Source: Leptolyngbya sp. FACHB-261 (GTDB lineage: Bacteria; Cyanobacteriota; Cyanobacteriia; FACHB-261). Taken from it: DNA of 64,000 bases. The number at the start of each line of letters is the position of its first letter. The stretch's first letter is position 1. Under the pieces are notes generated by a model. The model was not told the origin of the DNA. It saw only the letters and a program-made list of their open reading frames with translations, and did not search any database. Shown piece by piece: positions 1 to 64,000 of the stretch. The stretch spans positions 1 to 64,000 of the forward strand of contig NZ_JACJPL010000026.1 of assembly GCF_014696065.1 (NCBI RefSeq), written 5' to 3'. A program made the translations under genes and the position numbers.

Positions 1-52
1 TAACGGCTTCGATCGCTTTGGTGCGTAGGTCATAACTGTAAGGCGCAGGCAT
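1..52 (-). CDS. IS630-family transposase, N-terminal fragment cut by window edge
   Basis: Reading the minus strand from an ATG at 52 gives MPAPYSYDLRTKAIEAV before the window ends. This is the typical opening of cyanobacterial IS630/Tc1-like transposases, whose N-terminal helix-turn-helix domain binds the element ends. Only 17 residues are visible, so the catalytic DDE domain and the intactness of the element cannot be judged. It lies just beyond the leader-distal end of the first CRISPR array. The call rests on motif recognition alone. Confidence 0.6.
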   Translation of the reverse strand, partial: MPAPYSYDLRTKAIEAV

Positions 53-146
53 GGGTGTATCTCAATGCTTCTCTCTCTAGAATAGCGTCCTAACGTGCGT
101 GCGTAGGGCTATAAGGTTTGCGTTCTAATCAGTACGTCAGTGCTGT

Positions 147-2199
147 GTTTCAATCCCTCAAAGGGATTTGCTGTTTTTGCGACACGGCAACGCCATGCTT
201 TAGCCAATTTTCCCCTTTGGTTTCAATCCCTCAAAGGGATTTGCTGTTTTTGCGACCGCAGTGCGGCCAATGTGCTCCGCGATGTGCGGGTAGTTTCAAT
301 CCCTCAAAGGGATTTGCTGTTTTTGCGACTTTAAGGTTAGCTTCCTCCAGAAGCTTAGAGAAAGTTTCAATCCCTCAAAGGGATTTGCTGTTTTTGCGAC
401 AGCGACAGAAGCAAAGCCGCTCGGAGTACTGCCCCGTTTCAATCCCTCAAAGGGATTTGCTGTTTTTGCGACAGCTGATTAGAGATGTAGGGATCTAACC
501 TTGTCATAGTTTCAATCCCTCAAAGGGATTTGCTGTTTTTGCGACGCCGTAGCGTTACCCGTTCGCATCAGTAGATCCCGGTTTCAATCCCTCAAAGGGA
601 TTTGCTGTTTTTGCGACTTTCTTCTAGTGGCTTGCCTTGTAAGTACCAACGCGTTTCAATCCCTCAAAGGGATTTGCTGTTTTTGCGACCAGCCTACGTT
701 CTAGCAGTGGACAGCCAGTAACCGTTTCAATCCCTCAAAGGGATTTGCTGTTTTTGCGACCTTAAGCGCTTCAAATTCCATTGGAGAATCTGTTCTGTTT
801 CAATCCCTCAAAGGGATTTGCTGTTTTTGCGACCTGGCGCTGTCGTGGGGGTCGGCGTCGCAGCCCTGTTTCAATCCCTCAAAGGGATTTGCTGTTTTTG
901 CGACGATTTCGTACCACCAAGTAGGCGGATCATGGTCAGTTTCAATCCCTCAAAGGGATTTGCTGTTTTTGCGACACATCGATTTGCGACCCGTCCGGGT
1001 TGCTGATTTTGGTTTCAATCCCTCAAAGGGATTTGCTGTTTTTGCGACTTCGAGGATTTAGCAGGGTAGCAACGATGAATTATCAGTTTCAATCCCTCAA
1101 AGGGATTTGCTGTTTTTGCGACCTACACCAGCAGCGATGACCGCCACAGGAACGATGTTTCAATCCCTCAAAGGGATTTGCTGTTTTTGCGACCAATCTT
1201 TCGAGCGATTAGGAACGCGCGTCGGTTGTTTCAATCCCTCAAAGGGATTTGCTGTTTTTGCGACTATTTTTCTCCTAGCTGGGGCCTGCGGATTCACCAG
1301 TTTCAATCCCTCAAAGGGATTTGCTGTTTTTGCGACAGTTGAGCCAGTTGAGCCCCACGGGTTTAAGCTCCGTTTCAATCCCTCAAAGGGATTTGCTGTT
1401 TTTGCGACATAAGCAGTGGATCCCTCATCTAGTTACCGATCAAGTTTCAATCCCTCAAAGGGATTTGCTGTTTTTGCGACCGGGTCAGAGATGTTGATGG
1501 CATGTTGGCCGCTGGTTTCAATCCCTCAAAGGGATTTGCTGTTTTTGCGACGCCTGAGGACTTGGATGCCAGTTGTAAGGGGATTGTTTCAATCCCTCAA
1601 AGGGATTTGCTGTTTTTGCGACGGAGAAGAAAATGCCTGATCCAGCATCGCCTTGGGTTTCAATCCCTCAAAGGGATTTGCTGTTTTTGCGACACTCGGC
1701 AATTAATGGTTCGTCAATAGCGCTTGTTATGTTTCAATCCCTCAAAGGGATTTGCTGTTTTTGCGACAACCACGTCTTCGGCACCTGCTCCTAGGACCAA
1801 TGGGTTTCAATCCCTCAAAGGGATTTGCTGTTTTTGCGACTGAGGTCAGTTTCCTCAGCTAAATCAAGCAGCTGCTGTTTCAATCCCTCAAAGGGATTTG
1901 CTGTTTTTGCGACAGTCGAGTGTGGTTAGGTTATCCCCTGAATACGAAGTTTCAATCCCTCAAAGGGATTTGCTGTTTTTGCGACTTGATCTATTGCAAG
2001 GCTGCCTATCAACTTCTCAGTTTCAATCCCTCAAAGGGATTTGCTGTTTTTGCGACGATTTGGATCGGAGCCGCTGGGCAGAGCTAACGCTGTTTCAATC
2101 CCTCAAAGGGATTTGCTGTTTTTGCGACGTTCAAGTTTTTTGCTGATGGGGTGAGGATAGGTGTTTCAATCCCTCAAAGGGATTTGCTGTTTTTGCGAC
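147..2199 (-). CRISPR. CRISPR array 1: 29 repeats of 37 bp, 28 spacers
   Basis: 29 copies of a 37-bp repeat were counted, at starts 147, 220, 293 and on to 2163, with a period of 70-74 bp and spacers of about 34-37 bp. All copies appear identical. Read on the minus strand, the repeat begins GTCGCAAAAACAG and ends GGGATTGAAAC, the usual cyanobacterial polarity, with an internal AATCCCT-TTG-AGGGATT hairpin. The minus orientation is confirmed by the leader at 2200-2448, which is homologous to the leader of array 2. Newest spacers should therefore lie at the right end. The adjacent type I-D cas genes are co-oriented. Short ORFs across the array are repeat translations, not genes. Confidence 0.98.
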
Positions 2200-2448
2200 G
2201 GCGGGGGGCTGGAGGGCTTGGTGTATTTAGTTTTCGAGGTTCGGTTGCGCGGATCAGCAAGAGTATAGCGTTTGTGGGGGGAGATGTCGTGAGTGGTCAA
2301 GGTGGCTTGGGGGCTGGATTCGGGATGTAGCAAGGGTTTCGGGAGTTGCGCGGATGGGGTTGGGCTTATGAAGGGGACAAAGCGGCTCAGGGTAGCGGTT
2401 TTAGCTGATATTTCTGCTGGGCTGGCTCCAACACCTACCCATTCGCGC
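2200..2448 (-). promoter_or_regulatory. CRISPR array 1 leader with promoter
   Basis: The minus-strand sequence between cas2 and the first repeat aligns by eye with the region before array 2. Shared stretches include GGGTAGGTGTT at the distal end, CAAACGCTATACTC in the middle, and AAATACACCAAGC next to the repeat. TATACT (2262-2267, minus) is a likely -10 box; ACGACA 17 nt upstream (2285-2290) is a weak -35. Both leaders are close to 250 bp long, which supports a shared function in array transcription and spacer acquisition. Confidence 0.8.
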
Positions 2449-2472
2449 GGAGCTAGGTGATTAGGCAGCAGA

Positions 2473-2745
2473 TTAGACCAGGAAGATCGATTCGTCTCGG
2501 GGCATTTCGCCGCCGATGCGCTCGACTTTGCCTTGGCAGCAGGCGCAGAGAAAATAGAAGCGGATACTGTCTTGATCGGGTTTGATCAGTCTTGCGAGAC
2601 GAGCACGCAGTTTGGCATATTCAGCATCGCTGAGATTGCATTCAAACAGGCTGAATTGCATCCACTGGCCGTAGGACTTGAGAACCTTATGAATTTTGGT
2701 TCGGCGCTTATCTTGCGGGATATCGTAGGACACTACCACATACAT
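2473..2745 (-). CDS. cas2: CRISPR-associated endonuclease Cas2
   Basis: 90 residues. The N-terminus MYVVVSYDIPQDKRRTKI carries the Cas2 beta-strand/DIP signature with the metal-site aspartate (YDI), followed by a ferredoxin-like fold. Cas2 dimers scaffold the Cas1-Cas2 integrase that inserts new spacers at the leader end. It is the last gene of the cas operon, 16 bp after cas1, and sits directly beside the array 1 leader. Length is normal for the family, and no lesion is seen. Confidence 0.95.
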   Translation of the reverse strand: MYVVVSYDIPQDKRRTKIHKVLKSYGQWMQFSLFECNLSDAEYAKLRARLARLIKPDQDSIRFYFLCACCQGKVERIGGEMPRDESIFLV

Positions 2746-2761
2746 TCAGCACCCAGCCTGG

Positions 2762-3766
2762 CTACTTGAGCACGAGCGGTGGATACTGTTGGGTTTGCCC
2801 CAAAAGATATTTTGAAAGCAGTCTGGCCTGGATCTCAAAAGCTTCCTGGTAAGTGCATTTGCGGCCCAGGACTGGGTGCTTGAATGCCGACTGCTTCTTT
2901 TGCTCATAGAGTCGCAGGAAGGTACGGCGACCTTCGGGCGTGAGAGAGACGGCCTGACTCAGAGGCTCAGCCGTGAAGTCGGTGGGTTTGAGGAAGCGTT
3001 TGTTGAGGACGCTGAGAACTACTGCATCCACAACCAGGGGCCGGAACTCTTCCATTAAGTCGAGGGCTAGACTGGCGCGGCCATAACGTTGCACATGCAG
3101 ATAGCCCAGGTAGGGATCAAACCCGACGATATTCAAAGCTCCCTGCACGTCATGGCGGAGTAGCGAGTAGCCAAAGCTGAGTAGTGAATTGACAGGATCG
3201 GTTGGGGGACGTCGGCAGCGGGTTGCGAAGTGAAAGCCTTCAACTCGAATCAATTGATTGAAGCAGCCAAAATAGGCGGCGCTACCGGTTCCTTCCAGGC
3301 CGCGCAAGGCATCAATTTCGGGTGTTTTGTCGATGGGAACAATTGCCTGTTCTAGCCGACTTAAGGCAGTTTGTAATTGAAGTTCGGGATAATCGCGCTG
3401 GGCTCGTAATAGGGCACTGCGATAGTTTTTGAGTTTGCCGCGAATGAAGCCCCGGATGATATGCACAGCTTTTTCGGGTTTGCCTGCTGCTTGCCATTGG
3501 GCTGAGCGCACAAAAATGTTCTTGGTCAGTTCGGGTTCCAAGCGGCCTAGATAACGCCCTGTGCTAGTCATAAAGCTCATGGGGATCTGGCGCTCTAGCA
3601 GTTCATTGAGAGCCGCTGGAGAAACGGTTGCTCGTCCCAAGACAACGACGCCATCGACTTTAATAAAAGGCACATCCAACAGCGATTTTCGCTCGGCTCG
3701 GACGGTGAGGCGCTCATCGGTTTTGCCGATGTAGGCGTCTTCCTGAGTGATGTAAACAGTTCCCAT
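2762..3766 (-). CDS. cas1: CRISPR-associated integrase Cas1 (type I-D)
   Basis: About 334 residues from the ATG that starts MGTVYITQEDAY, preceded by AGGA at good spacing; an ATG seven codons upstream (3787, with GAGG before it) is also possible. The metal-binding residues expected of Cas1 are visible: the glutamate in LEGTGSAAYF, the histidine in YLHVQRYGR and the acidic cluster DLMEEFRP. Cas1 catalyses the integration step of spacer acquisition, together with Cas2 and probably Cas4. It lies in the adaptation block cas4-cas1-cas2 downstream of the interference genes. The family assignment is firm. Confidence 0.95.
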   Translation of the reverse strand: MGTVYITQEDAYIGKTDERLTVRAERKSLLDVPFIKVDGVVVLGRATVSPAALNELLERQIPMSFMTSTGRYLGRLEPELTKNIFVRSAQWQAAGKPEKAVHIIRGFIRGKLKNYRSALLRAQRDYPELQLQTALSRLEQAIVPIDKTPEIDALRGLEGTGSAAYFGCFNQLIRVEGFHFATRCRRPPTDPVNSLLSFGYSLLRHDVQGALNIVGFDPYLGYLHVQRYGRASLALDLMEEFRPLVVDAVVLSVLNKRFLKPTDFTAEPLSQAVSLTPEGRRTFLRLYEQKKQSAFKHPVLGRKCTYQEAFEIQARLLSKYLLGQTQQYPPLVLK

Positions 3767-3851
3767 GTCTTCTTCCTGATCGTTCATTGGCGACCTCTGT
3801 GATCTTTTGCTGGTTGCAAGTTCAAGTTGGCGAGTTTGCCAGTGAGAGCGC

Positions 3852-4451
3852 TTAAGCTTCGCGGTAACGGCTCACCTTATCCACGGCTTGGGGCAAACAT
3901 TGCTGATACAAACTACAGCCTTTGCAACGAGGTGTGTAAATGGCTGGGGGCATGGTGCCAGTCTCTATTAGCGCGCTCACAGCCTGAAGGGTATCGAGGG
4001 TTGTTCGCCGCAAGTCTGCGTTCATCTCTACTAGCTGGCGCTGATGGGAATGTGCGTAGTAGAGATAGCCCTGATGGATCGTTTGCCCGGTCATTTCTTC
4101 TAAGCAAAGGGCTTGAGCGCAGACTTGTAGCTCGTCGTTGTCCCATTCGCCGCGCTTGCCGCGCTTATATTCCACGGGGTAAAGCTGGCCGTTGGCTTCT
4201 TCAATCAGGTCCGATTTGCCGATTAGCCGGTAGCGGTCTGACTTGAGCCAAACCGCGCGAACTTGCCAGGTTTCTTCTCGCTGATTGCTGCTTAGGGTAT
4301 GCACCCGTTCGTGCAAGGCTGTTCCTTCAATGGTGTAGGCGTTATCGGTGTATTCGCCTGCACAGAACATGCGCCAGCAGCGGTGGGGGCAGTAGGCATA
4401 TTGGTTGAGGGCAGCAATGGGGATGTAGTCCTCGTTTAGGAGTTGGGCCAT
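3852..4451 (-). CDS. cas4: Cas4 family exonuclease
   Basis: 199 residues. Cysteines for an iron-sulfur cluster lie at both ends: AYCPHRC near residue 20 and CKGCSLYQQC near the C-terminus. Between them is a RecB-type nuclease core with YPVEYKRG, where the E-x-K residues bind metal. Cas4 trims prespacers and helps choose PAM-bearing ends in type I-D adaptation. The start overlaps the cas6 stop by 16 bp, which suggests translational coupling. Length fits the family. Confidence 0.93.
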   Translation of the reverse strand: MAQLLNEDYIPIAALNQYAYCPHRCWRMFCAGEYTDNAYTIEGTALHERVHTLSSNQREETWQVRAVWLKSDRYRLIGKSDLIEEANGQLYPVEYKRGKRGEWDNDELQVCAQALCLEEMTGQTIHQGYLYYAHSHQRQLVEMNADLRRTTLDTLQAVSALIETGTMPPAIYTPRCKGCSLYQQCLPQAVDKVSRYREA

Positions 4452-5275
4452 CGTCGCACCATGCCCATGCCCATCGGTGTTTTGCGGCCAATGCCTGCGT
4501 AGATAGCGAAGTCGGCAAGAGCGTTGATTTGTTTGATGATGGTCGGGTCAACATCGCCCAAGATTTTGTAGCTGACTTTGCCGACACAGCCGATGAATTT
4601 GCTGCGGTTGTCTTGAACGATTTCGGTGTGGATATCGAAGTAGCTGGGGAAGATGCAGGCGGCTAGGTTCTCGCTGAGCTCGATGTTGCTGTATTTGCGC
4701 CAGCGCATCGCCAAGCTGTTGAAGACGGCTTCGGCGCTGGGCAGGGCGGAGTCGTGTTCGCGCTGGCGAAAGGTGGTGGGGGTGTGGAAGTGCAGGCTGA
4801 TGTTGCGCTCTTGGTCGGAGGCTTGCTCGTAGAGCTGGGTGTAGGGGGCGTAGTTGGCCCAGGGTTGGGTGGATTGGGGTGTACCGAGGACGCTGGTGAT
4901 TTGTAGGTCGGCGGGGCCAAGGTGCCAGGGCTTGTGGGGGTTGAGGTTGAGCCACAGGCGACTCAGGTGGCCAAACAGTGGGTCGTCTAGCAGGGAAATG
5001 CGCCACCAGCAGCCGGTGCCAGGAGCGATAGTTGAACGGTGGTCCCATTGCAGGCGGCGAGGGTTGGGGGTGCGAGGGCTGGCTTGCAAGGGATTGGCTT
5101 GCAGAGGGCTAAGGGTGAAGGCTTTCTCGGCTTTCTGGGCGTGTAGGGAGTTGCCTAGGGTTTGATCCACGGAGCTGACCAGGGTTAGGAAGAGGGCGTG
5201 AAGATGGCGGCCTTCTAGAAATTGGGAAGGGATGGGGGATTGCGGGACTAAATTCAGAACTAGACTATGGGGCAT
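4436..5275 (-). CDS. cas6: Cas6 CRISPR RNA endoribonuclease (type I-D)
   Basis: 279 residues. The C-terminal glycine-rich loop reads FAIYAGIGRKTPMGMGMV, the RNA-binding signature of the RAMP-fold Cas6 family; the N-terminus MPHSLVLNLVPQ and the length also fit. Cas6 cuts precursor CRISPR RNA at the base of the repeat hairpin. Both arrays in the window carry the same hairpin and the same GATTGAAAC end, so one enzyme could process both (inference). Its first codons overlap the end of the hepT remnant by 11 bp, so it depends on transcription through the toxin-antitoxin pair. Confidence 0.9.
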   Translation of the reverse strand: MPHSLVLNLVPQSPIPSQFLEGRHLHALFLTLVSSVDQTLGNSLHAQKAEKAFTLSPLQANPLQASPRTPNPRRLQWDHRSTIAPGTGCWWRISLLDDPLFGHLSRLWLNLNPHKPWHLGPADLQITSVLGTPQSTQPWANYAPYTQLYEQASDQERNISLHFHTPTTFRQREHDSALPSAEAVFNSLAMRWRKYSNIELSENLAACIFPSYFDIHTEIVQDNRSKFIGCVGKVSYKILGDVDPTIIKQINALADFAIYAGIGRKTPMGMGMVRRWPNS

Positions 5276-5701
5276 TTTGTTGCTCCAAATAAACTTGAAC
5301 TTGTTGGATGTATTGCGGATAGAGTTCCAAAGTTAGAAGAATAGAACGCCACACAATTCGTGAGTCGATTTCCTCGTACTGATTAACTAAGCGATTGCGT
5401 AGGCCGGTTGAGGGAGCTAGTCTTTGGGCTAAGCCTTGGCTGAGGCTGCTATTTCGACTCACTTTGATAAAGGAGTCGAAATAATCTTCAGGGATAGGCT
5501 GGGCCAGGCTGAGTAGAAGTTGAAGGTTGATGTCGATGGCTGTTTGCACAATGAGCTGTAGCAAACGCTCAACGATTAACTGTTGCCGAAGTTGTCTAGA
5601 TATGCTTGTTGATCGCTGGTCGCGTAGGATTTCAGCACGTTGAGATACCGAACCATCGCTTGCAATTTTCGGGTGATAATTGCGCGATCTAGAGAAGTCA
5701 T
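5265..5701 (-). pseudogene. hepT: HepT-family HEPN toxin, frameshifted and lacking its catalytic His
   Basis: The ATG at 5701 overlaps the mntA stop (ATGA). It opens MTSLDRAIITRKLQAMV and runs to YLDNFGNS, then a stop near 5590. Shifting one base there restores the HepT body (QQLIVERLLQLIVQTAID) down to 5265, so a single-base deletion is the likely lesion. The HEPN active-site motif should be Rx4H followed by x-Tyr. Here it reads RNRLVNQY, with Asn in place of His. HepT is an RNase or growth-inhibiting toxin silenced by MNT-mediated AMPylation in known systems. This copy looks doubly inactive. Confidence 0.85.
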
Positions 5702-6135
5702 TGTTTCAAGTTCTCCAGACCTCGACGGATGTACTCCTGCTCATAAGCTCGCAGCTTGGCTGTATCTAGATAGATGTGCCAGGCTTGGCGCTGAAAGTCG
5801 ATGAATAGGTTGGGCTCGGCTTCGTACAGGACTTTCCCCTGTAGCGCTACGGCATATTTCAGTAAGGGTGAGCAGTGATTGAGGTTTACCAAGTCGATTT
5901 GGTCACTGGAAACCTGAAGGATGTGTCCTAGTTTTTCGTAGAGCCCCAGCTCTCCCCAGGGATCTGAGGTTAGTTCAGAACCATCAGCTGAGAGTATGGC
6001 TAAATCCCAATCGCTGTGCTCCCTGGCTGTTCCTTTGGCCCGTGAACCAAAAAGGATCAGCAATTTTAGGTTGGGAATTGCCTGCAAGATTTCAGCTCTG
6101 AAGAGATCTGGGTTATGCACCATGTGAGGGGTCAC
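5698..6135 (-). CDS. mntA: MNT-type nucleotidyltransferase antitoxin (MntA-like)
   Basis: 145 residues. The minimal nucleotidyltransferase signature GSRAKGTAREHSDWDLAIL lies near residues 33-51, with the paired aspartates of SDWD as metal ligands. In type VII toxin-antitoxin systems this enzyme adds AMP to a tyrosine of the HEPN toxin. The toxin gene follows with a 4-bp overlap, the standard order. The pair sits between cas3 and cas6 on the same strand as the cas operon. The MNT frame is intact although its partner is broken. Start codon choice is uncertain; a second Met lies four codons in. Confidence 0.88.
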   Translation of the reverse strand: MTPHMVHNPDLFRAEILQAIPNLKLLILFGSRAKGTAREHSDWDLAILSADGSELTSDPWGELGLYEKLGHILQVSSDQIDLVNLNHCSPLLKYAVALQGKVLYEAEPNLFIDFQRQAWHIYLDTAKLRAYEQEYIRRGLENLKQ

Positions 6136-6179
6136 CCCTTAAAGCGATACTGCATTTGATTTAGGGACATATTATTTGT

Positions 6180-8495
6180 TTAGCCTGCAATCCAAAACTC
6201 TTCTTCATCCATTAAACGAATTTTGATCTTGTTCATCGCTGCCGTCATAATCGCGTAGATTCCAGTAAAGAGAGTATATTCCTTAGCAAAGTCATCGCAT
6301 TGAACTGTAATGTTGTAAGATTCAATCCCTTGTTTGCGAAGATAGAAGATGATGCCCTGATTAGTCAACGTTGGCACAATTACACCTGCAAGCCACTCTT
6401 TCTCTAAGGCACTGAGTAGCGGTGTTGGAGCAGTCACGCCACCTTGCCTGCGTCGAATAGTACAATTTTTTAGTGCAATAAGGCGATTAAGATTGGTAGC
6501 TTTGAACTCATCTGCTGAGCCGTCGTAGCGCCATGCAAAACTGATCTCGTAAGTGGCCTGGGCACGGTTGGTAACTTCAAGGAGATCGTCTTTTTGTACA
6601 AATTCATAGTTTCTTAGTAGATGAATCGGATCGAGATCGGTTTCCTCCGCAAGATCTACCAGCAGGTTATGGGGATCTCGGATGTGAACGTTCTCGAATA
6701 AACTTGAGCGAAATTGAAAGAGAGGAGCGTAGCTACTCAGCCATTCTTCAGCGAACTCTTTCATTTCTACAGCAATATCTTCTCTGTTTGCGAGCGCTTC
6801 GTTCCAATCCCTCAGGGTTGTCTGGCCCGACGTCAAATCCTCCGCATCGTCAGGATGCTTCGCCTCTAAAAAGGACCTAAGAAAGCAATACCTAGCACTG
6901 CAGGGTTTTGTACTCCAAACTTTGGCGAGATTCCATTGTCTCTGATTAGAAGTTCTAACCGGGGCTTTTTGCAAAGCTTCAGCAAGAATCAGTGCCTGCA
7001 CGCGAGAGCGATAGTGCTGCCATTCACGCCCGCCACCTAGGATAGTTCTTAAGGTCGTGAATAGCTTAAGAATCAGGCTTTCTTCCGGAAGCTTCTTAAG
7101 CGATTCCTCCAAGAAAAACAGTGGCCGCGCTGTTTCTAAAAGGGCCTCAGACTGCCAATACACATGAAGGAATGGACGTTCCAGGCACTTAATTGCTCCC
7201 AGCTTTTCCTGAAGGGCATCATGACCGCCCGTTGTGTCTAGCGAAGCTAGGTCTTGCTCCCATGCAGTTTCTTTCAGGTAAGCAATCGCCTCTGATGCAA
7301 TGTTTGTCTGCTTCTTGCCAAGCACTCGACCAACTCGCCCTAACCGTTGCCAGAATGCAGCGCGGTCGCGAGCTGAGAAGATGAGCCAATCTAAGTTTTG
7401 GCGCTCAGGTTCTAGATCTCGCTTAAAGTTAAAGCCAACATCTACTGTACTAGTTGCTAGGATGATTGGCTGTTGCGCTGCCCACCTACGTTCCCCAGAG
7501 GGTGTTGAGCCTGTAATCCTGCCGTACTGTCCAGCAAGACCTCGCTTCTTAAGAAGATCTCTGAGCCGACCAATGTGATCTTTAGAGTCGAGGATGACAG
7601 CTCCGTTCTGGGCAGGGTTCTCACGGAAGCGTCTTACGACCTCATCAGCTATTTCAGCTAAGAGTTGATCCCGCTCTTGCTGGGGACGAATTTCTAAATT
7701 GACAGCAGTTTGTGAAGGAATACGCTGCTCACCAGACTCACCGTTAATTCTTTGGATGCGAACCCCTTGCTCTGCAAGCATGTTTAGGGCAGCATCACAA
7801 GCAGGTTCAGGTGTTGCTGTCAGTAAAACAACCTTCACACTCTGCTTAAAGAAGCCAAACTCATGTAGGTAGACTAAGTAGAACAGTAAGCCAACTAGTT
7901 GTTTGGCATCGTAGAGGTGAAATTCATCAAAGATGATTGTGCCAAACTGCGTCAAGAAGGAATAAGCGATGTTGCCTTGATCGAGCTTGTTGTACTGGAA
8001 GAAAGTGGCGTAATAGAAAATATCAGGGTTGGTAACCAGTAGTAAAGGACGATTTGCACCAACCTCTGGAAATATAGAAGCTGGATTGCGAATCAGGTTA
8101 TAAAGCTTTTCTCCAGAACGAGCGCCTGCGCGATCGTTGGACCATTCGCGAACTTCTTTCGCTGAAACAGCTTTAACTATATGGTTTAGCCTGCCTTCAC
8201 TACTTTGAATGAATTGTTCTGCTGCCTCTCTTTGCTGCTCGATCAACGCGTTGGTTGGAGCAATGTAGATCGCACTACGATGGGGCTGATGTAGCAGAGT
8301 TGTCAATCCTGCAACTGTTTTTCCAGTTCCAGTCGGTGCTAAATCAAGAATGATGTCGTGGTGCTCTGCTTTCTCAAACACCTCAATCTGGTGCTGTAAA
8401 GCCTGGGGCATGAACCCTAGCTTCTCAGGTAATGGCAGTGAGTAGGTTGCAATGCTTCTTGGCTCTAACTGGATGATGAGAGGTTCATACCCCAC
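6180..8495 (-). CDS. cas3: Type I-D Cas3 helicase
   Basis: I place the start at GTG 8495 (VGYEPLIIQ), because GGAGGAGG lies 8 nt upstream and the gene then overlaps the csc1 stop by 11 bp; a longer frame reaches 8588. That gives 771 residues. Superfamily 2 helicase motifs are visible: Walker A APTGTGKT near 53-60, DEFH near 190-193 and LLTATP near 224-229. No HD nuclease domain is present. In type I-D the HD domain is on Cas10d, which fits. Cas3 unwinds target DNA after Cascade binding. Its position after csc1, rather than ahead of cas10d, differs from the commonest I-D order. Confidence 0.92.
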   Translation of the reverse strand: MGYEPLIIQLEPRSIATYSLPLPEKLGFMPQALQHQIEVFEKAEHHDIILDLAPTGTGKTVAGLTTLLHQPHRSAIYIAPTNALIEQQREAAEQFIQSSEGRLNHIVKAVSAKEVREWSNDRAGARSGEKLYNLIRNPASIFPEVGANRPLLLVTNPDIFYYATFFQYNKLDQGNIAYSFLTQFGTIIFDEFHLYDAKQLVGLLFYLVYLHEFGFFKQSVKVVLLTATPEPACDAALNMLAEQGVRIQRINGESGEQRIPSQTAVNLEIRPQQERDQLLAEIADEVVRRFRENPAQNGAVILDSKDHIGRLRDLLKKRGLAGQYGRITGSTPSGERRWAAQQPIILATSTVDVGFNFKRDLEPERQNLDWLIFSARDRAAFWQRLGRVGRVLGKKQTNIASEAIAYLKETAWEQDLASLDTTGGHDALQEKLGAIKCLERPFLHVYWQSEALLETARPLFFLEESLKKLPEESLILKLFTTLRTILGGGREWQHYRSRVQALILAEALQKAPVRTSNQRQWNLAKVWSTKPCSARYCFLRSFLEAKHPDDAEDLTSGQTTLRDWNEALANREDIAVEMKEFAEEWLSSYAPLFQFRSSLFENVHIRDPHNLLVDLAEETDLDPIHLLRNYEFVQKDDLLEVTNRAQATYEISFAWRYDGSADEFKATNLNRLIALKNCTIRRRQGGVTAPTPLLSALEKEWLAGVIVPTLTNQGIIFYLRKQGIESYNITVQCDDFAKEYTLFTGIYAIMTAAMNKIKIRLMDEEEFWIAG

Positions 8496-9288
8496 TTTGA
8501 ACACCTCCTCCGCAGAACTGTAAATTTGCAGGGACAATAAAGTTGCCAGCTTGCCATGCCTCGGCGTGAAATCGCAGATTTTTGACAAGAGGAGTTGGCG
8601 GTATGGAAATCAGATCAAATGACAGTAGGTTGATGCCCGATGGTAAATCGGCAGTGCTGAAGTAGGCTTGGCTAGAGTACTCGGCTGCTGGCAGGTTGGT
8701 AATAGGCATCTCCTCTAGAATCTGGACTCGGACTTTACTCATGAATTTGCCGAGCCGAATGTATTCTGGGATGTCATGATTGCCAAAAACCAGAGTGTGA
8801 AATCGGTTGTTTCGCTCAATCAGACGTAACCGGCCTGTCTGAGGATAATTGCTTGGTCGAAATGTATTTGGCTTATCGCCACGTCGCACCCTTAATACAT
8901 CTTCGCGAGCAGTGGCAACTCGGTTATTGGTCATCGCGTACCAGTACGCGTCGGACAAGGCATTAAACCGCTCGAATCGGAACGTCGGGCTCCCGTTTGC
9001 TGACCAAGCAGGGAGTACATAGCATTCGTGGTTTAGAGGAGTTAAATCCTCAATATAGCGGGGGCGTCCTGCTTCGGAGCTAGTCAGACGGTAGGGCGAT
9101 CGCGCCCAGCCAAAGGCATATGCCAAAGCATAATTGCCGATCGCACCCTCCGTGTAATAGGTGTCTGATAGTTCTCTAGAGGCAAAGAACACAGGCTCAG
9201 CACACCATAATTCAACTAGTTTTGCTGTATTGAATCTAGGAGTTGTGGCAGACTCTGCTTTGTCTAGCAAGTTTAGTTGAGCGGGCAT
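8485..9288 (-). CDS. csc1: Csc1 (Cas5-type) subunit of type I-D Cascade
   Basis: 267 residues starting MPAQLNLLDKAESA. The motifs YYTEGAIGNYALAYAFGW and the ending GNFIVPANLQFCGGGV are typical of Csc1, the Cas5d-like RAMP that holds the 5' handle of the crRNA. It begins 3 bp after csc2 ends and overlaps the likely cas3 start, so these genes should be co-translated. Length is normal for the family and no lesion is seen. Confidence 0.92.
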   Translation of the reverse strand: MPAQLNLLDKAESATTPRFNTAKLVELWCAEPVFFASRELSDTYYTEGAIGNYALAYAFGWARSPYRLTSSEAGRPRYIEDLTPLNHECYVLPAWSANGSPTFRFERFNALSDAYWYAMTNNRVATAREDVLRVRRGDKPNTFRPSNYPQTGRLRLIERNNRFHTLVFGNHDIPEYIRLGKFMSKVRVQILEEMPITNLPAAEYSSQAYFSTADLPSGINLLSFDLISIPPTPLVKNLRFHAEAWQAGNFIVPANLQFCGGGVQSGV

Positions 9289-9291
9289 CTT

Positions 9292-10329
9292 CTAGCTCCC
9301 TGCTTCAGCAGTTTCTTTCTTCTTACCCTTACCCTTCTTCGACTCCCCAACTTGACGGAACGGCTCGTAGGATTGATCTAATCGCCTCAAAAATGCTTCT
9401 CGCTCTGCATCTGACCAATGCTGATCTACATCTGCAATCACGGCGGCTAGTTCCTCATCTGAAAGTTGCAGCGAAACTCCCCGTCGATTTGTCCAGGAGG
9501 CAATAACTGTCTTGGTTGCATCGATCAAGTCGCCGTTGTCGAGCGGATGTTCTAAGGGGGTGCCAATTGTCGTGAACTGATCATGTATAGCCTGCACTAG
9601 TTCTAAGGAACTTGGCAGTTCCGCAATGCCCCCAAAGATGCCAAGGATTTGATTCTCCATCCGACCAACACGACTAGAAACAGCTCCATAGCGACCAGTC
9701 AGCAGGATGTTGCCAGTGAGGTAGCGAAACTCATCAGCTGTGACATCCTTGAGGGTAACAACATCTAGGAAATGAACACCTGGCTTTATGTATTCACTAG
9801 TGTTCAAGGCTGTCGATGCATTACCTTTCTCATCCCGCATCGTGCCTGTCTCAAAGATCGCATTAATAGTGCGGTCACTGAGGGTATCGGTCGCTGTCAA
9901 AATGCTGAATGCATCCTCTGTCCAGATGCGACTTTTCTGAGCCCCGCCACCTCCGGCAGCAAAGCCATATAAGAAGCAATCAATACACATCTCGCAGGGT
10001 GCATTAGTATTTAGAGAGCAAGTTAGGATCTCTTCCTTCTTCTTGATGGTGTAGAGCAGATTATAAGCACGTAAGTGCTCACGACCTTTACGGCGCTCCG
10101 GCGCGACCTGTTTACGTTTGGTCATTACCAATCGCTGAACCACCTGCCTCCGCGAGTCTCCTGTTGATCCTGCTTGGACAAACTCACGACACATCGGCTC
10201 TCCGGTGCCTTCAGTCCGCAGAATCAACTCTGATAGAGAAGTTCTGAGAGTCACTAAACTGATCATGCGCCCTTTTGGAAAGTTTTCATACGTGGGCGCA
10301 AGGAAACTGTTGAGTTTTTCGATTGACAT
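9292..10329 (-). CDS. csc2: Csc2 (Cas7-type) backbone subunit of type I-D Cascade
   Basis: 345 residues. The N-terminal region with NFPKGRMISLVTLRTS, the Cys-rich patch CEMCIDCFLYGFAAGGGG and the later GRYGAVSSRVGRMENQI match Csc2, the Cas7d protein that polymerises along the spacer part of the crRNA. It lies between cas10d (43 bp upstream) and csc1 (3 bp downstream). The C-terminus is lysine-rich (KKGKGKKKE), consistent with nucleic-acid contact. Intact. Confidence 0.94.
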   Translation of the reverse strand: MSIEKLNSFLAPTYENFPKGRMISLVTLRTSLSELILRTEGTGEPMCREFVQAGSTGDSRRQVVQRLVMTKRKQVAPERRKGREHLRAYNLLYTIKKKEEILTCSLNTNAPCEMCIDCFLYGFAAGGGGAQKSRIWTEDAFSILTATDTLSDRTINAIFETGTMRDEKGNASTALNTSEYIKPGVHFLDVVTLKDVTADEFRYLTGNILLTGRYGAVSSRVGRMENQILGIFGGIAELPSSLELVQAIHDQFTTIGTPLEHPLDNGDLIDATKTVIASWTNRRGVSLQLSDEELAAVIADVDQHWSDAEREAFLRRLDQSYEPFRQVGESKKGKGKKKETAEAGS

Positions 10330-10372
10330 GATAATTCCTCAGTAATTAGTAAAACGACGGCATACCGAACTG

Positions 10373-13078
10373 CTAAGCAACAGATTCTTCTGTTTGCTTG
10401 CTGCCTTCAGCTTTTGCTCTCAGCTCTCGACGAGCTTCCTCTAGGAAAAAGAGGTAGGCTGCTTCCAAGTTTTTTTGATCACTCAAAAGCTTATCTGGTC
10501 GGCCTTGATAAACCTCTTCATATAGTTTGCGAAGCACAGCGTAGTAGCTTTTAAGCTGCTCCAGTTTAGTTAGCCCTACACCGTGTTCTCGAATGCGATC
10601 GAGACGAGTGTGATATTTCTGGACTAGGGCAGCAAACATAAATTCCAAATCCATGTAGCTCTTTTGAGAACGAACGGAGGTAACGAACTCGGTGAAGGGC
10701 TCGGATAGTGAAGTTCGCTTCTCAGCTGAGCTACCCCAAAGCCTTGATTCTGCTGCAATTTGAGTAGCCTCTTTTAAGTAGCGGGTCAGGGCAGAATTTT
10801 CATTTGGCATTAGGCTCTCCAGTAAAACGTGTAATGGTTCACGGATACGGCTCCAAATCAAGGCAAAGCTTGGGCTCTCCTGCTCTCGCAAAAGCCAACG
10901 CATTAAAACGAAGTACAGACTAAAGGGCTGCGCACAGGCTCGTGCCAGGTCATAGACACAATCATCTAGTTTGGACAAGCTGACAATGCTGATTGCTAAG
11001 TCAGTTAGACAACGAAGTCGCTTGAGAATTTCTGAGGCTTGGGCACGGTCGTAAACTCCGATTTGAGATGCCTCAAGACTGAGTAAAGGCTGTAATCCAG
11101 AGGAGATGCCTTCAATTCTACCGAAGCTCTGTACAGATGCATCAACCTGTAAACCAGAGCTAAGAATAAACGGAAAACCGAACTCCGCAGATAAAGATAG
11201 TTCAAGCGCCAATCTTAAGGACTTTAACAATGCTAGGGATGCGGTTGTCTCACCCCACATGATTGGAATTGTCACGGTAGAGTGAACAAATTCCGCACGC
11301 TTTGGTAAAGCAGCACCAACAACTTTATTAGCTTTAAATTCAATAGCTCTATCGCGATAAAGCTTCAGCTCATCGACTGTTACTGGACCACCCTCTGCAT
11401 TGGTTGCCGCCGTATCCTGTAGCCAGTCGCGCCAAATTCGAAGCAACGCAGGGGCGGATCCGTTTGGTAGTGCAAGGTGGAGGTAGTAAGGAGGCTCCTT
11501 CTTAGCTGCTGGTAGATGAGCACCAACGGTCATTAGTTGATAGGCGAGGGACGCTATTGGGTCTGCCTGTCGTACAGGATCGCTGGTCATTCCACCAGGT
11601 AACCGATTGGAAAACATTTGCACTTTTGTGCCGATTGGCATTTGGTCGGAGCTTAAAGCAGCGGTTTCACTGACAGTGGCTCCTAATGAGCACCGCTGCC
11701 GAGGATTTGCTTCAATGTATGCTGCTAATTCGCTGCTACCCGCCATATTTTTAACAAAAGGACAACTGAGCGAGCGTTGTACTGCGGCAATCATCTCTTC
11801 TGAAACTTCTATCTCAGTTGATGAAGCCTCTCCTTTTCGCAGTTCTAACGAATCTTGTAAGGCTGCAATTATTCCAGCTAATTTATTGGATGATGCTTTG
11901 GCTGCAAATAGCGCTCGACCGTACAATGCATCAAATGGATCTAAAGCTGCTCTTTGCTGCTCTGACAATCCGGTGTGTGCAGCTATTTTGTCCCAGACTT
12001 GTATTGGAGACAGTTTAGGCTGAACTTCCCTGTAACTCAAATAAGCAGCCTTCATTCCCTCAGAGGTATAAAAATCCTCTGCGTTATCAACAGGAACTAA
12101 GCCGACATCTAGTGCAGCCTGTAATTCGTCTGGGCTAACGTTCTGTTTGCTCCATTTGTCAACATCGCCTTGAATTTTATCGAGCTTGAATCCTGCTTTC
12201 TTTTTCTCCAGTAACCCCAAAACGGTATTGATGACTTCTTCACGATTATGTTGTACTGCTTGGCTCGAAATCTTTATGCCGTCCTTGGTTGCTCTAACTA
12301 GCTTCTCGATGTTGCCGCCAAAAACTTGCTCAATTTTATCTTCCCATTTCGCTGCAATCTTAGTGGTTAAATCTGAATTGCTATTTGCTGGGCCTTCGAC
12401 TAGAACACCGTCAGGGAATATAGCTAGAACATTATATTGATGCTGATGCAGCACCTCTTCGCAAGCACTTAGCAACAGAGCAGTAATATACCCTCGGTCT
12501 TCTGTAACTCTGATACGGTAAAGCTCACAGGGGCGGTTGAATGCGTGAATTAGCTCTTTCCGCAGCTTTTGAGTCAGTTTTTCTTCCTCAAGCTCCAAAT
12601 CAAATAAATCAGCCGCTCGGAGAATCGATGCCCAGCGTTCAATATTTGGGTCTTCAGGTAAGAATCGTGTCCCATCACTGACGTTGTGACCGGAGTGCCG
12701 CTCAATCAGTTTGCGGGCTAATTCAAGATCCTCATCATTTTCAATAAGGTCGCTAACTCCAGCCCTTTCAAGCTGCTCCTGTAAGAAGCTTCGATCTCTC
12801 ACGAGTGTTTTGACATTACGTTCCTTCGCTCCTTCCAGCTTATTCAAGTCATGCACTGCTGTTGCAGCCAGCAATACCGCTCTTTTTGGCTCTGGCACAT
12901 TCGCTAACCGGCTGACTGTTAACGTGAACTGACATGCAGAGTCCAGATGCTCCGCTAATGTCCGACTTTCACGGACTCCAGATTGCTGATGTTTACCATG
13001 CAGCTCATAAAGCTTAGGGCGAACCCCTTGAAAGTACCGTTCTTCCAGTGATTTGGGAGTTCGTTTCAGTAACGACAT
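10373..13078 (-). CDS. cas10d: Cas10d/Csc3 large subunit with HD nuclease domain
   Basis: 901 residues. An N-terminal HD domain is visible: His44 in AEHLDS, His76-Asp77 in AVHDLNK, and histidines near 128-131 in RHSGHN. The rest is the long Cas10-like large-subunit region without an obvious GGDD cyclase motif, as expected for type I-D. It recognises the PAM and supplies the nuclease that partners with the Cas3 helicase. It is the first gene of the operon and diverges from the WYL regulator. Start MSLLKRTPKS lies just downstream of a 128-bp intergenic promoter region. Confidence 0.93.
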   Translation of the reverse strand: MSLLKRTPKSLEERYFQGVRPKLYELHGKHQQSGVRESRTLAEHLDSACQFTLTVSRLANVPEPKRAVLLAATAVHDLNKLEGAKERNVKTLVRDRSFLQEQLERAGVSDLIENDEDLELARKLIERHSGHNVSDGTRFLPEDPNIERWASILRAADLFDLELEEEKLTQKLRKELIHAFNRPCELYRIRVTEDRGYITALLLSACEEVLHQHQYNVLAIFPDGVLVEGPANSNSDLTTKIAAKWEDKIEQVFGGNIEKLVRATKDGIKISSQAVQHNREEVINTVLGLLEKKKAGFKLDKIQGDVDKWSKQNVSPDELQAALDVGLVPVDNAEDFYTSEGMKAAYLSYREVQPKLSPIQVWDKIAAHTGLSEQQRAALDPFDALYGRALFAAKASSNKLAGIIAALQDSLELRKGEASSTEIEVSEEMIAAVQRSLSCPFVKNMAGSSELAAYIEANPRQRCSLGATVSETAALSSDQMPIGTKVQMFSNRLPGGMTSDPVRQADPIASLAYQLMTVGAHLPAAKKEPPYYLHLALPNGSAPALLRIWRDWLQDTAATNAEGGPVTVDELKLYRDRAIEFKANKVVGAALPKRAEFVHSTVTIPIMWGETTASLALLKSLRLALELSLSAEFGFPFILSSGLQVDASVQSFGRIEGISSGLQPLLSLEASQIGVYDRAQASEILKRLRCLTDLAISIVSLSKLDDCVYDLARACAQPFSLYFVLMRWLLREQESPSFALIWSRIREPLHVLLESLMPNENSALTRYLKEATQIAAESRLWGSSAEKRTSLSEPFTEFVTSVRSQKSYMDLEFMFAALVQKYHTRLDRIREHGVGLTKLEQLKSYYAVLRKLYEEVYQGRPDKLLSDQKNLEAAYLFFLEEARRELRAKAEGSKQTEESVA

Positions 13079-13206
13079 TTAGAAAACTCCAGCTTTGGCA
13101 TTACTCAACATTCGAGAAGTGCCCGTGACCTGTTGCAATGGTCAAATGATGCCACTCATGATGAAAGAGCGTCAAGTATAAAGTACACGTACACTTTGGA
13201 TGCTGT
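13079..13206. promoter_or_regulatory. Divergent cas10d / WYL-regulator promoter region
   Basis: This 128-bp gap separates the cas operon from the regulator. It contains a direct repeat GTACACGTACAC (13183-13194) flanked by AAA and TTT, a plausible operator. On the plus strand TATAAA at about 13177 could be the regulator's -10. On the minus strand TTGACG followed about 18 nt later by CATCAT could serve the cas operon. All promoter assignments are guesses from sequence alone. Confidence 0.35.
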
Positions 13207-14094
13207 ATGGGTCGTCGGGGACAATCGATCACTCTCTCGGTCTCGGAGAGAGACAAGGCACAGTTAGAAGCCCTGGCCCAGGAGCTGGGCATGATGTGGG
13301 GGGACCGGCCAAACATCACCAAGTTGGTTGAAGCCATTGCGCGGCGGCAGCTCTTGGTTGGAAAGAACAATGATTGGTCAGAAGCCCGGATTCAGATGCT
13401 GAATCGAGTCCGTCAATTCTTGATTGATGCGGGGCAGGTCGAGGACGCGGAAGCTTTGGCTAGTCTGCTCTTGGAGCGTGGCGAACTATCAGCGCCGTTA
13501 CGAAAAGAAATAGAGCACTTTCTAGAAACACCGCCATTCCCCTGGCGAACTGAGCTGGATAGCTATATCCGTCGCCAGCAGCCCTTCCGCCTGGCTTATC
13601 AGGATGCGGCGGAGCGAGCTTGGAGCTTTACGATCCGTTTTGCTCGTATTGCGGCTCGGGAGCGGCGTCAATATTTGGAATGCTGGGTAGAAGAAGTGGA
13701 GGGCGGCGAGGATATCCCGGAGCTGGTGCATAACCGCTCGCTGCGGATAGACCGGATCCCTGAGGCGGCGGTTGTACCGATCCGTGGCGAATGGCTTCCC
13801 GATCTGGCTCAGGTGAAGGTGGAAATGCACCTGTTTGCGGGTCTGGCTTTTGCTTATCGAGCGAAGCCCCAAGATGAGGTGAGCGAGTGGATTCCAGACA
13901 GGCCGGATGTGCGGCGAGTGATGCGGCCTATTACGCAGACGTTTTGGTTTGTGCGCGAGGTTCTGCCCTATGGCGGTGATTGCGAGGTCATCTCACCCGC
14001 GAGTGTACGCGACAAGGTCAAGGCAGAAATGCAGCGGATGTGTAGCCGCTATGGTCTGACTGTTTCAGAGTCAGGCGAGCCGGACGGCAACTAA
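13207..14094 (+). CDS. WYL-domain transcriptional regulator of the CRISPR locus
   Basis: 295 residues. The N-terminal ~55 residues (GQSITLSVSERDKAQLEAL then ITKLVEAIARRQLL) resemble a small ribbon-helix-helix DNA-binding domain. The middle and C-terminal parts form a WYL ligand-sensing domain with RQYLECWVEE and the tail FVREVLPYGGDCEVISP. Genes of this family sit divergently beside cyanobacterial type I-D loci; Sll7009 of Synechocystis 6803 affects accumulation of I-D crRNAs. By analogy this protein may repress the cas operon or array. A decayed copy of its C-terminus lies at 43790-43933. Confidence 0.85.
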   Translation: MGRRGQSITLSVSERDKAQLEALAQELGMMWGDRPNITKLVEAIARRQLLVGKNNDWSEARIQMLNRVRQFLIDAGQVEDAEALASLLLERGELSAPLRKEIEHFLETPPFPWRTELDSYIRRQQPFRLAYQDAAERAWSFTIRFARIAARERRQYLECWVEEVEGGEDIPELVHNRSLRIDRIPEAAVVPIRGEWLPDLAQVKVEMHLFAGLAFAYRAKPQDEVSEWIPDRPDVRRVMRPITQTFWFVREVLPYGGDCEVISPASVRDKVKAEMQRMCSRYGLTVSESGEPDGN

Positions 14095-14159
14095 AGGCTG
14101 CAGGCTAAGGAACGGCTCTTGGCTTGGATGATTTCTATTTATGCTGTCGTGAGCCAGAT

Positions 14160-14545
14160 CGTGGATCAGTAGAAAATTTACGTAGAGAAGTGAGATTAGA
14201 TCGTTTTGAAAACAGAAAAGATGGTGAGCGAGTCGAAAATTTACGTAGAAGAGTGAGATTAGATTGTCAAAATCATAGAAAAGATGATGAATGAATAGAA
14301 TAAATGCCTAGAGAAGTGAGATTAGATCGTCTAAGTCATAGAAAAGATCATCTAAATCATAGAAAAGATGGTGAGCGAGTCGAAAATTTACGTAGAAGAG
14401 TGAGATTAGATCGTTTTGAAAACACAAAAGATAGTAAACGAGTCGAAGATTTACGTAGAGAAGTGAGATTAGATCGTCTAAATCATAGAAAAGATAGTGA
14501 CTGAGTAGAACAAATGCCTAGAGAAGTGAGATTAGATCGTTCTGA
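14160..14545 (+). repeat. 63-bp tandem repeat block behind the WYL regulator
   Basis: Six near-identical units each contain TTACGTAGA or ATGCCTAGA followed by GTGAGATTAGAT. The GTGAGATTAGAT core starts at 14190, 14253, 14316, 14400, 14463 and 14526, so the steps are 63, 63, 84, 63 and 63 bp. The 84-bp step contains an extra 21-bp duplication. All steps are multiples of 21, so one frame is kept: it reads blocks such as RREVRLDRLNHRKD, with occasional stops between blocks. An open frame from ATG 14514 runs to 14678 (54 residues). Whether any of it is translated is unknown. One unit recurs near 44001-44035. Confidence 0.85.
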
Positions 14546-14884
14546 AGATGATCTTTTTCATCCTGGGAGAGCAGAGATGCTGGCTGAGTCGAAGAAATAC
14601 GTAGTAAACCTAGATTTTTCTATGAGCGAGACGGTTCATTTCAGGCTGGCAATGGAAACGTCTCTCTCAGACTGCTGAGCAGCTATCGACAAAATAGAAC
14701 TGAGTGACGATGACTAGCTATCAATAGTGAGCTCTATAAAGTGAAAGGAGCGCAGAGCTGCAATCTTCTTGCACTTCTCTTGCGCTCCTATGAAATTGTT
14801 TAGGCTTGGATTTAGGGTCAGAGACCAAGACCCCAGTTCTGAACTGGCCTGCTGGCTGCTGGGGTTGCCATTGGGTTCAGCGAC
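14546..14884. other. Gap with a long hairpin, part of a dispersed element
   Basis: No convincing gene beyond the short 14514-14678 frame. At 14747-14788, GGAGCGCAGAG can pair with CTCTTGCGCTCC. Downstream is CCAGTTCTGAACTGG, a 15-nt palindrome around 14832-14848. The stretch from GTGAAAGGAG to GAACTGGC resembles 43661-43750, where the first hairpin is GGAGTGTAAG/CTTACACTCC. Several stem positions differ between copies yet pairing is kept, which suggests selection on structure. Confidence 0.55.
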
Positions 14885-15373
14885 CTAAGCGTCAGAGGTT
14901 GGCGGGTTGTTCTTCTTTTTGCGCGTGGTGCTAGGGTACCGGCGCTTCATTTGCCCCAGGACGGTGTCCAAACCGTTGACATCGTTGCTGGTGGCGTGGC
15001 CTTTGGCATGATAGTAAACTGTGCGGGCGGCGGTGTAGGCTTCGCTGCTGGCCAGCCGGTAGGTGTCGCTAACCAGTTCTTGTAGTTGGGTGAGGGCGAT
15101 CAGCAGAGGATAAAGGGCCTCCGTGAGTTCGAGATCGCGGCGCATTTCTTCGATATCGAAGGAGCGGGGTAGGGCGTTGGGGTTTTGCATGGCGATTTGC
15201 ATGGCCCGCTCGATGAAGAAGCGGGTTTTGTCGCCAACTTTGGACAGGGCCTTACGTTCAGCAGGGGTGAGGTCTATTAGACACGAGAGTTTCTCGCGAA
15301 CCAGGGCGAGGCCTGCCATTGCTGCCTGTTGGTCTTCGTCGGATAGGTCAGCGCTAATTTGGTTTTTAGGCAT
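14885..15373 (-). CDS. Conserved hypothetical protein, 162 aa
   Basis: 162 residues, soluble, mostly helical, starting MPKNQISADLSDEDQQAAM and ending in a lysine-rich tail (TRKKKNNPP). I do not recognise a named domain. The spacing of hydrophobic residues suggests a helical bundle. It lies alone on the minus strand between the tandem-repeat block and the structured element, and no operon is evident. Codon use looks like that of its neighbours and the frame is intact over its length, so it is probably a real gene. Confidence 0.65.
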   Translation of the reverse strand: MPKNQISADLSDEDQQAAMAGLALVREKLSCLIDLTPAERKALSKVGDKTRFFIERAMQIAMQNPNALPRSFDIEEMRRDLELTEALYPLLIALTQLQELVSDTYRLASSEAYTAARTVYYHAKGHATSNDVNGLDTVLGQMKRRYPSTTRKKKNNPPTSDA

Positions 15374-15493
15374 GGGAAAAGAGCACTCCTTCGGTGCAAT
15401 GAGTAGAAATTGGCTTGAAGTTCAAGCTAATTTCACAGTTCCCACCTGAAGCCCAACACGAACTTCATGGAATAGGGTTGTGGGCTGGCCGGG

Positions 15494-15975
15494 GCAAAAA
15501 GTATGCAAACCTACTTGCTAAACTCGGTGGAGTTCTGTAATCTTTATGGCTAACCTATCCGGTCAGCACCTAGTAGGAGTGAGGTCAACACTCCTACTAG
15601 GCTAACCCCCAAGCTGATTAGACCAGCCCGGAGGCTAGTGGGCAGTTTAACACTGCTATAACTCCCTCATTCTCTTTGGCGAAAGGTGCAAGGTGGCGCG
15701 GTGGGCTAGGGCTAGCGGGGTCCAAACTCGCTATCCCGTCAAACCCAATACCTCAAGGATTGACACCAATGTGGACAACATTTGGCACCCTTGCAAAAGG
15801 GGAGCGGTTTTACTTTGCGGGTCATGTGGCAGTGAAGTTGACGAGTGGCGGAATCAACACGCCCGGTCGCTTTATGTGGGATGGCGAGTCGGATCACGAT
15901 GGCTGGCAAATCTATAACGGCACACGCGTGCAAACCTGCACCTGTCCGCGAGAAATTGTAGAACCCGCTGAGGAG
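15494..15975 (+). repeat. Structured dispersed element, copy 1
   Basis: About 480 bp aligns with 60177-60660 across non-coding and coding parts. Two hairpins stand out in the non-coding part. The first, at 15569-15601, has CCTAGTAGGAGTG pairing perfectly with CACTCCTACTAGG around a 7-nt loop. The second, at 15709-15737, has GGGCTAGCGGG and CTCGCTATCCC with one mismatch. In the other copy the first has one mismatch and the second is perfect. A small stem GCAGT-TTAAC-ACTGC lies between them. A 72-residue ORF follows. The paired design suggests an RNA leader or a mobile unit. Function unknown. Confidence 0.75.
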
Positions 15976-15987
15976 GTCAGGTCATAA
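15769..15987 (+). CDS. Small conserved protein of unknown function, copy 1
   Basis: 72 residues from ATG 15769, starting MWTTFGTLAKGERFYFAGH and ending with CTCPRE and an acidic tail. A paralogue at 60450-60668 is nearly identical, and a decayed one lies at 29690-29815. Conservation at the protein level and silent changes between the two copies argue that it is translated. The order GERFYF, RFMWDGE, CTCP suggests a compact beta-rich fold with two close cysteines. An AAGGA precedes the ATG by about 10 nt. No named family is recognised. Confidence 0.65.
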   Translation: MWTTFGTLAKGERFYFAGHVAVKLTSGGINTPGRFMWDGESDHDGWQIYNGTRVQTCTCPREIVEPAEEVRS

Positions 15988-16088
15988 GTTAGCGCCTTGA
16001 ATGCCCAGGCCCCCTTGTGTTTCTGGCATAGGGGGGCTGGCTACAATGGCAGGACTTATGAGTTGGATGCACTGAACAAAGCTCACTC

Positions 16089-16337
16089 AGCGCGGATGGG
16101 TAGGTGTTTTAGCAAGGGTTTCTCTGAAAGTGCTTGAAGCTGCCATGCCACAAGGGTTTGCGGCTGGTGTAGTCCAATTGCGATTCGCGCAAGCGGTGAA
16201 GGGATTGGCAGGTCTGGGTTTGAGCCTTGCTATCTCTTCTCTCCCTAATGACTTCCAAAGCGGCAAACGCTATACTCACCTTGTCCCGCGCAACTGGACC
16301 TTGAAAACCAAATACACCAAGCTCTCCAGGCCCCCTA
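16089..16337 (+). promoter_or_regulatory. CRISPR array 2 leader with promoter
   Basis: This sequence is homologous to the array 1 leader. It has GGATGGGTAGGTGTT at its distal end, CAAACGCTATACTC in the middle (TATACT at 16271-16276 as -10, ATGACT 17 nt upstream as -35), and the block GCAACTGGACC to ACACCAAGC at 16290-16322 close to the first repeat. The last block recurs exactly at 23874-23906 beside a CRISPR relic. It should drive transcription of array 2 and mark its acquisition end. Confidence 0.8.
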
Positions 16338-19300
16338 GTCGCAAAGAACCTAAATCCCTTTGAGGGATTGAAACGTCTACGGGACCAGCGCCACTAGCAT
16401 AAGCACCCGCGTCGCAAAGAACCTAAATCCCTTTGAGGGATTGAAACGCTACGGGATTGTGGGCTGCATCACAAAAAGCCCCCGTCGCAAAGAACCTAAA
16501 TCCCTTTGAGGGATTGAAACGGGACACCTCTATTTTAGGCCCGGACCTACTGCTGTCGCAAAGAACCTAAATCCCTTTGAGGGATTGAAACGCAAAAGAG
16601 CCAAGGCGATTGCGCTTAACTTGGCAGGTCGCAAAGAACCTAAATCCCTTTGAGGGATTGAAACTTGGCATTGCAATCAGCCCGCAATGAACCGGACGCG
16701 TCGCAAAGAACCTAAATCCCTTTGAGGGATTGAAACAGGTTGCGGCTGAGAGGTCCGAGGCTTGCGGCTTGGTCGCAAAGAACCTAAATCCCTTTGAGGG
16801 ATTGAAACGTTAGCCATTGCTGGGAGCCGCCAAGCTCCCAACAGGTCGCAAAGAACCTAAATCCCTTTGAGGGATTGAAACTGAAAGTGATTTGTTGAAT
16901 CACGATTACAGGTGGCTGTCGCAAAGAACCTAAATCCCTTTGAGGGATTGAAACATGACACCCATCTCACACTTGCCCTCTTCTACCCGAGAGTCGCAAA
17001 GAACCTAAATCCCTTTGAGGGATTGAAACGTAAAGGCTCACTCGACTACCTACCTAGCTATCCTGTCGCAAAGAACCTAAATCCCTTTGAGGGATTGAAA
17101 CCTGGCAGCGACACACAACCTAGGTCAGTCGCCTGTGGTCGCAAAGAACCTAAATCCCTTTGAGGGATTGAAACAGGCGTCACCTATCGCCCTGATAAAT
17201 ACGACTTGATGTCGCAAAGAACCTAAATCCCTTTGAGGGATTGAAACGGGGCACCGTAGGAGGGCAGACCGCGCCGCTAATGGTCGCAAAGAACCTAAAT
17301 CCCTTTGAGGGATTGAAACAGGCTGACTGCCAGCAACAGTTGACCGGCTCTGATCGTCGCAAAGAACCTAAATCCCTTTGAGGGATTGAAACCACACCCC
17401 AATCTCTTCTACTTCGAACTGCCAGGTCGCAAAGAACCTAAATCCCTTTGAGGGATTGAAACATCACTAACACAGTAGACCCTATCTGTGTCCCTGGTCG
17501 CAAAGAACCTAAATCCCTTTGAGGGATTGAAACCTTTAATGATGCTCGCGCTCGGTCCATCAACATTTGTCGCAAAGAACCTAAATCCCTTTGAGGGATT
17601 GAAACGAGGAAATCAATGCGCGACTCACTGAGGTTGGGCTTGTCGCAAAGAACCTAAATCCCTTTGAGGGATTGAAACATCGCCTGCGGAAGCTGTTTGT
17701 TTTGATGGTTCTGTCGCAAAGAACCTAAATCCCTTTGAGGGATTGAAACTGAATCAGGCTGAACACACTAGGGTGTGTAATGCGGTCGCAAAGAACCTAA
17801 ATCCCTTTGAGGGATTGAAACGTAGCGCTTGCCAAAGTGTGAGGCCAGCGCTGGCAGTCGCAAAGAACCTAAATCCCTTTGAGGGATTGAAACTTGGAGC
17901 GGGCGATTGTGAACATCGCTCGCCACTACGTCGCAAAGAACCTAAATCCCTTTGAGGGATTGAAACATCGTTGGTCGTGCCAACGATCACTGAATGCCTA
18001 GGGAGTCGCAAAGAACCTAAATCCCTTTGAGGGATTGAAACCATCCATTGATAAGCCCTTTCCGAAACCTCACCCCGTCGCAAAGAACCTAAATCCCTTT
18101 GAGGGATTGAAACGCTAACTTGTGTGTGGGCATATCGGAGGGATCTGGTCGCAAAGAACCTAAATCCCTTTGAGGGATTGAAACGTGATTTGCGCTTTCA
18201 AACCTTCGAATCATTTGCTGTCGCAAAGAACCTAAATCCCTTTGAGGGATTGAAACTGCTGTTCCTGCGATTCACGCATGATTCGCTTGAGCGTCGCAAA
18301 GAACCTAAATCCCTTTGAGGGATTGAAACTTTTCTGCATGTGGCGATGCAGAGTTTGAGGAGGATGTCGCAAAGAACCTAAATCCCTTTGAGGGATTGAA
18401 ACCTGACAGCGGGTGGATTGAACGCAAGCTGATGCGGTCGCAAAGAACCTAAATCCCTTTGAGGGATTGAAACATCTAAAGAACAATTCTCCCACTTGCC
18501 TTTGTAGTGTCGCAAAGAACCTAAATCCCTTTGAGGGATTGAAACTTCGTAAACTGCACGCCTAGCAGTTACATTGCGTGGAGTCGCAAAGAACCTAAAT
18601 CCCTTTGAGGGATTGAAACGCGTATTTACATCGAGGTCAAACCGGAGTTTCTCAGCCGTCGCAAAGAACCTAAATCCCTTTGAGGGATTGAAACTGATAA
18701 TCGCCTCCGCACCCCTCAAGGACCCCTAGGTCGCGAAGAACCTAAATCCCTTTGGGGGATTGAAACGGTATTGAGGCGATCGATAATCTCGGGCCTGTTC
18801 TGTCGCGAAGAACCTAAATCCCTTTGAGGGATTGAAACTTTACTGCGGGAAACTATCCGCCTCAGGCTCCAGCGAGTCGCGAAGAACCTAAATCCCTTTG
18901 GGGGATTGAAACTACAGCCGCTAGAATTGACGACTAACTCAGAAGTATCGCGAAGAACCTAAATCCCTTTGAGGGATTGAAACAATACCTGCCCACCCGT
19001 GAGAGGGGTACACTCCCTTGTTGCAAAGAACCTAAATCCCCCTGAGAGATTGAAACTCCAAACCCGAACCGACCGGAACCGGAGAAAATCGTCGCGAAGA
19101 GCCTAAATCCCTATGAGGGATTCAAACTCTCTAAGACTTCAGGGGGCGTCTGGTATGTACGTCGCGAAGAAGCTGAATCCCTATGAGGGATTGAAACGCT
19201 AGCCGATGGGTTCTAGGGCGCACTGGGAAGCTATCGCGACAAACCTAAATCCCTTTGAGGGATTGAAACCTGAATGTGGCGGGAAACCGCCAGAGTGACT

Positions 19301-20370
19301 TTAAGTCGCGAAGAACCTAAATCCCTTTGAGGGATTGAAACAGCTCTCTCACGATCCACTGGCCATCAGCACCGGCGTCGCAAAGAACCTAAATCCCTTT
19401 GAGGGATTGAAACGTCAAGCTCTACCTAGAGTCCGAGGTACATCGACGAGCAATGGCGAAGAACCTAAATCCCTTTGAGGGATTGAAACTTGATTGTTCA
19501 ATTATGACCTAGATTGCTGTTGGACATCGCGAAGAACCTAAATCCCTATGAGGGATTGAAACTCCTCATATGTGAAGCAGGCTGTACCCCTACTGCTATC
19601 GCGAAGAACCTAAATCCCTTTGAGGGATTGAAACCGCGCTGATACACCTAATTGCAAACGCACCCGAGCATCGCGAAGAACCTAAATCCCTCAAAGGGAT
19701 TGAAACATAACTAGCTTAAGTTGGATCAACTAGCGAAGGAAAATCGCGAAGACCCTAAATCCCTTTGAGGGATTGAAACTTGATTGTCCAATTGTGACCT
19801 AGATTGCTGTTGGACATCGCGAAGAACCTAAATCCCTTTGAGGGATTGAAACTGCACCTGGTCTTTGTTGGCTAGCTGGCGTAGGGCGTCGCAAAGAACC
19901 TAAATCCCTTTGAGGGATTGAAACATTTAAGCCTCCAATAAAAGTGTTAACTGTCCTTGTCGCAAAGAACCTAAATCCCTTTGAGGGATTGAAACGGGTC
20001 CCTCCAGGCCAACTACACCGATAAGTTGGCGTCGCGAAGAGCCTAAATCCCTTTGAGGGATTGAAACGGTGCTGCACTATTACCTGGGCTTTGCTACGCC
20101 CGAACGTCGCGAAGAACCTAAATCCCTTTGAGGGATTGAAACGGGATAACGCAGGCAGAGAAGCCAGAATCCCTGGGAGCTGGCGCGAGCAGGTCGCGAA
20201 GAAGCTGAATCCCTATGAGGGATTGAACCCAAGCATAAATTCAGGCATACTTTTAATATTTATCACGAAGAAACTGAATCCCTATGAGGGATTGAAACGT
20301 GCTGGCCCACAAGCTTCTGTTCAGCTCACAGAGGTCGCGACAAACCTAAATTCCTTTTGGGGATTAAAAG
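16338..20370 (+). CRISPR. CRISPR array 2: 56 repeats of 37 bp, 55 spacers
   Basis: I count 56 repeats from 16338 to about 20370, with a period near 72 bp. The repeat begins GTCGCAAAGAACC and ends GGGATTGAAAC. It shares its 3' hairpin with array 1 but differs in the 5' half. Repeats 1-33 appear identical. From 18730 on most copies drift (GTCGCGAAG, ATCGCG, AGCTGAATCCCTATG and others) and the last is strongly decayed, which marks the old end. One copy (19670) carries loop CAA instead of TTG, as if the hairpin top were inverted. Spacers at 19490-19525 and 19780-19815 are near duplicates. No dedicated cas genes flank it. Confidence 0.97.
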
Positions 20371-20507
20371 AACTCAATCAGCTTTTGCAAGTCTTAAAGA
20401 GCTTAGGAAATGCGATCGAATCAAGAGGTAAATAATTTATTTAATGGGCTTGTTTAGGGGGGCTCAATTCAGATCGATTAGAATCCCAACGAACTTGAGA
20501 GGTGTGA

Positions 20508-20840
20508 ATGCCTGTAATTTCTAACCCTGAAATACTAGAGATCCTGATGCCTCTACGAGAATACCTTCAGCAGGAATATCAGGAACGCTTTTATCGCGCT
20601 ATTCTATTTGGTTCACAGGCAAGAGGTGAAGCAACCGCAGCCTCGGATATAGACATACTGATTGTATTGCAAGACCCAGTGGATGCCAGTGAAGAACTTG
20701 AGCGTACCAGTCATTATGTTGCAGGGTTGTGTCTGCAACATAATCTCCTGATTTCCCGACTCTTCATGCCGCGCTCACGCTTCGAGGCTGAGAACTCACC
20801 GCTGCTGCGAAATATTCGCTCTGATGGAATTGTCCTATGA
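20508..20840 (+). CDS. MNT-type nucleotidyltransferase, second MNT/HEPN module
   Basis: 110 residues. [20 protein letters not shown] near residues 35-54 is the minimal nucleotidyltransferase signature with its DxD pair. The stop overlaps the next start (ATGA), the standard arrangement for MNT-HEPN pairs, so it should be the neutralising partner. It starts 138 bp after the decayed end of array 2. It is not closely similar to the MNT at 5698-6135; the pairing with a C-terminal-type HEPN partner and its shorter length suggest another subfamily. The frame is intact. Confidence 0.85.
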
Positions 20841-21217
20841 CTCCAGAACAACAAGCCTTGCTCGATAAAGCACACCGCAGCTTGGTAGCAGCCCAGAGCC
20901 TAATTGAGCGAGGGTTTTATGACTTTGCTGTCTCCCGTGCCTACTATGCAATGTTTTATATTGCAGAAGCCCTTCTTGATCTAGAAGGGCTCTCTTTCTC
21001 AAGTCATGCTGCCGTTATCAGCGCCTTTGGGTAATATCTAGTCCGCCCTGGTAAAGTTCCCACTGAATTTCATCGTCAATTGATTGATGCCCAAGCCCAA
21101 CGAACGCGCGCAGATTACGATCTAGATCCTGGTTTGTCAAAGATAGATGCTGAAAAGCTCGTTAAACAGTCCCAAACATTTTTATCAATCGCAGAACGAA
21201 ATCTGGACTCTAGTTAG
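20837..21217 (+). pseudogene. HEPN-domain protein interrupted by an in-frame TAA
   Basis: From ATG 20837 the frame gives a HEPN domain: [19 protein letters not shown] then [17 protein letters not shown], then VISAFG and a TAA at 21032-21034. The same frame continues without a shift into YLVRPGKVPTEFHRQLIDAQ, RADYDLDPGLS and stops at 21215-21217, matching the usual C-terminal half of the family. A single C-to-T change from CAA would give this stop. HEPN proteins of this class are toxins or RNases held in check by the MNT partner. The full product would be about 126 residues; the truncated one 65. Confidence 0.82.
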
Positions 21218-21292
21218 AAAAATAGACAACAGAATTGCGATGCTCCTAATTGAGAGTGACAGAAAAGTTATGGTTTTAGTAACAAAAAATTT

Positions 21293-21679
21293 CATCAGGA
21301 ATTTCAAGCACAACACCAGAGCTTTTTGCAGCAGATCGAGGGCATTGAGAAAGAGTCCGATCACCGCTGGTATGCCTCATGGCATTTAGACGACACACTA
21401 AGCGGGAAGGTCAATGAAATTAACCCGGATGTGTCGGGCTAGATCTTTGAGAATACATTAACCAGAAGGCATTTGGGGCGTACTATACGTTCATCGAGAT
21501 TACCGAATATTTGTGTGATCGAACGCTCAACAAGCTGATTCTCGACCGGGTGAATCAAATTTGGCAGTAGCAGTTCGATAGCATTGGCGATTTGCTGGTG
21601 AAGTTGGATGCCAACCTGTGTCGGCAGCTGCTCTATTTGAGTAACCGATTGAGTCTTCGCTCTCTTTGGGACTTTAAAC
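21293..21679 (+). pseudogene. Relic of an Eco57I-like N6-adenine methyltransferase / RM gene
   Basis: Translated remnants resemble this family. In frame 2: DHRWYASWHLDDTLSG and NEINPDVSG, then a TAG at 21440. After a frameshift: NQKAFGAYYTFIEITEYLC and TLNKLILDRVNQIW, a TAG at 21568, then IGDLLVKLDANLCRQLLYL. The GAYYT-x-x-EITEYLCDRT-x-N sequence is a landmark of large type II RM/methyltransferase proteins. The catalytic DPACGSG region would come next, but the minus-strand SDR gene begins there. The gene is truncated, with two stops and a shift. This is a remnant of a lost restriction-modification system. Confidence 0.6.
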
Positions 21680-22345
21680 CTACCAGGGCAACACTTCTCC
21701 ATTGGCGTGCCAGAAAGTGCCTGTGTTCTCCAGCGTTAACTCATTAAGCCGAGTCAGCAATCCCTTCACGGACTCTTCCGGTGTAATACCACCTGTCGTA
21801 AAGTTCGTCATGCGAGTTTGAACTAAGCCAGGATGCAGAATTGCCACCGCAATCCCACGGGGTTTAAGGTCGTGAGCCAGCGACTTACCTGCCATCGACA
21901 ACGCCACCTTTGACATGCGGTAGCCATAGGAACTGCCAGAGGTATTGTCAGCGATCGAACCCATGCGGCTCGTCATCAAGACAATTCTGGAACCTGCTTT
22001 AAGATTGGGTAGGAACGCATGGGTTACTCGTAAACTACCCAGAGCATTTACCTCAAACTGTTCTCGAATGCTGTCGAAGTTCAGGTCTTCCAGCGTCACA
22101 CGCTTGATGATGCCCGCATTGTTAATCAGAACATCGATTGCTCTATCAGCCAAACGAGTACGTAAATCTGCTACTGAGGCATCGGAGGTAATGTCAATTC
22201 CCTCCTCAAGCTGTATCCCAAGCTGCCGCAATTCTTCAGAGGCAGTGCGACAAACTGCAATGACAGTCTCTCCCCGTGCTTGCAGTTGACGGCAGTACTC
22301 GTAGCCAATTCCCCGATTCGCACCCGTAATCAGATAAGTTGCCAT
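21680..22345 (-). CDS. SDR-family oxidoreductase
   Basis: 221 residues from ATG 22345 (MATYLITGANRGIGYEYC); a longer frame to 22399 is less likely because the Rossmann motif should start at once. TGANRGIG is the NAD(P)-binding motif, NNAG follows near residue 85, and SYGYRMSK supplies the catalytic Tyr and Lys. Length fits a classical short-chain dehydrogenase. The substrate cannot be told. It diverges from the gene at 22555, and its end cuts the methyltransferase relic. Confidence 0.9.
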   Translation of the reverse strand: MATYLITGANRGIGYEYCRQLQARGETVIAVCRTASEELRQLGIQLEEGIDITSDASVADLRTRLADRAIDVLINNAGIIKRVTLEDLNFDSIREQFEVNALGSLRVTHAFLPNLKAGSRIVLMTSRMGSIADNTSGSSYGYRMSKVALSMAGKSLAHDLKPRGIAVAILHPGLVQTRMTNFTTGGITPEESVKGLLTRLNELTLENTGTFWHANGEVLPW

Positions 22346-22554
22346 GTGAATTCCAATCGCTTGATTCGAGCGGTACCTCCAGAAAACACCTACAGGCAAG
22401 CTGAAAGTGTCATCTGCTATCAGGCTACCAACTTCTTCTACTACGATTCATTGGCACCAAAACCACGAGCACTAAATCCGAATTTTTGCCATAGACAGAA
22501 GCGGAAGTTCAGTTAAAGTTGCCAGTGTAATCCCTTGACAGGAGTGCTTCTACC

Positions 22555-23775
22555 ATGTCTGAGCGTCCCTATGATGTTGTCCTTTACGGAGCTAGCGGGT
22601 TCGTGGGCAAACAAACCGTACAGTACTTTGCGCACCATACCTCCTCTAAAGAAGTCCGTTGGGCAATCGCTGGACGAAACCGTCAAAAGTTAGAAGCCGT
22701 TCGGGATGAAGTCGGTGCAGCAGTTGATGTGCTGGTGGCTGACAGCCAAGATCAACAGGCGATTGATCAAATCGTCTCTCAAACGCGGGTGCTGCTCACC
22801 ACAGCCGGACCCTTTGCTGTTTATGGCAATGCCCTTGTCGATGCCTGTGTTCGTTTCGCAACTCATTACGTGGACATTACTGGCGAAACACCCTGGGTTA
22901 AAACACTGATTGATCGCTACCATACTCGGGCAGCCGCCGATGGTACCCGCATCATTCCCTGTTGTGGCTTTGATTCGGTGCCATCCGATCTAGGCACTTA
23001 TCTGGTGGTTCGTCACATGCAACAACAACTGGGCGTACCTTGCAAGAGCGTGAATGGCTGTTTTCAGGTTGTTGGTGGTCTTAACGGAGGCACACTGGCC
23101 TCTGCTTTCAATCTCTATGACTCACAGGGGCCAGTACAGATGAGTGAACCCTTTCTGCTGAATCCATCCACACCTCATGAAGCTGAAGCCGAACGCAACC
23201 GTGACCCGCAAACACCATCTTTTAATGCCGACCTCAACACTTGGGTTGCTCCCTTCTTTATGGGACCTGTAAATACCCGCATCGTGCGTCGCAGTTCTGC
23301 CCTGTATGAAGAGTGGCAGGAACCTTACGGAGCTGACTTCACTTATCAGGAGTACCTCAAGGTTGATGAACCCCTAGCATCACTGAAAGCAACCGGCATC
23401 ACCGCAGGCATGGCTCTGTTTACAGGTGTTCTGCAACAACCGCAACTGCGATCGCTGCTGCAACCCATCCTGCCCCAACCTGGTAATGGACCTTCTGAGC
23501 AAACGATGAATCAGGGCTGGTTTTCCTGTGAACTGGTGGGTACTAGTGTTGATGGACGAAAAGTACGGGGATTGATTCGAGATCAAGGCGATCCTGGCAA
23601 TCGAGCGACGGTCAAATTTGTTTGTGAATCTGCCTTGAGCCTAGCGCTCCAATCCGATGAGCTACCAGGTGGTCAGGCGCGGGGAGGCATTCTAACGCCA
23701 GCAACCGGGTTGGGTGACATTCTGGCAGAACGGTTACGTCAGACTGGCATGATCCTAGAGGTGCCGATAGGTTAA
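22555..23775 (+). CDS. Saccharopine-dehydrogenase-like / trans-acting enoyl reductase family protein
   Basis: 406 residues. The N-terminus DVVLYGASGFVGKQTVQYF is a Rossmann NAD(P)-binding motif (GASGFVG), followed by a TAGPFAVYG segment and HYVDITGETPWV, all features of the saccharopine-dehydrogenase-like NADP-binding family. Members act as trans enoyl reductases in lipid pathways or as uncharacterised oxidoreductases. GGAG lies 10 nt before the ATG. It stands alone on the plus strand with a CRISPR relic downstream. The substrate is unknown. Confidence 0.85.
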   Translation: MSERPYDVVLYGASGFVGKQTVQYFAHHTSSKEVRWAIAGRNRQKLEAVRDEVGAAVDVLVADSQDQQAIDQIVSQTRVLLTTAGPFAVYGNALVDACVRFATHYVDITGETPWVKTLIDRYHTRAAADGTRIIPCCGFDSVPSDLGTYLVVRHMQQQLGVPCKSVNGCFQVVGGLNGGTLASAFNLYDSQGPVQMSEPFLLNPSTPHEAEAERNRDPQTPSFNADLNTWVAPFFMGPVNTRIVRRSSALYEEWQEPYGADFTYQEYLKVDEPLASLKATGITAGMALFTGVLQQPQLRSLLQPILPQPGNGPSEQTMNQGWFSCELVGTSVDGRKVRGLIRDQGDPGNRATVKFVCESALSLALQSDELPGGQARGGILTPATGLGDILAERLRQTGMILEVPIG

Positions 23776-23873
23776 CTCAGGTATCGGGTTGGGATAGAGT
23801 AGCTGCTTCTGATCAACGTGTGGCAAAGCAGGAACAGGCTCTTACGGAAGTAGCACTGTGAGCCAACAGGCCG

Positions 23874-24033
23874 GCAACTGGACCTTGAAAACCAAATACA
23901 CCAAGCCTTCCAGCCGCCCACCATCGTGAAGAAGCTGAATCCCTATAAGGGACTGAACCAAGATGAGCGTTGGCGGGCAGGTGCTCAACAAGGGCAGTCG
24001 CGAAGAACCTAAATTCCTATGAGGGATTGAAAC
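23874..24033 (+). CRISPR. CRISPR relic: 33-bp leader piece plus two repeats and one spacer
   Basis: Positions 23874-23906 match the repeat-proximal part of the array 2 leader exactly. A degenerate repeat follows at 23923-23959 (ATCGTGAAGAAGCTGAATCC at its start, ACTGAACC at its end), then a 37-nt spacer (23960-23996) and a better repeat at 23997-24033 ending GGGATTGAAAC. The repeats resemble the drifted copies at the old end of array 2. It has no cas genes nearby and may be a decayed array or a natural mini-array giving one guide RNA. Confidence 0.85.
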
Positions 24034-24159
24034 TGCCTTGGGTGCAATGACTAGGGTAAACTCACGTTTGAACGTTAATCTACGGTGGACTGCTCGATTC
24101 GCGCCCTTGTTTGAAGCCAATCAATGGCGGTCTTGACTCATCGAGTTCCTTCCTGGCGC

Positions 24160-25727
24160 TTATAACGTTCCTCCATCTTCTAAAACAGTTTCAAGTAAAG
24201 GAGCAAGCTCTTGATTCAATCGACCCGCTCGAACAAATTCGGCATAGGTATCAGCTTCGATTGACAGCAGTTCCTCTCGCAGTTGTTGCATCATAAAGCC
24301 ACTTAGATTTGGATATTCATCTTGAAGTTGGTTAATGTCGCTCTGTAAACGAGAAAGCTCTCCTTTGACCAGAGTTTCCTGGTAGCGGTAAAACTCTGAT
24401 TCAATGCCTGGACGTTGCTCAATCTGGCCCAAATGTTGCAATACTCGATTCAACGCAACCTGGTGAGCGATCAGCTCCATGTATTGCTGGCGCACAGGTT
24501 GATCTCCTAAGAGATGAAGCTGTTTCAGCAGAGGTTGAATTGTTAAACCTTGCACTAGCAGCGTAAACAGGACTGCACCAAATACCGTTGCAATAATCCC
24601 TTCTCGATCAGGGAGTGTAGCAGGAATGCTGAGTGCAAGGGCAATCGAAACTGAGCCCCGCAATCCACCCCAACCAAGAATAGTTTGTTCAGCCAGTGAG
24701 ATATCAGAATGAGTAAAACGATTACTCAAAAAGCTCAGACCGTAAACAGCAATCGCCCGTGTCACAGCATTGCTCCTAACGTCACAGCAATAATGCTTAA
24801 GTTATTGCCCAAGACAACAAAATGGATCTGGTCTCCAATTAATAAGAAGACAATCGAATTGACAAAGAACGCTAAAAAGTCCCAGAACTCGGTCACAATG
24901 ATGCGAGTCCGGGGATTCATGCCAATGCGAGAACCAAAGTTGCCTAAAATCAAGCCAGTGCTGACAACGCCAATTACGCCTGAGCCACCTAAGTCTTCAG
25001 TGATCAAGTAGGTTCCGTAAGCAGCAACCAAAGTAAGCGACTGTTCCACCAGTGGCAGGTCAAATCGTTGAGTTAGATAAGAAATGCCAAACCCGATCAG
25101 GCTACCGGCTCCAATCCCAATTCCAACTACTACAAAGAATTCAACTAGAATAGACTGTGCTTGAAATTGAGCCGTTCCTAATGCAAAAGACAAGAGAAAG
25201 CCGAAAGCAACAATCGCCATCCCATCATTGAATAAGCTCTCTCCCTCCATCAGAGTTGTCAGTCGCTTGTCCACTCCCAATTCTCGAAATAGCGCAACAA
25301 CTGATACAGGGTCAGTTGCAGACACACTGGCTCCAATTAATAGAGCCGTAGGCAAAGAGAGACCAGCAATCTGATTGAGCCCCAAAGCAATACCTACAAT
25401 GGAAACGAGCACCCCAACGATTGCAAAGAGGCAAATTGGTATAAGATCCTGCTTCAGACGTGCCCATTGCAGATTCCAGGCAGCTTCAAATACCAGCGGT
25501 GGTAGGAAGATAGAAAGGATCAACTCTGGTGAAAGATTAACGAGCCGCACGTTGAGAAAGGCTAATCCCAAACCCACAATTACCAGCAGTAGAGTGTAGG
25601 GAATTTTGCGAAACCAGCTAACGATTTGGGGCAGTGTTGCTACGCTAAGGGAAACTGAAAGCACCAAAAGAAATTGCTTTAGATTAGTCTCAATTGCGGC
25701 TTCTCCCACTGCGGACTCAATTGCCAT
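24160..25727 (-). pseudogene. CPA1/NhaP-type Na+/H+ antiporter split by a frameshift
   Basis: The first frame (start MAIESAVGEAA at 25727, or 25805) has about ten membrane segments and antiporter motifs such as LPPLVFEAAWNL, SVSATDPVSVVALF and EGESLFNDG. It stops after VTLGAML at 24762. A second frame begins GTGACACGG, overlapping by 4 bp, and continues with TRAIAVYGLS and ILGWGGLRGSVSIALALS, the conserved C-terminal transport motif, then a cytoplasmic helical tail to 24160. One missing G would explain the split. A coupled two-gene arrangement or a sequencing error is also possible. The antiporter would exchange Na+ for H+ at the membrane. Confidence 0.8.
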
Positions 25728-25834
25728 GTCAAAATTCGAGTAAATGTCTTGGATATCATAGTCAGCCTCTCTCCAGATGACACCTATCAAAGGAGAAGAC
25801 TTCAATTGGAAGATATTTTGATGAGATTAAGGTT

Positions 25835-26869
25835 GTGTTTGGGTTGAGAGGCATTCGCGATCGGTTTCATCGCTTGAGAAGCAAGCGGGTTGAGACAAAC
25901 CACGTCCAGCAGCTACAGACAGAACTGCTGGATGAATCGATTTTGAATGCGAGTTACGTGATTTTGATTGTCGGCTCTTGTGCAATCGCCACCTTTGGCC
26001 TGATTGCCAACAGTGCAGCTGTCATCATTGGTGCGATGATTATTGCGCCCCTCATGCTGCCGATTCGGGGATTGGCGTTTGGGGCACTAGAAGGCAATGT
26101 CCTTTTATTTCGCAAAGGATTATTTTCGGTCGTTGTGGGAACTTTGCTAGCGACTGCACTGGCATGGAGTTTAGGCTTGCTAGTCGGACTTCCTAGCTTC
26201 GGCAGTGAAGTGTTGGCTCGCTCTAAACCGACATTGCTAGACTTGGGAATTGCGGTTGCCGCAGGGGGAATTAGTGGCTATGCCAAGGTTCAGCCCAAGA
26301 TTTCGGGCAGTTTAGCAGGAACGGCAATCGCGGTTGCCCTGATGCCTCCAGTCTGTGTCATTGGTTTAGGTCTAGCCCAGGCAGATTGGTCACTTAGCCT
26401 GGGAGCGACGCTACTCTACCTGACCAATCTGCTGGGTATCACGCTGGCTTGTATGCTGACGTTCCTACTGGCAGGCTATACGCCGCTGCAACGAGCACGA
26501 AAAGCGTTAGGTTGGGCTATTGCTCTCACCTCCGCCCTTCTCATTCCTCTTACCATTGGCTTTGCAGAATTGGTGCGTCAGGCTCGACTGGAAAATAGCC
26601 TTCAATCTGCGCTGATCAATCGCACCATCACGTTTCAGCGTATTGAGCTGTTGAGCATCAATACCAACTGGTTGACAACCCCTCCGCAAGTGCGATTGGG
26701 TGTGAGATCGTTAGCACCTATTACGCCAAAGCAGGTGCAACTCCTAGAAACATTCGTAGAGCGAGAGATGGGACGACCCTTTACCCTCATTTTTACCGTC
26801 AGCCAGGTGGAAGAGGTGACACGGGAGGGTGCAGTGGGGCAACCTGAGCGCCAACCTCCTTCGGACTGA
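25835..26869 (+). CDS. DUF389 family membrane protein
   Basis: 344 residues from a GTG start. Several strong membrane segments carry the family hallmarks GLIANSAAVIIGAMIIAPLM and GSLAGTAIAVALMPPVCVIG. DUF389 proteins are inner-membrane proteins of unknown role, often with an acidic or signalling tail. It begins about 110 bp from the divergent antiporter start, so the two may share a regulatory region. The following 157-codon membrane gene is on the same strand. The family assignment is firm, the function unknown. Confidence 0.85.
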   Translation: MFGLRGIRDRFHRLRSKRVETNHVQQLQTELLDESILNASYVILIVGSCAIATFGLIANSAAVIIGAMIIAPLMLPIRGLAFGALEGNVLLFRKGLFSVVVGTLLATALAWSLGLLVGLPSFGSEVLARSKPTLLDLGIAVAAGGISGYAKVQPKISGSLAGTAIAVALMPPVCVIGLGLAQADWSLSLGATLLYLTNLLGITLACMLTFLLAGYTPLQRARKALGWAIALTSALLIPLTIGFAELVRQARLENSLQSALINRTITFQRIELLSINTNWLTTPPQVRLGVRSLAPITPKQVQLLETFVEREMGRPFTLIFTVSQVEEVTREGAVGQPERQPPSD

Positions 26870-26935
26870 TAATTATTAGAGTAATATAAAGTATCTCGCG
26901 TTTTGGTGCAGCGTGTATCAAAAGGGATTAGCAAT

Positions 26936-27376
26936 ATGAATGCCGAACTTCTTGCTGGAAAGCCCTGGCTTGCATTCAGCTTGCTTGGAGTGGGCTATGC
27001 ACTGCTGGGATGGTATTTGGCTGCTCACCACGTTTTTTGGCTAGTCGGTACCTTGGTCGGGATAGCAACCCTTGCTATTGCCTGGAAGAGCAATCCGATG
27101 TTAGAGTTCTTAGCTTGGTTAGTCAGGCAACGAGTATTTGTCGTCATCGGTGTTAGCTTTCTCTTTAGCCTGTTTGTGGCATTGATTCCTGTTCAACCGG
27201 TATTATTAAGCCTCATCCCATTGCCGCTGATAACGCTGCTCTACGCGCTGCTAGAGATGCGGCTGGCTGGGTTCCAACAATCTGACATATTGATATGGTC
27301 AGTAATAATAACTGGATTTAGTTTAGGTCTAGGTGAAGCTATCGACCTGTTTGTTGCACCCAGCATGAGGTATTAA
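26936..27376 (+). CDS. Small integral membrane protein, unknown
   Basis: 146 residues from ATG 26936 (MNAELLAGKPWLAFSLLG); an in-frame upstream start at 26903 adds 11 residues. Five to six hydrophobic helices are visible, for example FSLLGVGYALLGWYLAA and VFVVIGVSFLFSLFVALI. No conserved catalytic motif is recognised. It follows the DUF389 gene by 66 bp on the same strand and may be co-transcribed with it. A strong hairpin lies 38 bp after its stop. Confidence 0.65.
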   Translation: MNAELLAGKPWLAFSLLGVGYALLGWYLAAHHVFWLVGTLVGIATLAIAWKSNPMLEFLAWLVRQRVFVVIGVSFLFSLFVALIPVQPVLLSLIPLPLITLLYALLEMRLAGFQQSDILIWSVIITGFSLGLGEAIDLFVAPSMRY

Positions 27377-27413
27377 GGCTTTCTAGCCTTTCATGAAATC
27401 TTGGTGCAAGGTA

Positions 27414-27440
27414 CTGAGGCGCAGCTCTGCTGCGCCTCAG
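27414..27440 (+). terminator. Strong 12-bp hairpin after the membrane-protein gene
   Basis: CTGAGGCGCAGC pairs perfectly with GCTGCGCCTCAG around a TCT loop. There is only a short GTTT after it, so it is a weak intrinsic terminator at best, but its position 38 bp past a stop codon suits transcription termination or RNA 3'-end protection. The remaining gap to 27633 shows nothing else. Confidence 0.55.
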
Positions 27441-27633
27441 GTTTAACTTGGCGGTCGATTACGCGATTCCATGTTTATGGATCAGCGTTTAGGATCGGTA
27501 GACTGATCCTTATGCCTAGGTGGCTTGCTCTTATGTTCCGGTGAGTAGTGTGGGATTGCGATCTCAAGCCCAACCGATTGATCAAGTTCTTTGCAACGAT
27601 TAACGACTCACGCCACTTAACTTCCAAACAGCC

Positions 27634-28035
27634 TTAATCAACAGACGGCAAAAGTACAACCGCGCGAATCTCTAGGATCAGCCCTTCAATACCCAGCTCG
27701 GTGATGCCGATGGCTGTCCAAGCTGGATTCCAATCGCCAAAAAACTTCTTTTTCTCTATGTTCACTAGCGAAAAATGTTCTCGCAAGCCGACATGAAAGG
27801 TTGTGATATCAACAACATCTCGTGGGCTGGCGGGGATTGCTTTAATTATCTCTCCCAAATTAGCAAAGGCGAGCGCGATCTGCACTTGCGGATCATCAAT
27901 CACGCTGCCGTCCTCTTTCACTCCAAGCTGTCCGGAGATAAAGGCAAATTTGCCAGATGCTGTCACACCGGGAACGTAATCATAGGCTTCGTAGACGGCT
28001 TTGTGATGATCGGTTTTGATCCATTGAGGCTGCAT
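27634..28035 (-). CDS. RidA-family protein
   Basis: 133 residues with the RidA/YjgF/UK114 pattern: GKFAFISGQLGVKEDGSV, QIALAFANLGEIIKA and a C-terminal LILEIRAVVLL. RidA deaminates reactive enamine/imine intermediates; a key arginine (EIRAV) is present. Many homologues near catabolic genes have other roles, so the exact substrate is unknown. It is the first of several minus-strand stress and catabolic genes. A second family member lies at 40563-41033. Confidence 0.88.
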   Translation of the reverse strand: MQPQWIKTDHHKAVYEAYDYVPGVTASGKFAFISGQLGVKEDGSVIDDPQVQIALAFANLGEIIKAIPASPRDVVDITTFHVGLREHFSLVNIEKKKFFGDWNPAWTAIGITELGIEGLILEIRAVVLLPSVD

Positions 28036-28129
28036 GACTTAATATTCTCATCTTCGTTGGTAAGCAGTTGAAATTCTGAGTAGAGTTGTCCGTGATGTTC
28101 CTTGAGGTTTTGAGGCATAACTCTGCACC

Positions 28130-28510
28130 TCAATCCGCTCCACGTGGGTTATCGATTACGAATAACCACGTTCCATCTGGCTGGCGACGGACTACCTCGG
28201 CATTTTTTCCCGTTAAGGTGACTGGATTGCCATCGGTTCTTTTGGTGATACCACTCCATGTTCCACGCGTTATGGCAAGATTTCCGTCTGAGCTTTGGAA
28301 TGCCTCGATCTCTGTTGTGAAACTGACCTCGTCAAACGCAATCCATGCTTTGAGAGCCTCACGAATAGCCGCTTGACCCGTGACAGCTTCCCCAGAGTCG
28401 AGTATAAACGTGGCGTTTGGCTCGTAGAGGGCAACGACAGTTTCTAAATCCTTTCGCTGCAGCGCCTCCATCAGTAGGATGTCGCATTCTTCTGGTTTGC
28501 GTGCTGGCAT
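28130..28510 (-). CDS. SnoaL-like / NTF2-fold protein (YybH type)
   Basis: 126 residues from ATG 28510 (MPARKPEECDILLMEAL); an upstream frame to 28549 lacks support. The sequence LETVVALYEPNATFILDSG, AIREALKAWIAF and DGTWLFVIDNP is the NTF2-like cone fold of ketosteroid-isomerase or SnoaL-like proteins. These bind small hydrophobic ligands or act as small hydrolases/isomerases; here the activity is unknown. It sits between the AraC regulator and RidA genes, all on the minus strand. Confidence 0.85.
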   Translation of the reverse strand: MPARKPEECDILLMEALQRKDLETVVALYEPNATFILDSGEAVTGQAAIREALKAWIAFDEVSFTTEIEAFQSSDGNLAITRGTWSGITKRTDGNPVTLTGKNAEVVRRQPDGTWLFVIDNPRGAD

Positions 28511-28629
28511 ATTCTTTGTCCTTTGACTTGGTAGATGTGAACTTAACAACTTATCTGAGTTAAATACACTATGTCAGACGAACAGACAGAGCGTATTCTA
28601 AGAGCTTGCGGCGTTTTTACAAGATCTTG

Positions 28630-29529
28630 CTATCGTCGCAAAAAGGCTTTGGGAGTGATTCCAACAAGACGCTTGAAGTGATAATTCAAGTGTCCCTGAC
28701 TGGAAAATCCAACGATTTGCGCAATATCTGCGAGCGCTAAATTTGTTTTAAGTAAGTCTTTGGCACGGTCAATTCGACATTTAATTTGATATTGATGAGG
28801 GGGTAAGCCTGTAGATTGCTTGAACAAACGAGCGAAGTGATAGGGACTGAGTTTAACAATCCCAGCCAGTTCAACTAAGCTTATTTTCCGCTCTAGGTTG
28901 CCATGAATGTAATCAATGACATGATTGAGCTGCTGTTGTGACAAACTCCCTAAATAAGTCGAAGCAGCGGATTTCTGTGCCGAGTATCGGAATAAGAGGT
29001 GTGTGACCAAGGTATGAATCATAGAGTCTGCATAAAGATGACTCGCTGGATCTTCAGTTTCAAGGATTGTCTTAAGTGCTAAACCAATTTGTAAAATCAA
29101 GGGATCTATAAACAATGCTGGTTGAGGAATGAGATCAACAGAAGCATCCCAGATTTCTTCGCTAGTTTGCCTCAAAAGTTCTGGTGCTATGTAAAGTTGC
29201 AGAAATTCTGCTTCTCCATCCCAAGAAAAAGATTGGCTAAGATTGGCCAAATATAGCCCGATCCCCCCAGGAATAGCCTCTACTGTTTCAGCGTAACCAT
29301 CTATGACTTGTTCTAAGCGATAGGGTTTACCTAATTTGATACAGACCTGGTGATAAGGTAAACAATGCTCAGCTACACTGGTGGCTGGTTGCAGATGGTG
29401 TACAAGTAGAATGTTATTCCAATTGGCTTTGGCACTAGAGATAGTGGGTTCACGGGGGAGCACTAGTGAAGTATTTTGAATTGATTCAGCGCTATTAGAT
29501 GCTGAGGAGATTGAGTATGGCATATTCAC
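28630..29529 (-). CDS. AraC-family transcriptional regulator
   Basis: 299 residues. The C-terminal ~100 residues hold two helix-turn-helix motifs: LVELAGIVKLSPYHFARLFK with GLPPHQYQIKCRIDRAKDLL, then LALADIAQIVGFSSQGHLNY and HFKRLVGITPKAFLRR, the AraC signature. The N-terminal part is a ligand or effector domain. It may control the adjacent SnoaL and RidA genes, which lie immediately downstream on the same strand, but no operator is evident. Intact. Confidence 0.92.
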   Translation of the reverse strand: MNMPYSISSASNSAESIQNTSLVLPREPTISSAKANWNNILLVHHLQPATSVAEHCLPYHQVCIKLGKPYRLEQVIDGYAETVEAIPGGIGLYLANLSQSFSWDGEAEFLQLYIAPELLRQTSEEIWDASVDLIPQPALFIDPLILQIGLALKTILETEDPASHLYADSMIHTLVTHLLFRYSAQKSAASTYLGSLSQQQLNHVIDYIHGNLERKISLVELAGIVKLSPYHFARLFKQSTGLPPHQYQIKCRIDRAKDLLKTNLALADIAQIVGFSSQGHLNYHFKRLVGITPKAFLRR

Positions 29530-29689
29530 AAGTTCCTGCGTAAGTATTCGCCTTCCTACAATTTAGATATCCGATACCTCAAGGGGGGTAGTGTAAGAGG
29601 ATCAACAACCGACCCAAGTAACTCTTGATTTGAAAGTGTCAGAACTGGATACTCATCATTATTGAGGATTTTACTTCATCTTTTAAGGG

Positions 29690-29815
29690 GGAGCGGTTTT
29701 ACTTTGCAGGTCATGTAGCGATGCTAGCCAGTGATGTCATCAATGTGCCGAATCGCTTGATGTGGGATGGCGAATTAAAAGAACGCTGGTCATTAGCAGA
29801 TTGCACTGCAACGTA
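29690..29815 (+). pseudogene. Decayed copy of the small conserved protein
   Basis: The plus strand reads GERFYFAGHVA, then NVPNRLMWDGE and a stop at about 29815. It matches the middle of the 72-residue proteins at 15769 and 60450 (GERFYFAGHVAVKL and RFMWDGE). The N-terminus, the cysteine-rich end and the non-coding hairpins are missing, so this is a remnant of a third copy. Confidence 0.7.
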
Positions 29816-29924
29816 GAGGCTTCACAGACCGTGGGCGCACTTAGCTGACTACTTGGAGCAATGCCGAGAGCCCAAGCCTATTCTCGCAAGTTGAGTTGAC
29901 TGCCTCTAGCGGATAAATGCGTGA

Positions 29925-30044
29925 GTTATACCAATTCTCTCAATGAGATCTATCCATCAAAAAGCCACCGCCTACGGTACCTCCCCTTGCCAAGGGGAGG
30001 TTGGGAGAGGTCAATCTGTAGCGATTAAAGTCAGTTGGTATAAC
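29925..30044. mobile_element. MITE-like element, copy 1 (120 bp)
   Basis: The ends are GTTATACCAA at 29925 and TTGGTATAAC ending at 30044, which are inverted repeats of each other. Inside is a palindromic core CCTCCCCTTGCCAAGGGGAGG. A second copy in opposite orientation lies at 53588-53708. The size, terminal inverted repeats, lack of coding capacity and second copy fit a miniature inverted-repeat transposable element moved by an unidentified transposase. Confidence 0.8.
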
Positions 30045-30141
30045 ACAGTTGTTTCACTGTCTTTTGTGAGGCGGTTGGCAACTGCGCAGCCAGCCGACCT
30101 TCCTTGTCTGATGTTTATTGTGTGAATCGGTTGGTCTTGAA

Positions 30142-31485
30142 CTAACGCAGTGACTTGAACGCCGCACGGATCTCCTCAGAGAAGAGCTGTGGCTGTTCCC
30201 ACGCTGCGAAGTGGCCTCCCTTGTTGGCCTCATGGAAGTAGATCAAGTTGCGATAGGCGCGCCGAGCCCACGTGTCTGGAGCTTGATATATCTCCCCTGG
30301 AAATACTGTGATCGCCACCGGGAGCGAGATCTCGGCGGTTTTCTGCGCGGCCGCATTCAAGAGGCTGGCCTTGTTCTCCCAGTACAGCCGAGCTGACGAA
30401 ACTGCGCTGTTTGTCAGCCAGTACAGCGTGATGTCGTCTAGCACCTCGTCTTTCGTTGGGGACTTTTCGGAATCGCTGCCTCTGGACGTCCACTGAGCGA
30501 AACCTGGATGCCCAAGCAGCCACGCCGCCAGTCCGGTTGGCGAGTCCGTCAGACCGTACCCGACCGTCTGTGGCCGTGTGCCCATCATCACGGCGTAGGC
30601 CCGTTCCCTTTTATTAAACGTGTCGAGTGAGTCGAAGGCCGCACGTTCCTTCTTGGACAGTCCCGCTGGCGCGGGTCCGCCGCTGGCGAGCACCGTGGCC
30701 ACGTCGGGCGGTATCGTCGCCGGTAAGTTGATGTGGATACCGAGTAATCCTGCTGGTGCCTGACGTGCCATTGCGCTGGTAATGGGAGAGCCCCAGTCAC
30801 CGCCCTGGGCGACGTAGCGGCTGTACCCGAGGCGCTGCATCAGCTCCGCCCAGGCTCGCGCAATGTGGTCGGGGTCCCAACCAGTGCCCGTCGGCTTACC
30901 GGAGAAGCCGTAGCCAGGAATCGACGGGATGACCAAATCGAAGGCGTCCTCCGGACGACCCCCGTAGGCCGTCGGGTCGGTCAGCGGGCCGATGATCTTT
31001 AGTTGTTCAATGACCGATCCGGGCCATCCGTGCGTGACAAGCAACGGCAAAGCGTTCGGATGTTTGGAGCGGACGTGGATGAAGTGAATGTCCAGTCCGT
31101 CGATATTGGTTACGAACTGCGGTAAGGCATTCAGCTTCGCCTCAGCTTTTCGCCAGTCGTAGTCTGTTCCCCAGTAACGGACGAGTTCTTTCATCGTCGC
31201 CAGTTGCACACCCTGCGACTGGTCAGTGACAGTTTCCTTGTCCGGCCAGCGCGTCGTTGCAATGCGCCTGCGGAGATCGACGAGCGCCGCTTGCGGGACC
31301 TGGACGCGGAAGGGGCGGATGGCATTTGTGGTGGAGCGCTGCGCCGTATTCTTCTGGGTAGTTTCTTTGCCAATGGCGGCAACTGTCACTGGCGACAACG
31401 CCGCAAGAGCTGCGATTGCTACGCCCTTAAGGAGCAGGGTCCGGCGTGACAGGACGGAAGCTGCAGTTGATTTGTGCTTGGTCAT
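30142..31485 (-). CDS. Exported epoxide-hydrolase-like alpha/beta hydrolase (Tat signal)
   Basis: 447 residues from ATG 31485. The start is chosen because it opens a twin-arginine signal: MTKHKSTAASVLSRRTLLLKG, then a hydrophobic stretch ending in VTVAAIG. After it comes the epoxide-hydrolase N-terminal domain (FRVQVPQAALVDLRRRIA, TRWPD) and an alpha/beta hydrolase core with LVTHGWPGS (oxyanion HGWP) and AQGGDWGS (nucleophile Asp in GGDWG). C-terminal GGHFAAWEQP supplies the catalytic His. Probably secreted to the periplasm. High GC and codon use unlike cyanobacterial neighbours suggest import. Confidence 0.9.
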   Translation of the reverse strand: MTKHKSTAASVLSRRTLLLKGVAIAALAALSPVTVAAIGKETTQKNTAQRSTTNAIRPFRVQVPQAALVDLRRRIATTRWPDKETVTDQSQGVQLATMKELVRYWGTDYDWRKAEAKLNALPQFVTNIDGLDIHFIHVRSKHPNALPLLVTHGWPGSVIEQLKIIGPLTDPTAYGGRPEDAFDLVIPSIPGYGFSGKPTGTGWDPDHIARAWAELMQRLGYSRYVAQGGDWGSPITSAMARQAPAGLLGIHINLPATIPPDVATVLASGGPAPAGLSKKERAAFDSLDTFNKRERAYAVMMGTRPQTVGYGLTDSPTGLAAWLLGHPGFAQWTSRGSDSEKSPTKDEVLDDITLYWLTNSAVSSARLYWENKASLLNAAAQKTAEISLPVAITVFPGEIYQAPDTWARRAYRNLIYFHEANKGGHFAAWEQPQLFSEEIRAAFKSLR

Positions 31486-31654
31486 CGTCTCACTCCTTCC
31501 TGCTGTAGTTCTCGGTATTAAGGGGCGTAACGGTTGAAGACAGAGTCGGGAGCTTTGGCGATCGCGTGACAGGAAAAGCAAGTGTTTGACGCTGCCAGCT
31601 CCGAGTCGACGACTGGCAGAGGATATCTGGCTAGCCCCTCCTAGACAAGGTTCC

Positions 31655-32590
31655 TCAAGCCGCGACTCGACTCCGCGTAAATTCAGCAGCGTGCAATTTC
31701 ACGAAGTCATACATGCTCGTCGGTGTCTTGCCAGTGAGCTTGAATAGGTCGTCGGTCATGCGGTCATAGCGCCCCTGCGCGTGAAGTTCGGCCATCGTCG
31801 CGAGGTGGTTGACCAGGTGCGTTGGCACGCCAAACTCACGAAGCGCGTCAGTCCACCTGGAGAGCGGCACATCACGGTAGCGGATCGTTCGGCCGAGGGC
31901 CTCGGAAAAGACGCGCGCGTAGTGGTCCAGACCCGCCGACTCAAATCCGGTCAGATTGTAAACCTGACCAATGTGCGAAGCAGGGTCGTCGAGGATCACG
32001 GCAACGGCACGCGCCACATCAACCGCCGAGATCGGCGAGGTCTTGCTGTTACCTAGTGGCAGTGCCAGTTCGTCGTTGTCCCGGATGCCAGCAGCGGCGA
32101 GACGCAGGAAGAAGCTCTCTAAGAAGACCGTTGGCCGCACTGTGACGACCGGCAGCCCCGACCATGCCAATGCCTGTTCCGCCAACCAGTGCAGCTTATG
32201 CTGTGGGCTCGGGGTGGTTTCGGTGATGCTCATCTGCGTCACCGTCATCTGCGACATGTTCACGAAAGCCTCAATACCGTGGTGCTTCGCCACCGCAGCG
32301 GTGTTGACCGTGGCTTCGAGATAGGCCGCTGAGACCGACATGCCGAAATAGATGCGTGCAACCCCTTCAATCGCGCGGTGCATTGAGGTGAGATCGGTCA
32401 GGTCGCCCTGCACGACCTCGGCTCCAAGGCGCCGCAGAGCTTCAGCGCGTTCATCCTTCCGCCGGACCAAGGCGCGCACCTTATGCCCCTTGGCGAGCAA
32501 CATTGCGGTGAGGTTGCGGCCGATACCCCCGATATCGCCTGCTGCTCCGGTCACGAGGATGGGGCTGTTATGTGCAGATTTCATGGTCAT
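31655..32590 (-). CDS. NmrA-family NAD(P)-binding protein
   Basis: 311 residues. The N-terminus ILVTGAAGDIGGIGRNLTAML is a Rossmann motif (GAAGDIGGIG), followed by GAEVVQGDLTD and VRPTVFLESFF typical of NmrA-like and azoreductase-like atypical SDRs. Such proteins sense redox state or reduce quinone-type compounds. It lies between the epoxide hydrolase and nitrilase genes, same strand, and shares their high GC. The function of this member is unknown. Confidence 0.88.
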   Translation of the reverse strand: MTMKSAHNSPILVTGAAGDIGGIGRNLTAMLLAKGHKVRALVRRKDERAEALRRLGAEVVQGDLTDLTSMHRAIEGVARIYFGMSVSAAYLEATVNTAAVAKHHGIEAFVNMSQMTVTQMSITETTPSPQHKLHWLAEQALAWSGLPVVTVRPTVFLESFFLRLAAAGIRDNDELALPLGNSKTSPISAVDVARAVAVILDDPASHIGQVYNLTGFESAGLDHYARVFSEALGRTIRYRDVPLSRWTDALREFGVPTHLVNHLATMAELHAQGRYDRMTDDLFKLTGKTPTSMYDFVKLHAAEFTRSRVAA

Positions 32591-32631
32591 ATCGCTTACC
32601 TTGTAGTTGCGTTTAGATAAATACGGTGGGA

Positions 32632-33651
32632 CTATAGGACCTCGACGGCCCTCTCCTCTGCGACAGCCGCGCGCAAGGCATCAGCTTTCGGGTGTGCGGT
32701 GCGTTCATGGATGGGCGACGCGGGCGTCCGGTCGATCAGCAAGCTGAGCAGTTCGGGGCGGCTGTAATGACCGCGTGCGTCCATGAGCCGCTTGCGCGCG
32801 TCGATCTGGCCAAAGTCAAGCTCGGCAATCACTTCGCCTTCGCCCACTTTGAGCGGCTCGCCAATGATCTGGCCGTCGGGACTCACGATGGCGGTGAAGC
32901 AGCCCCCCGAAATCGGCCCGATCGCACAACCCGTGTCTTTCATGATCTGAGCCTGCTGATCGGCATCCAGCCACGCCGTCGCACAGACGACAAAGCAGCC
33001 AGATTCAATGGCATGCTGGCGGACGTTAATTTCCGCTTGCTCTGCGAACAACGGGCCAGCAAACGAGCCTGGATACATCGCCGAGTGGATCTGCTCACCA
33101 TCGGCAATCAGCGCATACCGGGCCAAAGGATTGTTATGCTCCCAGCAAGCAAGTTGTCCGATGCGCCCAACGGCGCTGTCGATGGCACGTAGGCCCGAGC
33201 CGTCACCCTGGCCCCAGAGTATGCGCTCGTTATAAGTAGGCGTGGTCTTGCGGCGGCGCTGGATCAGCGTCCCGTCTGCGTCGAACAGAAGCTGCGTATT
33301 GTAGATCGAGCCGCCGTCGCGCTCATTGACGCCGATCGAAACGACCATGTTTGCTTGCTTGGCGGCTTCGGCAATTGCTTGGGTCTCGGCGGACGGCACC
33401 GTAACCGACTCTTCAAGCAACCGCAGATGTTCCTTGGCCAACGCGAACGGGGCTAGCACATAGGAGAAGTAGGGGTAATAGGGAATGATGGTCTCAGGGA
33501 AGGTCGCGAACTGGACGCCTTGTTGGCCCAGCTCACGGATCTTCTTGACGACCTTCTCGACGGTACCCTGCCGGCTATACAGCACGGGGCTGATCTGCAC
33601 GGCGGCGGCTTTAACGAGCGGACTGGCAAGGATATTTTTAGTCTTTTGCAT
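32632..33651 (-). CDS. Nitrilase (carbon-nitrogen hydrolase), Nit1-like
   Basis: 339 residues from ATG 33651 (MQKTKNILASPLVKAAAVQ). The catalytic triad is visible: Glu in TFPETIIPYYPYF, Lys in RRRKTTPTYNER and Cys in LACWEHNNPLARY. This pattern is that of aliphatic nitrilases such as the cyanobacterial and Nit1-cluster enzymes, which turn nitriles into acids and ammonia. A neighbouring cyanase lies about 25 kb away, but no operon link is visible. High GC matches the surrounding imported block. Confidence 0.9.
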   Translation of the reverse strand: MQKTKNILASPLVKAAAVQISPVLYSRQGTVEKVVKKIRELGQQGVQFATFPETIIPYYPYFSYVLAPFALAKEHLRLLEESVTVPSAETQAIAEAAKQANMVVSIGVNERDGGSIYNTQLLFDADGTLIQRRRKTTPTYNERILWGQGDGSGLRAIDSAVGRIGQLACWEHNNPLARYALIADGEQIHSAMYPGSFAGPLFAEQAEINVRQHAIESGCFVVCATAWLDADQQAQIMKDTGCAIGPISGGCFTAIVSPDGQIIGEPLKVGEGEVIAELDFGQIDARKRLMDARGHYSRPELLSLLIDRTPASPIHERTAHPKADALRAAVAEERAVEVL

Positions 33652-33832
33652 GGTTTTATCAGCGAAGGAACGCTGCCGACACATTTATGCAGGTTTCAAA
33701 GTGAGGCTGCGGACAGGAGGCGAGATCCAGGGCCGTCCACGGCCTCGGGCGCAGCGACCTGAACGCCGCCCTGGATTCTTGAGCAAAAATCATTGCTTCG
33801 TAAGCCTCTGCCGCTACCTACTGGCTGACGTA

Positions 33833-34546
33833 TTAGGCGGGTGTGGCAACTCTGGCCGCAGCCTCTGGAAGAGCAGAAAAAACTTCCATGTAACGGTCAG
33901 CGGCGGCGGCGGCCTCCTCCGGACTGCTGCCCTTCTGACGCTCACTCAGATAGGGCGCGTACCAGTCCCACCAGTTGTGCTCGGCGTGCGTCTTCTCGTA
34001 GGGGTCGTGGTGCTCTGCTGTCTCGCGCAGAAGGGCCGCAAGGGTTGCAACGTCTATGTTTTGTGTTTGCTGAGAGTCCCACAGACGACCAGGCAGCCGC
34101 GTTGTGATCTCCTGCAGCAACCAGAGGTTCCCGTCCGGGTCCTCAAACGAGGCAAAGGAGAAGTAGGAACGGCCTTGCGGGTCGCGCCCGCTGACGCGTG
34201 GGTTCTCCACGGCGTTGTTGAAGGGGCCGCCAGCGTAGTGGAAAACCTCGCTGACGTTGACACCACGGGCAATCAAGTCTTGGCGGGCGGCATCGAGGTC
34301 GTCTACAGCGAGGACTAGGTTTTGCACTGGGCCAGGATCATTAGGAGTAACTCCCTTGCCGAAGATGATTGAGGCGTCCGAGTTGGGCGGCGTCACATGC
34401 ACGTTGCGGTAGCCGCCCGCCGCGATGTCGATGTCGAGTCGCCAACCGAGATTCTCGTAGAATGCCTTGGTGCGCTCCACGTCGGAAACGGTGAACACTA
34501 CGACTTCGAGTTTCATGTTTGGACTGTTTACGGGATTGCTGCTCAT
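33833..34546 (-). CDS. VOC-family protein (glyoxalase/bleomycin-resistance fold), long form
   Basis: 237 residues from ATG 34546, which has GGAG 7 nt upstream and matches the start of its paralogue; a longer frame extends to 34612. LEVVVFTVSDVERTKAFYENLGW and FEDPDGNLWLLQE are the two beta-alpha-beta modules of a VOC domain. It is followed by about 80 residues ending ALPEAAARVATPA, an extra C-terminal extension with DPYEKTHAEHNWWDWYAPY. VOC proteins bind metal and act on small ligands or antibiotics. The paralogue at 35725-36192 lacks the extension. Confidence 0.88.
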   Translation of the reverse strand: MSSNPVNSPNMKLEVVVFTVSDVERTKAFYENLGWRLDIDIAAGGYRNVHVTPPNSDASIIFGKGVTPNDPGPVQNLVLAVDDLDAARQDLIARGVNVSEVFHYAGGPFNNAVENPRVSGRDPQGRSYFSFASFEDPDGNLWLLQEITTRLPGRLWDSQQTQNIDVATLAALLRETAEHHDPYEKTHAEHNWWDWYAPYLSERQKGSSPEEAAAAADRYMEVFSALPEAAARVATPA

Positions 34547-34655
34547 CTTGTTCTCCGTTAGATTGGTGAGCTTGCTGCCCACGATTAACTTCATTCTTCT
34601 GTGATTGCCCAATGCAAGCCACTCAAGTTCTTTGAGTAAAACTGCAAGTTAAGCT
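34540..34655 (-). promoter_or_regulatory. Shared upstream block A (before VOC gene 1)
   Basis: This region aligns with 36186-36312 and 41360-41485. On the minus strand it has ACTCAA-AGAAC-TTGAGT, a perfect 6-bp inverted repeat with a 5-nt spacer (34621-34637), which looks like an operator, about 80 bp before the ATG. The three copies suggest co-regulation by one unknown factor or promoter capture by duplication. Confidence 0.5.
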
Positions 34656-34710
34656 TGCTCAATTTCCAACTGGCCTGCTCATTACTTTCAAGGGTTAGAT
34701 AGAGTTAGGG

Positions 34711-35577
34711 TCAGGCTATATTCGAAGCCATTACACGCTGGTTGTGGTCAGTGCTGGTAGCAACTGGCAGCCATGCTTCGATTTCTTGGGCCATTTTCGC
34801 GGCGTTGTTCTGGTACATCGAGACTGCGTCTTTGCCGACAGGCAAATGCAGCGGCGGACGTTCTGTATTGGCAAGTTGAAGGATCACCTGGGCAAACTTT
34901 TTCGGATCACCGGGCTGGTTGCCATGTAGTGCATCGGCCCCGATCCGCATCCGTCCTACCGTTGCCTGGTAATCGTCGATGATAGTTTTAGCGGCAGCAT
35001 AGGATTCAGTGCTCAGGAAGTCGGTCGTAAAAAGACCGGGGGCTACCGTCGTAACCTGAATGCCGAGCGGGGCCAGTTCGACTGCTAACCCTTTCGAGAG
35101 ACCCTCGACTGCAAACTTAGTGGATCCATACAATCCCCAGCCTGGAACCACATCGTAGCCAAACAAAGACGAGATATTAATCACCCGCCCGGACTTTTGC
35201 TGGCGTAGGTAAGGCAACACGGCACGAGTCACGTTCAGTAACCCAAACACGTTGGTGTCATATTGTTTGCGAACTTCGGCATCCGTGGCTTCTTCAATCG
35301 CAGCAATCATGCCAAACCCAGCATTATTGACTAAGACATCAATTCGACCGAAACGGGCAATGCCTTGCTTGACTGCCGCTTGTACTTGGTCTTCCTGGGT
35401 GACATCCATCTGCACAACGTACAGATCTGGGTGGTTGTGCAGGGTAGTGGCGAGTTGTTCGGGCTGACTGCGAACCGTCGCCACTACTTGGTCGCCCTCT
35501 GCTAGGGCGGCTCTGGCAATTTCTAACCCAAAGCCTCTGGAAGCTCCGGTAATGAACCATACTTTCTGCGTTTTCAT
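34711..35577 (-). CDS. SDR-family oxidoreductase
   Basis: 288 residues. It starts MKTQKVWFITGASRGFGLEI with the TGASRGFG cofactor motif, NNAGFGM near residue 87, and YGSTKFAVEGLSK with the catalytic Tyr and Lys. It belongs to the classical SDRs similar to retinol-dehydrogenase-like or putative oxidoreductases; the substrate is unknown. It lies between the two VOC genes. It lacks the shared upstream block that they have. Confidence 0.9.
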   Translation of the reverse strand: MKTQKVWFITGASRGFGLEIARAALAEGDQVVATVRSQPEQLATTLHNHPDLYVVQMDVTQEDQVQAAVKQGIARFGRIDVLVNNAGFGMIAAIEEATDAEVRKQYDTNVFGLLNVTRAVLPYLRQQKSGRVINISSLFGYDVVPGWGLYGSTKFAVEGLSKGLAVELAPLGIQVTTVAPGLFTTDFLSTESYAAAKTIIDDYQATVGRMRIGADALHGNQPGDPKKFAQVILQLANTERPPLHLPVGKDAVSMYQNNAAKMAQEIEAWLPVATSTDHNQRVMASNIA

Positions 35578-35724
35578 CTTGTGTCCTCGTTTTAGATATT
35601 GGCTAGTTTGTTAGCTTTAACTCTTTCGGTTAGTGCATGACTGCTGCACTGATGGTGAGGCTCAAAAAAAGCGAAAAGCTTGATACTTTTGGCTCCTTTT
35701 CACCCTCAAGCGATAGATCTCCTG

Positions 35725-36192
35725 TTATCGTCCGGGGGCGCGAGTTTTTACTTCTTGGAGCACCCAACCATTGCCGTCTGGATCACTAAATGAGGCAAAG
35801 GAAGCATAGTCACGGCGTTTCGGATCGGGACCCGATACCCGTCCCTCGGTTCCGGCGTGGTGGAAGATCCCGCCGATGTCGTGGAACACTTCACTCACTT
35901 CGACGCCCCGCTCAACGAGTTCGGCACGGGCGGCTTCAATGTCGTAAACGATCAGGTACAGACCTTGAACTGAACCCGGCACAGCTAACGAAATTCCTTT
36001 GCCAAAGATGATCGAGGCTTCCGATCCAGGAGGAGTTAACTGCACCACCCGGAAGTCCTCACTAGTGACAAAGTCGGCATCTAGCCGCCATCCCAACGTT
36101 TTATAGAAGTCCTTAGCCCGATCGACATCGGAGACGGGCAAGACCACAACCTCGAGTTTCATGCTTTGACTGGTTACAGGATTGCTAATCAT
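35725..36192 (-). CDS. VOC-family protein, short paralogue
   Basis: 155 residues from ATG 36192 (MISNPVTSQSMKLEVVVLPV). SDVDRAKDFYKTLGWRLDAD and FSDPDGNGWVLQE mark the paired beta-alpha-beta modules of a single VOC domain. It is clearly related to the gene at 33833-34546, including the shared upstream block, so they arose by duplication. The role is unknown; metal-dependent ligand or toxin modification is typical of the fold. Confidence 0.88.
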   Translation of the reverse strand: MISNPVTSQSMKLEVVVLPVSDVDRAKDFYKTLGWRLDADFVTSEDFRVVQLTPPGSEASIIFGKGISLAVPGSVQGLYLIVYDIEAARAELVERGVEVSEVFHDIGGIFHHAGTEGRVSGPDPKRRDYASFASFSDPDGNGWVLQEVKTRAPGR

Positions 36193-36312
36193 CTTGATTT
36201 TCTTTAGGTTGATGAGCTTGCTGCTCACCTCGGTTAACTTCATTCTTCAGCGATCGCCCAATGCAAACCACTCAATTTCTTTGAGCAAAAACGCAACTTA
36301 GTCGTTCTGCAT
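36186..36312 (-). promoter_or_regulatory. Shared upstream block B (before VOC gene 2)
   Basis: This copy of the shared upstream block reads CACTCAATTTCTTTGAGC on the plus strand, an inverted repeat of 5 of 6 pairs around a 5-nt spacer, and contains a GCGATCGC octamer at 36250-36257. It matches blocks at 34540-34655 and 41360-41485. Confidence 0.5.
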
Positions 36313-36488
36313 TAGAGAGCAACCGCAGGAAGCGAACCAGGAGCAATTGAACCTGATATACTTCAGCCCAGATAGAATCATCTGCCTGTCAATCTGTGTT
36401 GCTGAAACTCTTTGTCAAGCCTGGATTGAAGAAACCCCCGGTACTTTGAGGGAAGATCCGCTCTGTCCCTTACACCATTGGCTGATCT

Positions 36489-39400
36489 ATGGACTCCAAA
36501 CCATCAAAGGATTCCAAGTCATTGTCATCAAGAGCTGGACAGGGTCGCTCCACTGCTGGGCGAGGGCGAGGATTTATCCTATCGCCTCAGGGATGGCAAA
36601 GATTCCAGACGGCAAAACAGCAGGCAGAAGCAGACGAAACCTGGGGCAAGCACTTCACCCAGGAAGAGCTGAGCGAGCGCACCGGTCTCTCCCTCAATAC
36701 TCTCAGTCGTATCTTCAAGCGCGAACTGAGAGTTGATCGTCAGTCCCTGGAGTACCTCTTCCGGGCCTTTGGGCTGGAGTTGACCAAGACAGACCTCACC
36801 TCCCCTGCCGCATCTGAAGAGACAGAAAGCCGCTGGAGCAATCCCCAACAGGACTGGGACACGGCGGTGGATGCCTCAGCATTTTATGGACGTGAGGCAG
36901 AACTGAGGCAACTGTGGCAGTGGGTTGTCGCTGATCGCTGCCGCATCGTCGGGTTGTTGGGCATTGGTGGCATTGGCAAAAGTACAATCGCCGTCAAAGC
37001 TGCGCTTGGCATGCAAGCAGAGTTTGAGGTCGTCGTGTGGCGCTCCCTGGCTAATGCGCCACCACTGGCTGAACTCCTGTCGAGCCTGCTGAAGTTTCTC
37101 ATGCCGCTCTACGGGGAAGATCCGCTCATTCCCACCACGTTGGATCAGCAGATCTCCAAACTGATGCAGTATCTGCGAGGGCGTCGGTGTTTGTTAATTC
37201 TGGATAATACTGAAACCATCTTGCGACGTGAGCCAGTGGGACAATGGCGAGCGGGCTACGAAGGTTACGGGCAGTTGCTCAGAGCCATTGGTGAAACATC
37301 TCACCTCAGTTGTTTGTTGCTCACTAGTCGAGAAAAGCCACGCGAAATAGCGCTGCTGGAAGGTGCACAGGAGCTAGTGCGAGCGCTGAGCTTGAGCGGA
37401 CTGACACCTGATGATGGACGCACCATCTTTCAACAAAAAGGAGCATTTGCAGGTTCAGAAGCCGAATGGGAGACTTTGATCCACCACTACGGTGGCAATC
37501 CTCTGGCCTTGAAACTGGCGGCAGCCGCAATTCAGGATTTGTTTAACGGCAGCATTACCGAGGTATTGCCCTATCTCAGTCAGGGATTGGCTGTTTTTGA
37601 AGACATCCGCGATTTGCTAGACCGTCAGTTCGCTCGCCTCTCTGAAGCTGAGCAGAGAACACTGTCCTGGTTTGCAATTCATCGGGAGCCAGTCTCGATC
37701 GCAGATATTCGAGAGAATGTGGTTGATCATGCTGCTCAACAAAGTGTACCTAATTTAATTAATTCTCTGCTCCGGCGATCGCTAATCGAAAAAACAGAGG
37801 GGTTATTCTTCTTGCAACCTGTGGTGATGGAATACGTCACCGAGCGGTTTGTACAGCAGATTTGCATCGAATTTGAGACGCAGCAGCTTAACCTTTGGCA
37901 AACGCATCCCTTATTGCGAGTACAAGCAAAAGACTACATTCGAGAGATTCAGACGCGCCTAATTATGCAGCCTGTGATGGAACAGTTGCTGTCTTGTTTT
38001 GGCAGTGTGAAAGCGATCGAGGCACAAGCAAAGCACCTATTAAAGCAACAGGGAAAGAAACCAGGATACGTGGCAGGCAACCTGATTAACCTGCTGGTGC
38101 AGCTTCAAGTGGACTTACGCGGCTCAGATTTTTCGGGTCTCGTAGTGCAGCAAGCCGACCTGAGACAGGTCGATTTAGCTGGGGTCAATTTTCAAAATGC
38201 CACTTTTGCCAAGTCCAGCTTTTCAGAAACACTCAGTATTGCCATGTCGATCGATCTGAGCCCAGACACTCAGCTGATGGCAGTGGGTGATTCCATTGGC
38301 AACATCTATCTCTGGAACATCACTACAACCCAACTCTTAGCTACCTTTGAAGGTCATATCGGCTGGGTTTGGTCAGTTGCCTTTAGTCCCGATGGCAGAA
38401 CGTTAGCCAGCAGCAGTAGCGATAGTTCTGCGCGTTTGTGGGATGTCCAGAGTGGGCGATGCTTGCAGGTGCTTACAGAACATACTGGTGGCGTTCGATC
38501 AGTGGGTTTTAGTCCCGATGGTCAGCAGTTAGCAACTGGCAGTGAAGATAAAACGGTGCGTGTTTGGAATTTGCAAGGGCAGTGTCTGCGTGTTTTGGAA
38601 GGACACACCCAGAGCGTTTATTCTGTCCACTTCGCGCCGAATCAGCAAACTCTAGCCAGTAGCAGTAATGATGCAACCATTCGAATCTGGGATGTAAGCA
38701 ATGGGAACTGCTTAAGTGTCTCACAAGGGCATACCAGTGGAGTTCAGTGTGTGCGCTACAGCCCTGATGGTCAACTGCTCGCTAGCGGCTGTCGGGATGG
38801 ATCGATTCGACTGTGGAGCGGTGCTCTCTCTCACGATCGGCAGCCAAAAACCAGCTTCATAAATTCCAGTGCCAAGCTGTTGCAAGGACACACCGACTGG
38901 GTTTGGAACATTGCCTTTAGCCCGGATGGTCATTGGTTAGTCAGTGCCAGCCTCGACGGTACGCTACGCGTTTGGGATATTCAAGAAGGGCAACCCATCT
39001 ATGTCCTTGAGGGTCATACCCACGATGTTTTTGGGCTTGCCATCAGTGCTGATGGTCAATTGTTGGTCAGTACAGGAGAAGACCAGACAGTGCGGCTATG
39101 GCATTTACAGAGCGGAAAAAACCTGAAAATGTTGCGTGGATATACGGGTGGGATTCACTCCCTGAGCCTCAGTTCAGATGACCAAATCCTTGCCAGTAGT
39201 GGTCAGAGTGAAATGATTCAGTTATGGCATTTGCAACCAGATGGCAATTTGTCATCGTATCACCCCTACAAAACGTTTCCCAGCCCAACCCGTCGGACTG
39301 CATCATTCAGCAATGTCAGTTTTAGTCCCGATGGTCAAACGCTGGCGATCAATCGACATGATGAGTCGATCGCTCTATTGAATATTCAAACTGAGCACTT

Positions 39401-40142
39401 CGATCGATGGACAGCGCACAACGCGGCTGTGTGGAGAGCGTTGTTCAGTCCAACGGGACAAATTTTGGCAAGCAGTAGTTATGATTGCACTGTGTGTCTG
39501 TGGGACGCACAGACGCATTCCTGTTTGCATGTGTTAAGCGGACACCAAAACGGTATTGCTGCGATTGCCTTCGACAACAGCGGTCAATGGCTGGCAAGTG
39601 GCAGTTTTGATCTCACCATTCGTCTCTGGGATGTGCAAACTGGAGAATGTTTGAGGATATCGCAGGGACATATGGGCACAATTTTTGCACTGGAATTCGA
39701 TTCCAGCAGTCATCGGCTAGCAAGCGGCAGTCAGGACCAAACAGTTCGATTATGGGATAGGCAAACTGGAGAATGTCTGAAGGTTTTTCAGGGGCATACA
39801 GGAGCTGTCTGGACGGTTGCCATCAGTCCCAACGGTCGATTCCTGGCAAGCGGCGGTGATGATCAAACGATTCGAGTGTGGGATCTGCAAACGGGGCATT
39901 GCCTACACATCCTGGATGAACATAGCGCTTGGGTCCGGTCAGTCATCTTTAGCTCTAACAGTCAAATTCTATTCAGTGGAAGTGACGATCGCACTATCAA
40001 GCTGTGGGATGTGCAAACAGGGCGCTGTATTGAAACGTTAACGGTCGATCGCCTGTATGAAGGTATGAATATTCAAGGCGCAATCGGATTGACCGCGGCT
40101 CAAAAATCAACCCTTAAAGCATTAGGGGCAATTGAGCATTAA
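36489..40142 (+). CDS. STAND ATPase: HTH + NB-ARC + 14 WD40 repeats
   Basis: 1217 residues. Residues ~55-100 hold a helix-turn-helix ([19 protein letters not shown]). An NB-ARC ATPase follows, with Walker [13 protein letters not shown] (~156-166) and a Walker B-like [10 protein letters not shown] short pentapeptide-like stretch ([18 protein letters not shown]) leads to about 14 WD40 units, for example [19 protein letters not shown] and ending IKLWDVQTG, enough for two seven-bladed propellers. STAND proteins oligomerise on sensing a ligand. Cyanobacterial members often join signalling or defence roles. No obvious effector nuclease or protease is fused. Confidence 0.92.
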
Positions 40143-40562
40143 TGCATTCGCCTTTGGCAGGCACATCGTGTTTAGCAACCGATTGAAGGTGTTGAGCAAT
40201 CGCGCTCTTTCCTCATTCACCAGTTGGTTGGTGAGTTCGTTCAAAACAAGCTCTTGCAGTCCGCTTGTTGGCAGTTGGTCAGCTCACTCATCGTCAATCA
40301 AACTCGCGCTCTGGGGCAGGGAATGACCGTTGCAAAGAACCTAAATCCCTTTGAGGGATTGAAACAGACGCCCTCTATAATTGCCCTTTTGATAGGGCAG
40401 TTGCAAAGAACCTAAATCCTTGATGTGTCATTGGTTGCACAATATTTCGTCCTCTTTGGAATTGGTCAGGCATAAGTGAGCAGGGAAGATGGCACAAGTA
40501 GATCACTAAAGCCACTGTTGCTAATGGCCTTAGATAATCTGCTCACCCACAGCAGGTTTACT
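40143..40562. other. Gap holding a CRISPR remnant
   Basis: No gene is supported here. The only structured content is the two-repeat CRISPR piece at 40329-40419, described separately. Short plus-strand frames crossing it are repeat translations. Confidence 0.6.
40329..40419 (+). CRISPR. CRISPR relic: one full and one truncated repeat
   Basis: A full repeat at 40329-40365 reads GTTGCAAAGAACC at its start and GGGATTGAAAC at its end, one base from the array 2 consensus. A 34-nt spacer (40366-40399) contains the hairpin TGCCCT-TTTGAT-AGGGCA. The second repeat (40400-40419) stops after AACCTAAATCC and then diverges. No leader is recognisable. It is a stranded fragment of an array-2-type CRISPR. 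Confidence 0.85.
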
Positions 40563-41033
40563 CTATGCGGTAATCTCGAAAATGACTTCAAGAATCACGG
40601 TATAGCCACCAGGAAGACTTGCAGCACCTTGGACCGAGCGGGTGTGAGAGTTTTCTGCTCCAAACAGCTGACCGAACAGATCTGAGACACTATCGGCCAC
40701 CTTCGCATGTTCAGTGAACTCTGGTATGGCCAGCTGAATCACATTGAGTCGCACGGCTCGCTTTAGCCGATCAAGGCTCCCCAGTTCAGACTTCGCGACA
40801 GCTAGTGCATTCAGCCCTGCAATTCTAGCCCCCTCCTGGCCATCCTCCACGGTGCGTTCTGCGCCAAGCCGCCCAGTTAAGTAGGGTTTTCCATTCACAA
40901 CTGGAACCATGCCGCTGACAAAGAGCAAGGTGCCAACTTGAACTGCTGGGATATAAGCACCGAGCGGCTGGGGGGCCGCTGGTAGCGCAATCCCCGATTG
41001 CTTCAACCGTTCTTCCAGATGTTGTTGTGACAT
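40563..41033 (-). CDS. RidA-family protein, second copy
   Basis: 156 residues from ATG 41033 (MSQQHLEERLKQSGIAL); the frame also reads back to 41108 across the SDR remnant. GTLLFVSGMVPVVNGKPY, EGARIAGLNALAVAKSELG and the C-terminal YTVILEVIFEI are the usual RidA pattern, but the RidA arginine near the end is replaced in EVIFEI, so activity may differ. It overlaps no intact gene and lies next to a decayed SDR. Confidence 0.82.
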   Translation of the reverse strand: MSQQHLEERLKQSGIALPAAPQPLGAYIPAVQVGTLLFVSGMVPVVNGKPYLTGRLGAERTVEDGQEGARIAGLNALAVAKSELGSLDRLKRAVRLNVIQLAIPEFTEHAKVADSVSDLFGQLFGAENSHTRSVQGAASLPGGYTVILEVIFEITA

Positions 41034-41043
41034 AGCTACCTCC

Positions 41044-41331
41044 TCATTTCCCAGCGAAAGTGGTGCCATCCACATGCAGGATTTCTCCAGTTGTGAACTG
41101 CGTTTCAATCAGATAGAAAACTGCATCGACAATCTCCTTGACTTTACCCAAGCGTCCCATTAGAGCCAGGCTTTTCGAGAAGTCAGGAATTTCAGGCGTA
41201 TTAAGTGGGGTATTAATAAAACCCGCAGAGACGCTATTGATGCGAATACCTTGTTGCGCGTACTCGACTGCACCGGCTTCGATGCCCTGGGATGTGCCCT
41301 TCACAATTGCTCTGTTTAACTGATCTGCCAT
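41044..41331 (-). pseudogene. C-terminal fragment of an SDR oxidoreductase
   Basis: 95 residues. EYAQQGIRINSVSAGFINTPL and a C-terminal FTTGEILHVDGTTFAGK are the last third of a classical SDR. The glycine-rich cofactor motif and the catalytic Tyr-x3-Lys are absent, so about 150 N-terminal residues are lost and a short substitute N-terminus (MADQLNRAIVKG) remains. It follows shared upstream block C, which would supply transcription. It is unlikely to be an enzyme. Confidence 0.75.
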
Positions 41332-41359
41332 GGTTATTCTTTCTTTTCAAGCACGTTAA

Positions 41360-41485
41360 TGCTGCTCATCTTGTTCGCCGTTAAGTTGGTGAGCTTGCTG
41401 TCCACCTGGCTACACCTCATTCTTCAATGAGCGCTCAATCTAGACCACGTAAGTTCTTTGAGTGAAAACGCAACTTAAGCGTTCT
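41360..41485 (-). promoter_or_regulatory. Shared upstream block C (before SDR fragment)
   Basis: This copy matches blocks A and B. On the minus strand it even carries AACAAGATGAGCAGC, the start codon region of VOC gene 1, before diverging into the SDR fragment. The TTTGAGT half of the inverted repeat is kept and the other half is altered. It appears to be a promoter piece copied from a VOC gene. Confidence 0.45.
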
Positions 41486-41605
41486 GCATCAGGACGACCT
41501 ACTGGTGAGGGACTGGCGGGCGCGCTTGCAGGCGCTCAGGTTGTCGTCGATGTAGCGAACTCGCCTTCGTTCGAAGACAAAGCAGTTTTGGAGTTCTTGG
41601 AGACA
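41474..41605 (+). pseudogene. Fragment of an NmrA-like / atypical SDR gene
   Basis: The plus strand contains GEGLAGALAGAQVVVDVANS followed by PSFEDKAVLEFLET, a piece of the N-terminal Rossmann region of NAD(P)-binding NmrA-like proteins. Neither the glycine-rich start nor the rest of the fold is present. It is joined directly to a sigma-factor fragment of a different family. Confidence 0.65.
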
Positions 41606-41610
41606 TCACA

Positions 41611-41886
41611 AAGGATCTCTCATTCTGGGCCGATGGAGGTGGCAAGGTCGTTGCTGCGCTCAAGCCTTTGCCCGGCGCAATGAAAGCGTCTCGGTTCCTG
41701 CTGGCAATTCGCCGCAAGTGGCTCTCCGAAGCAACTTCTCGCTTGGTTGAGATTAATGGGCAACCCAGCATCATTTATAGCCTGAACGGATGCATTTTTA
41801 GTGCTTTGATGTTTGACATTGTGGATGGCCGCATCGACTCCATTTCCATTTACAATGCGCAATTCAGAAAAATTAATGCAAATTAG
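41611..41886 (+). pseudogene. C-terminal fragment of an ECF (SigJ-type) sigma factor
   Basis: The frame reads KDLSFWADGGGKVVAALKP, AMKASRFLLAI, then INGQPSIIYSLNG and FDIVDGRIDSISIYN, the SnoaL-like C-terminal extension found in SigJ-type ECF sigma factors. The sigma-2 and sigma-4 DNA-binding regions are missing. The fragment is fused after the NmrA piece, with an altered ending (QFRKINAN). It is part of a heavily rearranged patch and is not expected to work. Confidence 0.7.
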
Positions 41887-42201
41887 CACGATCGTTGATT
41901 GCCAAGGAATTGAAGGGAAAGATTAATGGGAGTATTCTTTGAAAACCCGTAGAAATAACTTGAGCAATTGAGCGGATTTTCTAGGACTAATTTGATAGTT
42001 CAGATCCCTAAAAAATCGCTTCGCCAAATGGCAATAGGCATAAAATCAGGATAAACAGACCAACCTTCATGGCATAGAAATATAGGAATAGCATTGCCAA
42101 GTAAAGCGTATACCCAAAAGACCTAGATCACCAAAAGCTGACAAAAGCCTACTAATCGTGTTACTTGATCTATGTTGCTAATATGAGAGGCTATTTCAAC
42201 T
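41887..42201. other. Gap with no recognised feature
   Basis: AT-rich sequence between the sigma-factor fragment and the lipoprotein gene. No gene, repeat or RNA is recognised. The lipoprotein promoter should lie near its right end. Confidence 0.5.
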
Positions 42202-42888
42202 TTGATCGTGATAAATAAAGCCTCAAAACTGTTTGCCTTGATGATTACAACCGGCTTGGTTTTAGTTCTAGCTGGCTGTGGCTCTAGTAGTACAACCTCT
42301 TCCTCAGTCCAGCAGTCTGTGACTCCTAGCACTAGTTCTCCAGAGCGGAGCAGCCTGCCAACTGCTGAAACTATTTCATCAGAAGGAATTGGCCCTGCTC
42401 GTTTGGGAATGACGTTAGGCAAGCTAAAACAAGCACTGGGAGCAGGCTCTACATTCAAGGTAGAGTCCCCCTTTATCGTAGATTTCGATGCGCTTGCAGT
42501 CATTCAGTCAGGAGAGGTGCAATATTACATTCTTTATCCGGCTGGAACCACGCTAGGTGATTCAGATGTGATTACAGCGCTACTAACCGATAATTCTCGC
42601 TACCGTACAACTCAAGGCGTAGGACCGGGAACATCCATCCAGCAAGCCGAAGCAATTTATGGAGAGGCAACCTTGTCTTACAACACCTCCAATGAGTCTA
42701 GGGAATATGTAAAATTTGCGGCTCAACCCGCTCAAGACATTTTTTTTAGGACTGCGGTTGAAGAGGGATTTGCAGGGATTTATCCTTCGCCAACTGAAGA
42801 GTACAACACAACCCAGGAGTTTCAGAACACCGCTTTAATTCGCTCAGTTGAGGTTAACTGCCCTCCTGAAAGCTGTCCTAAACCCTAG
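42202..42888 (+). CDS. Putative lipoprotein, unknown function
   Basis: 228 residues. A signal peptide MIVINKASKLFALMITTGLV ends at lipobox LAGC, followed by a serine/threonine-rich linker (GSSSTTSSSVQQ). The mature part has GIGPARLGMTLGKLKQAL and a C-terminal NCPPESCPKP with two cysteines that may pair. It should be anchored to a membrane facing the periplasm. GIGPARLGMT is seen in several short secreted proteins of unknown role. Codon use resembles its neighbours. Confidence 0.75.
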   Translation: MIVINKASKLFALMITTGLVLVLAGCGSSSTTSSSVQQSVTPSTSSPERSSLPTAETISSEGIGPARLGMTLGKLKQALGAGSTFKVESPFIVDFDALAVIQSGEVQYYILYPAGTTLGDSDVITALLTDNSRYRTTQGVGPGTSIQQAEAIYGEATLSYNTSNESREYVKFAAQPAQDIFFRTAVEEGFAGIYPSPTEEYNTTQEFQNTALIRSVEVNCPPESCPKP

Positions 42889-42932
42889 GCCGTGTTTATC
42901 TCATCATTCAGCTTGCCATTAGCCGTCAACCG

Positions 42933-43628
42933 CTAGGCAGCTTGAGCAAACAGCAACTGCCAACCAACGATAGCGAGGGCGATATCGGCAAGGCTGTGGC
43001 TGATGTAGCTAGGCCAGATGGAACGGTAGGCTTGATAGCTCCAGGACCATAGCGCTCCCCCAATAAACACACCTACTGACCCCAGCAAAACAACTCGCCA
43101 CTCAGCATAGGCGGCCAGACCAATGATGTGATGGAGTGTGAAAGCTAGGGCGCTGAGCACAATTGCTGGGGTGCGGGGCAGGAGCGCTTCGAACTGGCGG
43201 TATACAAACCAGCGCCAGCTATATTCCTCAGCCAGGGAGTTAAACAGGGACCAATAGATAGAACTGAGCAGGTAGGTACTGGGGTTGAGCCGTCCAATTT
43301 GTTGCACCTTGGCCTGAATCTCTGCGGGGTCGAGCCAGTGAGTTCCAATCAGCCAATAGGCCGCCAGGATCGCGCCGAAGATCAGCAGCCCTGAGAGGAT
43401 GCCGAAGCCAATGCCTCGACCTGATAGCTGCACTCGGGGTTTACCTTGCTCTACCCACAAGAGCCACAGGAGCGGCAGAACCAACACCCAAATTTGCCCC
43501 AGGCCAAAGACTGTCCAACCGATGGCGCCCGGCGCAAGATGCAGGTTGACGAAGGTGCCGATGCTAGTGACGGGGACAAAGAGCAACAGGGCAAGCCAGG
43601 CCTGGGGCTTGCGAGGAGGGTTAGCCAT
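42933..43628 (-). CDS. CPBP-family intramembrane protease (CAAX-protease-like)
   Basis: 231 residues from ATG 43628 (MANPPRKPQAWLAL); a TTG start at 43658 adds ten. Several membrane helices carry the conserved motifs: EEYSWRWFVYRQ (the EExxR glutamates and arginine), FTLHHIIGL and SYISHSLADIALAI, which supply the metal-binding histidines. CPBP proteins are membrane metallo-endopeptidases linked to bacteriocin immunity or membrane-protein turnover. It is followed on the plus strand by a copy of the WYL-locus hairpin. Confidence 0.88.
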   Translation of the reverse strand: MANPPRKPQAWLALLLFVPVTSIGTFVNLHLAPGAIGWTVFGLGQIWVLVLPLLWLLWVEQGKPRVQLSGRGIGFGILSGLLIFGAILAAYWLIGTHWLDPAEIQAKVQQIGRLNPSTYLLSSIYWSLFNSLAEEYSWRWFVYRQFEALLPRTPAIVLSALAFTLHHIIGLAAYAEWRVVLLGSVGVFIGGALWSWSYQAYRSIWPSYISHSLADIALAIVGWQLLFAQAA

Positions 43629-43660
43629 ATAGTGATAGAGGAGCGGTGGGACTACCAAAA

Positions 43661-44040
43661 GTGAAAGGAGTGTAAGGTCTTACACTCCTATAGAGTTGTT
43701 CACGATTGGGTTTGGCGTCAGAGACCAGGAGCCAATTTCTGAACTGGCAGACTGGGCACCGGAGGTTCATAGGCCTTTGTGGTGCCGTCTGGTTCAGTCG
43801 CGAGGTGCTGCCCTACGGCGGCGATTGCCTCGTCTTACCACTGAGTGTACGCGACAAGGTCAACGCAGAAATGCAGCGGATATGTAGCCGCTATGGTCTG
43901 ACTGTCACTGAGTCAGACAAGCTGAAGGGGTGACCAAAGCTTGTGAGCTTAGGAACTATTCTGGGCTGGGATGATGAGGCTGGAATGAGCTAGAGCGTGA
44001 GTGAGTAGAAAATTTACGTAGAAGAGTGAGATTAGGTTTC
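43661..44040 (+). repeat. Degraded copy of the WYL-regulator downstream region
   Basis: This block resembles 14000-14850 in scrambled order. It includes the GTGAAAGGAG hairpin (GGAGTGTAAG/CTTACACTCC, 43667-43688), a GTCAGAGACCAGGA line, the tail of the WYL gene, a piece like 14100-14160, and one 63-bp-repeat unit (AGTAGAAAATTTACGTAGAA then GAGTGAGATTAG, about 44005-44034). It is a diverged duplicate of the CRISPR regulator locus. Confidence 0.75.
43790..43933 (+). pseudogene. C-terminal remnant of a WYL-domain regulator
   Basis: The frame reads VWFSREVLPYGGDCLVLPLS, RDKVNAEMQRICSRYGLTV and a stop at 43931-43933. It matches the last ~48 residues of the regulator at 13207-14094, including REVLPYGGDC and AEMQRMCSRYGLTV. 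The DNA-binding domain and most of the WYL domain are missing. Confidence 0.8.
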
Positions 44041-44212
44041 TGAGATGGTAATTCTCGCTGGCGTTACTTGGCGCTAGTGAATCTACTTTTCATAAGAATG
44101 AATGGCTTCTCATCTTCGCGACCGCTACCTACACTTTTTTTAGTGCTGTACGCTGACAAAAAATAGGAAGATGCATGAATCAACCCTAATCAAATCATTG
44201 CTGTAATTTCCT

Positions 44213-44398
44213 TCAAACCAAGGTTGCCTCCCAGTAACGTGTGGAGCGGTTGAGTAACTGAGTATTGAGCATCTCTTCCAAAGCATTCACTTGCCGAGTT
44301 ACAGAAGAGACAGCCATTTGCAATTGCCGTGCCGCTTCAGAGAAGCCATCAGTTTCTACCACCTTTACAAAAGCACGCATCGCCGCAAATTGATCCAT
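44213..44398 (-). pseudogene. N-terminal fragment of a LysR-family regulator
   Basis: 61 residues from MDQFAAMRAFVKVVETDGFS, continuing as EAARQLQMAVSSVTRQVNAL and NTQLLNRSTRYWEATLV, then a stop. This is the winged-helix domain of a LysR protein, cut just where the helix-turn-helix ends; the effector domain is missing. It diverges from the DsbA-like gene. It may still bind DNA but should not respond to a ligand. Confidence 0.7.
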
Positions 44399-44530
44399 TG
44401 GCTGAGAATCCTCTTGCCATTGCAGAAAACGCAAAAGTGTTTAGCTTAATCGCCATATTATCATTGCTAATAAACGGAAGTATGGTTGAAGTGTCAGCAA
44501 TTAGCTGCAACTTAAGCATAGGAAACGACC

Positions 44531-45172
44531 ATGAATTTAATGATCGAAATCACCTCTGACTTCATTTGCCCGTGGTGTCTGGTTGTTGATGCACGGCTCA
44601 ACCGAGCAATTGAACAACTCAAAACGCCGATAGAAATCAAGCGCGTCTGGCATCCGTTTGAGCTAAACCCGTCCATGCCCGAAGCAGGTATGGATCGCAA
44701 AACCTATCGCTCCAACAAGTTTGGTAGTTGGGCTTACTCTCAATCCCTAGATGCTCACACTGTAGAGGTCGCTAAGAATGACGGCATTGAATTTCGCTAT
44801 GACTTGATCCAGGTCACGCCTAATACCCTCAAAGCCCATCGTCTAACTTGGTTGGCGGATCAAGCAGGAAAAGCAACCGAGATGGCTGAGCGAATTCTAA
44901 ACGCTTACTTTACCGAAGGACAAAACATTGCTGAAGCTGAAACTCTCGCCAAACTTGCGGCTGAAGTTGGTCTAGACGCAGATGTAGTGACGTTTTTAAC
45001 TTCAACTCAAGGGGTTGAGGAAGTAAGAGCACTAGAACAGCAGGCAGCAAGCCGAAATATTCGGGGCGTACCGTCCATCAAAATCGGCAAGGAAACAATA
45101 GTGGGTGCCCAAAGCGTAGAAGCCTTTTTGGCCGCTTTGCAAACCACAGTGCATGAACTACAGAAGTTGTAA
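44531..45172 (+). CDS. DsbA-family oxidoreductase (FrnE-like)
   Basis: 213 residues. ITSDFICPWCLVVDARLNRA holds a CPWC thioredoxin-like active site near residues 12-16, followed by the helical insert of DsbA/FrnE proteins and a cis-proline loop in NIRGVPSIKIG. Cytoplasmic (no signal peptide). FrnE-type members reshuffle disulfides or isomerise aromatic polyketide-type substrates. It precedes the FAD monooxygenase by 35 bp on the same strand, so the two are probably one transcription unit. Confidence 0.88.
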   Translation: MNLMIEITSDFICPWCLVVDARLNRAIEQLKTPIEIKRVWHPFELNPSMPEAGMDRKTYRSNKFGSWAYSQSLDAHTVEVAKNDGIEFRYDLIQVTPNTLKAHRLTWLADQAGKATEMAERILNAYFTEGQNIAEAETLAKLAAEVGLDADVVTFLTSTQGVEEVRALEQQAASRNIRGVPSIKIGKETIVGAQSVEAFLAALQTTVHELQKL

Positions 45173-45206
45173 CACGGCTCACCTGAAAATCCTCAACAAA
45201 GGTTTA

Positions 45207-46382
45207 ATGCTTATGAAAACTACAGGCAAACGTGCCATTGTAATCGGCGGCTCGCTTGGCGGCTTGTTTAGCGGGATCATGCTGCGATCGATCGGGTGGG
45301 AGGTCGATATTTACGAACGTTCCGCCCATGATCTCGACAGTCGAGGGGGAGGTATTGTCCTTCAGCCGGATGTGGTTGAAGCGTTTCAACGGGTAGGTAT
45401 TGAGGCTCAGGCACTGGGAGTCGTGGCCCATGAACGCTATTACCTAAACCCAGATGGCAGCATTGCTCAACCGATGCCGCTGCGTCAAACGCTAACCTCT
45501 TGGAACTTACTGTATGTCTCCATGCGGCGACATTTCCCATCTGAACATTACCACTGCGGCAAATGCTTGAGCGACATTCAGCAAGTCGGTGAACAGGTAA
45601 GCGCTATCTTTACCGATGGAACTCGTGACACAGCTGATTTACTGATCGGCGCCGATGGACCAAACTCCACGGTGCGACAACATTTTCTACCAGATTCCCA
45701 CTATCGCTACGCTGGCTATGTTGCTTATCGAGGACTGGTCAACGAAGCTGAACTAGAGCAGGAGGCTGCCGCGCTCTTTACCGAGCGCTTTGTATTTTAT
45801 CAGTTCCCCAGTTCCCACATTCTCCAATATGTGATTCCTGGTGAGCACGAATCTCTAAAGCCTGGAAAACGCCGTTTCAACTGGGTCTGGTACGTCAACT
45901 ATGATGAGACAACAGAATTGCCTCGCATTTTGACAGATAAGCAAGGCAAACGCCGAGATTATTCCATTCCGCCTGGACTACTAGCCTCAACAGTGGAGCA
46001 AGAAATGCGCTCCTATGCTGAGACTGTCCTGGCTCCGCCATTTCAGAAACTGGTTGCAGCTACCCAAGAACCATTTGTACAGGCAATTTTAGATATGGGA
46101 GTGCCGCAAATGGCTTTTGAACGGGTCGCATTGGTCGGTGATGCTGCTTTTATCCCCCGTCCACACACCGCCGCAAGTACAGCAAAGGCAGCAGCAAACG
46201 CGATTGCCTTGGCAGATGCATTAGTGCAACACGATCACAAAGTGACCAAAGCATTGAAAGACTGGGAGCGACCTCAACTTGCCTATGGCAAGCAACTCAT
46301 AGCTGCCGGTCAGCGATTGGGTGATCGCTCTCAGTTTAGCCACGGAACTAATCGGTTTGGTGAGAAGGCGAATGTTCTTTAA
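45207..46382 (+). CDS. FAD-dependent monooxygenase
   Basis: 391 residues from ATG 45207 (MLMKTTGKRAIVIGG); ATG 45213 is as likely, and the longer frame from 45153 overlaps the DsbA-like gene. VIGGSLGGLFSGIMLRSIGW is the FAD dinucleotide-binding motif, LIGADGPNSTVRQ the second (DG) motif, and ALVGDAAFIPRPHTAASTAK the GD motif. This is the aromatic-ring-hydroxylase-like family. Substrate unknown. It is linked with the upstream DsbA-like gene. Confidence 0.88.
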   Translation: MLMKTTGKRAIVIGGSLGGLFSGIMLRSIGWEVDIYERSAHDLDSRGGGIVLQPDVVEAFQRVGIEAQALGVVAHERYYLNPDGSIAQPMPLRQTLTSWNLLYVSMRRHFPSEHYHCGKCLSDIQQVGEQVSAIFTDGTRDTADLLIGADGPNSTVRQHFLPDSHYRYAGYVAYRGLVNEAELEQEAAALFTERFVFYQFPSSHILQYVIPGEHESLKPGKRRFNWVWYVNYDETTELPRILTDKQGKRRDYSIPPGLLASTVEQEMRSYAETVLAPPFQKLVAATQEPFVQAILDMGVPQMAFERVALVGDAAFIPRPHTAASTAKAAANAIALADALVQHDHKVTKALKDWERPQLAYGKQLIAAGQRLGDRSQFSHGTNRFGEKANVL

Positions 46383-46730
46383 CCGATAGCCTAAAGTAAC
46401 TGTAGGCCAACCACCTGTCAGTTTTCGATGCTATATGTAGCGGAACCAGCCTAAGTTCTTAGAGGTATTCCCCTACCCATCGCCGTTCAATTCAGGATCA
46501 CCCTAGCAGTACCCCTTCTCGCTTCCAATTGCACTCAAATCCAGCTAATCCCAACATCTTGGGATGCAAAATATAAGGTCAGTCAGACAGCGATTGCCAA
46601 TAAACTGTAGCCGGGGTCACAAATAGCAACCTGGTCCAATATCCCTCTCAAAAATCCTATTTGTAGGCAAACCTAGGTCTCGGCGGATACCTTAGGGTAG
46701 ATCGGTGAACACACGACGAAGAGAGGCACA
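46383..46730. other. Gap before the histidine kinase
   Basis: No gene or repeat is recognised. It should contain the promoter of the kinase. No strong hairpin was seen. Confidence 0.5.
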
Positions 46731-49397
46731 GTGTCACTCCGGAAAAAGACCCTACGGATCCTCGGCGTAGTGCTGCTCTCCCTGAACATCCTGGTATACG
46801 CCATCTCTTCAAACGTGCTCCTCGAAAACTCGGCTGAGTTAGAGAGGCAAAGTGTCCACCAGGACGTCGAGCGGGTCCTGGATGCCCTGGACCGTGAACT
46901 TGCCGATCTTAGTAAAGTCGCCAGAGATTGGGCCTGGTGGGATGATACCTATCAATTTATTGAAGACGGCAACCCAGAATATATTCAATCCAATATTAAC
47001 GACACAACTTTTACTAGCCTAAAGCTCAATCTACTAATCCTCTTTAAATCCTCTGGTCAGCTGGCTCTCGCTGAGAGTTTTGACCTGGAGCAAAAAAAAG
47101 AAATCCCCGTACCAGCGCAGTTGCAAACGCTCCCCAACCGTGACCTGCTCCTGCAAAATGTCGACACTGAGAGTAGTCACTCCGGCATTGTTCTGTTGCC
47201 CCAAGGGCCAATTCTCATTGCCTCGGAGCCAATTTTAACGAGTAATAACCAGGGACCCAGCCGAGGCACTCTACTGATGGGGGCTTACCTGGACGCCAAT
47301 AAAGTCAAACAACTGGCTGAACTCACTCACATTCCAATCAATTTGCAACCCGCTAGCTCAGCAGATATCCCAGCCGAGCTAGGACGAGAGCCAAGACAAA
47401 TCCTGGTTCGCGCCCTCAACACCGATGCAATCGTGGGCTATACCCTCTTGCCGGATATCTACGGCAGGCCTGCCCTCCTGCTGCGCGTGGACATCCCACG
47501 GGCTATCTATCACCAGGCACTGAACAGTGTTTATTACCTTTTGCTTTCCCTACTAACCGTGGGGCTAGTATTAGGGACCATTATCTTATTAATCCTAGAC
47601 AAATTAGTTCTGTCTCGATTAGCTCGTCTCAATACAGGCGTCAGCAAAGTTCGCGCCAGTGGTGACCTTTCACTACGAGTTCCTCTGGCGGGAGATGATG
47701 AGCTCGCGAACTTAGGCCGCACAATTAACGGCATGCTGGAAACAGTTGCCTTCTCTCAATCTGAGCTACAAACCAGCGAGAAAAAATATCGCTCAGTTGT
47801 TAATAACGTCAAAGAAGTTATTTTTCAGACCGATGCCATTGGCTTATGGACTTTTCTCAATCCAGCCTGGACAGTGATTACTGGTTTCACGCATTCAGAA
47901 AGCATCGGTACCCACTTTCTCACTTACATTGACGCCGAGGATCGCCAAACCAGCCTGGAGCTTTTTCAAGCACTAGTTGAGCGTCAGAAAACCGAGTATC
48001 AACGAGAAATACGTTTCCTTACCAAAGCGGGTAGTTCGCGCTGGATCGAAGTCTACGCTCGACTCATGCTAGATCCTGATGGTCGAGTTATGGGTACTTC
48101 TGGCACGCTGAATGACATTACAGAGCGCAGGCAAACGGCAGAAGCCTTATTGCGGGCCAGGCTAGCCGAAGCCGCCAACCAGGCACTAGAAAAAGAAATC
48201 GCTGAGCGGCAGCGGGCAGAAGCAGAACGGGCAGAACTGCTGGCGCAAGCCGAAGCTGCCAACCGACTTAAAGACGAGTTCCTCTCGATTTTGTCCCACG
48301 AAATTCGCACGCCGCTCAATGGCATTTTGGGCTGGGCTCAGTTATTGCGGCGAGGGCGGATGGAGCCAGTCAAGGCAACCCGAGCCCTAGAAACCATTGA
48401 GCGCAATGCCAAGATGCAGGCGCAACTGATTGACGACTTGCTGGATGTCTCGCGCATCATTCGCGGCAAGCTCAGCTTGGAAGTGCAGCCACTTTCCTTG
48501 GTCTCGGTTGTGGATGCTGTTCTTGAAACCCTGCACCCCGCGATTGATGCCAAGGGCATTCAAATTGAGGCCAAGCTGGACCCTGCGGCCAGTTCAGTTT
48601 TAGGCGACGCTAACCGCTTGCAGCAGGTGGTGTGGAACTTGCTCACCAATGCTGTTAAGTTCACTCCTCAGGGCGGTCAGGTTGAGGTTCGCCTAGAACG
48701 GGTCAACGGCTCCGCCCAAATCCAGGTCCAAGATACGGGTCAGGGCATTAAAGCCGAGTTTCTACCCTATGTCTTCGAGCGTTTTCGTCAGGCGGACAGC
48801 ACAACCACGCGCGCGCAGGGCGGACTGGGGCTGGGATTGGCGATTGTGCGCCATCTGGTTGAACTGCATGGCGGTACGGTGCAAGCAGACAGTGCCGGTG
48901 AGGGACAGGGCGCAACTTTTACAGTAAAGTTACCCCTACGCGCCAAGGATTCGCAGGAGAGCGAGGCCAAGCAGAGCCTGCCATCGGTGTGGGCCAATGC
49001 GGTTTTCCCTGGCTTGCGGGTGCTGGTGGTCGATGATGAAACAGACGCCAGAGAGCTGCTGACCTTTGTGTTGGAGGAGGCTGGCGCTGAAGTAACCGCC
49101 GTTGACTCAACCCCTGAAGCCTTGGCCGTATTGGACCGCTGGTCACCAAGCATTCTGCTGTCTGACATTGGCATGCCGGGGGAGGATGGTTATGCGCTAA
49201 TTCGACAGATCAGAAGCCGCTCAGCCGCCGCTGGGGGGCAAATTCCAGCGGCAGCCCTCACCGCATATGCCAGTGAAGAAGACCGGACACGGGTGCTAGC
49301 AGCAGGCTTCCAGTTCTACTTGACCAAGCCGATCGATCCAGTCGAACTCAAGGAAACCGTTGCGCGTCTGGCACGACAGATTTTAAGACCGCTCTAG
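46731..49397 (+). CDS. Hybrid sensor histidine kinase (CHASE4-HAMP-PAS-HisKA-HATPase-REC)
   Basis: 888 residues, GTG start. One membrane helix near residues 8-28 is followed by a CHASE4 periplasmic sensor with DLSKVARDWAWWDDTYQFI, a second helix near 265-295 (YYLLLSLLTVGLVLGTIILL), HAMP, a PAS domain (YRSVVNNVKEVIFQTDAIG), the HisKA motif LSILSHEIRTPLNGILGW with the phosphoacceptor His, an HATPase with QVVWNLLTNAVKFTPQGG, and a C-terminal receiver (VLVVDDETDARELL, phospho-Asp in LSDIGMPGEDG). It senses an external cue and passes phosphate internally. No partner gene is adjacent. Confidence 0.93.
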   Translation: MSLRKKTLRILGVVLLSLNILVYAISSNVLLENSAELERQSVHQDVERVLDALDRELADLSKVARDWAWWDDTYQFIEDGNPEYIQSNINDTTFTSLKLNLLILFKSSGQLALAESFDLEQKKEIPVPAQLQTLPNRDLLLQNVDTESSHSGIVLLPQGPILIASEPILTSNNQGPSRGTLLMGAYLDANKVKQLAELTHIPINLQPASSADIPAELGREPRQILVRALNTDAIVGYTLLPDIYGRPALLLRVDIPRAIYHQALNSVYYLLLSLLTVGLVLGTIILLILDKLVLSRLARLNTGVSKVRASGDLSLRVPLAGDDELANLGRTINGMLETVAFSQSELQTSEKKYRSVVNNVKEVIFQTDAIGLWTFLNPAWTVITGFTHSESIGTHFLTYIDAEDRQTSLELFQALVERQKTEYQREIRFLTKAGSSRWIEVYARLMLDPDGRVMGTSGTLNDITERRQTAEALLRARLAEAANQALEKEIAERQRAEAERAELLAQAEAANRLKDEFLSILSHEIRTPLNGILGWAQLLRRGRMEPVKATRALETIERNAKMQAQLIDDLLDVSRIIRGKLSLEVQPLSLVSVVDAVLETLHPAIDAKGIQIEAKLDPAASSVLGDANRLQQVVWNLLTNAVKFTPQGGQVEVRLERVNGSAQIQVQDTGQGIKAEFLPYVFERFRQADSTTTRAQGGLGLGLAIVRHLVELHGGTVQADSAGEGQGATFTVKLPLRAKDSQESEAKQSLPSVWANAVFPGLRVLVVDDETDARELLTFVLEEAGAEVTAVDSTPEALAVLDRWSPSILLSDIGMPGEDGYALIRQIRSRSAAAGGQIPAAALTAYASEEDRTRVLAAGFQFYLTKPIDPVELKETVARLARQILRPL

Positions 49398-49458
49398 ACT
49401 GCTCTAGATTGAATCCAAACAGAATGTTGGTCCTATGAGTTCTGCTTCCTATCGTGCT

Positions 49459-50532
49459 TCAGGTAGGAATGATTTTTTGTTGTTTGAGGCGACCGATCAA
49501 CTTCACAATCTCCTCCCCTGTGTCGAGGTTCATCTCCTGAAAACCGAAGCGGCGAGCCTTATTGACGTCGAAGAATGCGTCGTTCTCGACATTAAAGATG
49601 AAGTCACCAAACGGCCAGTTGGCGAGGTCTTTTAGAGAATTGGGCACAAGACCATACTTTTGCACCATCGCTTCCCAAACTAGGCCTTTGTCCTGCATCG
49701 CCTCGGTAAGTGAGAAGGTTTGGGGCTCAACACAGTCGATACCAAAAGCTGTGGCAACCTGTGAAAAAACTTGGCTCCAGCGAAACACATCGCCATTGGT
49801 GATGTTGAAGAGCTCGCCATAACAGGCCTCGTTCAACGCCGCCCATTCCATCGCTTTCGCCAACAGGGTTGCATCGGTGCCATTGGCAAGGATTTGGTAG
49901 GCTTTGAGGCTGGCCGGATAACGTAAGGGCACACCTAGCTCCTTGCACAGGCTAGCGTAGACGGCGATCAGGTTACCGAGATTCATCGGGTTACCGACCG
50001 CGAAGCCAAATATGATGTCCGGTCGCAGAGCCGTCCAGCTCTAGGGCTTACCCTGGGCCGCGCCACGTAGGTAATCCTCCTGGTCGTAGTAGAAGTTGGG
50101 CGGGAAGTGCCGAGGGTCGGTTTCCTTGGCAGGGGTTTTGTACAGGCCGAAGTGCGCACCATAGGCTTTGCCGCCCTGAATGAAGGTGATATGGCGGAAG
50201 CCACTCGCTACCTTTTCTACAGCCTCAACAATGTTGCGCAACATGCCGACGTTGTATTTGGACAGATCGGCGGAAGTCTTATGTTCCTGATAGGCCGCGT
50301 AGAAGATGTGCGTGACGTCCTTTAGCCAGTCCTGCTGCTTGGCAATGGCATCCGGATTGAGCAAATCAATGGACTGAAACTCTGCCTGGGTTTCGAAGTC
50401 AGGCGCACGCCGCGATATCGCCTTGACTTGCCACTTGACTTGCTGAGTGTCTTTGCCTTCGACGTAGTGGATCAAATTGCGCCCAATAATGCCCTGTCTA
50501 CCTAATACCAGTGCCATATGCTTCGCCGTCAT
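49459..50532 (-). pseudogene. PRISE-like NAD(P)-dependent reductase interrupted by TAG
   Basis: From ATG 50532, with AGGGGG upstream, the frame opens MALVLGRQGIIGRNLIHYV and runs through FIQGGKAYGAHFG and AAQGKP to a TAG at 50041-50043. The same frame then continues SWTALRPDIIFGFAVGNPMN to a normal stop at 49459. The two parts together make one extended-SDR of the progesterone 5-beta-reductase/iridoid-synthase-like family. Its usual sequence there is an aromatic residue before SWT; TGG to TAG would give this stop. A single nonsense mutation or a base error separates the halves. Confidence 0.82.
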
Positions 50533-51293
50533 GTATTTGCCCCCTGATCTGGATCGCTCCGGCTAATGTAAATGTTGGTAGTCGCTAATTCAAGGCTAAT
50601 AAAAAACTTTCATCAGCTCATACCGTCTAAGTTTTAGATTTTGGATGTAAAAACCTACGGGGGATTACACTCAGGTTCTGAATCTATTGCCAATAAATTG
50701 TAATTTATAAATCCAGATAAAATTCTAATCAAACTGGATGCTATTCCAACCCCTATATAATGCATCTGTTGTGTATTTGTTAACACCTCGTGCTCTCCCT
50801 TCTGGTGGAAGATAGGCGATTCCTCCGGAATTATGGTTGGTCTATGGTAGTTCTGTTCATGCATTGCACGGACTGCATTGGCGGTTTGGATAGTAGAGCT
50901 AAAATCCTTTTTGGTTTTTATCACTCCAATCGTGTCGGTGCCTACAAGCAATCATTTTGAAACCACTGAATGAGTTGCAGGATTAAGGAGATTATTTGGG
51001 AAATTATTGGGTATGGTACCAACAACCCTACTCCTCAAAACAACTCTAGATTTCAACTGATAGACAAGATACCTGCATCAACCAGTATTCTAAGCTGCAT
51101 TTGGCTCTGAAAAAAGCTCTGAAAAAAGGCTCTGAACCGACATTGTTCACAATTTTCTCTGCCGTTGGGATGAATTTATTTTATCCAACCATTTCTAAAG
51201 TGAGAGCTTAGTTTGCGAAGCGGAGAAACCACACTCAAATTTAGTCACTCACCGACCACTCGTTCCTAATTGTTGTTCTGGAGCATTTGATTG
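50533..51293. other. Low-GC gap with one doubtful ORF
   Basis: A minus-strand ORF (50655-50951, 98 codons) has no recognisable domain, and its AT-rich composition makes chance coding plausible. No repeats or hairpins stand out. The DUF2600 gene's promoter should lie near the right end, where TGGAGC precedes its start. Confidence 0.4.
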
Positions 51294-52409
51294 ATGAGCG
51301 CCCCCGACAATGTGTGGTCATTAGCTTTTGGTATTTATCGTGATGTGTTGCCCATCGTGCGGCAACATTTGGGCGACTGGCAAACACAGGCTCGCCAAAT
51401 CCCTGATCCAGAACTGCGGCAACAAGCATTGGCAAGCATCAAGACGAAAACCTTTCATTGTGAAGGTGGCTCGATTTACGGCTTGCTGGTGAGGGAACAC
51501 CGCCACAAAATTATTCGGTTCATTGTGGCTTACCAAACCATTAGTGATTACTTGGATAACTTGTGTGACCGTAGTACGTCTTGCGACCCTGACGATTTTC
51601 GAGCTCTGCATGAAGCGCTCTTGCAAGCGCTGACTCCCGGCGCAGAACCTACAAACTACTACCGCTTGCGAACTGAGCAAGAAGACGGAGGATATCTCCA
51701 AAAATTAGTCGCCACTTGTCAATCGGTACTCCAGCAACTTCCAGCTTATTCAAACATTGCGCCTGCTCTGCAAGAGCTAGCCACGCATTACTGTAATTTG
51801 CAAGTGCATAAGCATGTCACCCCTGAGGAACGGGTGCCCCGCTTAACCGCCTGGTTTGCCTCGCAGCAAGCGAGCCTGCCCGAGATGAGTTGGTATGAGT
51901 TCTCTGCCTGTGCTGGCTCCACGTTAGGCATCTTTTGTTTGGTTGCCTATGCCTGTGAAGAAACCTGTTCAGCGGACCTAGCTGAGCGTGTGAAAGCCAG
52001 TTATTTCCCCTGGGTTCAGGGACTACACATTCTGCTAGATTACTTTATCGACCAGGAAGAAGACCGCAGCAAGGGTGATCTGAATTTCTGTGCTTACTAC
52101 CGCAACGATCAGGAAATGATCCAGCGGTTTGCTCACTTTATTCAGCAAGCTAATCGCGCTGTACTTTGGCTGCCTCACCTGAAGTTTCATCGCATGATTA
52201 ATCATGGCTTAGTCGGGATTTATCTAGCGGATGAAAAAGTGAGCCAACAAAAGGAATTGCACAGGCTAGCTAGACGCCTAATGCAGGCGAGTGGCCTTTC
52301 CTCAGTCTTCTTTCTGGTTAACGGCTGGATCATGGCACGCTTACGTTCGCGCTCTAGCTCAGCACCTTCTGGCAGACAAACCTCTAGGGAACCCATCTTG
52401 TCAACCTAA
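51294..52409 (+). CDS. DUF2600 protein, tetraprenyl-beta-curcumene-synthase-like (class IB terpene synthase)
   Basis: 371 residues from ATG 51294; a TTG one codon upstream is also possible. Two acidic metal-site candidates are seen: DYLDNLCDR (near residue 85) and LLDYFIDQEEDRSKGD (near 248-262), with FHCEGGSIYGLL as a further family landmark. The family includes Bacillus YtpB, which cyclises a C35 prenyl diphosphate using Mg2+. The enzyme is soluble and helical. A geranylgeranyl-reductase-family gene starts 35 bp downstream. The prenyl substrate here is unknown. Confidence 0.85.
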   Translation: MSAPDNVWSLAFGIYRDVLPIVRQHLGDWQTQARQIPDPELRQQALASIKTKTFHCEGGSIYGLLVREHRHKIIRFIVAYQTISDYLDNLCDRSTSCDPDDFRALHEALLQALTPGAEPTNYYRLRTEQEDGGYLQKLVATCQSVLQQLPAYSNIAPALQELATHYCNLQVHKHVTPEERVPRLTAWFASQQASLPEMSWYEFSACAGSTLGIFCLVAYACEETCSADLAERVKASYFPWVQGLHILLDYFIDQEEDRSKGDLNFCAYYRNDQEMIQRFAHFIQQANRAVLWLPHLKFHRMINHGLVGIYLADEKVSQQKELHRLARRLMQASGLSSVFFLVNGWIMARLRSRSSSAPSGRQTSREPILST

Positions 52410-52443
52410 AAGCTCAACCTAAGACCCCAACAGGAGCAGGATC

Positions 52444-53568
52444 ATGCCCAGAATTGTTGTGCTTGGAGCAGGGCCAGCAGGCTGTTCAGCAGGCTACCAC
52501 CTGGCTAAAAGCGGGCATCAAGTCACCCTTATTGATAAAGCCACCTTTCCTCGGGACAAAATCTGTGGGGACGGGATCAGTTTTGAGTCTGTCCAAGCTC
52601 TGTTTACCTTAGGAATTTACCCGCAGGATATCAAGTGTCTGGCCCAGTATGCGCCCGTTTGTGGCTTACGGCTGGGGGTTTCCAATGGCAACGAGCATAT
52701 GCAGACCACTCAACTCGAAGGGTATTGCATTCCTCGATTTGAGTTGGATAACCTGCTCTACCAACATGCAGTAGAAGCAGGTTGCATTCCTCAAACCCAA
52801 ACAATCACCGACCTTGCCCGTTCTCATCCAGACCTGTACCACGATTACGACCACATTATTGACGCTCGTGGGGTCTATGCCGGTGAAGCCAATGCGATTG
52901 CAATTAGAGCCTATTGGAGTGTTAAAGTAGAAGACTTTCCAGAGCCTTACTGTTCAAAAGCCCATATTTACTTTGACCCCAAGCTGGGAGTCAATGGCTA
53001 TGGCTGGCTATTTCCAGTGACCGTTAAAGATGGACTGATTAAACTTAACGTTGGTGTCATCTTGTGGCTGGATGAGTACCAGAAACTGAATACAAACATC
53101 ATTCGTCTGTTCGACCAATTCGTCCAGAAAAACGAGACAACTAAAGCCCTTTTGAGCAAACTGGTGAGCCAGCAGAAGCCCAGAGCTTACCCACTCACGA
53201 CTGCTAAACGGGACAACAGGGTCAGTGATGGCAAGGTCCTGAAGATTGGTGATGCAGCTAACCTGACTGACCCCCTAACTGGTGAGGGCATCGCCAATGC
53301 CCTGCTAAGTGGCTTACAAGTGGCCCAAGCGATCAATATGAGCGTTATGCCAGCGGCGGCAGCAGAAAACTGGCAACGGCTTTACCAAATTCATTTTGAA
53401 CCAGATTTTCAGGCTGGCTTATGGCTGAAGTCTTTGAGAAAGTCCTTTCTCGCCAATCAATTGCTGATCAGCTTGATGAAGCGCAACCATTGGGTGGCTG
53501 AACGCGTGATGTATGCCGTTGCTGGACTCATTCCCTACAGCGAGTTTGTCCCCTCATTGAGGTATTAG
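52444..53568 (+). CDS. Geranylgeranyl-reductase-family FAD oxidoreductase
   Basis: 374 residues. RIVVLGAGPAGCSAGYHLAK is the FAD-binding motif; KATFPRDKICGDGIS holds the Cys-Gly motif found in geranylgeranyl reductases; VLKIGDAANLTDPLTGEGIA is the second FAD motif. It probably reduces double bonds of a prenyl chain or a terpenoid. It follows the DUF2600 gene by 35 bp with AGGAGC before its ATG, so the two form an operon that may make and then saturate a terpene. The usual chlorophyll/tocopherol ChlP is longer; this is a separate branch. Confidence 0.88.
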   Translation: MPRIVVLGAGPAGCSAGYHLAKSGHQVTLIDKATFPRDKICGDGISFESVQALFTLGIYPQDIKCLAQYAPVCGLRLGVSNGNEHMQTTQLEGYCIPRFELDNLLYQHAVEAGCIPQTQTITDLARSHPDLYHDYDHIIDARGVYAGEANAIAIRAYWSVKVEDFPEPYCSKAHIYFDPKLGVNGYGWLFPVTVKDGLIKLNVGVILWLDEYQKLNTNIIRLFDQFVQKNETTKALLSKLVSQQKPRAYPLTTAKRDNRVSDGKVLKIGDAANLTDPLTGEGIANALLSGLQVAQAINMSVMPAAAAENWQRLYQIHFEPDFQAGLWLKSLRKSFLANQLLISLMKRNHWVAERVMYAVAGLIPYSEFVPSLRY

Positions 53569-53587
53569 GAGCTTGAATATTGGCGCG

Positions 53588-53708
53588 GTTATACCAACTC
53601 GTTCTTTAATCGCTACCCATTGACCCCTCACAACTTCCCCCTGCCAAGGGGAGTTGCGTAGGCGGTGAGGTTCTAATGCGTGGCTCTCATTTAGAGAATT
53701 GGTACCAC
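53588..53708. mobile_element. MITE-like element, copy 2 (inverted orientation)
   Basis: This 121-bp element starts GTTATACCAA and ends GGTACCAC (degraded from GGTATAAC). Its reverse complement aligns with 29925-30044, including the CCCCTTGG core. It lies between the reductase and the alpha/beta hydrolase. Terminal inverted repeats and near-equal length of both copies support a non-autonomous mobile element. Confidence 0.75.
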
Positions 53709-53771
53709 TGGCATAGAGGTTCTTGAAAACTCAGATTCTTAAGAGCTCGAATTCTAGCTAGACTGACCTCT

Positions 53772-54650
53772 ATGCCCGCCAGTTTTCTCCCGCCCCAGGT
53801 CAAATATTTAAGTGAACCCACGTCGATTGCCTTGGCTGAACGCATTGAGCGTCAGCCGATCCAGACTGCCCTAAGTACACAACCGATTGCGACTGCCTAT
53901 ATTCGTCAGGGCAGCGGTGGCACACCGATTCTGCTTTTGCATGGCTTCGACAGCTCAGTGTTTGAGTTTCGCCGTCTCCTGCCGCTGCTAGCTGCTCAGA
54001 ATGAAACTTGGGCGCTCGATCTGCTGGGCTTCGGTTTTACCGAGCGTTTGACGGGCTTACCCTTTGCCCCGCCCGCGATCAAAGCTCATCTGTATGCCTT
54101 TTGGAAAAGCCTGATTCAGCAACCCATGATCCTGGTAGGGGCATCGATGGGAGGAGCCGCTGCTATTGACTTCGCCCTCACCTTCCCGCAGCTCGTGCAC
54201 AAGCTGGTTCTGATAGCCAGCGTGGGCTATAGCGGTAGCTTTCCGCTGGCGCAGTTTCTGGCGCCTCCCTTTGATTTCCTGGCCATGGAATGGTGGCGGC
54301 AGCGCAAACTGCAACCCTTGGCCTTCTACAGCACCTTTGCGCCTTGGGATATAGCCTCGCAGGAAGCACTCCGCTGTGCTGCACTGCATCTGGAGATGCC
54401 TGGCTGGTATGAAGCTTTGCTGGCCTTCACCAAGAGCGGCGGCTACAGCTTGCAACAGCAGATTACTCAGGTCCAATCGCCAACGTTGATCCTGTGGGGT
54501 GAGCAGGACGACATGTTGGGCACTAGCGATGCAGCTAAATTCAAGCGGGACATTGCCCAGAGCCAGCTAATCTGGCTCAAAGGCTGTGGTCATGTGCCCC
54601 ATCTAGAACAGCCTCAGCTTACTGCCCAACATATTCTGGCGTTCCGGTAA
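53772..54650 (+). CDS. Alpha/beta hydrolase
   Basis: 292 residues. ILLLHGFDSSVFEFRRLLP is the oxyanion HG region, VGASMGGAAAIDFALTFP holds the nucleophile Ser in GASMGG, WGEQDDMLGTSDAAKF carries the acidic residue and KGCGHVPHLEQPQ the catalytic His. The cofactor-free hydrolase fold could act as an esterase, epoxide hydrolase or a terpenoid-modifying enzyme. It follows the terpene gene pair on the same strand but is separated by the MITE, so linkage is uncertain. Confidence 0.88.
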   Translation: MPASFLPPQVKYLSEPTSIALAERIERQPIQTALSTQPIATAYIRQGSGGTPILLLHGFDSSVFEFRRLLPLLAAQNETWALDLLGFGFTERLTGLPFAPPAIKAHLYAFWKSLIQQPMILVGASMGGAAAIDFALTFPQLVHKLVLIASVGYSGSFPLAQFLAPPFDFLAMEWWRQRKLQPLAFYSTFAPWDIASQEALRCAALHLEMPGWYEALLAFTKSGGYSLQQQITQVQSPTLILWGEQDDMLGTSDAAKFKRDIAQSQLIWLKGCGHVPHLEQPQLTAQHILAFR

Positions 54651-54740
54651 GTGCTTGGTCGTCCCGGCTAGCCCTGTTAAGAAACAGGCATCAGTCCATT
54701 AGCTGGGACAGCAGAATGATCAGACGCCAAGTGAAAGGGT

Positions 54741-55193
54741 TTAGTTGAACTCTCGGATCCGATCTAGGGCTCGCTGACCACCCCACTTGCTCACGATCAA
54801 ATCGTCGTACTCATCTGCGACATCTAAGACTGCTGTGACCGAGGCTTCAAATTCTTTCTTGTCATCGCCGTAGTCAACGATCGTGTCTTCAAAGAGAATG
54901 TCACCTTTCTGATCTACACCAAAAGCGCCGAAGCGCATCCTAGCGTTTTCTTGCAGCAGAAAAAGCATCAAATCTGAGGTTAATTCTGCCCCAACTGCCA
55001 CAAAGGACCGACTATTAATCACCGCATCATTCTCGCCCCAGGGGTAGATCAGCACCTCTACTAAAGCTGAACCTCTAAATAGCCCTAATCCTGGCACATC
55101 TGGCCTAGCACAGGGAAATTTGCCGAACAATTGGCCCATCCAGGTAGCAACCTTATCGTAGCAAGCTCTCTGTGCTTCTGTCTCAAATTCCAT
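54741..55193 (-). CDS. YbjN-domain (type III secretion chaperone-like) protein
   Basis: 150 residues starting MEFETEAQRACYDKVATWM. The core pattern FRGSALVEVLIYPWGENDAV then INSRSFVAVGAELTSDLMLF and VTAVLDVADEYDDLIVSKWG fits the YbjN/CesT-like fold widespread in cyanobacteria, thought to bind peptides. Acidic and soluble. It lies alone on the minus strand. Its exact client is not known. Confidence 0.8.
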   Translation of the reverse strand: MEFETEAQRACYDKVATWMGQLFGKFPCARPDVPGLGLFRGSALVEVLIYPWGENDAVINSRSFVAVGAELTSDLMLFLLQENARMRFGAFGVDQKGDILFEDTIVDYGDDKKEFEASVTAVLDVADEYDDLIVSKWGGQRALDRIREFN

Positions 55194-55511
55194 TTTGTTT
55201 GTCCCGAGATCATCTCTACTGGCTCTGGGGCCTGAATAGTAATGAAGTTAACCGACTAGTGCCCAGTTTCAAAATATTTCTGGTTAACGCTGAAGCAAAC
55301 CTCCTAAGTAAACGTAGCGGTTTTGTTGCCGTTAGAAAATCTGGCGAGTAAGGATAGCACGTTTTGAAATAGCTATGCTTGCAATGAATGGTGCAAGAGC
55401 ATGCGCACAGGACTGATTCCTGATCCATTTCGCTCACTTGGGGAACGCATCACCACTTTTGTAAATATTTTGTTACACTATTAACATAGCTTTACACGAG
55501 GAGTCCCAACC
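55194..55511. other. Gap with probable promoter of the 62-aa gene
   Basis: No gene is supported. Near its end, TTGTTACACTATTAACATAG looks like a weak promoter (TTGTTA and about 17 nt to a TAACAT-like box is not ideal), followed by GAGGAG, a strong Shine-Dalgarno site, 7 nt before the ATG at 55512. Confidence 0.4.
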
Positions 55512-55700
55512 ATGCGTTACACAGACCAACAAGGGAACACCCTCAGCCTTAATCAATGTATGGCTGCCAACAGCTTCTTCATGGAAGACGAAATGTACAG
55601 CCGTGAACCCCTAGAGATGCATTTCACCTCAACAGGAGAGTTACGGGCAGGCAAGAAACCCAAGAATGCTGGTAGCGAGCTAATTGCCACAGAGAGCTAA
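55512..55700 (+). CDS. Small conserved hypothetical protein, 62 aa
   Basis: 62 residues, MRYTDQQGNTLSLNQCMAAN to TES. No membrane segment or known domain is seen. GAGGAG lies 8 nt before the ATG, giving a strong translation start. It precedes nblA by 125 bp on the same strand; a shared response to nutrient stress is possible but not shown. It may be a small cyanobacterial protein of unknown function. Confidence 0.6.
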   Translation: MRYTDQQGNTLSLNQCMAANSFFMEDEMYSREPLEMHFTSTGELRAGKKPKNAGSELIATES

Positions 55701-55825
55701 GCTCACAAGACCAAAGCCCAACAGGCATGGCTAAGTATTTAGCCTCAAATGCAAATGCCTCAAATGTAAATATTGAGCTCGCATTGACCCTTTAGATTTT
55801 GTCCTGATTTGACATAGGAACCAAT

Positions 55826-56023
55826 ATGAATCAGCCCACCGAACTGTCTTTAGAACAACAATTCAGTCTTAAAATCTTCGCAGACCAGGTGCAGCAGATG
55901 TCCCACGAGCAAGCCCAAGAGTTTTTGCTCATGCTGCGCAAACAGATGATGATGCAGGAAACGATGTACCAGAAGTTTCTAAGGCATGAGTGGAAACTTG
56001 ATGTAGATGCCTTCTCTGTGTAG
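55826..56023 (+). CDS. nblA: NblA phycobilisome degradation adaptor
   Basis: 65 residues. LSLEQQFSLKIFADQVQQMS is the NblA signature, followed by EQAQEFLLMLRKQMMMQE and YQKFLRHEWKLDVDAF, all in the expected order and length. NblA dimers bind phycobiliproteins and the Clp protease chaperone and trigger antenna breakdown when nitrogen or sulfur is short. It is followed by a strong terminator at 56046. The gene marks the host as phycobilisome-bearing. Confidence 0.94.
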   Translation: MNQPTELSLEQQFSLKIFADQVQQMSHEQAQEFLLMLRKQMMMQETMYQKFLRHEWKLDVDAFSV

Positions 56024-56045
56024 AACACAGGAGCATAAAGTTTAG

Positions 56046-56086
56046 AGTAAGCGGCTCCCCAGAACAGGGGAACCGCTTACTTTTTT
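56046..56086 (+). terminator. Rho-independent terminator after nblA
   Basis: AGTAAGCGG-C-TCCCC pairs with GGGGA-A-CCGCTTACT around a 6-nt loop, followed by a run of T (56081-56086). It is 23 bp past the nblA stop and oriented for it. Confidence 0.92.
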
Positions 56087-56683
56087 AGTAAATCGGACTG
56101 ACGCTGCCAACGTCTACCCAAATCCCGCTGCACACAGCAACGGCTTCGAGATTGCCTATATTTCGGCCTTTAGGCAGAGCTTTAAGAGTAATGGGGACCT
56201 TGCGATTGAGCATAAGCCGCAGAGGTTAGCCTACCTATAGCTGAGTTTTTGCTGCACTTGCAATAATAGGCTACACCTACGCTTTAGGTATACCTAATTG
56301 ATGATTAATGACTAAAGACATAACTAAAGTACAACTTATTTTTGAAGTAAACGGAGTGACTGTGCCCCAGGGTAGGGACATAGAAGCGTCACCTTCTCTA
56401 GCTAAAGGGGCGTGCCACCTATTTTTCTACTCCCTCTACAGGATGAGTTCTTGTAAAGACTAGAAGGTTAGTGTTGATACTGATGTTGTTTTGTTTCGTT
56501 CTGGTTTCGATTTAGTTCTTGCTGTTGATGCTTGGTGATGGCTCAAATAGGAGCAAAGCGACTGATCTCCAGAATTGACCTCTAGATTATTCTGTTTGTT
56601 TTCGACCAGATCTAGCTTAAAGGGTTGAAGGAGCAAAAACTTGAGCAGTTTTGCAGCTAGTTGCACTTTGGCTAAGTAACTCA
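56087..56683. other. Gap between nblA terminator and invertase
   Basis: About 600 bp with no convincing gene. A minus-strand ORF at 56460-56684 has no recognisable domain. An inverted pair TAGCCTA (near 56227) and TAGGCTA (near 56267) could form a weak hairpin. Confidence 0.45.
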
Positions 56684-58075
56684 ATGAGCATAAGAAAAGA
56701 CGCTATAGAGTCAGCCTGGAGGGCACTCGATACCTCCCTTATTTACTACAAGGGAGAGCCTATTGGCACCGTAGCCGCCTGCGATCCTGATGCGGAATCA
56801 CTCAACTACGACTAGTGCTTTGTCCGTGACTTTGTCTCTTCAGGTCTAGTGTTTCTGGTGAGTGGACGGGCTGAAATTGTCCGCAATTTTCTAATCGAGA
56901 CGCTGAGGTTGCAAAGCCACGAGAAGCAAGTGGACTTCTTCAGGCCAGGCCCAGGTTTGATGCCAGCTAGCTTCAAAGTAGACACCAGGGATGGTGAGCA
57001 ATTCCTGATAGCCGACTTTGGGGAACACGCTATCGGTAGAGTGCCTCCGGTTGACTCCTGTTTGTGGTGGATTATTCTGCTGCGAGCCTATGTGAGAGCG
57101 ACTGGCGATCTTGCTTTAGCCCACCAAGAAGATTTTCAGAGGGGACTAAAGTTAATCCTTGAACTTTGTTTGGTGCATCGCTTTGCCATGTATCCAACCA
57201 TGTTGGTTCCAGATGGCGCTTTCATGATTGATCGGCGCATGGGAGTCTATGGTCATCCCTTAGAAATTCAGGTGCTGTTCTATGCAGCTTTGCGTGCGGT
57301 TCGTGAGCTACTTATACCTGAGGGGGACGGCGTTCAGTACCTCAAAGTGACAACCCAACGCTTGATGGCATTAAAATATCATATCCGTAAATATTACTGG
57401 CTGAATCTCAAGCGATTGAACGAGATTTACCGCTACAAAGCCGAGGAGTTTGGCAAAGAGGTTGTCAATAAATTTAATATCTATCCAGAATCAATTCCAG
57501 ACTGGTTAACCGAATGGCTACCAGAAACGGGAGGCTATTTAGCAGGTAACCTTGGGCCTTCTCAGCTCGATTTTCGCTTTTTTGCCTTAGGGAACTTGAT
57601 GGCCATCCTCACTTCCTTAGTAAATGAGCAAGAGTCTCAAGGGATTATGAACTTGATTGAACAGCGCTGGTCTGACCTAGTGGGGTGTATACCGCTCAAA
57701 ATTTGCTTTCCTGCCCTGGAGGGTTCGGAATGGCGAATTGTCACTGGCTCTGATCCCAAGAACCAACCGTGGTCCTACCACAATGGCGGCAACTGGCCGG
57801 TTTTGCTTTGGATGCTGGTAGCGGCGGCTCACAAAATGGGTCGGACTGACCTGGCTCACCAAGCGCTTGACCTAGCTCGCAATCGCTTACACGAAGATCA
57901 ATGGCCGGAATATTACGATGGGCGACATGGTCGTTTAATAGGCAAAGAAGCTAGAAAATATCAAACCTGGACGATTGCTGGCTTCTTAGTAGCTGAAGAA
58001 CTGAACGTAAACCCAGCTCACTTAGACTTAATTAGTTTTGGTGAAGACCCAGATGATCTCACCTGTGACCTATAA
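56684..58075 (+). pseudogene. GH100 neutral/alkaline invertase interrupted by TAG
   Basis: From ATG 56684 the frame gives [20 protein letters not shown], then [12 protein letters not shown] and SLNYD, then a TAG at 56813-56815. The same frame continues [20 protein letters not shown] and runs to 58075, with [36 protein letters not shown] and [20 protein letters not shown] near the end, all GH100 hallmarks. The usual motif is NYDQCFVRDF, so CAG to TAG (Gln to stop) is the likely lesion. Intact, it would hydrolyse sucrose in the cytoplasm. The part after the stop is otherwise undamaged, so either the loss is recent or this is a base error. Confidence 0.85.
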
Positions 58076-58510
58076 GGGCACGCGCTGTGAACTCTTGCAA
58101 GCTCTTGCAGCCGTTGGTCTTAGCTTTGCTTAGAGGATGCAATGGTGACGGTAGCGCAGACTGCAACGATTGTCTTGCTACCCTGACTCCGCAACCGGTA
58201 TCTAGAAAAGCTCCAGCTTACTACTCAGCTCAATATATTAAGTTACGTTAAGAAGTTACTTGCCTGTGGCCAGCTCTATAGACTCCGATATTAGACATCT
58301 TTGATACAGTTTCAGTTCTTCAAATCTGCATAGAAGTTATTCTGCTGGTTCTTTAGCTCGACTTACTTATATCTCCACTGTAGATTTTTACATATCTTTA
58401 TGTTAGCTTATGAGCTCAATCTACGGATCTTTGTTAGAGCAGTCTCGAATTAGGACTTCTGTATGAGAGGATCAAAGTTCAGTTAATTTGTTGAATTAAG
58501 GAGTCCTTGA
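58076..58510. other. Gap before cyanase
   Basis: No gene is supported. The right end has AAGGAG 7 nt before the cynS ATG. I looked for an NtcA-type site (GTA-N8-TAC) in front of cynS and did not find a clear one. Confidence 0.5.
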
Positions 58511-58951
58511 ATGGCGATTCCAGAAATTACTCAGACCCTTCTATCTGCCAAGCAAGCTAAGGGACTCAGCTTTGCTGATTTAGAAAAGCTACTCGGACGC
58601 GACGAAGTCTGGATTGCAGCCCTTTTCTACCGACAAGCCAGTGCCTCAGAAGATGAAGCGAGCAAACTGGTTTCAGCCCTTGGTCTTAGCCCTGAGGTTG
58701 CACAAGCCTTAACTGAATTTCCGATCAAAGGATTGGGTCCAGTCGTGCCAACTGATCCCCTGATCTATCGTTTTTATGAAATCATGCAGGTTTATGGGAT
58801 GCCTCTCAAAGAGGTAATTCATGAGAAGTTTGGTGATGGCATTATGAGCGCCATTGACTTCACTTTGGATGTAGAAAAAGAAGAAGATCCCAAAGGTGAC
58901 CGCGTCAAATTGATCATGTCCGGGAAGTTCTTATCCTACAAAAAATGGTAG
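58511..58951 (+). CDS. cynS: Cyanase (cyanate hydratase)
   Basis: 146 residues, the normal length. The catalytic Arg and Glu are in [13 protein letters not shown] and the Ser in [20 protein letters not shown]; the N-terminal helix-turn-helix-like domain ([21 protein letters not shown]) is present. It catalyses bicarbonate-dependent breakdown of cyanate to ammonia and carbon dioxide. It stands alone; a LysR gene lies convergently downstream. In cyanobacteria it is often linked to nitrogen control, but no cynABD transporter is seen here. Confidence 0.95.
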
Positions 58952-59013
58952 GGATAGTTGCTAATGGCTGAATGATTGATAGCAGTTCAGTTTAAAGTTA
59001 TAGGCCGGAAGAT

Positions 59014-59047
59014 AGGAGTACATAAGGATGTGCTCCTGTTTGTTTTT
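59014..59047 (+). terminator. Probable terminator after cynS
   Basis: AGGAGTACA pairs imperfectly with TGTGCTCCT (one mismatch) around a short loop, then GTTTGTTTTT. It is 63 bp past the cynS stop. The T run supports a rho-independent terminator, of moderate strength. Confidence 0.65.
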
Positions 59048-59138
59048 AAGTCTCTTTTTGGGCCAAGAATTTTGGATCCAGAATAGCCTGGATTGTGTTC
59101 CTAATCTTGATCTTAAAATTAGGGGCCAAGACTAGTTT

Positions 59139-60035
59139 TTAGTTGGCCTGTTTTGACCTTAATAGACTGGCTTCGCGCAGCACATCTAGAAAGGCAAATA
59201 CAGCCGGACTGTGCAAGGCATTGGCCAAAACCACGGCTTTAATCACTCGTGGTAGAGGCACCGGCAAACGGTAAGCCCGAATTTCTTTGGGTAAAGGCGC
59301 CGCTGCTAAGGATGGCATGATCGTAGCGCCTAGCCCTTGAGCGACCATCGCCAGTACTGTCGAGTCCTCTTTAACCCGGTAGGCCACGTTTAGCGATACC
59401 TGAGCTGCGGCACAGTGGTCGAGAATCCGGGGCCCCTCTGGGCAGTCGGTCATGATGAACGAGTGGGTGGCTAGGTCTTCCCAAGTGAGCTGTTTGCGTT
59501 TGGGCGCTTTTGAACTGGCGATCAGCATCATGTGCTCATCTCGCGTGATCTCCCAAGTGTCAAAGCAAGCATCAAAGCCTCCCACAGACAGCCGATAGGT
59601 CAAACCAATATCAGCCCGACCTTCGCGCAAGCTCTGCTCGATGCCTGGTTCATCCTGCTCAGTGACCGTGATTGCCACGTTAGGAAACTTGCTGCGAAAC
59701 TGGGCAATGGCCGGGGGCAGAATATGCATGGCAGCACTGCGGAAGGCAGTGAGGCGAACCCGTCCTCCGTGTAACCCCTTTTCTAGAGTTGCCTGGTGAA
59801 TAATTTTGCTTTGCAGATCTAGCATCTGGCGAGCATAGGGCAAAATGTGTTCACCAGCGGAGGTGAGCCGCGCGCCATAACGCCCCCGCGACAACAGCGA
59901 AACGCCCAATTCTTCTTCCAAACCCGCAATTGCGTGACTGATCGCGGACTGGGAGACATCAAGACTAAAGGCTGCTTCGGTGAAGTTACCGTGCTCTGCG
60001 ACCGCGACTAATGCCTGAAGCTGGGAGATCTTCAT
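59139..60035 (-). CDS. LysR-family transcriptional regulator
   Basis: 298 residues. The winged-helix motif FTEAAFSLDVSQSAISHAIAGLEEELGV lies near residues 18-45 in the usual place, followed by the effector domain with LPPAIAQFRSKFPNVAITV. It converges on cynS (188 bp between stops), so it is not obviously its regulator, though LysR proteins can act from a distance. GGCCAA and TTGGCC near its stop (59124-59148) may form a hairpin that partly overlaps the stop region. Confidence 0.9.
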   Translation of the reverse strand: MKISQLQALVAVAEHGNFTEAAFSLDVSQSAISHAIAGLEEELGVSLLSRGRYGARLTSAGEHILPYARQMLDLQSKIIHQATLEKGLHGGRVRLTAFRSAAMHILPPAIAQFRSKFPNVAITVTEQDEPGIEQSLREGRADIGLTYRLSVGGFDACFDTWEITRDEHMMLIASSKAPKRKQLTWEDLATHSFIMTDCPEGPRILDHCAAAQVSLNVAYRVKEDSTVLAMVAQGLGATIMPSLAAAPLPKEIRAYRLPVPLPRVIKAVVLANALHSPAVFAFLDVLREASLLRSKQAN

Positions 60036-60176
60036 GACTGCATTCTACCTGAAGGCTTTTCGCATCCTCAAATCGAAAGAAATCTTGCCTATGGCAGCCA
60101 CTTTCGATAAATCAAATTCTAGTAAAACCAAAGCTCCCAGAATTCGCTCCGCCCATAAGCGCGTGGGGCAGACTTA

Positions 60177-60660
60177 GCAAAAAGTATAGAGAGCCACTGG
60201 CTAAACTCAACAGAGTTCTGTAATCTCTTTGCTAACCTATCCGGTCAGCACCTAGTAGAAGTGCGATCTTCACTCCTACTAGGCTAACCCCCAAGCTGAT
60301 CACCCAGCCCGGAGGCTAGTGGGCAGTTTAACACTGCTATAACTCCCTCATTCTCTTTGGCGAAAGGTGCAAGGTGGCGCGGTGGGCCAGGGCTAGCGAG
60401 CTTCCAAACTCGCTAGCCCGTCAAACCCAATATCCCAGGATTGACACCGATGTGGACAACGTTTGGCACCCTTGCAAAAGGGGAGCGGTTTTACTTTGCG
60501 GGTCATGTGGCAGTGAAGTTGACGAGTGGCGGCATCAATACACCGGGCCGCTTTATGTGGGATGGCGAGTCAGACCATGAGGGCTGGCAGATCTACAACG
60601 GTACGCGAGTGCAAACCTGCACCTGTCCGCGAGAAACTGTAGAACCCGCTGAGGAGGTCA
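60177..60660 (+). repeat. Structured dispersed element, copy 2
   Basis: It aligns with 15494-15975 along almost its whole length. Hairpin 1 (60251-60283): CCTAGTAGAAGTG with CACTCCTACTAGG, one mismatch. Hairpin 2 (60390-60419): GGGCTAGCGAG with CTCGCTAGCCC, perfect over 11 bp. The 72-residue ORF follows. The differences between copies fall so that at least one copy forms each stem perfectly. The element lies upstream of the kinase gene, with a large gap between them. Confidence 0.75.
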
Positions 60661-60668
60661 AGCTATAA
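60450..60668 (+). CDS. Small conserved protein of unknown function, copy 2
   Basis: 72 residues from ATG 60450; a TTG three codons upstream gives a longer form. It matches the 15769 copy almost residue for residue (MWTTFGTLAKGERFYFAGH and CTCPRE), differing by D/E in SDHEGWQIY, I/T in CPRETVEP and the last two residues. The few amino-acid changes and many shared positions over 72 codons argue for a translated gene. No known family recognised. Confidence 0.65.
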   Translation: MWTTFGTLAKGERFYFAGHVAVKLTSGGINTPGRFMWDGESDHEGWQIYNGTRVQTCTCPRETVEPAEEVKL

Positions 60669-61360
60669 CTTAGTCTTTATTAGTCCATAACCTAGCCTTG
60701 AACTGTGCGCAGGCCACCTTCTTTAAGATTGGGGGCCATTAGATCAGTCAACGGCGAACCGGTTCACTAAGCACTGAATCTTGGGAACCCAAATACCACA
60801 AGCCGTAAGTTGTCCCCTAACAAGTCCCTAGCAAGTCCCGTGGGGCCTCCAAAGGAATTGACCTACAAGAGGAATGTATCAAGAATTACCTTGAGATGTG
60901 TTTCGAATTACACAAATCCCACAAGCATTGTCAAAATTCTGTTCAAGAATTTGCTCCAGCTTGAATTAGAGCGCATTTGCCGGAAAATCAATAACTTTTG
61001 CTAAAAATTAGCCCGCTAAGCTTGAACAACACCCTTAAATCTACCGAGAACTTAAAGGCTATGCCCCTGGCTTCTTAAAATTGCCCGTAGGAATACTGAG
61101 ATAACAAACGAAAGCTGCTCTACAACTCGTATTTGTACAGGGTGAACGAACCGTTAGCTCCTCTATGCTAGTGAAGCCCATTTGTAAGCCCTATCGCTCT
61201 ATTGCAACTGCCCTGTGAGTGGGTGCAAGCCCATTAGAAGAAAGAGCTTGCACCTTGAACTCTCCCAGGCAACTCACACCCAACAGCTGGCGGAAGACCG
61301 TCGACCAATGCCATTACCCTAATTGCCCTAGTTCTGGAAAAACTGCGGGGAGTGACAGCT
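60669..61360. other. Gap before the ETR-like kinase
   Basis: Almost 700 bp, AT-rich, with no gene or repeat recognised. The last part has GGGGAG with good spacing to GTG 61361. Confidence 0.5.
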
Positions 61361-63367
61361 GTGAGCTTTGCACAGAGCTTTCTCAACGACTTTTTGTGGT
61401 CGCGACAATTTGTTCCGCATGGGCACTGCTATCTGTGGAACCCAGGCTTGGTGTCGCTGCATGTTCTGGCAGATCTGCTGATTGCTCTGTCCTACTACGC
61501 AATTCCAATTGGCCTGCTCTCTTTCATTCAAAAACGGCGTGACGTACCCTTTCCGAGTATCTTCAGCCTGTTTGGTGCTTTTATTATCTGCTGCGGCACT
61601 ACACACCTGCTTGCAATCTGGACCCTCTGGCAGCCCAGCTATTGGCTATCCGGAAGTGTGAAGGCGGTAACAGCCGTCGTCTCTCTCTACACAGCACTGG
61701 AATTAGTGCCTCTTATTCCTCAAGCCCTAGCTCTGCCCAACCCAACCCAGCTTGCAACTGCCAACCAAGACCTACAAAACCAAATCGCTGAGCGTAAGCG
61801 AGCTGAGGCAGACCTGGAAAGCGCAAGGCAAGACCTAGAAATGCGAGTGCAGGAGCGCACCCTGCAATTGAGCCGCATCAACGAGTCCCTGCAGGTTGAA
61901 ATTACTGAGCGTAAGCGAGTAGAGCAAGCCCTACGCCAAAGTGAGGAGCGCTACCGCTCGCTGATTGAAGCCACTACTCAGATCATTTGGGATACCAATG
62001 CGGCTGGGGAGTTCGTGACTGAGCAGCCGAGTTGGAGCGCTTTTACCGGTCAAACCTATCCTGAAAGTGCAGGTTGGGGCTGGCTTGCGGCTATTCACCC
62101 AGAAGACCAACAGGATACCGCCCTGAAATGGTCAGCAGCAGTGCAACAGCGCGAACTCTATGAAGGTGAGCTTCGCCTGCAGCGACAGGATGGTGAATAT
62201 CGCCATATGAATGTCAGGGCGGTCCCAGTCTTAGAGCCTGACGGCAGCGTCCGAGAGTGGGTAGGATTTCAAACTGATATCACCCCTGCTAAGCAGGTGG
62301 AGGCGGAGCGAGCCCAACTGTTAGCCCGCGAACAGCTTGCCCGAGCCGAAGCTGAAGCCGCTCGACAGCAATTGGCGGCGATCTTTGAGACCTCACCGAT
62401 GGGCATTGCTCTACTAGACCAGCAGCAGCGATTTGTAGCGATTAATGAAGCACTGGCGGAGATCAATGGCATCAGTCGTGATCAACACCTGAGTCACTCA
62501 GTACCTGAGCTGTTTGCCGCTTCTGACCCTGCGATTGTTGAGCTATTTCAAATCCTTTACGCAACAGGCCAGCCGTTCATTGCGCCTGATATGCCAGCTA
62601 ATGTACCTGGGCGAGAAGACCGCCGCCCAGGCTTTTACAACGTTTATTATCTGCCCAGAACAGGGCCCAATCTGGAAGTTGAGAGCGTGCTGGTTTACGT
62701 CGTCGATGTCACTGAGCGGAAACAAGCAGAAGAACAAATCAAGGCATCACTTCGCGAAAAAGAAGTGCTGCTCAAAGAAGTGCATCACCGTGTCAAGAAC
62801 AACTTGCAGGTCATTTCTAGTCTGCTAAATCTTCAATCTGATCAGATTCAGGACTCACAGGCTCTTGAGGTGTTTAAGGAGAGCCAAAATCGCGTTAGAT
62901 CAATGGCACTGATTCACGAGAAGCTATACCAATCCAAACATCTTGCCAGCATTGATTTCTCTGACTACATTAGGAGCCTAACTGATACCCTGCTGCGTTC
63001 CTACGGCAACAGTGCTAATCGCATTGAGCTGAGCATGAGCGCGGGCGAAGTTCTCTTAGGTATTGATACCGCCATTCCCTTAGGTTTAATCATCAGCGAG
63101 CTTGTCTCTAATGCTTTAAAGCACGCCTTTACTGAGCAAGAACCGGGTATGATTCGGGTTGGGCTTCACAATGGCAGCAACAGCGAGCTAATGTTAACGG
63201 TCAGCGATAATGGTATTGGTCTGCCGAAGGATTTTGACTGGCAAAACTCAGAATCTTTAGGCTTGAGGCTAGTCAACGATTTAGCCGAGCAGCTGGACGG
63301 CAGCATTGAGTTCTGGAACGGCAATGGCACCACCTTTAAACTCACCTTCGCTGTGCATGAGCAATGA
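61361..63367 (+). CDS. Histidine kinase with ethylene-receptor-like N-terminus
   Basis: 668 residues from GTG 61361, chosen because GGGGAG lies 8 nt upstream; a GTG at 61352 is also in frame. The first ~120 residues have three membrane segments with the ethylene-receptor-like sequence [19 protein letters not shown], whose Cys and His bind copper in ETR1. Coiled-coil and two or three PAS domains follow (for example [19 protein letters not shown]). A HisKA_2/HWE-type dimerisation motif [20 protein letters not shown] and an HATPase ([14 protein letters not shown]) end the protein. A response regulator starts 37 bp downstream. Confidence 0.92.
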
Positions 63368-63404
63368 GAGCTATGAATGGCAGAGAGTGGACACGAGGCG
63401 TGAG

Positions 63405-64000
63405 ATGCAGACAAGAATCATGATTGTTGAGGATGAAATCATTATTGCTAGAGACATCCAAAGAAGTTTGAAAAAATTGGGTTATTCTGCTCCGGTAATC
63501 GCGGGCTCCGGCGAAAAAGCAATTGAGAAAGCGACGGAGACAAATCCCGATTTAATCTTGATGGATATCATCCTCAAAGGCGGTATGAATGGCATAGAGG
63601 CTGCTCAGCAAATTTATAGCGACCTCAACATTCCTATCGTTTACCTGACTGCCAACGCAGATGAGAATACCCTGCAACGGGCCAAGGAAACTGGTCCCTT
63701 CGGCTATATTCTCAAGCCTTTTGAGGAACGAGAATTACATACAACCATTCAAATGGCCCTAGAACGGCACAAATTAGAGAAGCAATTAAAAGAACGAGAG
63801 CAGTGGCTTGAAACTATTCTTAATAGTGTGAGCGATGCGGTCATCGTCACCGACATGGCTGGAAAAATCAAGTTTGTTAATCCGGTCGCCGAAGTGATGA
63901 CCGGCTGGGGAACAGATGCTTTAGATCGAGATTTGGCAGATATCATTCATATTATTCAGGAGCAGACCCGAACTCCTGTTCAGAGCCCAAATCCAGGCGC
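63405..64000 (+). CDS. Response regulator with PAS domain, cut by window end
   Basis: At least 198 residues from ATG 63405 (MQTRIMIVEDEIIIARDIQ). A receiver domain has VEDE, the phospho-Asp in DLILMDIILKGGMNGIEA and the conserved Thr and Lys in VYLTANADE and YILKPFEERE. After a helix, WLETILNSVSDAVIVTDMAG starts a PAS domain, open at the window end. It is 37 bp behind the kinase, so it is probably its cognate partner. The output domain lies beyond the window. Confidence 0.9.
   Translation, partial: MQTRIMIVEDEIIIARDIQRSLKKLGYSAPVIAGSGEKAIEKATETNPDLILMDIILKGGMNGIEAAQQIYSDLNIPIVYLTANADENTLQRAKETGPFGYILKPFEERELHTTIQMALERHKLEKQLKEREQWLETILNSVSDAVIVTDMAGKIKFVNPVAEVMTGWGTDALDRDLADIIHIIQEQTRTPVQSPNPG

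What the first reader, a model, noticed from the sequence alone, without database searches (positions are those of the whole stretch)
15494..15987. Structured dispersed element with a conserved 72-aa ORF (two full copies, one remnant)
About 480 bp is duplicated at 60177-60668, with two long hairpins (13 and 11 bp) whose stems are each perfect in at least one copy, and a small protein with conserved GERFYF, MWDGE and CTCPRE. A decayed copy is at 29690-29815. I cannot match it to a known riboswitch, IS or toxin. It could be a structured RNA leader with its gene, or a small mobile unit. It is the best candidate in this window for an undescribed unit.
Basis: partly seen in the sequence, partly recalled or inferred. 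Interest (0 to 1): 0.7.

Follow-up and report, generated by a model that had tools for sequence, protein, structure and literature searches.

The report
Cyanobacterial RNA family with hypervariable loops
The repeat is one of about 77 copies, in this genome, of an apparently undescribed folded RNA that sits in front of small genes in many cyanobacteria, and whose two loop tips differ from copy to copy while the rest is conserved, as if each copy carried its own recognition tag.

Summary
The ~490-bp repeat is promoter + structured leader RNA + small ORF. A covariance model of the leader finds 77 copies in this genome and hits 108 of 390 genomes of the class. All 58 pattern hits in 257 Gb of genomes were cyanobacterial. 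No Rfam family matches. Pairing is strongly supported (16 of 18 pairs changed on both sides; 18 of 21 in independent genomes). In 74 of 75 copies examined, one of five unrelated small protein families follows; the 72-aa ORF is only one of them.

Unexpected feature: the two apical loops, mostly 7 nt (hairpins P2, P3), are hypervariable. In close copies they differ at about half their positions, against 5-14% elsewhere (p about 1e-62 and 1e-72 in two independent sets). Among 3309 within-genome pairs, none shares both loops. No partner was found in cis. The antisense strand of P4 carries a conserved extended -10-like motif (86 of 100 copies).

Best explanation (about 0.5): a cis-encoded antisense RNA covers the two hairpins and controls the leader by loop-loop kissing, as in plasmid copy control; loops diverge to keep copies from cross-talking. 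No transcript data exist, so this is inference.

The parts
15494..15987 (+). Copy 1 of the unit (promoter, leader RNA, family A ORF)
   Evidence: 90% identical to copy 2, homology ends near these limits
15515..15543 (+). Sense promoter: TTGCTA, 17 nt, TAATCT
   Evidence: such a pair lies at -48 to -53 or -82 to -95 in most copies
15564..15674 (+). RNA core found by covariance models R1 and R2
   Evidence: 114 and 99.9 bits
15569..15601 (+). Hairpin P2, 13-bp stem
   Evidence: every pair of the stem covaries
15582..15588 (+). P2 apical loop AGGTCAA, hypervariable between copies
15602..15637 (+). Conserved core CTAACCCCCAA ... GGAGGCTA with hairpin P3 (GCTG/CAGC and outer CC/GG pairs)
15617..15623 (+). 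P3 apical loop ATTAGAC, hypervariable between copies
15644..15654 (+). Element P4 AGTTTAACACT
15644..15652 (-). Proposed antisense extended -10 motif TGTTAAACT (TGnTAnnnT)
   Evidence: 86 of 100 copies
15709..15737 (+). 3' hairpin before the ORF (perfect 11 bp in copy 2)
15769..15987 (+). Family A ORF, 72 aa
60177..60668 (+). Copy 2 of the unit
60198..60226 (+). Sense promoter of copy 2: TGGCTA, 17 nt, TAATCT
60246..60355 (+). RNA core of copy 2
60264..60270 (+). P2 loop of copy 2, CGATCTT
60299..60304 (+). P3 loop of copy 2, ATCACC
60325..60333 (-). Proposed antisense extended -10 of copy 2, TGTTAAACT
60390..60419 (+). 3' hairpin of copy 2, GGGCTAGCGAG / CTCGCTAGCCC
60450..60668 (+). Family A ORF of copy 2
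29670..29810 (+). Remnant of a family A ORF without RNA
   Evidence: no model match

Best explanation
The unit is a dispersed cis-regulated gene cassette. Its own sigma70-type promoter transcribes a 150-200-nt leader. In most lineages the leader folds as a closed junction: a long-range stem P1 holds four hairpins P2, P3, P4 and P5, followed by the small ORF. P2 and P3 present loops of mostly 7 nt that act as specificity tags. From the opposite strand, an extended -10 promoter inside P4 makes a short antisense RNA consisting of P3' and P2'. It recognises its own leader by loop-loop kissing and then pairs fully, which prevents P1 and favours the P5 hairpin plus U-tract (transcription attenuation), or blocks translation. 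Sense and antisense are read from the same DNA, so one mutation in a loop changes both partners and creates a new, non-cross-reacting pair. With up to ~77 copies in one cell, selection for independence from sister copies drives the loops apart, as plasmid incompatibility does. Shown: the fold, the two hypervariable loops, unique loop pairs per genome, gene association, mobility-like boundaries. Inferred: antisense RNA, kissing, attenuation, and the selective cause.
For: Fold. Loops: 45% (P2) and 54% (P3) of positions differ against 4.7% in the rest of the RNA and 8.2% in flanks (17 independent pairs, p 1.5e-62). Replicated in four other genomes: 51% and 61% against 7.4% and 14% (24 pairs, p 1.4e-72). 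Of 3309 within-genome pairs none shares both loops; of 38 pairs with under 10% flank divergence, 32 differ in both. No complement of the loops in cis. P2 loops follow Y-U-R-N-N-A-(A/C), U in 98 of 121, a U-turn-like rule; antisense recognition loops are known for U-turns (own knowledge). Antisense motif TGnTAnnnT in 86 of 100 copies (2.2 expected) and in all 24 copies from G507 and G065. P1 carries an A-run in its 5' strand and a U-run in its 3' strand in many copies, so P5 on the sense RNA and P2' on the antisense RNA can each be followed by a U-tract. Precedents: kissing control is proposed for the cyanobacterial plasmid pSYSA (PMC9978351) and pT181 attenuates by kissing hairpins (PMC3753616).
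Against: No RNA-seq or TSS data were available. In clade f13 (G567, G463) the TG of the extended -10 is lost; only a TAnnnT-like hexamer remains. The -35 region is G-rich. In the first 100 copies an A-run of 5 or more, which would give the antisense RNA a U-tract, is present in only 24. P1 is weak in the window's own clade (6.75 against 6.11 swapped). P4 can also be a hairpin, so its conservation may serve the sense RNA. Loops also change between orthologous loci, so duplication is not the only trigger. A simple terminator scan did not flag P5 in the two loci tested.
Confidence: 0.5

Rival explanations
1. A riboswitch-like leader: the conserved core (CTAACCCC ... GGAGGCTA) binds a small molecule or protein and switches P1 against P5; the variable loops are merely unconstrained.
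For: Conserved unpaired core, promoter, same-strand gene, P1 and a U-rich 3' strand behind P5.
Against: Unconstrained loops cannot explain 45-61% change where flanks change 1-14%, nor the fixed length and U-turn-like rule. Dozens of copies before unrelated small genes is unusual for a riboswitch.
Confidence: 0.15
2. A trans-acting RNA: the leader is processed into a free RNA whose two loops bind other RNAs or DNA, and the small proteins are its partners.
For: Stable closed fold (-56 to -81 kcal/mol), U-turn-like loops, protein families kept behind the RNA.
Against: Loops differ even between near-identical copies and between orthologous loci, so no target is conserved; no match of loops to flanking DNA.
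Confidence: 0.15
3. A type I toxin-antitoxin family: the ORFs are toxins and the antisense RNA is the antitoxin.
For: Multi-copy, small ORFs, predicted antisense RNA.
Against: The proteins do not resemble small hydrophobic type I toxins; B and D look like DNA-binding folds; no toxin or defence family match.
Confidence: 0.1
4. A hypermutable DNA hairpin: the loops change by a targeted DNA process during replication or transposition and have no recognition role.
For: Whole loops change while flanks are identical (G031 copies); loops change in orthologous loci too.
Against: Only two of four hairpins vary, loop length is mostly kept at 7 nt, and a U-turn-like rule is kept; no two copies of a genome share both loops.
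Confidence: 0.1

Closest known systems
Plasmid pT181 / pIP501 antisense attenuators (repC and repR leaders)
   Same: Structured leader before an ORF; cis-antisense RNA with kissing loops (predicted here); alternative pairing that could free a terminator-like hairpin
   Different: Chromosomal, up to ~77 copies per genome, before five unrelated small gene families; two hypervariable loops; no replication gene; antisense RNA not shown
R1 CopA/CopT and ColE1 RNAI/RNAII copy-number control
   Same: Loop sequence sets specificity and can diverge because sense and antisense mutate together
   Different: Those control plasmid replication; no sequence relation (no Rfam match)
pSYSA ssr7036/asRNA1 of Synechocystis 6803 (PMC9978351)
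   Same: Cyanobacterial small ORF with an abundant antisense RNA proposed to form kissing complexes
   Different: There the asRNA covers the coding sequence next to a rep gene; here it would cover the leader. Family E occurs near replication genes on a Nostocales plasmid but without this RNA
Downstream-peptide / glnA RNAs of cyanobacteria (RF01704, RF01739; PMC2864571)
   Same: Leader RNA in front of short cyanobacterial ORFs of no known family
   Different: No Rfam match even at a permissive E-value; hypervariable loops; dispersed multi-copy unit

Membership tests
Any Rfam 15 family | cmscan match at the gathering score | tested here: not met
   No match in the window unit or in 20 loci from several clades; permissive mode on the unit gives only a chance mir-28 hit
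Antisense-controlled leader (pT181/CopT type) | Promoter on the opposite strand whose RNA covers the recognition hairpins | tested here: inconclusive
   Extended -10-like motif in 86 of 100 copies; TG lost in clade f13; no TSS data
Antisense-controlled leader (pT181/CopT type) | Recognition loops whose sequence sets specificity | tested here: inconclusive
   Loops hypervariable, unique as a pair in each genome sampled, U-turn-like; specificity itself needs experiment
Antisense-controlled leader (pT181/CopT type) | Alternative terminator/antiterminator pairing in the leader | tested here: inconclusive
   The P1 3' strand is U-rich and follows P5 in many copies of other genomes; P5 not flagged by the simple scan
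Riboswitch | Conserved aptamer with ligand binding | not testable with these tools
   A conserved core exists; ligand unknown
Type I toxin-antitoxin | ORF product toxic when its antisense RNA is absent | not testable with these tools
   Family searches show no toxin
Insertion sequence / MITE | Terminal inverted repeats, target-site duplication or transposase | tested here: inconclusive
   Limits near the -35 box and the ORF end in many pairs; ends inspected by eye only, no consistent inverted repeats or target duplication seen; no transposase in the unit
IS110-type bridge RNA | Loops match DNA at the element's ends | tested here: not met
   No significant enrichment of loop 6-mers in the flanks over swapped loops

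The most novel reading that the evidence does not exclude
A class of structured RNAs in which two apical loops are diversified copy by copy by an unknown process, giving a cell dozens of mutually exclusive RNA recognition tags (trans-acting guides or self/non-self tags rather than simple antisense targets), spread as mobile promoter-RNA-ORF cassettes across cyanobacteria.
Probability: 0.2. Interest if true: 0.95.

Novelty: new variant of a known kind. Interest (0 to 1): 0.82.

Why it matters
It is an abundant RNA class with no Rfam entry and no description found in the papers searched: 77 copies in one genome, 75 in another, and present in over a quarter of the cyanobacterial genomes sampled. 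Near-identical copies that differ only in two short loops are a natural experiment on how RNA-RNA specificity diverges. If the antisense model holds, each genome holds a ready-made set of dozens of orthogonal RNA regulators, which synthetic biology has had to build by hand (PMC3753616), and plasmid-style incompatibility logic shapes chromosomal gene families. The question is directly testable with transcription-start mapping and loop-swap reporters.

Tried and rejected
Known RNA: Rfam in gathering and permissive modes, negative. Known protein or defence family for the ORFs: Pfam, PHROGs, NCBIfam and PADLOC without a match above a curated cut-off. AlphaFold of family A is poor (pLDDT 58); family B is confident (86) but has no significant structural match. 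P2-P3 kissing within one RNA: no excess complementarity. Loop partner elsewhere in the transcript within about 400 nt: none. Loop pairing between copies: none, even slightly depleted. Loops as guides to flanking DNA: none significant. duplexfold over long stretches for P1 was uninformative; a contiguous-helix test with swapped controls replaced it. Plasmid copies of family E carry no RNA of this class. Viral contigs: 0 pattern hits. A scan of genome contigs with family A alone found no relative. The first anchoring of the antisense motif in the independent set was misaligned in clade f13 and was redone by pattern.

Full report
1. The observation. The window holds two full copies of a ~490-bp unit, 15494-15987 and 60177-60668, 90% identical. 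Each has a promoter-like pair, a 13-bp hairpin, a conserved core, an 11-bp hairpin and a 72-aa ORF. The remnant at 29670-29810 keeps part of the ORF only.

2. It is an RNA family. Searching the whole genome showed that the leader, not the ORF, is the common element: it also stands before unrelated ORFs. Eighteen leaders were aligned; RNAalifold gave 18 pairs, 16 with both sides changed. A covariance model (R1) found 75 copies in this genome, and a model from 104 sequences (R2) found 77, two of them weak. On 104 matches the covariation score is 0.585 against 0.220 in shuffles and at most 0.10 when partners are slid. On 61 matches from other genomes it is 0.461 against 0.157 (two of the five genomes behind R2's sources are not among these). 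Such alignments are fitted to the model, so the slid and shuffled controls matter more than the raw counts. Rfam has no such family.

3. Full fold. In most lineages a long-range stem P1 closes the RNA, for example CCCAAAAATTAAGGC with GCTTTAATTTTTGGG. Native partners score above swapped ones: 10.1 against 7.2, 13.6 against 11.6, 11.9 against 8.9, 11.3 against 8.2 in four groups. In the window's own clade the gain is small, 6.75 against 6.11. Minimum-energy folds of seven single sequences from G507, G567 and G463 give the same shape: P1 enclosing P2, P3, P4 and P5.

4. Genes. In 74 of 75 copies examined a member of one of five families follows on the same strand, and none lies upstream in the fetched flanks: A (the 72-aa protein, 8 loci), B (47, of which about 35 with D behind), C (9), D as first gene (9), E (1). 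In other genomes the usual partner is E. D resembles a winged helix and B starts with a helix-turn-helix-like segment, but no match passes a curated cut-off. Family B is predicted with confidence (pLDDT 86) and has no significant structural match.

5. Spread. A DNA pattern of the core hit 58 loci in 257 Gb of bacterial and archaeal genomes, all cyanobacterial (Microcoleus, Tychonema, Lyngbya, Elainella, Leptolyngbyaceae, Coleofasciculus and others). R2 hit 108 of 390 genomes of the class and 54 of 160 genera, many at the reporting limit of nine. Fuller counts: 75 in G507, 40 in G463, 24 in G567, 23 in G065. E-values of these short-calibrated models are rough, but most hits score 45-100 bits.

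6. Mobility. Many unit pairs of 90-98% identity share only the stretch from about the -35 box to the ORF end, in unrelated surroundings; some share longer flanks. In G031, near-identical units begin at or within tens of bases of TTGACG, the -35 box. No transposase lies in the unit. Terminal repeats or target duplications were looked for by eye only.

7. Hypervariable loops. This is the main result. In 17 independent close pairs the P2 loop differs at 48 of 106 positions and the P3 loop at 89 of 164, against 75 of 1606 in the rest of the RNA and 209 of 2550 in flanks (p 1.5e-62). In 24 pairs from other genomes the figures are 84 of 164, 130 of 212, 169 of 2279 and 505 of 3600 (p 1.4e-72). Loops of unequal length were counted as fully different, which raises the percentages somewhat; equal-length pairs show the same effect. 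In G031, copies with 1-1.5% flank divergence have no difference in the rest of the RNA core except in these loops. Among 3309 within-genome pairs of 143 copies none shares both loops, although 17 share P2 and 18 share P3. Loops also change between loci with orthologous upstream flanks. Both loops are mostly 7 nt. P2 loops follow Y-U-R-N-N-A-(A/C), with U in 98 of 121, the pattern of a U-turn loop.

8. Searching for the partner. The loops do not pair with each other, with the rest of the transcript, with other copies or with flanking DNA. A partner that needs no separate search is the complementary strand itself. The most conserved stretch after P3, A-NNN-TA-N-CA in P4, reads TGnTAnnnT on the other strand. 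T1 (95%), A2 (99%), T6 (97%) and TG (85% and 92%) are conserved, while the n of TGn is much less so. The motif is present in 86 of 100 copies (2.2 expected after shuffling) and in all 24 copies from G507 and G065; in clade f13 the TG is lost but a TAnnnT-like hexamer remains in most. That is an extended -10 promoter in the right place and direction to make an RNA of the two hairpins with variable loops.

9. Mechanism. I favour cis-antisense control by kissing loops, with possible attenuation through P5 and the U-rich 3' strand of P1, at about 0.5. Shown: fold, loops, uniqueness, gene association. Inferred: antisense RNA, kissing, attenuation, selection against cross-talk. Rivals are a riboswitch, a trans-acting RNA, type I toxin-antitoxin, and targeted hypermutation. 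Precedents for the logic are pT181 attenuators, whose orthogonal variants had to be engineered (PMC3753616), and the pSYSA antisense RNA of Synechocystis (PMC9978351).

10. Novelty. There is no match in Rfam and no description in the open-access papers searched; subscription papers were not covered. The RNA class appears new. The working principle is probably a known one in a new setting, hence 'new variant of a known kind'.

Noticed in passing
window 16338-20142, and L027 265-2608 (C26 ~535.8-538.1k): A long CRISPR array (48 repeats within 3 mismatches) starts ~350 bp behind copy 1. The related copy at C26:538k is followed by the same intervening sequence and another array of 30 repeats with a variant repeat, so unit and array start were probably duplicated together.
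   Followed up: partly
window 23997-24033 and 40329-40365: Isolated single CRISPR repeats away from the main array.
   Followed up: no
L027 (C26:538459-538748): The family A ORF of the third copy is broken: a truncated ORF with a stop is followed by a second partial copy.
   Followed up: no
L265 78-306 (G567): A separate dispersed repeat of ~200 bp upstream of the unit matches many places in several genomes of that genus.
   Followed up: no
flanks of L023, L048, L100, L034, L035: Degenerate ~21-bp tandem repeats, such as stretches of GTTCTGAGGTCAAAGTTTC, often lie next to these units.
   Followed up: no
L212 (Trichormus variabilis plasmid D), L213-L215: Family E proteins occur on Nostocales plasmids (on plasmid D near ParG and replication genes) without this RNA class.
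   Followed up: partly
window 61352-63367: A 671-codon ORF shortly downstream of copy 2, not identified.
   Followed up: no
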